Shown: positions 1 through 39,250 of the stretch, piece after piece
Numbering within the stretch: the first letter of the stretch is position 1
Layout of the letters: the number at the start of each line of letters is the position of its first letter
NCBI GenBank assembly: GCA_001003705.1
Contig: LCPQ01000013.1
Location: forward strand, 1-39,250
Length of the DNA: 39,250 bases
Reading direction: 5' to 3'
Origin: Parcubacteria group bacterium GW2011_GWA2_48_9
Lineage (GTDB): Bacteria; Patescibacteriota; Patescibacteriia; UBA10025
Position numbers and translations under genes: made by a program
Notes under the pieces: model-generated
What the model was told of the DNA's origin: nothing
Databases searched by the model: none
Seen by the model: only the letters and a program-made list of their open reading frames with translations

Positions 1-625
1 CGCGGCCGGAGCGAAGGAGAAAAAGCTTGATGCCGAAATCGACTTTCCCGAGCAGACCGTCAGCGAAGTCGTCGAAATAATTGATCGTCGGATGGATGCT
101 CTTGACCGTCTGGTTTGCGCGGAGTACGCGGTTGCCATAGGCAATAACCACTTCAGCGATGTCCATAGTAGCTACCTGGAACGCATTGATAAGGTTAGCG
201 CGAACTCCCAGGTTGCGATAATCAGCAACGAGGCCTTCGAGCTCTTCACTAGATTGCATCTCCCTAAAAAGCGGCGAACCGGTCAGGACGATCGGCTTGC
301 TGAGGTTCTGCAACATAAATGACAACATCGCCCCTGTGTAGAGAATGGTGTCCAACCCGTGAGTAATGACTATACCGTCAACGGACGAGTATACCTCGCT
401 TATTTTTTTTACTAACTGAGACCATACTCTCGGAGTTATTTCCGATGCATCACCACCAAATACAAAATAAGGATCCGGCTCAGCGATGATTCCAAGCTCC
501 GGTACTTCTTTCAGCCATTCGGCCATTTCTTCCTTCTTGCGTACCTCTACCACCCTGCCTCCGGCTGTCTGCAACCCGGAACCGCCACAGAAGATAATGC
601 CTATTTTATTGCGCTTTCTTGACAT
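1..625 (-). CDS. L-asparaginase / GatD-like asparaginase-fold protein, C-terminus truncated by window edge
   Basis: Reverse-strand translation from ATG at 625: MSRKRNKIGIIFCGGSGLQTAGG...DGIVITHGLDTILYTGAMLSFMLQNLSKPIVLTGSP..., matching the asparaginase layout (GGT.., HGTDT.., KPVVLTGAQ). Absent from the ORF track because it has no stop inside the window. Confidence 0.8.
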   Translation of the reverse strand, partial: MSRKRNKIGIIFCGGSGLQTAGGRVVEVRKKEEMAEWLKEVPELGIIAEPDPYFVFGGDASEITPRVWSQLVKKISEVYSSVDGIVITHGLDTILYTGAMLSFMLQNLSKPIVLTGSPLFREMQSSEELEGLVADYRNLGVRANLINAFQVATMDIAEVVIAYGNRVLRANQTVKSIHPTINYFDDFADGLLGKVDFGIKLFLLRSGR

Positions 626-726
626 ACGGAAAAGTTATCAACAGTCTTTTCACAGCCGTCGCAATAAACTGCGACGGCGCCCATATATTACTCGACGGCG
701 CTACCCTGTGTCAAATTGACCAGATA

Positions 727-759
727 GGAAAAAGCCGCCGGGTTATCGAGCCCGGCGGC
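727..759 (-). terminator. Rho-independent terminator after the lipoprotein gene
   Basis: Reverse complement GCCGCCGGGCTCGATAACCCGGCGGC followed by TTTTTCC. Confidence 0.75.
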
Positions 760-785
760 GTGAGTGAGTCCTCCATGAGTCTCAC

Positions 786-1832
786 TCATTTCTTTTTTCG
801 GAGCGAACTAAGGCCGTCGAAGAACAGTTTCCTCGTACCATGCGGTACATAGAGCACGTACGTGCCCGGTCCCCATGCATCTCCCGTAAGTCCGACATTA
901 AGGGAAGCAATCTCCCTCATGGGAACTCGGCACCAGTCTGCCACCATGCGCACTGGAAGGCGGTGATTGACCTTCACAGTCACGGTGTCCGCATCGACGC
1001 TCCGCCAATACGGGACTTCGGGCAAGGCGGCTCCGCAATGCGCAGGATCCTCAATGATGAGCTTCAGGGCGATAAGCCAGAAAAAGTACTCTGACCCGGG
1101 ATTGGTGAGGTAGAGATCATAATAGTTTTCGATCCTCTGCTCTTCCATTGCCCTTGTGACCGCCTTTTCACCAAGGAAGTTCGACATGACTGTGAGCGGT
1201 ATGTCATTGTTGAACTCCTGGAGAAGCTTTCCGATACGCTTGACGGCGGCATCCGTCCTCACCGCGAAATCTTTTTTACCCAACGGACCGCTTTCATCGG
1301 CGATGACCCAGGGATCCTGCTTGCCTTGCGGCGTGGTGAACTCATCACCTAGAAGCGCATCCAGCACAGCGATATACTTGAAATCCTGGCCTATGTGTGC
1401 GGCACCGAATTTCACATCCGCTGTGGGATAATACTCCCAGGCGAGTACGTAGAGCGAGTCAAGACGATCATTATGGGACAGGATGTACTTAATCGCCTGA
1501 CTGATCCGGACTTGGCGGCCAGGCGAAACAACGTCGACCAGAAACCCACCAAAGTTCAGCGATCCGTGACTGGCATACTGTTCAAACCCGCGTTGGTGTG
1601 CTTTCAGCTGTTGGCTGATCTGGCGGAGAGAATCCTCCATGGCGTCGAATTCGATGCCAAATTCCTTTGCGTAACTCTGAAGCGTGTCGACCTCTTGTTC
1701 GAGACCGTTGATCCGTTTCTCGAGGTCACGATGTCGGTGCCCGGTGCCGCTGCAGCCCGATACAGCAAGCGTAGTAAAGAATGCGTACAGAATCCAGAAT
1801 GCGACATGTCGAAAGTGCTTTGTCTGGGACAT
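786..1832 (-). CDS. Putative lipoprotein with coiled coil and C-terminal LysM-like segment
   Basis: Lipobox-like LAVSGC after a hydrophobic stretch; heptad-like region (LEKRINGLEQEVDTLQ); C-terminal VNHRLPVRMVADWCRVPMREIASLN...YVLYVPHG resembles LysM. Confidence 0.65.
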   Translation of the reverse strand: MSQTKHFRHVAFWILYAFFTTLAVSGCSGTGHRHRDLEKRINGLEQEVDTLQSYAKEFGIEFDAMEDSLRQISQQLKAHQRGFEQYASHGSLNFGGFLVDVVSPGRQVRISQAIKYILSHNDRLDSLYVLAWEYYPTADVKFGAAHIGQDFKYIAVLDALLGDEFTTPQGKQDPWVIADESGPLGKKDFAVRTDAAVKRIGKLLQEFNNDIPLTVMSNFLGEKAVTRAMEEQRIENYYDLYLTNPGSEYFFWLIALKLIIEDPAHCGAALPEVPYWRSVDADTVTVKVNHRLPVRMVADWCRVPMREIASLNVGLTGDAWGPGTYVLYVPHGTRKLFFDGLSSLRKKK

Positions 1833-1914
1833 GGTGTTCTCCCTCCACTGAAATGGTTTGTTTTTCTTTTCGTCGAATCGACCCTACGGTATCAATAAGT
1901 ATTTGTCTCGTCAA

Positions 1915-1950
1915 ATAAGAAGAGGCCGCCAACTCGGGTGAGCTGGCGGC
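1915..1950 (-). terminator. Terminator of the HD-domain gene
   Basis: Reverse complement GCCGCCAGCTCACCCGAGTTGGCGGC followed by CTCTTCTT. Confidence 0.55.
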
Positions 1951-1975
1951 GTAAGGATCCTACGTACTTATTATC

Positions 1976-2686
1976 TTACGGACTGCTTCGTGACAAGCGA
2001 TGTCCTGCGTGAGCAAGGAAGTGCTCAGCTCCATCGACAATCATGGCGTGGAATGCTTGCCGCGTAAGATTTACGCAGTGAGCAAAGTCATTTTCCACTG
2101 CGTCAGCGAATCGTTCCAGGACTGTGTAGGTCCGGTCATCGAGGTGATAGAAGGTTTGGCCTTCGACATCTATACGGGCGTACCGCTCGCGGGCAGACGC
2201 GATTCGATCAATGAGCGTAACAAATCCGCCATTCGAAACCACTAAGTCAGCGTAGAAGACGATCCTGCATTCTAGGGGAATCGACGAGGGACGCCGAATA
2301 AATCGCGGGAGTATTTCGTGCCCGGCAGCAGACGCTGCGTTGACGATGGAGGCATTCCACCCCCGAGCCGTAAGAAAACGACCCTGGTTCACTGAAAGCG
2401 TATCGAGAAATGCCATCAGGTTCGATGGGTTTGAAATGATCACTTTAAGCTGGCGGAGCTTGAATACGTCATGGAGTAGAGCTCCCAGTACGGACCACTC
2501 GGGAATGCGCCTTTGTGCATGGAGTTCCATGCAGATAACGTGAGCGATGGCCGCGGCACGTATCGAGTGTGCGCGAACCGCATCGCCTTGCCTGCCTGTG
2601 ATGTCGGCTGCCGTCCACGTCCGTATGACCCGATCGAGCTTTGTCGTGGGTACGACACTGTCGAAAACCCCGAGATTCAAAGCCAT
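1976..2686 (-). CDS. HD-domain protein (putative phosphohydrolase)
   Basis: H...ALLHDVFKL...GHE...FYADLVV pattern, consistent with H..HD..H..D. Confidence 0.6.
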   Translation of the reverse strand: MALNLGVFDSVVPTTKLDRVIRTWTAADITGRQGDAVRAHSIRAAAIAHVICMELHAQRRIPEWSVLGALLHDVFKLRQLKVIISNPSNLMAFLDTLSVNQGRFLTARGWNASIVNAASAAGHEILPRFIRRPSSIPLECRIVFYADLVVSNGGFVTLIDRIASARERYARIDVEGQTFYHLDDRTYTVLERFADAVENDFAHCVNLTRQAFHAMIVDGAEHFLAHAGHRLSRSSP

Positions 2687-2767
2687 GTAGCTTCCCCCCT
2701 CCCTTTCGTACGAATTCGTTTTTTGTATTTACAGGCAGTCTACCAGATAAGCTCATTGCGTCAACGC

Positions 2768-2797
2768 TTTACAAGCCAGCGGCCGGGCGAGTATAAT
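2768..2797 (+). promoter_or_regulatory. Sigma70-like promoter for the yjbQ-like gene
   Basis: TTTACA - 18 bp - TATAAT. Confidence 0.6.
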
Positions 2798-2844
2798 TGG
2801 CAACGGATAAAAAACGTACAAAAGAGCACGACTGGAGGTGAAAA

Positions 2845-3369
2845 ATGCACCAGGCAATACGGCACGAGATGTTGAAGTTCACAACTACCGGCCGACGGTC
2901 AGTCCTCGACCTCACCGATGACATCACACTCCTGATCATGAAGTACAGGATGAATGCGGGCGTTGTGCATATCAAGGCCACCCATACGACAGCGCGCGTT
3001 GTCGAGCAGGAAAATGAGCCTATGTTTCATGAGGATCTCTTCGATCATCTTGATCGACTTGCTCCCCCGGACGGTGACTACCGTCATGACAAGATCGGTA
3101 CCCTGCGTACCGTCAACGTCTGCGACGGCGAGTGTGAAAATGGATGGGCGCATATCCAGGCCACTTACTTGCCCTCGAGTGTCACCATTCAGGTATCCGA
3201 CGGCGAACGTGTCAAAGGCCTCTGGGACAGAGTTCTCCTTTTCGAACTTGATCACAGGCCACGTGAACGTAATGTCAGCGTCACCCTGATAGGTATCTTC
3301 GATGATTCGGAGACTTCTGCGGAGTCGACAGTCGACCACCCTGCAGTGAGTAAGGTTGTAATCGGCTGA
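2845..3369 (+). CDS. YjbQ/UPF0047 family protein
   Basis: GVVHIKATHTTARVVEQENEP, HD...NGWAHIQATYLPSSVTIQVSDGERVKGLWDRVLLFELDHRPRERNVSVTLIG; strong SD GGAGGTG before ATG. Confidence 0.85.
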   Translation: MHQAIRHEMLKFTTTGRRSVLDLTDDITLLIMKYRMNAGVVHIKATHTTARVVEQENEPMFHEDLFDHLDRLAPPDGDYRHDKIGTLRTVNVCDGECENGWAHIQATYLPSSVTIQVSDGERVKGLWDRVLLFELDHRPRERNVSVTLIGIFDDSETSAESTVDHPAVSKVVIG

Positions 3370-3387
3370 CTGCCATCTCGAGCATCA

Positions 3388-3424
3388 CCCCCACACCAAT
3401 CGGATTGGTGTGGGGGTTCTTCTT
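3388..3424 (+). terminator. Rho-independent terminator
   Basis: CCCCCACACCAATCGGATTGGTGTGGGGG followed by TTCTTCTT. Confidence 0.85.
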
Positions 3425-3429
3425 AATCA

Positions 3430-3459
3430 GGAAAAAGCCCTCATACGATCATGAGGGCT
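3430..3459 (-). terminator. Rho-independent terminator of the zinc-finger ORF
   Basis: Reverse complement AGCCCTCATGATCGTATGAGGGCT followed by TTTTTC. Confidence 0.85.
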
Positions 3460-3479
3460 CATCAATGCTGCAGCAAGTG

Positions 3480-3704
3480 CTACGTACTCGGTGAACGAAA
3501 CTCCTCCGCCTCTTTGCGGCAGGAAGCGCATTTTTTGAGATGCTGCTCCACGCGCGTCCGAACCGGCTCAGTGAGCGAGTGCGTAAGGTACTCAGGCAGG
3601 AACTGTCCTAGCGCTTTGCTAACACATGCTTGCGGCACCGGCGCCTTTCTGTCCGGCGTCACCTTCCTACGGTTAGTCACCTGCATCATTCTAGCCATTG
3701 CCAC
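3480..3704 (-). CDS. Small putative zinc-finger (anti-sigma-like HxxxCxxC) protein
   Basis: FLPEYLTHSLTEPVRTRVEQHLKKCASCRKEAEEF; SD GGAGG upstream; own terminator. Confidence 0.65.
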   Translation of the reverse strand: MAMARMMQVTNRRKVTPDRKAPVPQACVSKALGQFLPEYLTHSLTEPVRTRVEQHLKKCASCRKEAEEFRSPST

Positions 3705-3780
3705 CTCCCGTGAATCAATGTCCGATTTTTATACGTCAATACTAGAGTATGTGAAAAAAATGTAAAGAGAATGAAAGATA

Positions 3781-3818
3781 AAAAGAAAACCCCCACACCG
3801 ATCGGGCTGGTGCGGGGG
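3781..3818 (-). terminator. Rho-independent terminator of the purH-like gene
   Basis: CCCCCGCACCAGCCCGATCGGTGTGGGGG followed by TTTTC on the minus strand. Confidence 0.85.
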
Positions 3819-3842
3819 AAGCGAGAGAGCGAACCGAACTAA

Positions 3843-5453
3843 TCAACCGTGGCCGAAGAACATCCGGCCTTCCGTGTCCGGAACGCTGTACACCGGAGTC
3901 CCAGCTTCCGCAAACACCGGAAAGACTCGCTTGTCGTTAATGGACCCGCTGGTTGTAAAAACGAGTCCTGGCTTCAGTGCAACAATTGCGCGAGCGCCGT
4001 CCTCGTCCGGAAGGAAGCTGTCGGAACAGAGCACCGAACCAGTCGGGTCAAGCTTTGACTTCTTCATGCGATGATCGGCGACTTCGACACAGCCGACGCG
4101 ATCGGGCTGGCAGGCGCCATTCGCATACAATGTACGATTCTTGACGACCGTCACGGTGTTGCTCGGGCTGGATGAACACACGCCCGTGGCGAAGAGCAGG
4201 TCATCCTCCAGCTCCGGCGAACATTGCACTGAGCGTGTAAGGAACCGCCACGTCAGATCGAGTACGCGCGTGTTCGTCGGCTGGCGTGCCCACCCGCCCG
4301 GTACCTCGGATAAATGCATCCTGGGAATAATGGGCAAAGCGCCACCGAGTGCAGGGTTCGCCAGCATCCGGCATTTCTGCGTTTTTTCGCGACGAAGAAT
4401 GTCCACTGCGCCATCATCAAACGATGGTGCAAGTACTCCATCCATCGGCCTGGGCCGTACGGCGGTCCATTGGTAGCGAGTGAGAATCTCAGCTACCTCG
4501 GGATTGACGGTAAAGTTCGTCATGACCACTCCGCCCATCACTGAAAGCGGACTTCCGTCAATCACGCGACGCATGACGTCAACAGGATCGGTGCCGAATG
4601 CGGCTCCGCACGGATTTCCATGCTTGATAGCGGCGGCGAAAAGGAAATTTGGTCGCCCGTTCACCTGGAATGTGGAGTACATCCGACGGAAAAGGTAGAT
4701 GAGGCGCGTGTAGTCACGCACATTAATGAAGCTGGGCGCGGTACCCTCGAGGAATTCGAACTGCTGGATTCCGAGCGGATCATTGTCGCCTGGATCCGCC
4801 AGAAGATCCGCGGGAATCTGAAACGGATTCTCACCATACTTCAACATGTGAGTCACCCGCCCGATGAAACCGTCGACCTGGCCACCGCTCAAGAAGCGTG
4901 CAAGGTTCAGAAGGTATATCGCACACTCCATCTCCATTTCACTGCAGAGTGCGCGGCGAAGTTCATCGGGGACGCCACCCTGTTCCCATGTTGCCAGCAC
5001 CTGGTTCAGCCGATCAGCCGATCCAGCACAGATGCGGTTGCCTTTCACAGCCGCGTGCCGCATAGCGATGGCTCCGACATCGGTGTCCTTTCTGACCGAT
5101 TCAGGTGTAGCTCCCGGCAACGCAATCGCGGATGCCATGTCGTACATGGTGTTGAAGAGAATGTCGATGAAGAGGGCGCCCTTTTCAGCGAGATGAGCAT
5201 GGCCCGCTTCGGTGTCCGGTACCATCAGGCCACCTTCGATCTTTGGGTGGATAGTGACCACCAGATGTTGCATCCAGGGTTCCTCGCCGGTGTAGTCAGC
5301 GACATCCATGGCGTGAATCCCGAACTTCGTCAGGTGCTCGCATGTACCTCGTGAAGCGATGATGTGCCCCCCGAGCTGGGAAAACCGACCGACAGGATCT
5401 TCGATCCCATCTTTCTTGAGTACCGAGACGAGCATGACCGGCTGTCTGGGCAT
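3843..5453 (-). CDS. purH: Divergent bifunctional AICAR formyltransferase / IMP cyclohydrolase (PurH-like)
   Basis: TIHPKIEGGL, LKYGENPFQ, AAIKHGNPCGAA and C-terminal KRVFPVFAEAGTPVYSVPDTEGRMFFGHG motifs. Confidence 0.85.
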   Translation of the reverse strand: MPRQPVMLVSVLKKDGIEDPVGRFSQLGGHIIASRGTCEHLTKFGIHAMDVADYTGEEPWMQHLVVTIHPKIEGGLMVPDTEAGHAHLAEKGALFIDILFNTMYDMASAIALPGATPESVRKDTDVGAIAMRHAAVKGNRICAGSADRLNQVLATWEQGGVPDELRRALCSEMEMECAIYLLNLARFLSGGQVDGFIGRVTHMLKYGENPFQIPADLLADPGDNDPLGIQQFEFLEGTAPSFINVRDYTRLIYLFRRMYSTFQVNGRPNFLFAAAIKHGNPCGAAFGTDPVDVMRRVIDGSPLSVMGGVVMTNFTVNPEVAEILTRYQWTAVRPRPMDGVLAPSFDDGAVDILRREKTQKCRMLANPALGGALPIIPRMHLSEVPGGWARQPTNTRVLDLTWRFLTRSVQCSPELEDDLLFATGVCSSSPSNTVTVVKNRTLYANGACQPDRVGCVEVADHRMKKSKLDPTGSVLCSDSFLPDEDGARAIVALKPGLVFTTSGSINDKRVFPVFAEAGTPVYSVPDTEGRMFFGHG

Positions 5454-5605
5454 CTTTCTACCTTCCTTTCGGGTTGTATTGTGTAACGATCTGTATGTCT
5501 GTTTTGGAAAATTACCTTAGCATAAGGGAGAAGAGGTGAAAAGAGAGATGTGAAAATAACTCCCACATAGAGGCTCATTTTGGTCGTAAAATCCTGACTG
5601 TACCA

Positions 5606-5634
5606 TTGACAAACGATTGCTTTTGTAATAAATT
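5606..5634 (+). promoter_or_regulatory. Putative promoter of the leader ORF / pfkB-family gene
   Basis: TTGACA - 17 bp - TAAATT. Confidence 0.5.
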
Positions 5635-5697
5635 CACGCTCCACGAGTGTTCTGAATAAAATGCAAAACCAAATAAGTTAACTAGAGGAGGTGCACT

Positions 5698-5784
5698 TTG
5701 ACAGCAAAGAATATGACTGGTATCCAGAGGTTGGCCTGCGTGCGTAGCAAACTATCCGGAGAGAAAGGCGCGGTGCAGCCATGA
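5698..5784 (+). CDS. Small leader ORF (28 aa, TTG start), overlapping the downstream kinase start
   Basis: AGAGGAGG SD at 5684-5691, then TTG at 5698: MTAKNMTGIQRLACVRSKLSGEKGAVQP*, with the stop TGA inside ATGATG of the next gene. Confidence 0.4.
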   Translation: MTAKNMTGIQRLACVRSKLSGEKGAVQP

Positions 5785-6677
5785 TGCTCGCCTTCGGGAA
5801 TCCTGTGTACGATTCAATCCGCACGCCGTGGGTGTGTACCCGTGATCGCGTACTGTCGGGATGTGCTACGAATGCCGGTCTGGCGTTCGCTAAGCTGGGC
5901 GGCGATGCATGCGTGGTGGGTCGCGTAGGAACAGACTACCTCGATCAGTATCATTGGGATCTCGAGTCTGCTCATATCGGCCACTGTACCGAGCCCTGCC
6001 GTGAATCCGGTGGCTTCAAGCTCGACTATGACCGCCATGGCCATCGCGAATTGAATGTCTTCGGGCAGGCTGAAGCAATCACGCAAATTCCTGATTCCAT
6101 CTCTCGAGCTAACATCGTGTTTATCGGCCCTGTTCTCCAGGAAACTCCTTTCGATCTCATCCGCGCTATCCGTGAACGCACGAAAGCGACCATGGTGCTC
6201 GATCCCCAGGGATTGCTACGCCGTGTGAGTGCGGGTGGGCACGTCGAACATTACATGCCGGACGGCATTGAAGAACTCTGCGCGTTGTTTGATGTCGTCA
6301 AACCAAACGAACTGGAGACAGAAATTCTCACAGGTGTCGATCCGCGGAAGGACGTGAACAAAGCGGCTGCGATCCTGGAGGGTTGGGGTATCCCGACGGT
6401 TGTGATCACCCTGGCTGATTTGGGCGCCCTCATCGTCAGCGAAGGCCGATATTACCGATTCGATGCCATCCCCACATTGGCCGTCGATTCAACTGGTGCG
6501 GGGGACACATTTGCAGGCGGGCTCATGTACGCCCTGTCCAGGAGGATGGACTGGTGCCGCGCCGGATGTCTAGCTACCGCTGTTTCTTCTTTGATGATAG
6601 AACAGTGCGGTCCAGAGTTTGAACTGCCTTTTAGTGAAGTGCGCCGTCGAGCTGCCCAAGTCGTAGTCTCTGAGTAA
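5781..6677 (+). CDS. PfkB-family carbohydrate/nucleoside kinase
   Basis: GGDACVVGRVGTD..., VKPNELETEILTG, DSTGAGDTFAGGLMYAL signature. Confidence 0.9.
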   Translation: MMLAFGNPVYDSIRTPWVCTRDRVLSGCATNAGLAFAKLGGDACVVGRVGTDYLDQYHWDLESAHIGHCTEPCRESGGFKLDYDRHGHRELNVFGQAEAITQIPDSISRANIVFIGPVLQETPFDLIRAIRERTKATMVLDPQGLLRRVSAGGHVEHYMPDGIEELCALFDVVKPNELETEILTGVDPRKDVNKAAAILEGWGIPTVVITLADLGALIVSEGRYYRFDAIPTLAVDSTGAGDTFAGGLMYALSRRMDWCRAGCLATAVSSLMIEQCGPEFELPFSEVRRRAAQVVVSE

Positions 6678-6747
6678 TGTCCCGCGTCAACAACGGCCGC
6701 GCGACACAAGCATGTTCGCCGATTGCTAGTCGTGCACATTTAGCCTT

Positions 6748-6783
6748 AGCAAGATCTCAAAGGGGGTCTTGCTTTTCTTTTTC
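6748..6783 (+). terminator. Terminator after the pfkB-family gene
   Basis: AGCAAGATC...GGTCTTGCT followed by TTTCTTTTTC. Confidence 0.65.
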
Positions 6784-6811
6784 AAAACGGCCCCGAGTTT
6801 TCCCGGAGCCA
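6780..6811 (-). terminator. Terminator of the cupredoxin gene
   Basis: Reverse complement GGCTCCGGGAAAACTCGGGGCC followed by GTTTTGAAAAAG. Confidence 0.55.
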
Positions 6812-6862
6812 TAATTATTCATCGAAGCAACTCGTTAACTCGTAATTCGCTAACCCGTAAAC

Positions 6863-7423
6863 TTACCGTACAACCACCGTTCCCGTCAGCGACGAATTTA
6901 AATGGTCATGGTAAGTATACGTGCCCGCCGTATTGAACTGAAAGGTATAGAGCTCCTCGCTCGAGATATTCCCTGCACCATTATCATCCCATATTCCCGA
7001 ATACGCCTGATGGCTCGGATGGTCGTCTGGAGCCACGTAATGAGGCCGGTTGTCGGAGTTCATCCAGGTTACAGACTGGCCGACACCGATAGTGACAGTC
7101 TTCGGTGAAAACCCGGAGGCAGTCACGATGACACTCTGGTTTGAGGTCGTATTCGTATTTGCGCTGTTAGTGTTTGAACTGGCCGTATTGGTCGTGCCTG
7201 TGTTTGCATTTGAAGTAGCGTTCACATTCGACCCTGAATCATTGGTTACATTAATATTTAATCCATCGGCATTGGTATTACTAGCTTCATTTCTGTTAAC
7301 TGGCGTATTGGTCGTTGTGTTTCCAGAAGTAGTATTTGTGTTCGTATCGTTGGATTCTGAAAAGACGAACCATGCGATCCCGCCTAGAATGATGATTCCG
7401 ATCACTATGAGAACTATTTTCAT
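6863..7423 (-). CDS. N-terminally membrane-anchored cupredoxin-like protein with Asn/Thr-rich linker
   Basis: Single N-terminal TM, about 70-aa N/T/S-rich linker, then SGFSPKTVTIGVGQSVTWMNSDNRPHYV...GTYTYHDHLNSSLTGTVVV. Confidence 0.8.
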   Translation of the reverse strand: MKIVLIVIGIIILGGIAWFVFSESNDTNTNTTSGNTTTNTPVNRNEASNTNADGLNINVTNDSGSNVNATSNANTGTTNTASSNTNSANTNTTSNQSVIVTASGFSPKTVTIGVGQSVTWMNSDNRPHYVAPDDHPSHQAYSGIWDDNGAGNISSEELYTFQFNTAGTYTYHDHLNSSLTGTVVVR

Positions 7424-7656
7424 AAAATTACAGTAAGGTTAGTATTTACTACATTTTGTAGTATACATAAAACAACATTGACAATCAACATTCCAATCCC
7501 TCTACTTCTGGCTCTGTGCCTTTTCATACCTGCTTGCAGACTTTCTTCACCAACAAACCAATCCGCAATCCGTAATTCGCTAAATTCGTAAATACTAACA
7601 AACCAGCAAGCAAGCTTTGCCACTACACTTGGGTATCTTTCTGGCTCTCTGCCACC

Positions 7657-8961
7657 CTACACCCACTCTGGCCCCTGCCTCACCAGCAATTCAGATGCTT
7701 TCAATGGTTCGGCCATCAATTCTTTTACAATCTTCTCCATCCGCGCCACTTGCGACCCTTTGACGAATACAATGTCTCCCTGAGCCAAAATGCTTTGGAT
7801 AAATCTTCCTGCCTGTTCGGGATGGTCGAATGAAGAAATTTGGGCTGAGGGCATGCCGGCCTTTTCTGCTGCCATGGCTATGATCTTCGCTTTTTCACCG
7901 ACCGTCACAAGCTGTTGGATATCTAGCGAAGCCACGTGCGCACCAACTTCCTCATGGCCTTTCACAGTCGCGTCACCGAGTTCAGCCATGTCTCCAAGGG
8001 CGGCTATCTTCTTTCCCTTAGTATACAATTCCTTCAGCGTATTGAGTCCGGCGATTGCCGCGTGTGGCGAGGAATTATAACTATCATCGATAATCCGGGT
8101 GTCCTTAATGCCTTTCATCAGATTCATCCTTCCGGGCGGAGAGGTGAACTGCTTCAATCCTTCGGCAATTTCTAGAAGGTTCAAACCGCATGCAATGCCG
8201 ACGGCAACTGCGGCGAGACCCGCGAGTACTTGATGTTGACCGAGAACTGATGGGAGATACATGGGGACACTGCTTCCGCGGTACATGACTTTAAAACTAA
8301 TCCCGCGGATATCCGAAAACTCACCCGTTGCCTCTGGTGGACCTTGGCTAATGACTGCATCGGTACCCTGTACGTCAGCGTCTTCGGAAAAGCCGAATGT
8401 GATGATCTTCGCCCGTGTTTTCTCTTTCATGGCCAGCACATGACTGTCGTCAGCATTCAAAACAGCCCAGCCGTCTTTCGGCAGATGGGAAATAATCTTC
8501 CGCTTTTCAGTAATGACCCGCTCGAATGTTTTGAAAAATTCTAGATGCACGCCGCTCACAGCCGTCACGACACCAATAGTACAGGGAACGAGTTTCGTGA
8601 GATATTCGATATCGCCTTCCTTGTCAGCCCCCATTTCTATCACCAGCACCTCCGGATACGCTGCATTTTTGCTGACAAGCTTCATCACTGCGCGCCAAAA
8701 GATGCCGAGCCATGCAAAGAGGTTTCTCCTCCCTGTCTCCTCGCCAAGAATCGCGAGTGGTACGCCAATTTCATTGTTGTAGTTCTTTACGTTCTTGCCG
8801 GTGCGAAATGACGTTTTTAACACCGCGTAGATCGCTTCTTTTGTTGAGGTCTTCCCGACGCTCCCCGTCACACCAATAACGCTCGGCTGATATTTTTTAA
8901 GTACCATCCGTGCGAACCAAGCGAGTTTCCATTCCAGAATCTTTTTCATCATAGATATCAT
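7657..8961 (-). CDS. murF: UDP-N-acetylmuramoyl-tripeptide--D-alanyl-D-alanine ligase
   Basis: GVTGSVGKTSTKEAI ATP loop, NYNNEIGVPLA, VIEMGADKEGDI, DDSYNSSPHA. Confidence 0.9.
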   Translation of the reverse strand: MISMMKKILEWKLAWFARMVLKKYQPSVIGVTGSVGKTSTKEAIYAVLKTSFRTGKNVKNYNNEIGVPLAILGEETGRRNLFAWLGIFWRAVMKLVSKNAAYPEVLVIEMGADKEGDIEYLTKLVPCTIGVVTAVSGVHLEFFKTFERVITEKRKIISHLPKDGWAVLNADDSHVLAMKEKTRAKIITFGFSEDADVQGTDAVISQGPPEATGEFSDIRGISFKVMYRGSSVPMYLPSVLGQHQVLAGLAAVAVGIACGLNLLEIAEGLKQFTSPPGRMNLMKGIKDTRIIDDSYNSSPHAAIAGLNTLKELYTKGKKIAALGDMAELGDATVKGHEEVGAHVASLDIQQLVTVGEKAKIIAMAAEKAGMPSAQISSFDHPEQAGRFIQSILAQGDIVFVKGSQVARMEKIVKELMAEPLKASELLVRQGPEWV

Positions 8962-10745
8962 TCGCCCACCTCTGCTGTGGGAGCTACACCTAGGTATGGT
9001 AACAAAAACTTGGCAATTTCACCAAAGAGCGGCGCAGCTGAACTTTCAGCAAACTGCACGTCTTTTGGCCGGTCAATTTTTGCCAGCATGACAAATGCGG
9101 GATTGTCCACGGGCGCGAATCCTATAAAGGTGCCAATAGTCTGATGCGGATCGTACCCGCGGGACCCTTCGAGAGGAATTTGTGCGGTGCCGGTCTTGCC
9201 TCCAACGAAGTATCCTTCGACGCCCGCCCGTTGACCGTGGCCTTTTTGCACGACACCCGCGAGCATTGCCGATATTTTTGCTGCGGTCTCAGCACTGACT
9301 ACTTGGCGTACTACCTGCGGTTCGGTTTTGATCCGTACATCATTAGGTTTAATTACCTCATCAACGACGTACGGCTTCATGAGTTTGCCATCGTTTGCGA
9401 GAGCGCCAAACGCCGCCAGGATTTGTAAGGGCGTTACGGTAATGCCTTGGCCGAACGATGCAGTAGCCATGTATATTTCTTTTTGTTGCGACAATGGGGA
9501 GACGTCACCGGCAGCCTCGTTGTCGAGCTGGATGCCTGTCGACTCGCCGAAGCCGAATTTTTTTACATACTCTTCAAATAGTTCAGGTCCGATCTGGCGT
9601 GCGGCAAAAATGGCACCCGTATTCAACGATTCTTCAAGTACCGTGGTCATCGGTACGACGCCATGCGCTTTGTTGTCCGAGTTGCGGATGGTGTATGTGC
9701 CGATTTCGACAGCTCCCGTATCGTCGTACGTAGTCGCAGGCGTCACTTTACCCTCATTCATTGCAGCAGCCATCGTGAGCGGTTTGAACACGGACCCCGG
9801 TTCATACGTGCCATACGTCGCGGGATTGAGGAACACGTTAATATCTTCTACCTCATTGTAAATGTTTGGGTCAAAATCTGGAGAACCACACAGTGCGAGT
9901 ATTTTCCCTGTCGAAGGCTCCATAACAATGAGCGAACCGCCTGTGGCTCCGTGCCTTGAAACAGCTGCATTTAATTCCGAGCAGGCTTTGTACTGAATTG
10001 TACGGTCAATGGTTAATACGATACTGTCGCCGTCCTGCGCTTCTTCCAGTTTCTTGCTCCCAACGGTAATGAGCCGCCCTTCAGCATCCCGATCTGCTTC
10101 GATATACCCGGCGACGCCAGCAAGCTCTGTATTCCAATATCCTTCAAGTCCGTACTGTCCCACGCGTTTGTCACCTTGAAAGCCGACAAATCCAAGCAAG
10201 TGGCTCCCGATATTTTTTTCCGGATAGTACCTGTCAGATTGGCGACGGTATCCGAGGCCCTTGAGATTAAGCGCCTTCAGCTGATCGACGACGGCTTGCT
10301 CGACATGCATCGCAACCGGCTCATAGAGATCGGCACGTTTCTGGAGACGCGGAAGAACTTCTTCTTTCTCAATTTGCAGACGGTTTACAAGGATTTCTAC
10401 GAGAGTTTCCGGATCTTCAACGTTTTGGGGAATCGCATAGACTTCGAAAAAGTCTTTGTTCGCCGCAAGTGGGAAAAGTCTGTCATCTTCATGAACAAAG
10501 ATCTCCCCCCGTTCAGGCTCGAGCTGTTCAATCAACGTGTGCTGCCCTTCAGCAAGAGCCGCGTAAAAATCGTGCTGAAATACCTGTATATACCCTAGTC
10601 GTCCTATAATCAGTATGGCAAAGACCAGCGTGAGTATGCGCACCAACTTGAGCCGGTCAAAGTGGGCTCCCCGCCTTGCACCGACGAGTGAATGCGAGTC
10701 GAGGCGGGCTTGTTTGGTTCTTCTCGATGTTCGAAAACGACGCAT
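8958..10745 (-). CDS. ftsI: Peptidoglycan transpeptidase FtsI/PBP2-type
   Basis: YEPGSVFKPLT (SxxK), SLNTG (SxN), GGKTGTAQIP (KTG); overlaps murF by 4 bp. Confidence 0.9.
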   Translation of the reverse strand: MRRFRTSRRTKQARLDSHSLVGARRGAHFDRLKLVRILTLVFAILIIGRLGYIQVFQHDFYAALAEGQHTLIEQLEPERGEIFVHEDDRLFPLAANKDFFEVYAIPQNVEDPETLVEILVNRLQIEKEEVLPRLQKRADLYEPVAMHVEQAVVDQLKALNLKGLGYRRQSDRYYPEKNIGSHLLGFVGFQGDKRVGQYGLEGYWNTELAGVAGYIEADRDAEGRLITVGSKKLEEAQDGDSIVLTIDRTIQYKACSELNAAVSRHGATGGSLIVMEPSTGKILALCGSPDFDPNIYNEVEDINVFLNPATYGTYEPGSVFKPLTMAAAMNEGKVTPATTYDDTGAVEIGTYTIRNSDNKAHGVVPMTTVLEESLNTGAIFAARQIGPELFEEYVKKFGFGESTGIQLDNEAAGDVSPLSQQKEIYMATASFGQGITVTPLQILAAFGALANDGKLMKPYVVDEVIKPNDVRIKTEPQVVRQVVSAETAAKISAMLAGVVQKGHGQRAGVEGYFVGGKTGTAQIPLEGSRGYDPHQTIGTFIGFAPVDNPAFVMLAKIDRPKDVQFAESSAAPLFGEIAKFLLPYLGVAPTAEVGE

Positions 10746-10837
10746 ACAAGATTATTAAAGGGAAAAGCGATTCACTCTACGGGCTTTCCCTCGTCTTGCT
10801 GCCTTTTTGCTCAGGATGCGGGACAGACTCACGTGCC

Positions 10838-11212
10838 CTATTTCACTGCAACAACACCGCCAACTGCCGGCAGGTATTCGATGCTCCCAGTGGCAACGAG
10901 GTTCATTTCCTTGCCCGCCTGCTCAATAGCTGCGAGAGAATGCAAATCAGCATGTTGGAGTTCGAGCTGTCTATTTTCTCTTTTCAGGGATTCATTTGCC
11001 CGCTCCAGCTCCTTGATCTCGAAACCCCCGACAGACGTCTGATTAATGACAAGAAGATAGGAAAGACCGACAAATACAACGAGTGCAAAAATAATGCCAT
11101 TCAAAATAAGTGGATCGACACTGTGTGATCCGAAGCTGAAACTGTGCGAGCCATGTCGATGATTTTCGGATATTTTTCGGGATCGAAATTGTCTTGAAAA
11201 GCGATATATCAT
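10838..11212 (-). CDS. ftsL: FtsL-like small membrane coiled-coil division protein
   Basis: One TM followed by a coiled coil (IKELERANESLKRENRQLELQ), located between rsmH and ftsI. Confidence 0.65.
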   Translation of the reverse strand: MIYRFSRQFRSRKISENHRHGSHSFSFGSHSVDPLILNGIIFALVVFVGLSYLLVINQTSVGGFEIKELERANESLKRENRQLELQHADLHSLAAIEQAGKEMNLVATGSIEYLPAVGGVVAVK

Positions 11213-12192
11213 GATATTTTTTCAGCTACCCGGAGTTTCGCACTCCGTGACGCAGGATTATGTTTTTGTTCAATGGATGAAGGACTAACAACTTTTTTCG
11301 TCAATATCCTGACGCGAGCCCGATGTCCGCATGTACACGTCGGTTGCTCAGGCGGATCAAGGCAGTCGCGGGATTCCTGGCGAAAAAAGTTCTTAACGAT
11401 CCGATCCTCGAGTGAATGGAAAGAAATAACTGCACACCTGCCGCCTACTCCTAATACGTCTATCGCTGAGGACAATCCCCGACTGAGATGTCCGAGTTCG
11501 TCATTCACCGCAATACGAATCGCTTGGAACACTTTTGTTGCGGGATGCAAGCCTCCAACCCAGGGTGTGTGTTTCGATGAGCCGAGCTTGTTCCGGATTG
11601 CCAGGAGTACGACCTCTGTAAGCTGCCGCGTACTTCGTATCATGTTCTGTCGTCTTAAACGACAGATTTCCGCGGCAATATAAGTAGAAAAATTCTCTTG
11701 ACCGTACTCCTGGAAAACCCAGATAAGTTTATCTTCCGGCCACCCGTTGACGACTTCAGCAGCCGTCAGCTTTTGTGACCGGTCAAGACGCATATCTAAT
11801 GGCTCATCACTGTCATAGGAAAACCCTCTCTCATTACTTTTGTAGTGTCTCCATGCAAGTCCGAGATCTAGGAGTACGCCATTCACGCGACCATTCATGC
11901 CCAGACGCGAGAGCACCGGACCCATTTCAGCAAATGACGCATGAACGAATTCCACCCGTCCCGCATACTGCTGTAGACGTGAACGAGATCGTTCAATACT
12001 TTTTTCGTCGCGATCAAAAGCAAATAGCTTGCCCGCTGGACCAATCAATGCGAGAATTTCCATCGCATGCCCGCCGTCCCCCACCGTACCGTCGATGAAC
12101 ACCTGGCCGGGACACGGATTAAGGAAGGAGAGAGTTTCCTTCACGAGAACCGGTTTGTGAATGAGCTCCATACAATTGGGGGATTCCCCCAT
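11209..12192 (-). CDS. rsmH: 16S rRNA (cytosine1402-N4)-methyltransferase
   Basis: HKPVLVKETLSFLNPCPGQVFIDGTVGDGGHA, GVLLDLGLAW, ISFHSLEDRIVKNFF. Confidence 0.95.
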   Translation of the reverse strand: MGESPNCMELIHKPVLVKETLSFLNPCPGQVFIDGTVGDGGHAMEILALIGPAGKLFAFDRDEKSIERSRSRLQQYAGRVEFVHASFAEMGPVLSRLGMNGRVNGVLLDLGLAWRHYKSNERGFSYDSDEPLDMRLDRSQKLTAAEVVNGWPEDKLIWVFQEYGQENFSTYIAAEICRLRRQNMIRSTRQLTEVVLLAIRNKLGSSKHTPWVGGLHPATKVFQAIRIAVNDELGHLSRGLSSAIDVLGVGGRCAVISFHSLEDRIVKNFFRQESRDCLDPPEQPTCTCGHRARVRILTKKVVSPSSIEQKHNPASRSAKLRVAEKIS

Positions 12193-12201
12193 TTAACTCG
12201 C

Positions 12202-12633
12202 TTACACTCCTAGATCCCCAAGGGCCTCTGCAATATCAGCGCTCTTTGTTTCTGTGCCTTGGCGATATTTCTCCCACGTCGCCTTATCCCACACTTCGAG
12301 ACGGTTATACAGCCCCGTTACAACGACCTGTTTCTTTAGTAGTGCGTATTTTCGTAAATAATCGGGCAACATGACTCTTCCCTGCTTGTCTATTTCGAGC
12401 GGCATCGCTCCAGCAAGCATCATACGGGCAAAAGCGCGGGTATTTGCTTTAGCAATCGGCAGTTTGGCTATACGGTCAGCAAGCTGCTTCCATTCCAACC
12501 CAGTGTAGATAAAGAGACAGTTGTCCAATCCACGAGTGACCACTGCCCCCTTCAAAAGATCCGCTCGGAAAGTCTTTGGGACCGCGAGACGGCCTTTTTC
12601 ATCTATTGAGTGATAGTATTCGCCTATAAACAT
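12202..12633 (-). CDS. mraZ: Transcriptional regulator MraZ (start corrected from 12693)
   Basis: MFIGEYYHSIDEKGRLAVPKTFR...KQGRVMLPDYLRKYA. Confidence 0.93.
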   Translation of the reverse strand: MFIGEYYHSIDEKGRLAVPKTFRADLLKGAVVTRGLDNCLFIYTGLEWKQLADRIAKLPIAKANTRAFARMMLAGAMPLEIDKQGRVMLPDYLRKYALLKKQVVVTGLYNRLEVWDKATWEKYRQGTETKSADIAEALGDLGV

Positions 12634-12689
12634 TGATGAAAGTTCCAAACAAATGGTTATTTCGAGGGACGAATGGTGTAGGTGGTTAT

Positions 12690-12756
12690 CCACTCTTTGT
12701 GATACTTATCCCCACTTTTATCCACTTCTCACCCTTATCTACCATTTTACTCCACT
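12690..12756 (-). promoter_or_regulatory. MraZ-box operator array
   Basis: On the minus strand TGG/GGG cores start every 10 bp (plus-strand CCA/CCC at 12752, 12742, 12732, 12722, 12712), with one more at 12690, directly upstream of mraZ. Confidence 0.75.
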
Positions 12757-12807
12757 TCACAACAATCGTCAACCACAACACTTTCACCTTTTGCTGGCAA
12801 GGATAGC

Positions 12808-13662
12808 TTGTCGTATCAAATAAATGCTGATAGGATGCTTCAATCGTTCATTCGGCATTCAACCTCGGAGGGTACCTTGAAAACACTACGTACGTTGTTC
12901 GCTATTGGCATACACGTGCTCGCAATGGAAACAGCCGTACAGGCAATGGATGATCCTATCTATCTGTTCGGCGATGACGCGAAGAAGGTTCTCGACTCTC
13001 TCGAGGACGCTAAGTCTGATGACTTCTTTCACATGGGCGTTCTCGCTCATAACCTGTCGTTTTCACTTAAAAACGCGAAGATGACAGACCGCGCCAAAGA
13101 ATACTTCAGCCTGGTGCGCCTCAAAGGAGGCTACACTGATACGCTGAGCGTGTATGAGTGCCTCCTGGTGCTCTTATCCATTCGCGATCAAAACATCTTC
13201 AAGAAAGGTGGCAGCTTCATCGGAGGAATTGTAGGGCTTGTGGATTCCCCAGAAGACGCTGCGAGAGAAGCATTTAAGTGTCTCTCGCGGGAGATCGGAA
13301 AGAACCCGGATAATCTCACCTTCCATTTCCTTCGTGCAACAGCTGCAGTAGAGGCCGCTGATCTACTACCTGACCTGCTACCAGTAGCTAACGAGGATCT
13401 CATAGAGATCGCATACCTGCTCGCACACCAGCCAGATGTGGACTCAAGCCACCAGTTCTTCTTTTCACTGATCAGCGCAAAGTACAGGTACCGACTTGCA
13501 AAGTCACATACCGGCAGGGTCTGGGATGCAAGGCGTCTACTCCTCGATGCACACGAATGCATGAGACATGTCGAGTTGCTCGCCCGTGGAAAGTGGCAGA
13601 AAAAAGAAGTACCTCTCTGGAATGGACGTATTGAGGAGCTTTTCAGAGAGTTAGACGACTGA
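12808..13662 (+). CDS. Conserved hypothetical, probably helical-repeat (TPR-like) protein; TTG or ATG(12835) start
   Basis: Long helical ORF with no recognised catalytic motif. Confidence 0.6.
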   Translation: MSYQINADRMLQSFIRHSTSEGTLKTLRTLFAIGIHVLAMETAVQAMDDPIYLFGDDAKKVLDSLEDAKSDDFFHMGVLAHNLSFSLKNAKMTDRAKEYFSLVRLKGGYTDTLSVYECLLVLLSIRDQNIFKKGGSFIGGIVGLVDSPEDAAREAFKCLSREIGKNPDNLTFHFLRATAAVEAADLLPDLLPVANEDLIEIAYLLAHQPDVDSSHQFFFSLISAKYRYRLAKSHTGRVWDARRLLLDAHECMRHVELLARGKWQKKEVPLWNGRIEELFRELDD

Positions 13663-13673
13663 GCAAGAAGTGT

Positions 13674-13704
13674 GGGGGCGGCCTTCTATGGTTCGCCCCC
13701 TTTT
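13674..13704 (+). terminator. Rho-independent terminator
   Basis: GGGGGCG-N13-CGCCCCC followed by TTTT. Confidence 0.65.
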
Positions 13705-13724
13705 GACTTATCCACAGGGAGGGC

Positions 13725-13754
13725 TTGACACTTCGGTTTTTCTTCGGCTATACT
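13725..13754 (+). promoter_or_regulatory. lexA promoter with candidate LexA operator in the spacer
   Basis: TTGACA - 18 bp - TATACT; spacer contains CTTCGGTTTTTCTTCGG (13731-13747). Confidence 0.75.
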
Positions 13755-13815
13755 TTCAGTGTCACTGACGGACCTCTCCCTACCCCTTATAATCCCTCAT
13801 AACCCTTTCTTAAAT

Positions 13816-14439
13816 ATGGCCCCCGTACTCCCAAAGCAAAAACAGAAAATACTGTTTTTTCTGAAACACTACATTGAGCGTCAGGGATTCGCTCCGACCC
13901 TGACTGAGATAGCTAAGGAGTTTGGCGTGTCATCGCTTGCAACGGTACATGAGCATCTTCAGTTTCTTGAAAAGAGGGGTTTTATTAAAAGAGACAAAAG
14001 TACTGCTCGCGGGATTTCAATTGTTGACCGTGAAATTCAGGATTCAGCCAACTCGGCATCAATCCTGCTTCCTCTGGTCGGCATGATTACTGCTGGTGAG
14101 CCTATCGAGGCAGTTGAGAACGTCGACGAACATATACCCATTCCGAAGGAACTCGTGGGAAATAAAAATGCCTTCCTATTAAAGGTAAAAGGAGACTCCA
14201 TGGTAGAAAGCTTGATTGCCGATGGAGATCTCGTTATCGTTGAGAAGACGGACATCGCTCGTGACGGTGATATGGTCATTGCGCTGCTTGAAGACGGTTC
14301 AGCAACTCTAAAAAAGCTTTATCATCAAAAAAACTATATTCGCCTTCAACCAGCGAATAGCGCTTATAAATCCCGTGTAGTGAAAAATGTAGTGATTCAG
14401 GGTAGAGTGATGGGAATCTTGCGTACATATCGGGGCTAG
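13816..14439 (+). CDS. lexA: LexA SOS repressor (ATG 13816 preferred over the ORF-track start, which lies at the predicted TSS)
   Basis: wHTH TLTEIAKEFGVSSLATVHEHLQFLEKRGFI; cleavage site TAGEP; GDSM Ser and ATLKKLY Lys dyad. Confidence 0.93.
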   Translation: MAPVLPKQKQKILFFLKHYIERQGFAPTLTEIAKEFGVSSLATVHEHLQFLEKRGFIKRDKSTARGISIVDREIQDSANSASILLPLVGMITAGEPIEAVENVDEHIPIPKELVGNKNAFLLKVKGDSMVESLIADGDLVIVEKTDIARDGDMVIALLEDGSATLKKLYHQKNYIRLQPANSAYKSRVVKNVVIQGRVMGILRTYRG

Positions 14440-14459
14440 TATATTTTTTTACACATTAA

Positions 14460-14476
14460 CTTCGGTTTTTCTTCGG
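14460..14476 (+). promoter_or_regulatory. Second copy of the candidate LexA operator, abutting the Y-family polymerase start
   Basis: CTTCGGTTTTTCTTCGG, identical to the lexA promoter copy (18 nt including the preceding A). Confidence 0.7.
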
Positions 14477-14477
14477 T

Positions 14478-15659
14478 ATGAAACAGCCTCACTCTCCCCT
14501 TCAAAACATTCTCTTTATAAGTCTCGACAGATTCATTGCGTCGGTGCATGAGGCTTTGCAGCCGGAACTGAGATCGCGGCCGTTATTGATTGTAACTCGG
14601 CAGCGGCCTGGCATTGTGGCAAGCGCGAATGCAAAAGCATATGCTCATGGAGTACGCTCAAACATGGCGACGGATGAGGCCAAGCAACTGTGCCCGGACT
14701 TGCAGGTACTATTTGCCGACGGCGAACAAATCACCCAATTCTCGCAAGAATTCTACCGCATTCTTCATCGTTTCTCTGAAAAAGTTGAAGCTGTGACGCT
14801 TGATGAGGCGTATGTGGACCTGACAGGCTACGAATCGCTTTGGATAGCTCCTGAATACGCCGCAATCAGGATAAAAGAAACTATCGCTAAAGAAATAGAG
14901 TGCACCGCTTCGATTGGAATTGCATCTAACAAGATAACTGCGTTTATTGCATCGAAGAGCAAAAAGCCAGACGGACTTACTGCGGTTCCATGGGGGCGTG
15001 AAGCATTGTTCCTTCATGCGCAGAATGTCGTACTTATGCCTGGGGTAGGAACCCGCATAAAAACACTGTTGAACGAAGTGGGAATATTCACCATTGGTGA
15101 TATTGCGCATACAGGGCCTGAGTATCTTCGAGCAGTATTGGGAGATTCAGCATACGCTATTATCAAATTTGCCCATGGGATAGATCACCGCCCCATACAT
15201 CACAGGATATACTCTCAATCGATTACCAGGACGCAAGCGCTGAAAAAGGCTCCTCACTACTCCTCGGTGCCGAAGATAATATCAGCGTTAGCAAAAAAAA
15301 CGGTCTTACACCTGGATATGAACAAAAGTAATGCAAGAACAATTGCTGTCAGATTGAAATTATCGGACGGCAGTACCCGTCAACGGCAGAAAACGTATTC
15401 AAGTCAGTTATATGCAAAAGATGTAGCCGCGAGCGCCCGAAGACTTTTACTCGATATGCATTATTACGAGGAGCCACTGGTGTCGGTAAGTGTACAGCTT
15501 TCACGACTTTCTTCTCATAATCATCGGGGGCAACACATATCGCAAAATTCTTTTTACCGTCTCAAGAGTATAAAAAAATCCCTTGGTTTTCTTTCGCGCC
15601 GGTTTGGCATAGAAACATCAGCATACAAGCTTCCTACTACTGCGCAGCTGTCGATTTAA
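14478..15659 (+). CDS. Y-family DNA polymerase homologue (DinB/ImuB-like) with degraded active site
   Basis: LFISLDRFIASVHEALQPELRSRPLLIV, ASANAKAYAHGVRSNM, VEAVTLDEAYVDLTG, SIGIASNKITAFIASKSKKPDG, LMPGVGTRIKTLLNEVGI. Confidence 0.9.
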   Translation: MKQPHSPLQNILFISLDRFIASVHEALQPELRSRPLLIVTRQRPGIVASANAKAYAHGVRSNMATDEAKQLCPDLQVLFADGEQITQFSQEFYRILHRFSEKVEAVTLDEAYVDLTGYESLWIAPEYAAIRIKETIAKEIECTASIGIASNKITAFIASKSKKPDGLTAVPWGREALFLHAQNVVLMPGVGTRIKTLLNEVGIFTIGDIAHTGPEYLRAVLGDSAYAIIKFAHGIDHRPIHHRIYSQSITRTQALKKAPHYSSVPKIISALAKKTVLHLDMNKSNARTIAVRLKLSDGSTRQRQKTYSSQLYAKDVAASARRLLLDMHYYEEPLVSVSVQLSRLSSHNHRGQHISQNSFYRLKSIKKSLGFLSRRFGIETSAYKLPTTAQLSI

Positions 15660-16083
15660 TTTTATATGCGGTATTTCGTCGTAACGTAATCGACGGCTCA
15701 CTTCCATAAAAAGGGGTGACAACGCTGGCATAGCTAGTACTAAGTATGTGAATTGCTTCTTTGACTGCGCCGATCGAAATATCTGGCCCGCTGCTGGAAA
15801 TACCAAGACAAGGAATTCCGATCGCATAGCTTAGGGCGTTCGCCGTGACGACACCCAAACGAATTGCTGAGAATCCTCCAGGTCCCCTTTCGACGATAAT
15901 ACCATTGACGGGCCTTTTTGACATACGGAGTGCACCGGAAAGTGTATATAGTGAACGGATAAGTGCACCTGAAGTTAGCCTTTTTTTTGAACGAATATCA
16001 TGCAGTGCGTATTTTTTTCCTCGCGAATCAAAAATGCCCAATCGGGCATGATTAAGAAAACGCGTATCGAGATACCAATACAT
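15637..16083 (-). CDS. tsaB: Short TsaB-like protein
   Basis: MYWYLDTRFLNHARLGIFD..., GIIVERGPGGFSAIRLGVVTANALSYAIGIPCLGISS. Confidence 0.75.
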   Translation of the reverse strand: MYWYLDTRFLNHARLGIFDSRGKKYALHDIRSKKRLTSGALIRSLYTLSGALRMSKRPVNGIIVERGPGGFSAIRLGVVTANALSYAIGIPCLGISSSGPDISIGAVKEAIHILSTSYASVVTPFYGSEPSITLRRNTAYKIKSTAAQ

Positions 16084-16649
16084 TATTTTTGCTTTCGAAG
16101 CGCGTCTATGACAGTGACGTGCTTATTTTCAAGAATAGTAAAAAGAAACCTATCAGTGAGGCTGTTCCGGTACTCGAATTCCTTCTTGCTCATGACAGTG
16201 TATCTGATGGCGTGATCGAAATTCTTTTTAAAGGTGTTCATGAGTCTTGCCAGCCGGGCCCGGTTCACTTTTCCGACTATTAAAAGATCCGTCTGGGCAT
16301 CCGGTATACCGGTGAAAATCCCGGAAAGGAGTAAGAGAGAAATCTTACCCATACTTCGTACGCCACGAGCTAAATCCTGTTCGAGGGTAAGCTGGGACTT
16401 GACAATCAGCGCTTTAAGTTCATGAAAAAGAATGTGTTCCTGATTTACCTTATAATACTTTTTTTGGTTTTCAATGCGGCTAACCAACAGATTGATACCT
16501 TCCAAATGCTCCAACTCTCGTCGAACAGAATTGATACGCTCACCGACTTTTCGCGTAAGTTCACGGACATAGTAGGCGCGCTCCGGATTAGTGAGAAAAA
16601 GTCGTAATAATTTTACGCGTGTTCGTGAACCAAAAAGGTGTTCAAGCAT
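16083..16649 (-). CDS. Winged-helix transcriptional regulator-like protein
   Basis: LFGSRTRVKLLRLFLTNPERAYYVRELTRKVGERINSVRRELEHLEGINLL. Confidence 0.75.
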   Translation of the reverse strand: MLEHLFGSRTRVKLLRLFLTNPERAYYVRELTRKVGERINSVRRELEHLEGINLLVSRIENQKKYYKVNQEHILFHELKALIVKSQLTLEQDLARGVRSMGKISLLLLSGIFTGIPDAQTDLLIVGKVNRARLARLMNTFKKNFDHAIRYTVMSKKEFEYRNSLTDRFLFTILENKHVTVIDALRKQK

Positions 16650-16764
16650 AATTCTTCGTATCTTGTCTAATAAGGCATGTATAGTATACTATGAAGATAT
16701 TCTATCAGCAAGGCGAACGTGCATGTACTGACAATTGGATACATGTAAATCGCACAAATAACAC

Positions 16765-19005
16765 ATGGCAGTTCGGAGTCAGATTGACCACCTCTTGATT
16801 TACGATCCAGATAGCAGCCGATCGACTGTTCATGTTTTTATAGCGCATCCGTCCCCTGTTGAGGAGAGTACCCTGGGACGACTAATGTTTGTCGCAGAAC
16901 TTGATTCACAGCAACCAGAAAATCGCGACATTATTTTCGCGGTACAACATGAGCTTGAAAGTGCTTTTTATTCCTCTGAAGAAATTCATCCTGAGGTAGC
17001 TTTTGAATCCGCGCTCAGTCGTGCAAACCAAAAGATTGCTGAGCTAGTTTCCTCATATGGAACAAACTGGCACGAACATTTTAATATTGTGGCTGCCGTT
17101 TCACATGGAGATCAGATTTTTTTCTCCGAACATGGCCACATGCATATTTTTCTTTTTCAAAAGCAGCGGGTGACGGATCTATCATCCCCTGCTGGACATG
17201 GCGAATCGTCTACGATTTTAAAAGTATTTACTAATGTTGCTAATGGTAAACTCCATGCTGGCGAGATGATGCTCATCACAACCTCTTCACTTCTCGACTA
17301 TTTTTCCCAGGAAAAACTTCGCAGGATGCTCACTGAGTCCCAACTCCATGAGGCCGTAGTCCACATCGAAAATACTCTGCAAGAAAATATCAATAATGCC
17401 GCATTTGGATCCATTATTATTCAGCCAGTAGAACAGACTATCCCGATTCCCAGTGTACAGCAGGCAATAGTAAACCCTCGACTACACTATTCTGCTACGC
17501 AAGCATCCATGGAGGAAATGATAGATCGCGAGCAGCGTACAAAAGAATTGCTCTCACCTTCGATCTTTTCCAACGTTGCAAAACGGCTGTCAGGCTTCAC
17601 GAGAGGCATAGAAAATATTACACAACGTTTTGTACGCCGTCGCACAAAAAGGAAACTTCCCATCACAGAAACGACGAGAGACTACGCTGAAACATTCCGT
17701 GATAAGGAGCATGGGACACTCCAAAAAATACTACGGGCACTTATTAAAGGACTTGCATCTGTTTTGAAACTGGCCGTTGCCGCAATCGGAAGTTTAGCGC
17801 GACTGATCACTTCACCGGAGAAGCGCCATGCGCTGGCCACGACTCCTGAACGTTTGACCTCGCTTCCGAGTAGAACGATCGCATTTCTCAAGAAACTACC
17901 GGTGCGGGGGCGTGTCATTGCTGGACTTGCTCTCGTCGTTGTTTTTATCTTTGCACAAAGTATCGTGTCACGTGGAATGAACGACACGCGAGTCGAAGAC
18001 ACTTCCTCTTATGATACACGCGTGAGTGTAATCGATGGTTTCCTCCTGGATGCCGAACTGGCCTTTTCATATGATAACGTCGTATCAGCCACAGAAGCTA
18101 TTCAAAAGGCTCAAGAGTTTCTCACGAAATTGCCCACTCGATCCGATGAACAAAAAGCTACGGCAGACAGGCTCAATAATAAACTTGTAACACTTCGTGA
18201 ACAAGCAAACCATGTCACACGAATTGACCGACCCGCCGTACTCACAGATTTAAATACTCTCTCCAGCAACGGTCCAATAGGTGGCGTTGAACTCATAGGG
18301 AGCACACTGTATGCATTCTCACCGAAAGACAACAGTACCTATCAGGTAGATACGTCGTCAGGAGAAGCATCACTCTTCGCGACCGCCGTGGTAGAAAATG
18401 CTTTTCAATATGTAATTGAATCAACCCCTAACACCCTTCTTTTTCTTAACACAGCAAATGCGCTTAACGAATACACCGTCAGTGCAAAAGCGCTGCGTGA
18501 CCTGCCACTGACCATTCCAGGTACGGAAATCAACATCGTCGACATTGGCTATTATGAAGGACGTCTCTATCTTCTTGACATTGCCAATAACCAAGTCTGG
18601 AGGGCAGTGCGTGGAGCCTCGCAATACTCAGCCGCACAGAAATGGATTCAAGACGGGACTGATGTGAGATTAGCCCACTCACTTGCCGTCGATGGGGATA
18701 TCTACGTATTGCAAGAAAACGGCAGTGTGAGTAAATTCACGAGGGGAACGCGCCAAGACTTTTCCATAGAATCTGTTGAGCCGGCACTTGGAGGAGGAAC
18801 GAAAATCTGGACTGATCCTGATTCATCGTCTCTCTATATACTTGATGCGGAAGGAAAGCGTCTTTTACTCTTCTCTAAAGAAGGCGCTCTCCGGAATCAG
18901 TATGTATCGGAAGCGTTTGCCACGGCTACGGATATAGCAATCAATGAGACGGCAAAGAAAGCTTATATACTGGCTGGCACTACCATCTATACGGTAGATC
19001 TCTAG
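16765..19005 (+). CDS. PP2C-like N-terminal domain / single TM / C-terminal beta-propeller protein
   Basis: N-terminal alpha/beta region reminiscent of PPM phosphatases, TM GRVIAGLALVVVFIFAQSIV, then repeated propeller-like blades. Confidence 0.55.
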   Translation: MAVRSQIDHLLIYDPDSSRSTVHVFIAHPSPVEESTLGRLMFVAELDSQQPENRDIIFAVQHELESAFYSSEEIHPEVAFESALSRANQKIAELVSSYGTNWHEHFNIVAAVSHGDQIFFSEHGHMHIFLFQKQRVTDLSSPAGHGESSTILKVFTNVANGKLHAGEMMLITTSSLLDYFSQEKLRRMLTESQLHEAVVHIENTLQENINNAAFGSIIIQPVEQTIPIPSVQQAIVNPRLHYSATQASMEEMIDREQRTKELLSPSIFSNVAKRLSGFTRGIENITQRFVRRRTKRKLPITETTRDYAETFRDKEHGTLQKILRALIKGLASVLKLAVAAIGSLARLITSPEKRHALATTPERLTSLPSRTIAFLKKLPVRGRVIAGLALVVVFIFAQSIVSRGMNDTRVEDTSSYDTRVSVIDGFLLDAELAFSYDNVVSATEAIQKAQEFLTKLPTRSDEQKATADRLNNKLVTLREQANHVTRIDRPAVLTDLNTLSSNGPIGGVELIGSTLYAFSPKDNSTYQVDTSSGEASLFATAVVENAFQYVIESTPNTLLFLNTANALNEYTVSAKALRDLPLTIPGTEINIVDIGYYEGRLYLLDIANNQVWRAVRGASQYSAAQKWIQDGTDVRLAHSLAVDGDIYVLQENGSVSKFTRGTRQDFSIESVEPALGGGTKIWTDPDSSSLYILDAEGKRLLLFSKEGALRNQYVSEAFATATDIAINETAKKAYILAGTTIYTVDL

Positions 19006-19027
19006 AAACTTCTTTTGTTCGCTAACC

Positions 19028-19060
19028 AAAAAGCCCCAGGGCGTATCCCGGGGGCTTTTT
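19028..19060. terminator. Bidirectional terminator
   Basis: AAAAAGCCCCAGGGCGTATCCCGGGGGCTTTTT. Confidence 0.85.
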
Positions 19061-19080
19061 AATTGGTGAGTACTAAGGAT

Positions 19081-19383
19081 TTATTTCAACGTAACCTGTG
19101 CGCCAGCTTCTTCAAGCTTTTTCTTCAATTCATCTGCCTCTTCTTTGGTCGCTCCCTCTTTCACAACCTTCGGAGCACCATCAACCATATCCTTAGCTTC
19201 TTTGAGGCCTTTCTGTGTGACTTCCCTGACAATCTTGATGACCGAGATTTTGTTCGCTCCCGCAGCAGTTAATTCGACGTTATCGGAAAGTTCGAGGGCG
19301 GTAAGTTTCTCGATCTGCTCAACGAGTGCCTTAAATTTTTCAGGCACCTCGACTGTCTCACTCTTTTGCGCTTCGTCTGCCAT
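19081..19383 (-). CDS. rplL: Ribosomal protein bL12 (L7/L12), unusually short
   Basis: [18 protein letters not shown] + [66 protein letters not shown]. Confidence 0.95.
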
Positions 19384-19420
19384 ATGTGTATAGACTAACT
19401 ATTAATGTAATTAATTTAGA

Positions 19421-19945
19421 TTAACTTTTTTTCTCTTGAACTGCTTTCAATGCATAGACTAGATCGCGCAGGTTGCCTTGCAGTACGCCCACAATACCAC
19501 GAAGCGGGCCACTGACTGCAGAAACCAGTTGTCCGAGCAACTCCTTCTTCCCGGGAAGAGCGGCAAATGCCTTTGCCTGCACGGCATCCATAAATACTCC
19601 CCCGACAAATCCGCCGAGAAATTTCATCGTTTCGTGTGTTTTTGCAAATGTATTCAGTACTTTTGCCGGGGCAACTTCATCCTCATTACCGAAAGCAGCT
19701 GCAACAGTCCCGGTAAATGAAGTGACACCTTCTGCCGGCAACCCCTTTGCTGTCAGAGCTCTCTTTACCAAAGTCTTTTTAACTACACCATAGTCAATAC
19801 TTTCTGACCGTAACTTCTTTCGCAATTCCACTTCATCTAATGCAGACAAACCGTCCTGCCTGACGAATACGACGCTCTTCGAAGACGTAAGTCTGTCTTC
19901 GAACTGCTTCAATTCTGATTCTTTTCTTGCACGTGTCTTTGCCAT
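19421..19945 (-). CDS. rplJ: Ribosomal protein uL10 (start corrected to MAKTRARK at 19945)
   Basis: KSVVFVRQDGLSALDEVELRKKLRSESIDYGVVKKTLVKRAL; upstream in-frame extension overlaps the structured leader. Confidence 0.92.
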   Translation of the reverse strand: MAKTRARKESELKQFEDRLTSSKSVVFVRQDGLSALDEVELRKKLRSESIDYGVVKKTLVKRALTAKGLPAEGVTSFTGTVAAAFGNEDEVAPAKVLNTFAKTHETMKFLGGFVGGVFMDAVQAKAFAALPGKKELLGQLVSAVSGPLRGIVGVLQGNLRDLVYALKAVQEKKS

Positions 19946-19951
19946 AGTGTC

Positions 19952-19991
19952 ATAAAAAAACAATTTGCGGATATCCTTATTGTTCCGCAAA
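19952..19991 (-). terminator. Attenuator terminator immediately before rplJ
   Basis: Minus strand TTTGCGGA-N12-TCCGCAAA followed by TTGTTTTTTTAT. Confidence 0.75.
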
Positions 19992-20105
19992 CGTTTTTTG
20001 GACACGACGTGGTCCTCCTCTTCATGCTTCCTGCGTAGGCCCTCCTGGCATAGCCAAGGTGATTTAAACGCATGCGTGCCTACGGTCTGCGGAAAATTGG
20101 ATTGT
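19992..20105 (-). ncRNA. L10-type ribosomal protein leader
   Basis: Minus strand CCGCAGACCGTAGGCACGC...GCCTACGCAGGA: paired GTAGGC/GCCTAC with the flanking GCAGACC/GCAGGA arrangement typical of L10 leaders, followed by an attenuator. Confidence 0.65.
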
Positions 20106-20156
20106 GGAAACACTATACCTGTGGTGAAAAAAGGTGTCAATAGTCTGGAATGCTCA

Positions 20157-20185
20157 GGAAAAAGGCCTCTGACTAAAGTCGAGGC
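20157..20185 (-). terminator. Rho-independent terminator
   Basis: Minus strand GGCCTCGACTTTAGTCAGAGGCC followed by TTTTTCC. Confidence 0.8.
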
Positions 20186-20212
20186 CCATACTAACGAGCG
20201 TTGGGGAGGGTA

Positions 20213-20539
20213 TTACTGGAGGAGCGCGGAGATCTGTGCCGATACCGAATCTGCAAGTTCATCGGTGTCGACGGCAAACCCGGCAAGCATGGGCAAGTCC
20301 ACTTCGAATGAAAGCGTGGATGTGGTTACTGACATCTTGCCAGAAATTTCCCTACCTCCTGCACTGCAGGTGAAACTCCCATCGGTGCCAGACCAGATCT
20401 GGCGAAGGTTGCGGATATCCCCATCGGGATATGCCTGTTGAAGACGTTGTTCGAGATCGGCTTTAAGCCGGCGTATCACCTCATTGGGTGAGAGACCATG
20501 CGGGATGGTCTTCTGAATATCTGAGCCAAATAGGCCCAT
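20213..20539 (-). CDS. Small protein resembling the polyhydroxyalkanoic acid system (PHA_gran_rgn-like) family
   Basis: HGLSPNEVIRRLKADLEQRLQQAY...W.GTDGSFTCSAGGREISGKMSVTTSTLSFEVDLPMLAGF; SD AGGAGG; own terminator. Confidence 0.5.
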   Translation of the reverse strand: MGLFGSDIQKTIPHGLSPNEVIRRLKADLEQRLQQAYPDGDIRNLRQIWSGTDGSFTCSAGGREISGKMSVTTSTLSFEVDLPMLAGFAVDTDELADSVSAQISALLQ

Positions 20540-20745
20540 GGCAACCTCCTCGTAGTGAGAGTTTCATAAAAAAAGAACATGAACTAATCACCGAGTACTC
20601 TACTGTAAAAAGAAGGCAGGGTCAAGAAGACTACTGTCTGTAATGACCGGTCGAATGACTTAATTTGATAGTAAATAAGACTCTGTCAAACCGACCAACT
20701 CCCCTGATACCCCTATCCCTTGATAACCCCTTCTTTCTTGATAAA

Positions 20746-20781
20746 GAAAAAAGCCTACTAGATCACGAGGATCGTTCGGCT
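20746..20781 (-). terminator. Imperfect terminator overlapping the stop codon of the small membrane ORF
   Basis: AGCC...GATC..GATC...GGCT followed by TTTTTTC on the minus strand. Confidence 0.4.
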
Positions 20782-21075
20782 TCGAAAGGGCGGTCCTGGA
20801 ACGGACAAATTACCGCTAACGATAGTGCGAGCGATACTGGAAGCTTCCGCGCACACGGACGTAGAGTATCGTCGAGATGAACGATACCACCAGTGACGAG
20901 CAACAAAGGTCAGCGGGTACGCGAGAAGAAATGTCGGGCGTGTCCGTTTGAAAAGGAAGTAGCAATTCTTTTCGCCGAACCAAATGGCGAATTGGCGACC
21001 GAGTTCAGTTGATACGATCCATACTCCCGCGAGCAATAGTCCTGCGAGAATGTAGCCTTCCGTTGGTAATTGCAT
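20758..21075 (-). CDS. Small hypothetical membrane protein (start MQLPTEGYI at 21075)
   Basis: TM YILAGLLLAGVWIVS; GGGGGG SD-like; terminator at 3' end. Confidence 0.45.
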   Translation of the reverse strand: MQLPTEGYILAGLLLAGVWIVSTELGRQFAIWFGEKNCYFLFKRTRPTFLLAYPLTFVARHWWYRSSRRYSTSVCAEASSIARTIVSGNLSVPGPPFRSRTILVI

Positions 21076-21207
21076 AGACCCCCCAAGGGTTTGTGTTGTT
21101 CGTGAACGATTTTTGAACTTGATATATGTACCATGAATCCAGTACCTTGTCAATGCAACCCTTGCATAGGACATACATTGTAAATGGCGTAGTGGTGGGC
21201 TTTACAA

Positions 21208-21326
21208 GCAAGTCGAGCAAGCCCCGCCTCGCTCCGCTAAGGCGGGCGAGTCGACCGCTACACGATTTCTTCTGACTCTTTTGCTCTTATGCGTTTTCCA
21301 ACCGGCGTGCCGACTCGCCGACTTGC
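21208..21326. repeat. Compound palindromic intergenic element (REP/MITE-like)
   Basis: GCAAGTCG (21208-21215)/CGACTTGC (21319-21326) termini; internal CCCGCCT (21223-21229)/AGGCGGG (21240-21246) hairpin; GGCGAGTCG (21245-21253)/CGACTCGCC (21311-21319). Confidence 0.55.
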
Positions 21327-21375
21327 ATCCAATTAACTTAACCGATTAACCGATTATCTAGTATACTAACTACCT

Positions 21376-22107
21376 ATGGAATCAACGAAACGGCCTCTCT
21401 CCTGCCTCCTCATCCACGGCTTCACCTCGCACCGTTCGTCGCTCGAGGCGGTCATTCCTGAGTTGGACAAACGCGGTATCCCCTGGCATTACCCTATCCT
21501 GGCAGGACACGGAACCCATCCTCATGACTTGGAACATACCACGTGGGAACATTGGCAATACAACGTCGAACAAGGACTTGACTATCTTTTACAGGAATCG
21601 TCTCAAGTGGTCATTATCGCTCTATCTATGGGTACATTACTGGCTCTCGAGCTTGCCGCCAAATACCCGAAAGATGTCGTCGGATTAGTATTGCTCTCAC
21701 CGACGCTTCACTTCAAACAGCGCCTAACCAAGTGGACCCGACCGCTCACAAAAGTGTTGAAGCGGTTTCCGAATCCGAGCATCACGAAGTTCAGCTCGAC
21801 CGAATACGCCAAACGGGACAAGGGCTACGTTTGGTTTCCGACGGTTGCCTTCAAAGAATACTGGCTTCGTACCCAGCACTTTGATTCTGTGCTTGAAAAA
21901 GTCCGCCAGCCAGTCAGGATCATCCATTCAAAAAAGGATTTGGTCGCGCATCCGTCAGGCACGCTTCATATCTATTCAACGATCCCGTCGACGGAAAAAG
22001 ATATTGTCTGGCTGGAATCATCAGGACACGAAGTACTGCTCGACAGGGAAATCCCCTTCGTGCTAGAAAATATCTTTTCCTTTCCTCCGCTTACTGCTAG
22101 GAAATAA
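21376..22107 (+). CDS. Alpha/beta hydrolase (carboxylesterase/monoacylglycerol lipase-like)
   Basis: CLLIHGFTSHRSSLEAVIPEL, ALSMGTLLALELAAKYP, HSKKDLV, SSGHEVLLDRE. Confidence 0.88.
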   Translation: MESTKRPLSCLLIHGFTSHRSSLEAVIPELDKRGIPWHYPILAGHGTHPHDLEHTTWEHWQYNVEQGLDYLLQESSQVVIIALSMGTLLALELAAKYPKDVVGLVLLSPTLHFKQRLTKWTRPLTKVLKRFPNPSITKFSSTEYAKRDKGYVWFPTVAFKEYWLRTQHFDSVLEKVRQPVRIIHSKKDLVAHPSGTLHIYSTIPSTEKDIVWLESSGHEVLLDREIPFVLENIFSFPPLTARK

Positions 22108-22783
22108 CCGTTCCGGTAAATACTCCACCCGTAATTACCGATCGCAAGTTCCGCAGATCGGCTCCTTTGCACACAATGATGGTAAGTCCGAGTTGCTTTG
22201 CGAGTTTGGAAGCTTCGGGATCGAACGGCACGTGGTATCCCGGCGTGTGCTTCGTTCCCGTGAGTTTCAGAAGCTCATCCCAGGTCATCCGCGGAATAGA
22301 ACGGGCAGTTTTGACTTTTCGGGGATCGGCGGTGTAGACATATTCGATGTTGCTCATGTTGACGACCATCTCAGCTCCGTACGCATGGGCAAGCATCACG
22401 GCGTCTTTATCCGACGACGACCCCGGCTTCCACCCAGCACCAACCAAGATCTTTTTTTCACTGACTATGCGCTTCGTGGGATTCGCAAGTACTTCGTGAT
22501 AGGCGGACAAACCGAAGAGTGAGCGTATAAGCTCTGCGTTCATTTTTGTAGCCGCAATGCCAATCCAATCCAAATCATCAGAAGTGATGGGTATAATGTT
22601 TTTAGCTGCCTTCTGATAGTCGCGGCACACATTCCCGCCACCGGTCACGATGACGAATCGGTATCCATGTTTGCATAAATCAAGAATAAGGGAGCGAAAC
22701 TTCCTTAGGTAGACGACGCTGATCTTTTTTGGAATGATAATCGACCCACCCAGTGAAAGAATGACGGTTTTACGAATACTCAT
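22097..22783 (-). CDS. pyrH: UMP kinase
   Basis: VILSLGGSIIIP, FVIVTGGGNVCRDYQ, SSSDKDAVMLAHAYGAEMVVNMSNIEYVYTADPRKV. Confidence 0.85.
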   Translation of the reverse strand: MSIRKTVILSLGGSIIIPKKISVVYLRKFRSLILDLCKHGYRFVIVTGGGNVCRDYQKAAKNIIPITSDDLDWIGIAATKMNAELIRSLFGLSAYHEVLANPTKRIVSEKKILVGAGWKPGSSSDKDAVMLAHAYGAEMVVNMSNIEYVYTADPRKVKTARSIPRMTWDELLKLTGTKHTPGYHVPFDPEASKLAKQLGLTIIVCKGADLRNLRSVITGGVFTGTVIS

Positions 22784-23850
22784 TGGAGATATTTTCGCTT
22801 ATTTGCTAAATGTTCGTCATATGTCTCACTAAAAACAGTTGAGCCATCGGGTTTTGTAAGAAAATACAGATAATCAGTCTCCGTGGGATTCGCTACGGCT
22901 TCGAGTGCGTCAAACGATGGGTTACTAATCGGCCCTGGCGGAAGACCCGGGTATTTGTAGGTATTGTATGGATTGTCCGTTTCAACATCCTCCGCCGAAG
23001 GCTGCAAAGCGCTTTTGCCAGTGACATAATTTACCGTTGCATCCGACTGTAGCGCAATACTGTTTTCGATGCGCGTGAGAAAAACTCCCGCCGCGATTTT
23101 TCTGTCATCAACTGTACGCACTTCTTTTTCGACGATGCTCGCGAGTGTCACTCCTTCAAAGATGGAGAGTCCTTGGTCGCGAAAACCTTCGACGATGCTA
23201 TTCGACAGCTTGTCACCGAAATTATCCAGCATACGTTGGATGATATCCTCCGCGGTAGAATTCGAAAAAATACGGTAGGTATCCGGAAAAAGAAAGCCTT
23301 CCAGATTTGCTTCGTCCGGTTTATCTACAAGAAAGGAAAATGTAGAGTTGGGCAGCAGGGTGGCGGTATTGGTCACATCAGATGCACGTGCGAACTCGCC
23401 TGCACCTAATACGTCTTCTTTTGCAAGATATTCGTCTATATTTTCAATCGTCCACCCTTCGATAATGGTGATTGAACTCTCATTTGACACATCCCCTTTC
23501 GTTAGTGCTGTGACAATGTCTCGAATTGACATTGTAGGATTTAATTCAAAGACACCGGCGATGAAATTCGCTTCGGAACCGTCAACATACACGTATGCTT
23601 CAAAATTCCATGTACTCCTGATGAGCTCCGCGCCATGGAGATTTTTGGAAATGATGTGTACACTGTCGCCCTGTTCAATAGTAAAAAGTTGCGTCGCTGT
23701 ATCAGATGAGTAAGGGGAGGAAACGCTCTGCCAAAAACCAATTGTCGCTACCACAGCTATAATCAGTAAACCGGCGAGAACCCAAAGAACATAGACACCG
23801 ATGCGCCGCGACGGACCCGCTTGATGATCCTTTAGAGGTACTTCAGCCAT
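22780..23850 (-). CDS. mltG: Endolytic murein transglycosylase MltG
   Basis: LEGFLFPDTYRIF, GVTLASIVEKEVRTVDDRKIAAGVFLTRIENSIALQSDATVNYVTGK, NPYNTYKYPGLPPGPISNPS. Confidence 0.93.
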   Translation of the reverse strand: MAEVPLKDHQAGPSRRIGVYVLWVLAGLLIIAVVATIGFWQSVSSPYSSDTATQLFTIEQGDSVHIISKNLHGAELIRSTWNFEAYVYVDGSEANFIAGVFELNPTMSIRDIVTALTKGDVSNESSITIIEGWTIENIDEYLAKEDVLGAGEFARASDVTNTATLLPNSTFSFLVDKPDEANLEGFLFPDTYRIFSNSTAEDIIQRMLDNFGDKLSNSIVEGFRDQGLSIFEGVTLASIVEKEVRTVDDRKIAAGVFLTRIENSIALQSDATVNYVTGKSALQPSAEDVETDNPYNTYKYPGLPPGPISNPSFDALEAVANPTETDYLYFLTKPDGSTVFSETYDEHLANKRKYLQ

Positions 23851-24908
23851 TTTTTCTTTTTTATAAGTTCTACAATTTTTTTCACATCCTGCGCTTTTTC
23901 CCGGTGGCAGACAAGCACCGCGTCATCTGTGGCGACAACTATGAGATCTGAGACACCCGCAGTGGCTACTAATTTTCCACTCATGTTGAAGACGAGGCTT
24001 CGATGCGTATCGATGCCGAGGTGGTGTCCGCGAATCGTATTGCCGTCCGTGCCGCTCTCCAGCATTTCCTGCACTGTGCGCCAGTGACCGATATCAGCCC
24101 AACCAAATGAGGCCGGTATAACTAACATTTTCTTCAGTTTTTCCATAATGCCAAAATCTATCGAGACAGCGGGTAATTTTGGGAAGAGTGATTGAATCAC
24201 CGCATCTTCCTTCCGTGTTCCTATGGCAGCTTGCATTTTCATCAATAAACGGTAATGGATTGGTAAATGCTTCCTATAGAGGGTAAGTAAGTGGTCGACT
24301 CGCCACATGAACATCGCCGGGTTCCAGAGATAATTCCATTTCTTTACGAATAGTTCCGCCTTTTTGAGAGGCGGTTTTTCAATAAATCGTTCTGCTAAAA
24401 AAACTTTCCTCTTCTGCACACTACGAAATAGCCGGGCGAGTTTGAGATACCCATAGCCGGTCTCCGGATATGTCGGTTCAATGCCGACGAGTACTGTGTG
24501 ATCTGGATGACTTCGTACTACCTGCTCAGCTAAACGAATAACTTTTACATATTCACGCTCATCAATAATCACGTGATCCGCATTTACCATAAACATCACA
24601 GCTTTCGGATTCTCATGTGCTACGCGAATAGCAGCGAGGCCGATGGCAGATGCGGTATCTCTCCGGACGGGCTCAAAAGAGAATTGTTTCGAGTTGATAC
24701 GGGGAAGTTGTTTTTTAAGAAGGCGGCGATCGCGTAAGCTAGCCGCAATCATAATATTATGCTGTGACACGAGTTTACGTGTACGGCGAAATGTTTTTTG
24801 GAGCAACGTCTCACTACCTGCAAATGCCAGCAGTTGCTTCGGGGCATGGGAGCGAGAAAGAGGCCACAATCGTGTGCCGCCGCCTCCCGCTAAAATGACA
24901 GCTTTCAT
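23832..24908 (-). CDS. manC: Mannose-1-phosphate guanylyltransferase
   Basis: MKAVILAGGGGTRLWPLSRSHAPKQLLAF, VEPTYPETGYGYLK-like, FIEKPP, DFGIMEK. Confidence 0.9.
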   Translation of the reverse strand: MKAVILAGGGGTRLWPLSRSHAPKQLLAFAGSETLLQKTFRRTRKLVSQHNIMIAASLRDRRLLKKQLPRINSKQFSFEPVRRDTASAIGLAAIRVAHENPKAVMFMVNADHVIIDEREYVKVIRLAEQVVRSHPDHTVLVGIEPTYPETGYGYLKLARLFRSVQKRKVFLAERFIEKPPLKKAELFVKKWNYLWNPAMFMWRVDHLLTLYRKHLPIHYRLLMKMQAAIGTRKEDAVIQSLFPKLPAVSIDFGIMEKLKKMLVIPASFGWADIGHWRTVQEMLESGTDGNTIRGHHLGIDTHRSLVFNMSGKLVATAGVSDLIVVATDDAVLVCHREKAQDVKKIVELIKKKKWLKYL

Positions 24909-24940
24909 GAGTAGTAAATTTTTTTTGTTATGTTCACAGT

Positions 24941-25621
24941 CTACTCGGATCCCCACTCGCTCGGAATGAGCGGTACGAATTGAAACCCCGGAAATCGTTC
25001 TTCTGAAAAATCCTTTTTTCCTTTGCGATCAATCTTTACCATATCATGTTCGTGCCGCCCTACAGGAATTACTAAACGCCCCGGTACCGTGAGCTGCTCG
25101 AGAAGCGCTTTTGGAATTTGTTCGGCGCCCGCCGCGACAATAATCTTATCATACGGTGCATTCTTTTTATAGCCACGCGTGCCGTCACCCACTACGAATG
25201 TCACGTTTGTACAACCAAACACTTCTACATTATGTCTCCCGAAATCTGCGACAGGCCGTACGCGCTCAATAGCGACGATACGTCCACCGGGTCCTACTAA
25301 GGTTGAGAGCAGTGCTGTCTGCCAACCTGACCCATAACCGACATCAAAGATATGGTCGCCCTTTTTGGGCTGAAGTAATTCGATCATAAACGCGACGGTC
25401 AGCGGCTGAGAGATGGTTTGGCCATATCCGATAGGTAGCGGCGCGTTTACAGCGGCGTCTTCTTTTTTTTCATCAGGTAAAAACCCTGCCCGCCCTACAT
25501 GCTGGAAGGCACGAATAATATCGGGTGTTTTGAGATACCCTTCATCTATAAGCTTTTCAACCAGACCTTGGTAGTTTTCCATTGGTACGCCAAGTATACC
25601 AAAAAATGCTTTATTCTCCAT
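24941..25621 (-). CDS. pcm: Protein-L-isoaspartate O-methyltransferase
   Basis: ALPIGYGQTISQP-like (APLPIGYGQTISQPLTVAFMIELL), IFDVGYGSGWQTALL. Confidence 0.9.
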   Translation of the reverse strand: MENKAFFGILGVPMENYQGLVEKLIDEGYLKTPDIIRAFQHVGRAGFLPDEKKEDAAVNAPLPIGYGQTISQPLTVAFMIELLQPKKGDHIFDVGYGSGWQTALLSTLVGPGGRIVAIERVRPVADFGRHNVEVFGCTNVTFVVGDGTRGYKKNAPYDKIIVAAGAEQIPKALLEQLTVPGRLVIPVGRHEHDMVKIDRKGKKDFSEERFPGFQFVPLIPSEWGSE

Positions 25622-25754
25622 ACATTGGCTGTCTAGAGCCCTGTTAAAATTCTTTCGACAAAGTTATCCACACAGAAAAAAATGAGTACTCCATGCCCTG
25701 ACAAGAGAAAAATTCATTTTTGCTTATCTTTATTGATAACGAATCTCACAAATG

Positions 25755-25798
25755 TTGACAAGTAAGGTGACTTATTTCCTAATAGTGCGGTAAGTCAC
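25755..25798 (+). promoter_or_regulatory. Candidate promoter/operator of the pilus operon
   Basis: TTGACA at 25755 overlapping the perfect inverted repeat GTGACTTA (25767-25774) / TAAGTCAC (25791-25798). Confidence 0.4.
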
Positions 25799-25934
25799 TC
25801 TTTACAATGTGGACAAGGTGTGGTTAAAGTTATTGGTTATTGAGTCCTAAAAAGTGTATGATTCTCTGCACGTCCCAACTAGACAAAATTTAAATCACGA
25901 GGGCGTCTTTATCCTCAATTTAAAGCATTAAATC

Positions 25935-27680
25935 ATGATCAGCATATTATCGGGGGACAATAAACAAAACGGGCTTTGGGAACTTATTGAACGCGACAAA
26001 ATACTGACTCGTGATAATTTTAGAGATGCTGAGAAAACGGCAAAAAAAAGCGGCCGCCATATCGTTGAAGTGCTAGCGGAACAGCATGAGAAACATGTCG
26101 ATAAACTATTACATATTTTCTCCCAATATTACAAAATTCCGTCAATAATGCTCCGCAACCGCATTATTGCACCGTATATTATTAATTTGATCCCAAAAGA
26201 AATTGCTGAACAGCACTCAATTATTATTTTCAAGAAACTCGGCCAAGATGTATACATCGCGGTTACTAACCCAGAAAATTCCCAAACGGTAGATTTTGTC
26301 AAAAAGAAAACTGGCCTCGAACCGAAGATATTCATCACGAGCCCACAGGAAATTACTCATGGGCTAAAAAAATACCAGAATGAACTTGAAGACGAGTTTA
26401 GTAGGATAATTCAGAAAAGCACTGCAGAAACGCTCGCACTTCACGCTTCCCCTGAGCGCCTTGCTGAACACGTGCCGATCATTACTATGATGAATTCCAT
26501 TATTGAACGCGCACTTTCACTCCGGGCATCTGACATCCATCTGGAGCCGACTGATTCACAGGTGGTTATCCGGTTCAGAGTTGACGGCTTGCTGCAACAG
26601 ATCGTAGAACTGCCTAAAGAATTATTACGTGCATTAGTCTCTCGTATCAAGCTGATGGCGCATCTCAAGATCGACGAGCATCGCATGCCACAGGATGGAC
26701 GATTTAATTTTTCATTTGCAAACCGTGATATTGCCGTTCGTACCTCGGTGATCCCCACGCTGAACGGCAGTAAAGTGGTACTACGGTTGCTCGATACAAA
26801 AGAACAACTCTTTCATCTTCGCGGACTGGGATTTAATGGGCATGATTTACATATTATCAAGAAGGAGATCCAGCGACCCCATGGAATCATCCTCGTAACA
26901 GGGCCGACCGGATCAGGAAAAACGACAACGTTATATACCTTACTGCGTATGTTGAATAAAGAGGAGGTGAATATCTGCACTATTGAGGATCCCATTGAAT
27001 ACGGCCTCGAAGGGGTAAATCAAATGCAGGTAAATACCCCCGCAGGACTTACCTTTTCCTCGGGACTCCGCTCACTACTACGCCAAGATCCAAATATCCT
27101 TATGGTTGGGGAGATTCGCGATGCCGATACCGCTGATATCGCACTAAACGCCGCTATGACCGGCCATCTCGTGCTATCTACGCTTCACACAAATTCGGCG
27201 TTTCTCGCTTTTCAACGGCTTATTGAAATGGGCGTCCCCCCGTTTTTGGCGACGTCGGTAACAAACCTTATAATTGGCCAGCGGCTCGTACGGAGAATAT
27301 GCGACGGCTGCAGGATCCCCTATCGATCTATGTCGAAGATCACTGAAACATACGCCGATAACCTTCATCTCCGTGAAAACGTCGAAAAACTATATTCGCG
27401 CAAGCTTATCGAGAATCGATCGCTCGATTCAATAAAATTCACTCACGGCCAAGGATGCAAGAAATGCAATTTCACCGGGTTCCGAGGACGCATCGGGGTA
27501 TACGAAGTAGTAACCCTGGACACAGATTCTTCCACATCAGTGTTAAAAGACTACTCTGAAAAATTTGTCAGAACTCTTGCCCAATCAAATGGGGCACTCA
27601 CAATGCTGGAGGATGGCATCTTAAAAGTAATCCAAGGCGCCACGACATTTGAAGAAGTGCTGCGCGCAATTAAAGAATAA
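25935..27680 (+). CDS. pilB: Type IV pilus assembly ATPase (PilB/GspE)
   Basis: ASDIHLEP, GPTGSGKTTTLYTLL, TIEDPIE, LRQDPNILMVGEIRD, C..C..C..C zinc motif. Confidence 0.97.
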   Translation: MISILSGDNKQNGLWELIERDKILTRDNFRDAEKTAKKSGRHIVEVLAEQHEKHVDKLLHIFSQYYKIPSIMLRNRIIAPYIINLIPKEIAEQHSIIIFKKLGQDVYIAVTNPENSQTVDFVKKKTGLEPKIFITSPQEITHGLKKYQNELEDEFSRIIQKSTAETLALHASPERLAEHVPIITMMNSIIERALSLRASDIHLEPTDSQVVIRFRVDGLLQQIVELPKELLRALVSRIKLMAHLKIDEHRMPQDGRFNFSFANRDIAVRTSVIPTLNGSKVVLRLLDTKEQLFHLRGLGFNGHDLHIIKKEIQRPHGIILVTGPTGSGKTTTLYTLLRMLNKEEVNICTIEDPIEYGLEGVNQMQVNTPAGLTFSSGLRSLLRQDPNILMVGEIRDADTADIALNAAMTGHLVLSTLHTNSAFLAFQRLIEMGVPPFLATSVTNLIIGQRLVRRICDGCRIPYRSMSKITETYADNLHLRENVEKLYSRKLIENRSLDSIKFTHGQGCKKCNFTGFRGRIGVYEVVTLDTDSSTSVLKDYSEKFVRTLAQSNGALTMLEDGILKVIQGATTFEEVLRAIKE

Positions 27681-27685
27681 CTACC

Positions 27686-28894
27686 ATGCTTACTTTTTCC
27701 TACAACGCGCTCGATAAATTTAATTCGTACGTTAAGGGCACCATCAGTGCCGACAACGTCAAGAAAGCCACAATCCTGCTCGAGAAAGAAGGTTTTATCA
27801 TTGTGAACATTAACCAGCAGAAAGGTAAAAGTTTTTCAAAGTTCAACAAACTATTCGAAAGTGTCAGCCGAGTCGATCAAATGTTCTTCACCCGTCATCT
27901 CTATACAATGCTTGAATCCGGCATGCCACTCGACCAGGTAATCAAGGTGACGGCGGAGCAAACTACCAACCCCACGTTCAGACAAATTTTGGATTCTGTC
28001 CACGACCGCCTCGTGAGAGGGCAAACATTGCACTCAGCGCTCAACGAACATAAAAAGCACTTCTCCCAGCTTTTTATTAATCTCGTCAAAGTCGGCGAAA
28101 TGAGCGGTAAGCTTGATAAGGTTCTCGAGCACGTCCTCGAACAACAAGAGAAAGACTACGATCTCATCACGAGGGCCCGCGGTGCAATGGTCTACCCTGC
28201 CATCATTATCGTGGCGCTTTTTGCCATGGTTACTATGATGATGGTGTTTGTCATTCCGAAAGTCACCGGGATCTTGACTGAGTACGACGTCGAGCTTCCA
28301 ATCGCAACACGGGTGCTTATTTGGCTGAGCAACTTTCTTATACACTATGGTTTTTTACTGGTCCCCGTTCTCGCGGTGCTTATAGCACTGTTCATACGCT
28401 GGACGCGGTCTCCAAAGGGTAAGGCGAAATGGGACGGTTTCCTTCTCAAGATTCCTCGCCTGAAAACGATACTTATCGAATTCAACCTGGCGAGAATCAG
28501 TAGGGCCCTGAGCACGCTTCTGAGTAGTGGTGTGCAATTAGATCAGTCATTGGAACTGGCGTCAGGGGTTCCCGGCAACTACCTATATCAAGACTCGCTA
28601 CGGTCGGGCATTAAATTCATCCAGCGTGGCATTCCGCTCGCTGAAGTGCTGAAAGGTTATCCGAAGCTATACCCCTCGATTGCCAGCCGCATGACTGAAG
28701 TTGGTGAACGAACGGGAAAGCTCGAACATATGCTACAAAGGTTGGCTACCTACTATGAAAAGTCTGTGTCTAACACCATCACTAACCTAGCATCAGTGAT
28801 TGAACCAGTACTTCTCCTAAGCATCGGGTTCTCTGTCGGGTTCGTCGCCATCGCGATTCTTACACCTATTTGGAAATTTTCCGCAACTATTTAA
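27686..28894 (+). CDS. pilC: Type IV pilus inner-membrane platform protein (PilC/GspF)
   Basis: FTRHLYTMLESGMPLDQVI, GEMSGKLDKVLEHV, VGERTGKLEHMLQRLATYYE. Confidence 0.96.
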   Translation: MLTFSYNALDKFNSYVKGTISADNVKKATILLEKEGFIIVNINQQKGKSFSKFNKLFESVSRVDQMFFTRHLYTMLESGMPLDQVIKVTAEQTTNPTFRQILDSVHDRLVRGQTLHSALNEHKKHFSQLFINLVKVGEMSGKLDKVLEHVLEQQEKDYDLITRARGAMVYPAIIIVALFAMVTMMMVFVIPKVTGILTEYDVELPIATRVLIWLSNFLIHYGFLLVPVLAVLIALFIRWTRSPKGKAKWDGFLLKIPRLKTILIEFNLARISRALSTLLSSGVQLDQSLELASGVPGNYLYQDSLRSGIKFIQRGIPLAEVLKGYPKLYPSIASRMTEVGERTGKLEHMLQRLATYYEKSVSNTITNLASVIEPVLLLSIGFSVGFVAIAILTPIWKFSATI

Positions 28895-28898
28895 CCCT

Positions 28899-29342
28899 AT
28901 GCGCATTCAATATCGACGCGGATTCACCTTACTAGAACTTCTCGTTGTCATAGGTTCGATGGCTGTCCTCGCGGCTATTGGCATACCCACGTTCCAAGTT
29001 ATGAGGAAAAATGTGATGCTGTCCAGTCAAGCGCAGGAAATTGTGAGCACCTTACGCGTCGCCCAAAACCGTTCCATTACCTCTCAAGATGGGACACCGC
29101 ATGGAGTCTACTTCGATACGAACTCGTACGCGTTGTACGGAGACGATTGGGCAGCTCCTGCCTATAGTAAAACTACCGATTTGCAAAACGGCGTGGAAAT
29201 ACTCCAGGGTAGTGGTACGGAATTGACTTTTGGCCGTTTGACTGGTAACGCAAGTTCATCACTTACCGTCGTCGTGGGATACGATGGCGGAAAGCAAAAA
29301 ACCATTACCGTGGAACCGGTAGGTAAAATCACTATCCAATAA
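28899..29342 (+). CDS. Pseudopilin (GspH/FimT-like)
   Basis: Prepilin signal RRGFTLLELLVVIGSMAVLAAIGIP. Confidence 0.9.
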   Translation: MRIQYRRGFTLLELLVVIGSMAVLAAIGIPTFQVMRKNVMLSSQAQEIVSTLRVAQNRSITSQDGTPHGVYFDTNSYALYGDDWAAPAYSKTTDLQNGVEILQGSGTELTFGRLTGNASSSLTVVVGYDGGKQKTITVEPVGKITIQ

Positions 29343-29344
29343 CT

Positions 29345-29956
29345 ATGCGCAGAACTGACTTACACAACCAGCAAGGAGGAGCCGTTATAGAAGTTCTCAT
29401 TAGTCTGGGGATGGCCGTCATTCTCGTGACGAGCATCGGGAAAGTTCTCGCATCATCACACGCGTCAGATACCACGAGTCGGCTCCGCGAAGAAGCTGTC
29501 GCCTATGCGAGAGAATCACTTGAGATTATATCTGACATGAAAAATGATGCGTTTGCCTGTCACTGTACCACTGATGGTGGACCTGATGCGTGCGCTGGTA
29601 CTACCTGCACACGGACAAGTGGTGATAGCCAACAATGCACACTGAGTAGCGGGTACACAAGCTGCTGGACAAAATTTGCTGAATCACTCACCCAATTGAG
29701 TCCCCTCCACCTCGAACTCATTGGCGGGGCTTGGACGCTTCGGGAAGGTGAAGAACCCCTAACTGCACAACCGTTATTTACTCGAGTCATCACGATAGAA
29801 AACTTGATGCGTGATGCAAATGGCGAAATAGTGGAAGCCGGAGGCACGAACGATTATCAGACTAAGAAAGCAACGGTATCAGTTTCATGGGACCAAAACG
29901 GAAATACGCATTCAGTGGAACTCTCGGCTCTCCTGACCGCATGGCAAAACTTATGA
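29345..29956 (+). CDS. Minor pilin (PilV-like)
   Basis: Atypical prepilin signal QQGGAVIEVLISLGMAVILV; position in operon. Confidence 0.7.
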   Translation: MRRTDLHNQQGGAVIEVLISLGMAVILVTSIGKVLASSHASDTTSRLREEAVAYARESLEIISDMKNDAFACHCTTDGGPDACAGTTCTRTSGDSQQCTLSSGYTSCWTKFAESLTQLSPLHLELIGGAWTLREGEEPLTAQPLFTRVITIENLMRDANGEIVEAGGTNDYQTKKATVSVSWDQNGNTHSVELSALLTAWQNL

Positions 29957-30471
29957 AGAATATGAAGTCACAACACCAGAATCGCAAACATAATGGGTTT
30001 ACCCTCATTGAACTTCTCGTATACCTCAGTATTACCTCGGTAGTATTGGTGGTCATCACAAGTTTCGTTGCGAGTACAACAAAAAACGCCGTCGAGTCAA
30101 AAGTATCGACTGAGATCCAGCAGAATGCGCGCCTGCTCTTATCACGTATGACTTACGACATCCGTATCGCTGAGGACTTCGACGATACAAACTCTGACCT
30201 GAATATCGACCATGGATCCCTTACGGTTATTCAAAATGCGCAACCGGTCTCCTATTCGTGGGATAATGGCCAGGTAACATTCGATGATGGAAGCGGACCT
30301 GTCGCGCTTACAACGGGTTTGGTCAATGTTACGAAGTTCTACTTCGATAGGAACGGCGATACGGTCACCATCCAGCTGACGATGGAGCCAAAGAACATGC
30401 AGGCCTCTGCTCCCGAGCGAAGTACCATCTCCTTATCTTCAACGGTTACTCCTCGCCACCTCGTCTACTAA
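29953..30471 (+). CDS. Minor pilin (PilW-like), ATGA-coupled to the previous gene
   Basis: Prepilin signal HNGFTLIELLVYLSITSVVLVVI; ATG 29953 overlaps stop at 29956. Confidence 0.85.
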   Translation: MKNMKSQHQNRKHNGFTLIELLVYLSITSVVLVVITSFVASTTKNAVESKVSTEIQQNARLLLSRMTYDIRIAEDFDDTNSDLNIDHGSLTVIQNAQPVSYSWDNGQVTFDDGSGPVALTTGLVNVTKFYFDRNGDTVTIQLTMEPKNMQASAPERSTISLSSTVTPRHLVY

Positions 30472-30475
30472 TTCT

Positions 30476-32263
30476 ATGCTGCGAAATATTTTCAATAATC
30501 ACGAAGGAGCGGTTGCCGTCATTACCGTGTTGAGTGTATCGGTATTTGCCCTCATCACCATGACGGCCATGAGTGTGTTAGCTCTCGATGAACTCCATAT
30601 GAATACGTCCGAGATCCAATCGGAAAAAACATTTTATGCTGCCGAAGCGGGACTCAATGAAGCGGTCTACCGGCTTATCACCAACCCGGTACCTCAGTCT
30701 TTTATCATGGACTTCGAGAGTATTGAAACGAACATTTCCACCAGCGCCAACCCTACGAATCCTTATCAGCGAATAATTAGATCAAGTGCGACCGACACTA
30801 CGGGCAAAGTCAGGACCATGCAGATAGTCGCGAACACTTCTTCATTTGCAGGCGGCTTCGATTATGCTGTGCAATCAGGCCAGGGTGGGATAGAAATATT
30901 AAACAATAGTGAAGTCCTCGGTGACATATATTCAAATGGCAATATTTTTGGCGGCACAGGAGCCGCAATCCAAGCGCGAGTTGATGGAAATGTGTGGGTA
31001 GCGCGTGGTGACGCTCTTGGGAATGGCCCATCCCAAGAGGGATTTGATACTGACATAGCTGTTGGCAACAGTACCGCGAATGCGGATGCTGGTCAGAGTT
31101 TCATTCCGGCTGACAGTCGAGCTCTGAAAAGCGTTTCACTTCATTTGCGACGCACCGGAAATTTACCGGATGATGTCAATCTATTGGTTGTAAAAGACGA
31201 TGGCGGAACGCCGGGAACTGAAATACTTATGAACCAGGAAATAAAAAAGACTGATGTTCCAAACTCTTTTTCATGGCTCAACGTTGTTTTCGATATCGGC
31301 CCACTCGTTGAAGCTGGGCAGACATACTGGATTGTGCTCGATACATCGGCAGTAGACGCGGGAAAATACATTCAGTGGAAAATGAATACTAACCAGGCAA
31401 GTTACGCAGACGGTCAAGCAACGCGAAAAAATGATTCAACTGGGGTATGGACTTCCCTTAGTGGTGACTTTGCCTTTCGGACACAGCTTGGCGCTGGCGA
31501 CACATTTGTGAGACAGGTCGAAGTAGACGGAGATGTCCATGCGCATTCTGTCATCAAATCAATTATCACGAGCAAAGCATACTACCAAGTGATTGATGCA
31601 ATAACGGAAGTTAGTGGATCACCATGTCTCAACCCCAGTTGCTTCCCAGGTGAGCCCGACCCGGATCCAAAACCGTTTCCCATTCAAGACACTCATATTA
31701 CTAATTGGAAAGACGATGCGGTAGCCGGCGGGGAGCACATCGGAGACATGACGATATCTGGGAGCGTGTCACTTGGTCCTATTAAAATTTCGGGCAATCT
31801 TTTTCTTGATGGGTCATCACATATTAACGTCACGGGAAACATTTGGGTAACAGGAAACATTGTCTTCGTAAATCCCGGTTCATCCGTTTCTCTCGACGGG
31901 AGCTTCGGTCCTCTTTCGGGAGTGATAGTTGCGGATGGAAAAATTGACATTAACAACAATACGGCCATTGATGGATCCGGCGATCCGACAAGCTTCTTGC
32001 TTATTCTATCCACAAATTACTCGATTAATCCCGCAAGTCCAGCGATTAATGCTTCAAATAACTCAGATGCGGTAATCTTCTATGCTAAGAACGGCATGGT
32101 TCGTCTATATAATGGCAGCGACCTCAATGGGACATCTGGGTACTACATCAGACTCGAGGAACGCAGTACTATCACCTATGACCCGAACCTTGCGGCCTTT
32201 ACCATTCCCGCAGGTGGTGGAGAGGATGTCGGGGTAGCTCTGGGCAGTTGGGAAGAGCTCTAG
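30476..32263 (+). CDS. PilX-like minor pilin with large extracellular region
   Basis: GAVAVITVLSVSVFALITMTAMSVLALDEL...FYAAEAGLNEAVYRL N-terminus, beta-rich passenger. Confidence 0.8.
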   Translation: MLRNIFNNHEGAVAVITVLSVSVFALITMTAMSVLALDELHMNTSEIQSEKTFYAAEAGLNEAVYRLITNPVPQSFIMDFESIETNISTSANPTNPYQRIIRSSATDTTGKVRTMQIVANTSSFAGGFDYAVQSGQGGIEILNNSEVLGDIYSNGNIFGGTGAAIQARVDGNVWVARGDALGNGPSQEGFDTDIAVGNSTANADAGQSFIPADSRALKSVSLHLRRTGNLPDDVNLLVVKDDGGTPGTEILMNQEIKKTDVPNSFSWLNVVFDIGPLVEAGQTYWIVLDTSAVDAGKYIQWKMNTNQASYADGQATRKNDSTGVWTSLSGDFAFRTQLGAGDTFVRQVEVDGDVHAHSVIKSIITSKAYYQVIDAITEVSGSPCLNPSCFPGEPDPDPKPFPIQDTHITNWKDDAVAGGEHIGDMTISGSVSLGPIKISGNLFLDGSSHINVTGNIWVTGNIVFVNPGSSVSLDGSFGPLSGVIVADGKIDINNNTAIDGSGDPTSFLLILSTNYSINPASPAINASNNSDAVIFYAKNGMVRLYNGSDLNGTSGYYIRLEERSTITYDPNLAAFTIPAGGGEDVGVALGSWEEL

Positions 32264-32325
32264 AAGTTATCCACACCATTTTACTATCGAGAATCATTCC
32301 CATTTTCAGAGGATCCTTTGTCCCC

Positions 32326-32355
32326 TTGACACTGACTAGCCTTATGGGGTAAGAT
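32326..32355 (+). promoter_or_regulatory. Promoter of candidate structured RNA
   Basis: TTGACA - 18 bp - TAAGAT. Confidence 0.55.
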
Positions 32356-32361
32356 GCACCA

Positions 32362-32640
32362 ACGTCAGTAATACATAGCTCTTGCAAACAACACCAAACT
32401 CTGTTAAAACACTACATCGCACTTTGCAGCACATTAAACATCGGGGGGAGAACGCACATTCTAAAATAACGTTCGGAGGAACGTGAAACGAGCTTAGCTC
32501 GTTGAAGACCAACAAAAAGTTATAAAGGCAGCAAAAATCAGCATCAAGCAAGATATTCCTTCTACACTCGATTTTCTGAGTTCGTAGAGCGCTGATTCAT
32601 TCACAAGTTGAGTTTATAACTTTCTGTTGGTCTTTTTGTT
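32362..32640 (+). ncRNA. Candidate structured non-coding RNA (start estimated from the promoter)
   Basis: 22-position long-range stem 32505-32526/32613-32634 with one A.C mismatch, nested helices, two upstream hairpins, and a U-tract at the 3' end (TCTTTTTGTTT). Confidence 0.55.
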
Positions 32641-32695
32641 TCTTCTCGGAATTTCGAACCCTCCATGGGACGCAGGAATTCCGTCTAGAAGAAAC
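32638..32695 (+). other. Second extended hairpin of the intergenic structured region
   Basis: GTTTCTTCT+CGGAATT (32638-32653) pairs with AATTCCG+AGAAGAAAC (32677-32683, 32687-32695): 16 bp with a 3-nt bulge. Confidence 0.6.
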
Positions 32696-32818
32696 AACCC
32701 CGAGCCAACAACGGGGCGAGAGGTCACACAGTATATATGGCCAGACAAACAATCCTGAAGGAGCCCACTGGGGCGACTGAAGGATCTCACTCCACAGTGG
32801 GGTGGGTCCAGATAGCTC

Positions 32819-32846
32819 TTGACAAAAAAACCATTTAGGATATAGT
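32819..32846 (+). promoter_or_regulatory. Promoter of the giant adhesin
   Basis: TTGACA - 16 bp - TATAGT. Confidence 0.65.
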
Positions 32847-32889
32847 AATACGATTTTATCAATTCATAACTAAACATATCAACTAAGTA

Positions 32890-35800
32890 ATGAAACATCA
32901 TATGACTATCAACCTTCTCCCCAGAAAAACGTGGCGCCAACGACTCATGAAAAGCGTACACGTATTTATCATGCTCACCTTCATCGCCAACATGTCGATG
33001 GTGGGTGTTTTTATCCAGCCGAATGCCGCACAGGCAATCGACTGGCCAAGTGATAACCAGTGGGTCATTCCCGTATGTAACGACGACCCCTCGGGCGATG
33101 AAAGTCCGAACTCAGTAGATCTCAAAGCTTCAGGCGCTTCTGAATACGGCGCGGCATATTTTATAGATGCAGACAACCTATATCTTCGTGAACGCGTAGA
33201 TGGAAATCCGAAAGACAGTAACAGTTTCCGTGAATACGCGTGGGTATTCATGATCCAGAAAGACATCTCTACGACTAACTACGATTATTTAGTCTCATTG
33301 CGCGGGAGTGGCAATGGAGAGAATGTAGAGCTGTGGGAGAATACTACGAAGAACGGCCCGATAGACTGGAGCCCCATATTCAATGACCCCGCAGAAACAC
33401 TTTTGCAATCATATTCCACGTCCACAAATGCGCGCTCAACCACTGTAGGGAGCGACTACTACGTAGACTGGAAAATACCAATGTCCCAACTGACGTCGCG
33501 TGGAGTGAATCTGTTAAACTCTGGCTTGTACTTCGCGACTTCAACAAATGCGAATAACTACAATAAGGACCACCTGAATTGCTATAATGCACCTGACATC
33601 CAAATCCAAAAGTTGATACAGAAAAATCATGCGGGAAGCACTTTCCAGGATGGTCGAACTGCCAGTGTCGAAGCGGAACGCGGCGATACACTGACATACT
33701 CAGTGAGAGTAACTAACAATGGCGGACCGGCTACAAACGAAACATTCGTTGATGAGCTTGGTTTCGGCAATGCAGCTGATGGCAATCAAAACGTGAACCC
33801 CACCAGCCAATACAGCAACTGGACAAGCGTGTTGAATCTCAATACCGATAGTAACGCCAACTCATTCACTGGTGCATGGGGTAACGGTTCCTCTGACGGA
33901 CAAGTGAATGATACGCTTACGCTCAATCTCGCACTTCTGTCAGGCGGCGGTGCATCTGAAAGTTTCAGTTTTGATACAGTCATACGCAATGATCTGACTT
34001 CCCCGAGTACGCTGCTCGAGAATATGGCAAAAGTACAGAGCAACAGCCGCCGATCTGATACAGACATCGAGGTTACATACAATGTTACTAATCCCCCGCT
34101 CGGCCAAGCCTGCGGTCTCGACATTGCCCTCGTTATAGACAGCTCGGGATCGATCGACAGTACCGAGCTCACTCAAATGAAGAATGCGTTCAAAGGATTT
34201 GTTGACGCGTTTCTTCCGGGTACTCCGACACAGTTCAGCGTCACGGAGTTTGATTCTGTCGCTTCGGTGGAACTAGCATTCTCTGGAAATGCAACAACTA
34301 TTAAAAACACGATAGGCAATGCTGTGAGCGGCGGCACAACCAACTGGGATGACGCGCTGGCAAAAGCGGCATCAACTTTTGATCCCCGTCCCGCGAAACC
34401 AAACCTCGTTGTATTTGCCTCAGATGGAAACGCCAATACATGGGGAAACCCAGGAAATTACGACGGTGAAACAGCTGCGATGCCTCCGGCCATTGAAGAA
34501 GCTAATGCTATCAAAGCAGCTGGCACCCGAATCATAGCTCTCGGCATCGGTGATGACCTGGATGTAGAAAATTTGAAAGCGATTTCCGGCTCGAACGTCG
34601 CGCCTCCTGCAACAGTTGACGAAACTGCGGATGTTATCCTTGCAGATTTCGATACACTTGCAGCTGCACTCTCCGATCTCGCAAATGAGCTTTGTGGCGG
34701 TAAAATTCTGGTTCAAAAACAGCTCGACACTGATGGTGACGGCGATATCGACCTTGACGGCTCTCAGCCGAATATTGCACTGGAAGGATGGAACTTTGAT
34801 GTTAACGGCTCTCCCTCAAATCCATTGTTCCAATCCACCACGGACACCGGTGCTCTGACTTTTGATGTAGAAAACGGTACATATAGCGTGGCTGAACTCA
34901 ATCAGAAGCCAAACACACATATCGTAAACGGATCATGCGTCAACGGTGTGCAGCAAGTAGGAACCTTCGATCTCGGCACCAAAACGATATCGGGCCTCAC
35001 GATGGGTACTGATGAAACCATTAGTTGTACGTTCGTGAATAGCATTGACGTCGGTTCGTTGCAAGTGACGAAAGTCGTCGATGCAGGAAATCTGACGCCC
35101 GACCAATGGAGTTTCACAATAAACGGTTATGGAACGAAGACGCCGGCACCTGGAACTGACTATGTCGTATTCAATAATCTTCCGACTGGTTCATACACAG
35201 TGACCGAAAGCGACGAAACTGGATACCATCAGGTTTCTTCGACATGTACTGACGTTGCCGTCGCTAACGACCAACAGGCAACATGTGTGTTTCACAATGC
35301 AGTTGACACGGGTTCACTGAAAGTAATCAAGTATGTCGATACAGGTGACGCGACTCCTGACATGTGGGACTTCACCACCAACAACACGACACTCTCCCCT
35401 GCACAAGGTGAGAGCTACGTCGTATTCAATAACTTACTTCCTGGAAATTATTCGGTAACAGAGAGCAATCTCACCGACTACCACCAAGTCTCAACCACAT
35501 GCACAAATGCCGCAGTGGTAGGTGGACAAGAAACGGTGTGCGAATTCCACAATGCACATGACACGGGATCCGTTACGGTAAACAAGAAAGTGGACACTGA
35601 CGGCGATGGCGACATCGACCTCGTGAACCCACAGGGCTGGACATATGACATGAACGGATTCAACCAGAACTTCGTGATGGGTTCCTCACAGGTAGTCCTG
35701 ACGGGCGCCCACACAATCTCTGAAGACCAGCAGGCCGGCTACCACGTTGTCGGTTGGACGTGTAACAATGGCCAGCAAGGCGCAGGCACTTCAATACAAG

Positions 35801-38646
35801 CAAATGTGACGACCAATGGGCTCGTTTGTGAGTTCAGAAACGTTCGCGACACTGGCTCCCTCACCGTTATCAAACATGTTGAGGGCGGCGATTTGCTCGC
35901 TTCCGACTGGACCATGCATATCAAACAGGGTGATAACGAAGTCGCTTCGTTCCCTGGCAACGAGAGCGGAGTACTCACAGCTCTTCCAACGGGCGACTAC
36001 AAGGTAGTCGAAACTGGTGACATGACCAACTATGGCTATGTTTACCAGGGCGACTGCGACGTTGATGGTAATATTTCAATCGGTTACGGCGAGAGCAAGA
36101 CGTGCACGATCTTCAACTTCCGCTACACAGGGGATATCACAGTCAATAAATTCGTCCAATACCCAGATGGTCAACCCGTACAGAACCCCGCTGACTGGTC
36201 ATGGGACATCAACGGTGGATCCGCGCTTCCGGGCGGGCAAACAGAAGAAATCGATATCAATGTCCTCTACACCATAGCGGAAGACACTACACATTATCCT
36301 GCCGACAATTTCACCACGACGTGGGTCTGTTACAACGGAGATGAGCTCGTCGCCCAGGGCGCGGGAACATCATTCGACGTAACACTTACTCACGCCGAAG
36401 AATCGCTCGTTTGCACATTTACAAACGTGCGCGACACGACCCGCGTTATTTTTGATAAAGTGGTTATAGGTGGCGACCCTGGCACTGAAGACGACTGGAG
36501 TTTCACCATTGGTGGCGTTCCCGGCAGTTTCGGCGACGGTGATGCTGTTACCCTGCTTACAAATGAAACGTATGACGTGACTGAATCGTCCTCATACGAC
36601 AATCTCTACACGCTTACCGGTGCTTCCGGAGTATGCTCACTGGTTAATGGACAGATTGTGATGAACACGGGCGCGCAAGGCGGAACATGCGTTGTAGAAA
36701 ACACGCGCGACACCGGCACCATCGACGGCACCAAGTTCAACGACACTAATGGTGACGGCACATGGGATGCGGGAGAACCTGGCGTTCCTGGAGTAACTAT
36801 CAATTTAAGCAACGGCTGGACAACCAGCACTGATGGTAATGGCAACTACGTATTCAATGACGTTCCGACGGGCACATACTCCGCCAGTGAAGTTGTTCCC
36901 GCCGACTGGACGAATACGACCCCCAACCCCGTCAACAACGTAGTTGTGGTGGACGGACAAACAACGACGGCCAATTTCGGCAACTTCGAATACGCCACCG
37001 TCACTGTCTGCAAATATATTGATGTCAACGGCGATGGCGCCATTGACGGCGACCCGCTCTACACCGCCGACGGCGGATGGAGAGTGCGCGTACACGGCGT
37101 ACCGCAATACACCGACGACGGCTGCGCTACCTTCACAAATATCGGTCCTGGAACTTTCCAAATTGATGAAGAACAGAAGGACGGCTGGTCACAGACCATG
37201 CCGGGAAGTGGAGTCTACTTTTACACATCCGTCTCCGGTGATGAAGTGACATACGACTTCGCGAACTTCCAACTCGGAAAAATCTCGGGCTACAAGTTTA
37301 ACGACCTGGATGGCAACGGCACATGGGATAATGGCGAACCTCCTATCCAAAACTGGCAGATGAATCTCACTGGCCAGCACAGTGCCTTCGTGTACACTGA
37401 TGTAAACGGTTACTACGAATTTACCGGTCTCGAGGCTGGAACCTTCGCTGTCGCTGAAGAGAACGTTGCCGGATGGACCCGCACGACATCCCCTGCCTCA
37501 TACGATGTCAATATCGTGTCAGGTACCGTCTCTGAAAACAGCACATTTGGGAACTTCGAGAATATCGACGTTACAGTGTGCAAGTACATCGACGTAAACG
37601 GCGACGGCTTCCTGACCGATGAACCGCCATATGAGGATGGTTGGAATGTAAACCTCAATGATGATCAGCGAGTGACTAGCGAAAATGGCTGCGTCACTTA
37701 CGCAAACGTTGGACCAGGAAATTACGACATCACTGAAAACACTAACAGCGACTGGATCCAAACCTACCCTGCTGAAGGAAGCTACAATTTCAGCGCTGCT
37801 TCAGGACAGGATGAAACGTTCAACTTCGGCAACTTCAAGCTCGGTTCAATCTACGGCTACAAACTCAATGCGCAAGAAAACCCCCTCAGCGACTGGAAGA
37901 TCTGCCTTTCCGGCGGTTCCATCGATGAGGAAGGAGAGGATGTGGACTTCGGAGTGGATTGCCACATCGACTACACTGATGAAAACGGCTACTACGAATT
38001 CGATGGCCTGACGGCTGGCGAGTATTCAGTAGCCGAAAAACTCCAATACGGCTGGACAGCCATTGATCCTGCATCAGGTGAATACACTGGCATCGGCATT
38101 ACCTCAGGAGCCGATGAACAACGCGACTTCATGAACCAGTTGAATGAATTTGATCTAATAATCGATAAATCTGCTGACGAAACAGTCCTGGCGGGTGACC
38201 AGCTCACCTATACGCTCGACTGGAGCGTCACGGGCAATACTGACGTATCGAACGTCATGATTACCGATGAGCTCCCTGCCGACACCACGTTCGTCTCCGC
38301 TGACAACGGCGGGACCTACGACAGTGGGACCAATACGGTTAGCTGGGATCTCGGCATGAAGACGCCTGATGCCAATGGAACCGTCTCATTCATCGTCGCA
38401 ATCGACTCACCGCTCTACAACGGCACCGAAATTGAAAACGAAGCTGAAATCTGCGGTGAGGGCGAACTCGTCGTCGCTGCGGAAGCTGAAGAAGAGCCCA
38501 CCGAGAAATGTGATGACGATTCAACAACGACGGAAGTCGAATCTGACTTCACTGTGGATATCGAAAAGACTGGTCCTGAAACAGCAGAAGCAGGAGTAGA
38601 AGGAGCAGAACAACAAGCTGCTTTACTATCTTTAAGACATCTATAA
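32890..38646 (+). CDS. Giant secreted surface protein: signal peptide, DUF11-like, VWA, CnaB/SpaA-like and SdrD-B-like repeats; C-terminus probably truncated or fused at a junction
   Basis: Signal peptide ending NAAQA; DIALVIDSSGSID MIDAS; repeated DTGSL.V.K..D / NNLPTGSYTVTES; repeated GYKFNDLDGNGTWDNGEPP; DxDGDGDID loops; terminal DUF11-like segments. Confidence 0.85.
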   Translation: MKHHMTINLLPRKTWRQRLMKSVHVFIMLTFIANMSMVGVFIQPNAAQAIDWPSDNQWVIPVCNDDPSGDESPNSVDLKASGASEYGAAYFIDADNLYLRERVDGNPKDSNSFREYAWVFMIQKDISTTNYDYLVSLRGSGNGENVELWENTTKNGPIDWSPIFNDPAETLLQSYSTSTNARSTTVGSDYYVDWKIPMSQLTSRGVNLLNSGLYFATSTNANNYNKDHLNCYNAPDIQIQKLIQKNHAGSTFQDGRTASVEAERGDTLTYSVRVTNNGGPATNETFVDELGFGNAADGNQNVNPTSQYSNWTSVLNLNTDSNANSFTGAWGNGSSDGQVNDTLTLNLALLSGGGASESFSFDTVIRNDLTSPSTLLENMAKVQSNSRRSDTDIEVTYNVTNPPLGQACGLDIALVIDSSGSIDSTELTQMKNAFKGFVDAFLPGTPTQFSVTEFDSVASVELAFSGNATTIKNTIGNAVSGGTTNWDDALAKAASTFDPRPAKPNLVVFASDGNANTWGNPGNYDGETAAMPPAIEEANAIKAAGTRIIALGIGDDLDVENLKAISGSNVAPPATVDETADVILADFDTLAAALSDLANELCGGKILVQKQLDTDGDGDIDLDGSQPNIALEGWNFDVNGSPSNPLFQSTTDTGALTFDVENGTYSVAELNQKPNTHIVNGSCVNGVQQVGTFDLGTKTISGLTMGTDETISCTFVNSIDVGSLQVTKVVDAGNLTPDQWSFTINGYGTKTPAPGTDYVVFNNLPTGSYTVTESDETGYHQVSSTCTDVAVANDQQATCVFHNAVDTGSLKVIKYVDTGDATPDMWDFTTNNTTLSPAQGESYVVFNNLLPGNYSVTESNLTDYHQVSTTCTNAAVVGGQETVCEFHNAHDTGSVTVNKKVDTDGDGDIDLVNPQGWTYDMNGFNQNFVMGSSQVVLTGAHTISEDQQAGYHVVGWTCNNGQQGAGTSIQANVTTNGLVCEFRNVRDTGSLTVIKHVEGGDLLASDWTMHIKQGDNEVASFPGNESGVLTALPTGDYKVVETGDMTNYGYVYQGDCDVDGNISIGYGESKTCTIFNFRYTGDITVNKFVQYPDGQPVQNPADWSWDINGGSALPGGQTEEIDINVLYTIAEDTTHYPADNFTTTWVCYNGDELVAQGAGTSFDVTLTHAEESLVCTFTNVRDTTRVIFDKVVIGGDPGTEDDWSFTIGGVPGSFGDGDAVTLLTNETYDVTESSSYDNLYTLTGASGVCSLVNGQIVMNTGAQGGTCVVENTRDTGTIDGTKFNDTNGDGTWDAGEPGVPGVTINLSNGWTTSTDGNGNYVFNDVPTGTYSASEVVPADWTNTTPNPVNNVVVVDGQTTTANFGNFEYATVTVCKYIDVNGDGAIDGDPLYTADGGWRVRVHGVPQYTDDGCATFTNIGPGTFQIDEEQKDGWSQTMPGSGVYFYTSVSGDEVTYDFANFQLGKISGYKFNDLDGNGTWDNGEPPIQNWQMNLTGQHSAFVYTDVNGYYEFTGLEAGTFAVAEENVAGWTRTTSPASYDVNIVSGTVSENSTFGNFENIDVTVCKYIDVNGDGFLTDEPPYEDGWNVNLNDDQRVTSENGCVTYANVGPGNYDITENTNSDWIQTYPAEGSYNFSAASGQDETFNFGNFKLGSIYGYKLNAQENPLSDWKICLSGGSIDEEGEDVDFGVDCHIDYTDENGYYEFDGLTAGEYSVAEKLQYGWTAIDPASGEYTGIGITSGADEQRDFMNQLNEFDLIIDKSADETVLAGDQLTYTLDWSVTGNTDVSNVMITDELPADTTFVSADNGGTYDSGTNTVSWDLGMKTPDANGTVSFIVAIDSPLYNGTEIENEAEICGEGELVVAAEAEEEPTEKCDDDSTTTEVESDFTVDIEKTGPETAEAGVEGAEQQAALLSLRHL

Positions 38647-39250
38647 GGAAGCGGGCTAATTATAGTATTAGGCTGAGCAACCTCTCCGGCACAAGTTATA
38701 TTACCGCTGCCTGTTTGGTCACAGTTAGCATTAGTTGGACAAACAGGCAGAGCAACAGAAGACGGGCTGGGTGATAACGGCTCTGTAGGCACTAGCTGGG
38801 AAAGATCGACAGTTCCTTTTAATGTACACCTGTCAATGCTGTCAAAACCACAGTAGGATTGCTGATCTACAGTGAACACTCCCACATAAGCTGTAGTTTG
38901 ACCAGTTTCTGTTGTAAAACTGTATTTAAACATATTATTAGGATTATTAAAGGTCATATTTCCAGAAGCATCTGTCTTATCGCCTGTAGGAGTTTGTGAT
39001 AAACGGGCACAGGTCGCGTCATTATTAGCATTGGGTTTTCCACAAAAAACCGGGTAAAATTGCGTGTTAGGTTTTTCACCTTGTATATAAAGCGAGCTAA
39101 ATGTAAATTTATAATTTACCTGAGTTTTTCCATTAATATTAACCACCTGCCCTTTATCGATTTGCATTACCAAACTGCCTGTTGGGTTATTATTTGTATC
39201 AGCTTTTGTCAATGGTATTGTAAATATTTTCCAAGTTGAAGTAGAAGATG
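38415..39250 (-). CDS. Partial ORF of unknown function (runs off the right edge; 3' part below about 38620 is antisense to the adhesin and probably not genuine)
   Basis: Open in frame through 39250 (SSTSTWKIFTIPLTKADTNNNP...); AT-rich codon usage differs from the rest of the window. Confidence 0.5.
   Translation of the reverse strand, partial: SSTSTWKIFTIPLTKADTNNNPTGSLVMQIDKGQVVNINGKTQVNYKFTFSSLYIQGEKPNTQFYPVFCGKPNANNDATCARLSQTPTGDKTDASGNMTFNNPNNMFKYSFTTETGQTTAYVGVFTVDQQSYCGFDSIDRCTLKGTVDLSQLVPTEPLSPSPSSVALPVCPTNANCDQTGSGNITCAGEVAQPNTIISPLPYRCLKDSKAACCSAPSTPASAVSGPVFSISTVKSDSTSVVVESSSHFSVGSSSASAATTSSPSPQISASFSISVPL

Follow-up and report, generated by a model that had tools for sequence, protein, structure and literature searches.

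A lexA-linked, probably inactive Y-family polymerase homologue without a detected DnaE2 partner in one order of Patescibacteria

The lexA–pseudo-polymerase locus

The DNA analyzed here—a stretch of 39,250 nucleotides, hereafter called the window—is part of contig C13. The genome measures 1.26 Mb in 44 contigs and is estimated to be 94.7% complete. The window bears lexA and, downstream on the same strand, a gene for a Y-family protein, which we refer to as the pseudo-polymerase (Table 1). For lexA, the ATG at 13816 agrees with the start in relatives, the longest open reading frame beginning at 13759. The pseudo-polymerase is a full-length Y-family protein with matches to Pfam IMS (4.9e-41) and IMS_C (2.1e-7), and bears palm, fingers, thumb, and little finger. 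PDB chains of Pol IV and Dpo4 match it with E values from 2.7e-33, cover most of its length, and align motif I without gaps. Its predicted structure (mean pLDDT 81) finds Y-family polymerases as best PDB matches, with E values down to 4.9e-34 among these and a TMq of 0.73 against the Pol IV chain 6l97_B.

The window and the five other genomes of the order that carry an orthologue share the gene order: lexA is followed by the pseudo-polymerase gene, after which come, on the opposite strand, a TsaB/TsaD-like gene and an HTH gene. In the window, the TsaD/TsaB-like gene (15637-16083, minus strand; Pfam TsaD only 1.8e-7) and the pseudo-polymerase gene meet end to end with an overlap of 23 bases. 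In three of the five relatives, lexA and the pseudo-polymerase gene are separated by a further divergent gene, which encodes 171-197 aa without a Pfam match and is absent from the window. Next to lexA, genomes of the sister family carry a divergent gene that encodes an M50-metallopeptidase-like HELAH/HELSH motif and has another LexA-type box at its far end.

Table 1 Features of the lexA–pseudo-polymerase locus and of related loci
Feature	Position	Strand	Remark
lexA promoter TTGACA-18 nt-TATACT	13725..13754	+	11/12 consensus matches; spacer filled by LexA-type box
LexA-type direct-repeat box CTTCGGTTTTTCTTCGG upstream of lexA	13731..13747	+	
lexA	13816..14439	+	TIGR00498 2e-59; orthologues in L004-L009
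LexA-type box CTTCGGTTTTTCTTCGG upstream of pseudo-polymerase gene	14460..14476	+	conserved before all six orthologues
Y-family pseudo-polymerase gene	14478..15659	+	393 aa
S15 codon, place of the invariant metal-binding Asp (Dpo4 D7/Pol IV D8)	14520..14522	+	alignment
I20 codon, steric-gate position (F or Y in active homologues)	14535..14537	+	alignment
Retained Asp-Glu pair D109, E110	14802..14807	+	Glu position Q or S in three orthologues
W122-I123, invariant in six pseudo-polymerases, rare in active ones	14841..14846	+	conservation
Decayed beta-clamp-binding site (QxxLF-type in active sister proteins)	15516..15548	+	
RecA-N-terminus-like motif IKKSLGFLSRRFG, residues 365-377	15570..15608	+	region of predicted helix 357-376
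Extra divergent gene between lexA and pseudo-polymerase gene	L206:2823-3350, L204:2945-3538, L207:2351-2866		
M50-like divergent gene beside lexA	L203:1109-1912, L204:1448-2281, L206:4063-4854		

A shared LexA-type box

The same direct-repeat box precedes both genes, as a reading made from the sequence alone had proposed; 0.03 occurrences would be expected by chance with up to two mismatches. The promoter layout of lexA, with the box in the spacer, is repeated upstream of lexA in L004, and the box form TTCGGTTTTTNTTCGG lies upstream of all six known pseudo-polymerase genes. Over 57 genomes, 34 box sites were listed versus 2 for the reversed pattern, and in the genomes inspected these fall mostly at lexA or PolY loci. 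With this predicted binding site in its promoter region, the pseudo-polymerase gene is probably under SOS control. The exact box is found three times in its own genome—at lexA, at the pseudo-polymerase gene, and at a second PolY locus—and a wider LexA regulon was rejected for this genome, as the box occurs at those loci only. The box itself is probably already known, since a Patescibacteria LexA network has been published: PMC7739468 and PMC8565304 have the title in their reference lists, and PMC7739468 cites the work among LexA proteins that recognize direct repeats.

The ATG of the pseudo-polymerase gene is positioned one base past the box (region 14460-14486), at the place where relatives and lexA bear a -10-like hexamer, and no Shine-Dalgarno sequence is visible before it. 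The gene may be leaderless, be expressed by read-through from lexA, or use another start codon.

Loss of a catalytic residue

Mapped onto Dpo4, the first metal ligand D7 (D8 in Pol IV) corresponds to S15 of the window protein, without insertion or deletion at the motif, and the steric gate Y12 to I20. Further changes are Y48 to A52, R51 to Y55, and K152 to F156; D9 (D17), D105/E106 (D109/E110), and K159 (K163) are kept. The sequence-only reading had named the changes at D7, the gate, Y48, and R51 as well as the surviving Asp-Glu pair and distal Lys, all of which this mapping bears out; it had missed K152. The structure prediction and alignment with Pol IV and Dpo4 that it had suggested likewise return a Y-family fold with Ser at D7.

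Among 120 comparison Y-family proteins, D7 is Asp and the gate F or Y without exception. At the place of R51, apparently active homologues have R or K, and at that of Y48 they differ from one another; hence the Y48 change is little diagnostic. Judged by alignment, D7 and the steric gate are the diagnostic positions among the changed residues. The window protein thus lacks both the complete catalytic Asp/Asp/Glu set (D7, D105, E106) and the aromatic gate of an active Pol IV/DinB, and shows the loss of a catalytic acidic residue within a Y-family fold that characterizes ImuB. Pol IV D8A, altered at the residue equivalent to D7, makes no DNA (PMC9522359). On its residues, the window protein is very probably catalytically dead. 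A local sequencing error or misalignment was ruled out, because the motif I alignment contains no gaps and five other, independent genomes likewise have Ser or Arg in place of D7.

Orthologues and phylogeny

These five genomes belong to the same order, each to a different genus, and their orthologues share 29-39% identity with the window protein. In genome contigs, an alignment query found relatives where the single protein had found none; the pseudo-polymerase set comprises six members only, aligned at 30-40% identity. The D7 position reads S, S, S, S, and R in the five orthologues, so that the Asp is lost in 6/6 members. Normal catalytic residues in all close orthologues would have pointed to a local error, as the earlier reading had noted; the relatives instead share the substitution. 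Three of the six retain E106, and the others have Q, Q, and S in its place; the gate is Ile in two and Cys in one. In the L008 orthologue, D7, D9, D105, E106, and K159 have become R, P, S, S, and A, and despite this erased site the open reading frame, the LexA-type box, the synteny, and a predicted Y-family fold (mean pLDDT 75) are kept. The L006 and L007 proteins retain D9, D105, E106, K159, and the gate, and may possess residual or altered-metal activity.

Phylogenetic analysis of 48 proteins places the six pseudo-polymerases in one clade (support 100/99), whose sister is the lexA-linked PolY of two Kerfeldbacteria-type genomes (97/92) with all catalytic residues kept. Since the six form one clade beside an active sister, the simplest history would be a single loss of D7 in the stem of the order with further erosion later. 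The window protein branches inside the Pol IV-like group, and ImuB sequences lie elsewhere on very long branches. Placing the six with ImuB is disfavored, though formally not rejected (AU p = 0.083)—a result to be expected for very long branches.

Within the clade, W122, I123, E91, and E141 are fixed in 6/6 and W172 in 5/6, and W122-I123 is a candidate for a new contact site. Compared with active pairs matched for identity, conservation is higher in the thumb (0.42 versus 0.32, sd 0.055), a difference of ~1.9 sd that is suggestive only, and lower in the little finger (0.215 versus 0.296, sd 0.046). The conserved Arg positions of the little finger are mostly lost.

The C-terminus

Active sister proteins carry a QxxLF-type clamp-binding site, and the clamp-site Gln is present in 96% of active proteins versus 2/6 pseudo-polymerases. 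In the window protein, the aligned segment reads RGQHISQNSFY, and only one of the six clade members is QxxLF-like here. The window protein hence lacks the beta-clamp motif that precedes the RecA-NT motif in ImuB (PMC11791113). The sequence-only reading had instead seen a clamp-binding tail in the terminal TAQLSI. This is not supported, as TAQLSI is unique to the window protein and the structure prediction around it is of low confidence, the region being probably disordered.

The RecA-NT motif is present: IKKSLGFLSRRFG compares with AQDAVEQIKERFG at the N-terminus of the genome's own RecA, and the protein stops 16 residues beyond it. The pattern occurs in all six pseudo-polymerases and, in the whole Y-family set, in 54/126 proteins versus 0.6 expected from shuffled tails. 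This places the window protein among RecA-NT-bearing PolYs with putative RecA binding. In mycobacteria, RecA-NT mediates binding of ImuB to ImuA' (PMC11791113). An Asp inside the motif, found in 97% of active PolYs, is lost in the clade, and RecA binding may therefore be weakened.

Partner genes

Eight genomes—six of the order and two sister genomes—were searched for partners. Each bears one dnaE and one strong recA; a second dnaE was detected neither in the own genome nor in the other seven. The ImuA profile retrieves only the recA gene in these genomes, and ImuB-C/DUF6504 (PF20114) was found neither in the window protein nor in the eight genomes, with a Caulobacter control genome positive. 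For the own genome alone, a missing dnaE2 would mean little because of its 44-contig, 94.7% complete assembly; the absence rests on more complete relatives (G001 and G003, both 100%). The imuA or second dnaE that the earlier reading had suggested looking for is thus not detected.

A second, canonical PolY

The own genome (G000) encodes a second Y-family gene (C1:72843-73837, minus strand; L002), a canonical PolY that is disrupted. It matches residues 5-102 and 146-413 of an intact relative in different frames, with ~43 codons including the DE motif missing; the preceding small gene and LexA-type box are intact. An assembly error may lie behind this deletion. In G004, no second PolY was found, and the pseudo-polymerase is the sole Y-family gene found. 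If both hold, the dead protein is the only intact Y-family protein in these two genomes. Among orthologues from the same genomes, identity is ~36% for the pseudo-polymerase and 56-68% for the second PolY.

The small gene beside the second PolY (L002:1815-2060, minus strand) encodes 82 aa. It belongs to a family of ~80-aa proteins whose genes precede those of active PolYs throughout the class, with homologues in about 30 loci; for the members tested, neither Pfam nor NCBIfam gave a significant match. Two relatives of the 82-aa protein show sub-threshold DUF6504 matches (E 0.04-0.11). The 82-aa protein was rejected as an ImuB-C, as profile comparison with three ImuB C-termini gave no match. The family is a candidate small subunit of Patescibacteria PolY, and follows the other PolY type rather than the lexA-linked one, since it is absent from G004, G048, and G080.

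A possible non-catalytic role

We suggest that the ancestor of the order had a Pol IV-like polymerase linked to lexA, that an Asp-to-Ser change there removed the first metal ligand of this enzyme, and that the dead protein was retained for a non-catalytic job. LexA would repress the gene, and the protein would be made after damage. Its C-terminal RecA-NT helix would dock it onto RecA, and thumb and palm might bind DNA or the single replicative DnaE—so that a stalled polymerase could be slowed or released, or lesion handling be set up. Such a protein would be a stripped-down functional counterpart of ImuB that does not need a dedicated error-prone polymerase. LexA repression, RecA docking, and action on DnaE or the fork are here inferred. 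For this scheme as a whole—a vertically inherited pseudo-polymerase with a RecA-linked role at the fork—we consider the case evenly poised. Non-catalytic action of a Y-family protein is physically possible, because Pol IV D8A slows the replisome without synthesis and D8A without its clamp tail still displaces Pol III (PMC9522359). The conserved thumb hints weakly at a polymerase contact, as the thumb of mycobacterial ImuB touches DnaE2 in a model (PMC12926913).

That the protein is a true ImuB, a dead hub bringing DnaE2 and ImuA to the clamp, would fit its RecA-NT-like motif, its LexA-type box, the ImuB-like order of clamp site and RecA-NT (PMC11791113), and the AU test. The missing partners largely refute this: one dnaE in 8/8 genomes, an ImuA profile that retrieves recA only, and no ImuB-C domain. 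With the clamp site decayed and active PolYs as closest relatives, the idea is barely credible, and membership in an ImuB system was rejected on the missing dnaE2, imuA, and ImuB-C domain. Of the ImuB-like pseudo-polymerase in the sequence-only reading, the dead Y-family homologue and its probable SOS control thus stand, and its hub for mutagenic DnaE2 survives only in the weaker form of a non-catalytic, RecA-linked accessory. A decaying pseudogene carried along by linkage to lexA could explain why the protein diverges faster than the second PolY; it is highly unlikely in view of six intact open reading frames in six genera at ~35% identity, the conserved box directly upstream, the conserved predicted fold, invariant clade-specific residues such as W122-I123, and the gene's position as sole Y-family gene found in G004.

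Somewhat less remote, yet still unlikely, is a working polymerase with a rebuilt metal site that takes Ser for Asp and uses D17, D109, and E110. The window protein, L006, and L007 do keep the equivalents of D9, D105, E106, and K159, but D7 is invariant in 120/120 homologues, D8A is inactive (PMC9522359), E106 is lost in half of the clade, the gate is Ile or Cys in three members, and L008 is left without any ligand. A protein acting mainly on RecA—by capping filament ends or in SOS feedback—rather than on a polymerase deserves more weight, though we regard it as doubtful. The kept RecA-NT helix, the loss of the clamp site and of most little-finger Arg positions, and the box shared with the adjoining lexA speak for it; however, pure RecA capping would not require palm, fingers, and thumb, which are all retained, the thumb being unusually conserved. 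Returning to action at the fork, its most specific form is no more than tentative: a DnaE2-independent, SOS-controlled pseudo-polymerase that works via RecA on the one replicative polymerase present in a bacterium with a reduced genome. It would be a natural counterpart of dead Pol IV, a replisome brake or release factor, and would have replaced Y-family synthesis altogether where an active PolY is missing or disrupted, as in G004 and apparently in the own genome.

Inactive Y-family proteins in bacteria have so far been explained by partnership with DnaE2, and the published inactive PolY systems are coupled to it, according to the available parts of PMC6511836 and PMC12926913. An inactive PolY without DnaE2 is an unusual point for this reason, and as far as these parts go, ours is apparently the first one found. 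Here, such a protein is kept over six genera without detectable DnaE2, ImuA, or ImuB-C; it has lost its catalytic and clamp sites and retains SOS-type control and the motif for RecA docking. This separates the non-catalytic job of a Y-family protein from mutagenic DnaE2 in a directly testable way, and raises the question of what use a Y-family protein unable to make DNA might be at a damaged fork. The clade offers a graded natural series for this, which begins with proteins that lack D7 but have the other ligands and ends with a wholly erased site, and an active sister is also encoded beside lexA.

Comparison with known systems

Like the window protein, ImuB is an inactive, SOS-controlled Y-family protein with a RecA-NT-like motif near its C-terminus. 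Unlike ImuB, the window protein bears neither ImuB-C domain nor clamp motif and is placed elsewhere in the tree, and ImuA and DnaE2 were not found in its genome. The iPolY proteins (scDinB2-like, gbDinB2-like, and Kyrpidia type) are closer in being Pol IV-like, inactive, and RecA-NT-bearing, and are thought to pair with RecA (PMC6511836, PMC12926913). The iPolY systems described in the available parts of these papers are coupled to DnaE2, which was not detected in the genome of the window protein, and the inactivation seen here is, unlike that of the iPolY types, specific to one Patescibacteria order.

The active PolY of Candidatus Kerfeldbacteria (G048/L009/L122; also G080/L047) shares the LexA-type box and RecA-NT with the window gene, adjoins lexA in L009, and is its sister in the tree. 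It differs in keeping D7, D9, D105, E106, K159, the steric gate, and a QxSLF clamp site. E. coli Pol IV D8A lacks the equivalent residue and slows the replisome without synthesis (PMC9522359). It is a man-made laboratory mutant that binds the clamp, and by analogy the window protein might act in a similar way.

Follow-up and report, generated by a model that had tools for sequence, protein, structure and literature searches.

The boxA element, at which NusB-S10 acts in antitermination (published consensus GYTCTTTAANA, PMC5725501), is known from the leaders of rRNA operons, of suhB and of CRISPR arrays (PMC5725501, PMC7862264). In E. coli suhB it lies beside the Shine-Dalgarno site (PMC5725501). 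In the LoaP/dfn system of Bacillus velezensis, a leader hairpin followed by an intrinsic terminator precedes a very long transcription unit. The dfn hairpin is of the UNCG type and is bound by a NusG paralogue, and the readthrough depends on a protein factor (PMC12691694). Attenuator riboswitches and T-boxes, as described in Rfam, are likewise 5′ leaders that end in a hairpin and a U-tract.

The leader described here precedes the gene of a giant surface protein (adhesin) in a small-genome member of the Patescibacteria. It resembles the boxA and lambda nut systems (NusB-S10) in that a linear motif loosely like GYTCTTT lies between the promoter and the putative terminator, the last copy being followed by a small hairpin and then by that terminator, and in that NusB is encoded. 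It differs from them in that it has one to five copies of a less strict form where they have a single copy, and in that it serves a single surface-protein gene. In comparison to lambda, its hairpin has a GGAG loop and not the boxB loop, and no N-like protein was identified. As in the CRISPR arrays and suhB, the boxA-like motif belongs to a non-rRNA leader, that of a long or regulated transcript; their boxA, however, is a single site without a conserved structured terminator (PMC7862264, PMC5725501). The likeness to LoaP/dfn (PMC12691694) would extend to the dependence on a protein factor, whereas dfn contains no boxA array. Contrary to riboswitches and T-boxes, neither an antiterminator alternative nor an Rfam match was found for the adhesin leader.

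The window, i.e. the whole stretch of 39,250 nt that was analysed, is derived from Parcubacteria group bacterium GW2011_GWA2_48_9 (GTDB lineage Bacteria; Patescibacteriota; Patescibacteriia; UBA10025; assembly GCA_001003705.1, contig LCPQ01000013.1, positions 1-39,250, forward strand). The element is located in a 626-nt gap (32264-32889) between the pilus operon, which precedes it, and the 5.7-kb adhesin gene. The conserved start of the adhesin is the ATG at 32902, 12 nt past the first in-frame ATG (32890), and its domains suggest that the protein may play a role in host attachment. The original prediction had described the gap as lacking a convincing ORF and as carrying a set of nested and upstream stems, including a long one with 21 of 22 positions paired around one A.C mismatch, and two promoter-like sites (TTGACA-18-TAAGAT upstream and a second one before the adhesin). 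All of these were found as described. The features are as follows.

32267-32275, + strand: DnaA-box-like TTATCCACA upstream of the leader promoter (exact TTATCCACA or TGTGGATAA at most 200 nt upstream in 14 of 16 loci)
32326-32355, + strand: leader promoter TTGACA-18-TAAGAT (10/12 match)
32378-32384, + strand: boxA-like GCTCTTG, weak (motif scan, sequence)
32419-32425, + strand: boxA-like GCACTTT (motif scan, sequence)
32429-32435, + strand: boxA-like GCACATT (motif scan; repeat D7)
32454-32460, + strand: boxA-like GCACATT, the last before the GGAG hairpin (motif scan; repeat D7)
32469-32484, + strand: hairpin ACGTTC-GGAG-GAACGT with a GGAG loop (fold; compensatory third pair within the order)
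32487-32503, + strand: hairpin AACGAGC-TTA-GCTCGTT, specific to this genome and absent from relatives
32505-32526, + strand: 5′ arm of the long stem P1 (inverted repeat; 22 pairs, covariation)
32536-32597, + strand: inner stem AATCAGC/GCTGATT (32536-32542/32591-32597), kept in five of six order genomes and variable outside the order
32613-32634, + strand: 3′ arm of P1 (inverted repeat and covariation)
32633-32637, + strand: U-tract after P1 (U-rich run in all 16 homologues)
32636-32697, + strand: accessory hairpin TTGTTTCTTCT/AGAAGAAACAA, beginning at the U-tract (repeat and fold; analogous stems by eye in G001, G004 and G039)
32819-32846, + strand: second promoter-like site TTGACA-16-TATAGT (11/12 match)
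32902-38646, + strand: giant surface protein gene, preceded by the leader (VWA, SpaA/prealbumin-like, SdrD_B and DUF11 domains; N-terminus related to surface proteins of other genomes)

The two arms of P1 (22 nt each) are 95% complementary and separated by 86 nt. Inside, the inner stem encloses two hairpins, a small one at 32543-32554 (ATC-AAGCAA-GAT) and a variable apical one at 32562-32587. The region 32355-32645 folds at -70.3 kcal/mol, compared to -55.3 ± 4.6 kcal/mol in shuffles (z -3.3; 0 of 200 shuffles), the whole gap reaches z -5.9, and the P1 element alone gives z -3.0 to -10.0 across the 16 homologues. As these energies lie below those of the shuffles, the structure exceeds what chance would give. 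A second accessory hairpin after P1, a REP-like AATCCTG...GAAGGATCTC palindrome, was observed at 32748-32810 of the window; both accessory hairpins seem to be present in four of the 16 loci (the window, L003, L023 and L032).

In a DNA search of 59 genomes, matches were obtained in the window's own genome and in four others, all from the same order, and these fall precisely over the long stem (roughly 32500-32644). A first covariance model, built from three relatives with the window and G005 left out, recovered both of these as well as members outside the order. With a ten-sequence model, the set grew to 16 genomes from six families of one class. Each of the 16 elements is followed by an ORF whose product, a large surface protein, begins with a related N-terminus (in the outer families of the type K.(V)WKTLN.VVG..TILN.SMVG). 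The locus of G039 was found through its protein and matched by the RNA model only afterwards, so that it serves as an independent check. No true match was found in 388 other genomes sampled from the whole phylum, and the element thus looks confined to part of one class. Two further model matches, in G236 (E 0.0026) and in G718 (E 5e-4), were judged false on closer inspection. A genome-wide scan for the inner-stem and 3′-arm pattern yielded three order genomes (L007, L009, L012); pattern matches in other phyla (L008, L010, L011) were taken as chance, model R1 giving at most one weak match there (E 0.27). In other families, some relatives of the surface protein have no recognisable P1, and neither do the second copies in G068, G098, G144 and G212. 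The leader therefore marks particular genes and not the whole protein family.

The common layout consists of TTATCCACA, the promoter, a leader that measures 82-185 nt and contains the GCWCNTT motifs, GGAGG after the last of these, P1 with its U-tract, a gap of 42-304 nt and the start codon. Relatives share only P1 and the U-tract, to which most genomes add the GGAG hairpin. The third pair of this hairpin is G-C, T-A or A-T across the order genomes, and the hairpin is weaker or absent outside the order. The original prediction had counted the nested and upstream stems as parts of the RNA, and conservation is seen for the parts just named, whereas the inner stem is conserved mainly within the order and AACGAGC/GCTCGTT occurs in this genome only.

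The covariation analysis and the Rfam search that had been suggested along with the original prediction were both carried out. In the 16-sequence alignment, 13 of the 22 P1 pairs change on both sides, and the ten-sequence alignment gives the same picture. Standard pairs occupy 90.9% of the P1 cells, compared to 80.6 ± 1.1% after shuffling, and none of the shuffles reached any observed measure; these shuffle counts are not probabilities, as relatedness is unmodelled in them. A control in which the partners are shifted by 1-3 columns does preserve relatedness, and pairing drops far lower there, to 37-56%. The lower stem of most homologues contains one non-standard pair, mostly A.C (in the window 32515 opposite 32624), which occupies either of two positions that differ between clades (columns 14-186 or 17-183). 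Rfam gave no match in the window or in eight related loci, and none even at E<=5 in 32200-32950; the 6S RNA model found nothing in this genome. The locus had been put forward as a candidate undescribed structured RNA, not recognised as RNase P, tmRNA, 6S or SRP RNA, which agrees with the 16 homologues, the covariation far above both controls and the Rfam scans, the relaxed threshold included. It is practically certain that the element is a real conserved structured RNA. A literature search found nothing relevant that links boxA to the Candidate Phyla Radiation or describes Patescibacteria RNA families by covariance model.

A promoter-like site TTGAC[AG]-N16-18-[TC]ANNNT precedes the element in all 16 loci, and its -10 is exactly TAAGAT in seven genomes (the six order genomes and G039). 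The TTATCCACA site is found 45-176 nt upstream of the promoter in either orientation in 14 of the 16 loci, although a count in nine genomes gave only 8-35 copies of it in each. This placement suggests that DnaA or a similar protein may act at the leader promoter. Two further copies are situated between main ORFs of the window (13708-13716 and 25664-25672), the latter upstream of the pilus operon.

The downstream gene is of the same type in all loci, the nearest upstream gene varies, and the distance from the U-tract to the start codon (42-304 nt) holds no sigma-70-like site of at least 9/12 in 13 of the 16 loci. For these reasons the element is read as the leader of the surface-protein mRNA, and it very probably acts in cis on this gene. 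The original prediction had favoured a discrete RNA set apart from the adhesin by a second promoter. Such an independent small RNA would measure about 280 nt, be bounded by a promoter and a terminator of its own and act in trans or on the adhesin mRNA, while the adhesin would be expressed from its own promoter. The conserved promoter and the U-tract do bound a discrete, well-folded unit, and the second promoter is indeed present after P1 in the window, with an 11/12 match. The window is an outlier in this respect, as none of the other 15 loci has an equivalent of equal strength. The shortest gap measures only 42 nt, and the element is found only before this gene type. It stays with the gene even where the upstream neighbour differs; of an RNA that acts in trans, one would expect separation from the gene in some lineages. 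The free-standing RNA is therefore considered unlikely. Leader peptides or upstream ORFs were considered too, as GGAGG with a start codon can be seen by eye in some leaders; they were rejected because starts and frames are not conserved.

Between the promoter and the stem, the motif GCWCNTT, a form chosen after inspecting the leaders and less strict than boxA (T or A at the third base, any base at the fifth), occurs 38 times in sense and twice in antisense orientation, compared to 1.6 ± 1.2 in shuffles (maximum 6 among 500). It is present in all 16 leaders, on the transcribed strand and between promoter and putative terminator, at a density of 18.2 per kb versus 0.36 per kb per strand outside the leader in the same loci (about 50-fold). 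From the last copy to the element there are 20-38 nt in 13 of the 16 loci and no more than 49 nt in 15; this copy commonly follows the preceding one at about 20-27 nt, and GGAGG usually comes after it. The strict form [CT]GCTCTT occurs at only five sites in three genomes (0.36 expected), and in the fold prediction the motifs are unpaired to the same degree as the remaining leader (0.55 vs 0.55). NusB is encoded in all 16 genomes (PF01029 over cut-off). Eight rRNA leaders were examined as well: boxA-like CGCTCTTTACA (G000) and AGCTCTTTACA (G001) occur about 130 nt upstream of 16S (L057 and L055, respectively), and no sense-strand boxA of this form was found in the other six. Several rRNA promoters have a TAAGA-type -10, as does the adhesin leader promoter. 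Upstream of the rRNA promoter, a conserved short unit with its own TTGACA promoter was observed in L052, L054 and L056 (with a similar start in L058). It comprises GTCGAAA...GCTAAGTTAACA...CGCCTAGCG and a GC-rich stem with a U-tract, has no Rfam match at gathering score and is possibly a second undescribed small RNA.

As an intrinsic terminator requires, a stable P1 is followed directly by a U-rich run in 16 of 16 homologues, and P1 is probably such a terminator, judging from this arrangement. The terminator scanner was silent at P1, because it accepts loops of 3-8 nt only and the P1 loop is too long for this limit. P1 is more strongly conserved in sequence than would be necessary for a plain terminator, which counts against a gate. 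Alternatively, the leader could act after transcription, with P1 serving as an RNase III processing site or as a 5′ structure for stabilisation or translation control; this includes boxA-like/GGAGG modules that would recruit 30S or NusB-S10 for translation control, as at E. coli suhB, and the two are judged jointly. The long stem with its conserved sequence and usually one non-standard pair would fit such a role, as would the GGAGG adjoining the boxA-like motifs, the surface gene that mostly lacks a Shine-Dalgarno site of its own, and the suhB precedent (PMC5725501). The U-tract right after P1 in every homologue, however, fits termination, and GGAGG is far upstream of the start codon with P1 in between. 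Taken jointly, post-transcriptional roles appear quite improbable.

Pairing between the 5′ arm of P1 and the upstream leader is no better than in shuffles (mean z +0.28). This speaks against a ligand-sensing riboswitch or a T-box-like attenuator, in which terminator and antiterminator would be mutually exclusive. The three-way-junction-like interior with its conserved AAGYAA loop in three order genomes is reminiscent of such RNAs, but the interior is not conserved outside the order and has no Rfam match, and this type of switch is very unlikely. That P1 merely terminates the upstream pilus operon is scarcely credible: the element does come after that operon in the window, but in every locus P1 is separated from the upstream gene by a promoter, and the reading is already contradicted by the nearest upstream ORF running in the opposite direction in several genomes (e.g. 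G027, G098, G163, G212). A DNA-level inverted repeat, i.e. an invertible switch or mobile element, would match the 22-nt repeat between two surface-structure loci, but can practically be dismissed given the constant interior orientation in relatives, the compensatory changes within the arms and the lack of extra copies in the genome.

As no alternative RNA fold was found, a factor would have to prevent termination at P1, and since the RNA offers no antiterminator of its own, a boxA-like action is the best single idea for how the gate could be opened. Against this idea count the loose motif and its choice after inspection, the rarity of the strict form, the six rRNA leaders in which it was not found and the motifs being no more unpaired than their surroundings. 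In addition, the complex formed on boxA alone in E. coli mainly counters Rho and not intrinsic terminators. We give the opening of the gate by a Nus-type complex on the motif array somewhat less than an even chance.

The proposed mechanism would proceed as follows. Transcription would start about 7 nt after TAAGAT (near 32362), and the polymerase would first produce a leader with several GCWCNTT motifs and GGAGG, followed by P1 and the U-tract. These would halt most polymerases, and the product would be an RNA some 280 nt long. On the array, a complex of the Nus type (NusB-S10 together with NusA/NusG) may assemble, perhaps along with another factor on the GGAG hairpin, and a polymerase carrying the complex would then read through P1 into the adhesin gene. 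The element would accordingly represent a terminator-gated, cis-acting 5′ leader (attenuator) of the giant adhesin mRNA, opened by a Nus-type antitermination complex, and the chances of this overall reading are evenly balanced. The conserved promoter, the motif array, the covarying P1, its fixed position before the gene and the lack of a competing antiterminator pairing are observed; termination at P1, binding of NusB-S10 to the motifs and regulated readthrough are what we infer. In the window itself, the strong second promoter downstream of P1 counts against a gate.

In three genomes of one family (G068, L040; G144, L025; G198, L022), a promoter-like TTGAC[AT]-N17-TANGNT is found inside the P1 loop. 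A transcript from this site would escape the terminator because the 5′ arm of P1 would be missing, which is compatible with a gate.

Gene regulation in the Patescibacteria is almost unexplored, as few of them can be cultured, and a conserved leader RNA tied to one giant surface protein offers a control point, accessible to experiment, of what may be host attachment. Should the boxA part prove wrong, the element still constitutes a new covarying RNA family, absent from Rfam. It is quite possible, if less likely than not, that a boxA-like array loads a Nus complex to open a dedicated conserved terminator, which would define a new class of processive-antitermination leader that employs the rRNA-operon machinery for a surface protein. 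If the array is indeed a boxA system, antitermination by Nus factors, so far associated with the leaders of rRNA, phages and CRISPR arrays, would also include genes for surface proteins and reach into a deep bacterial branch.
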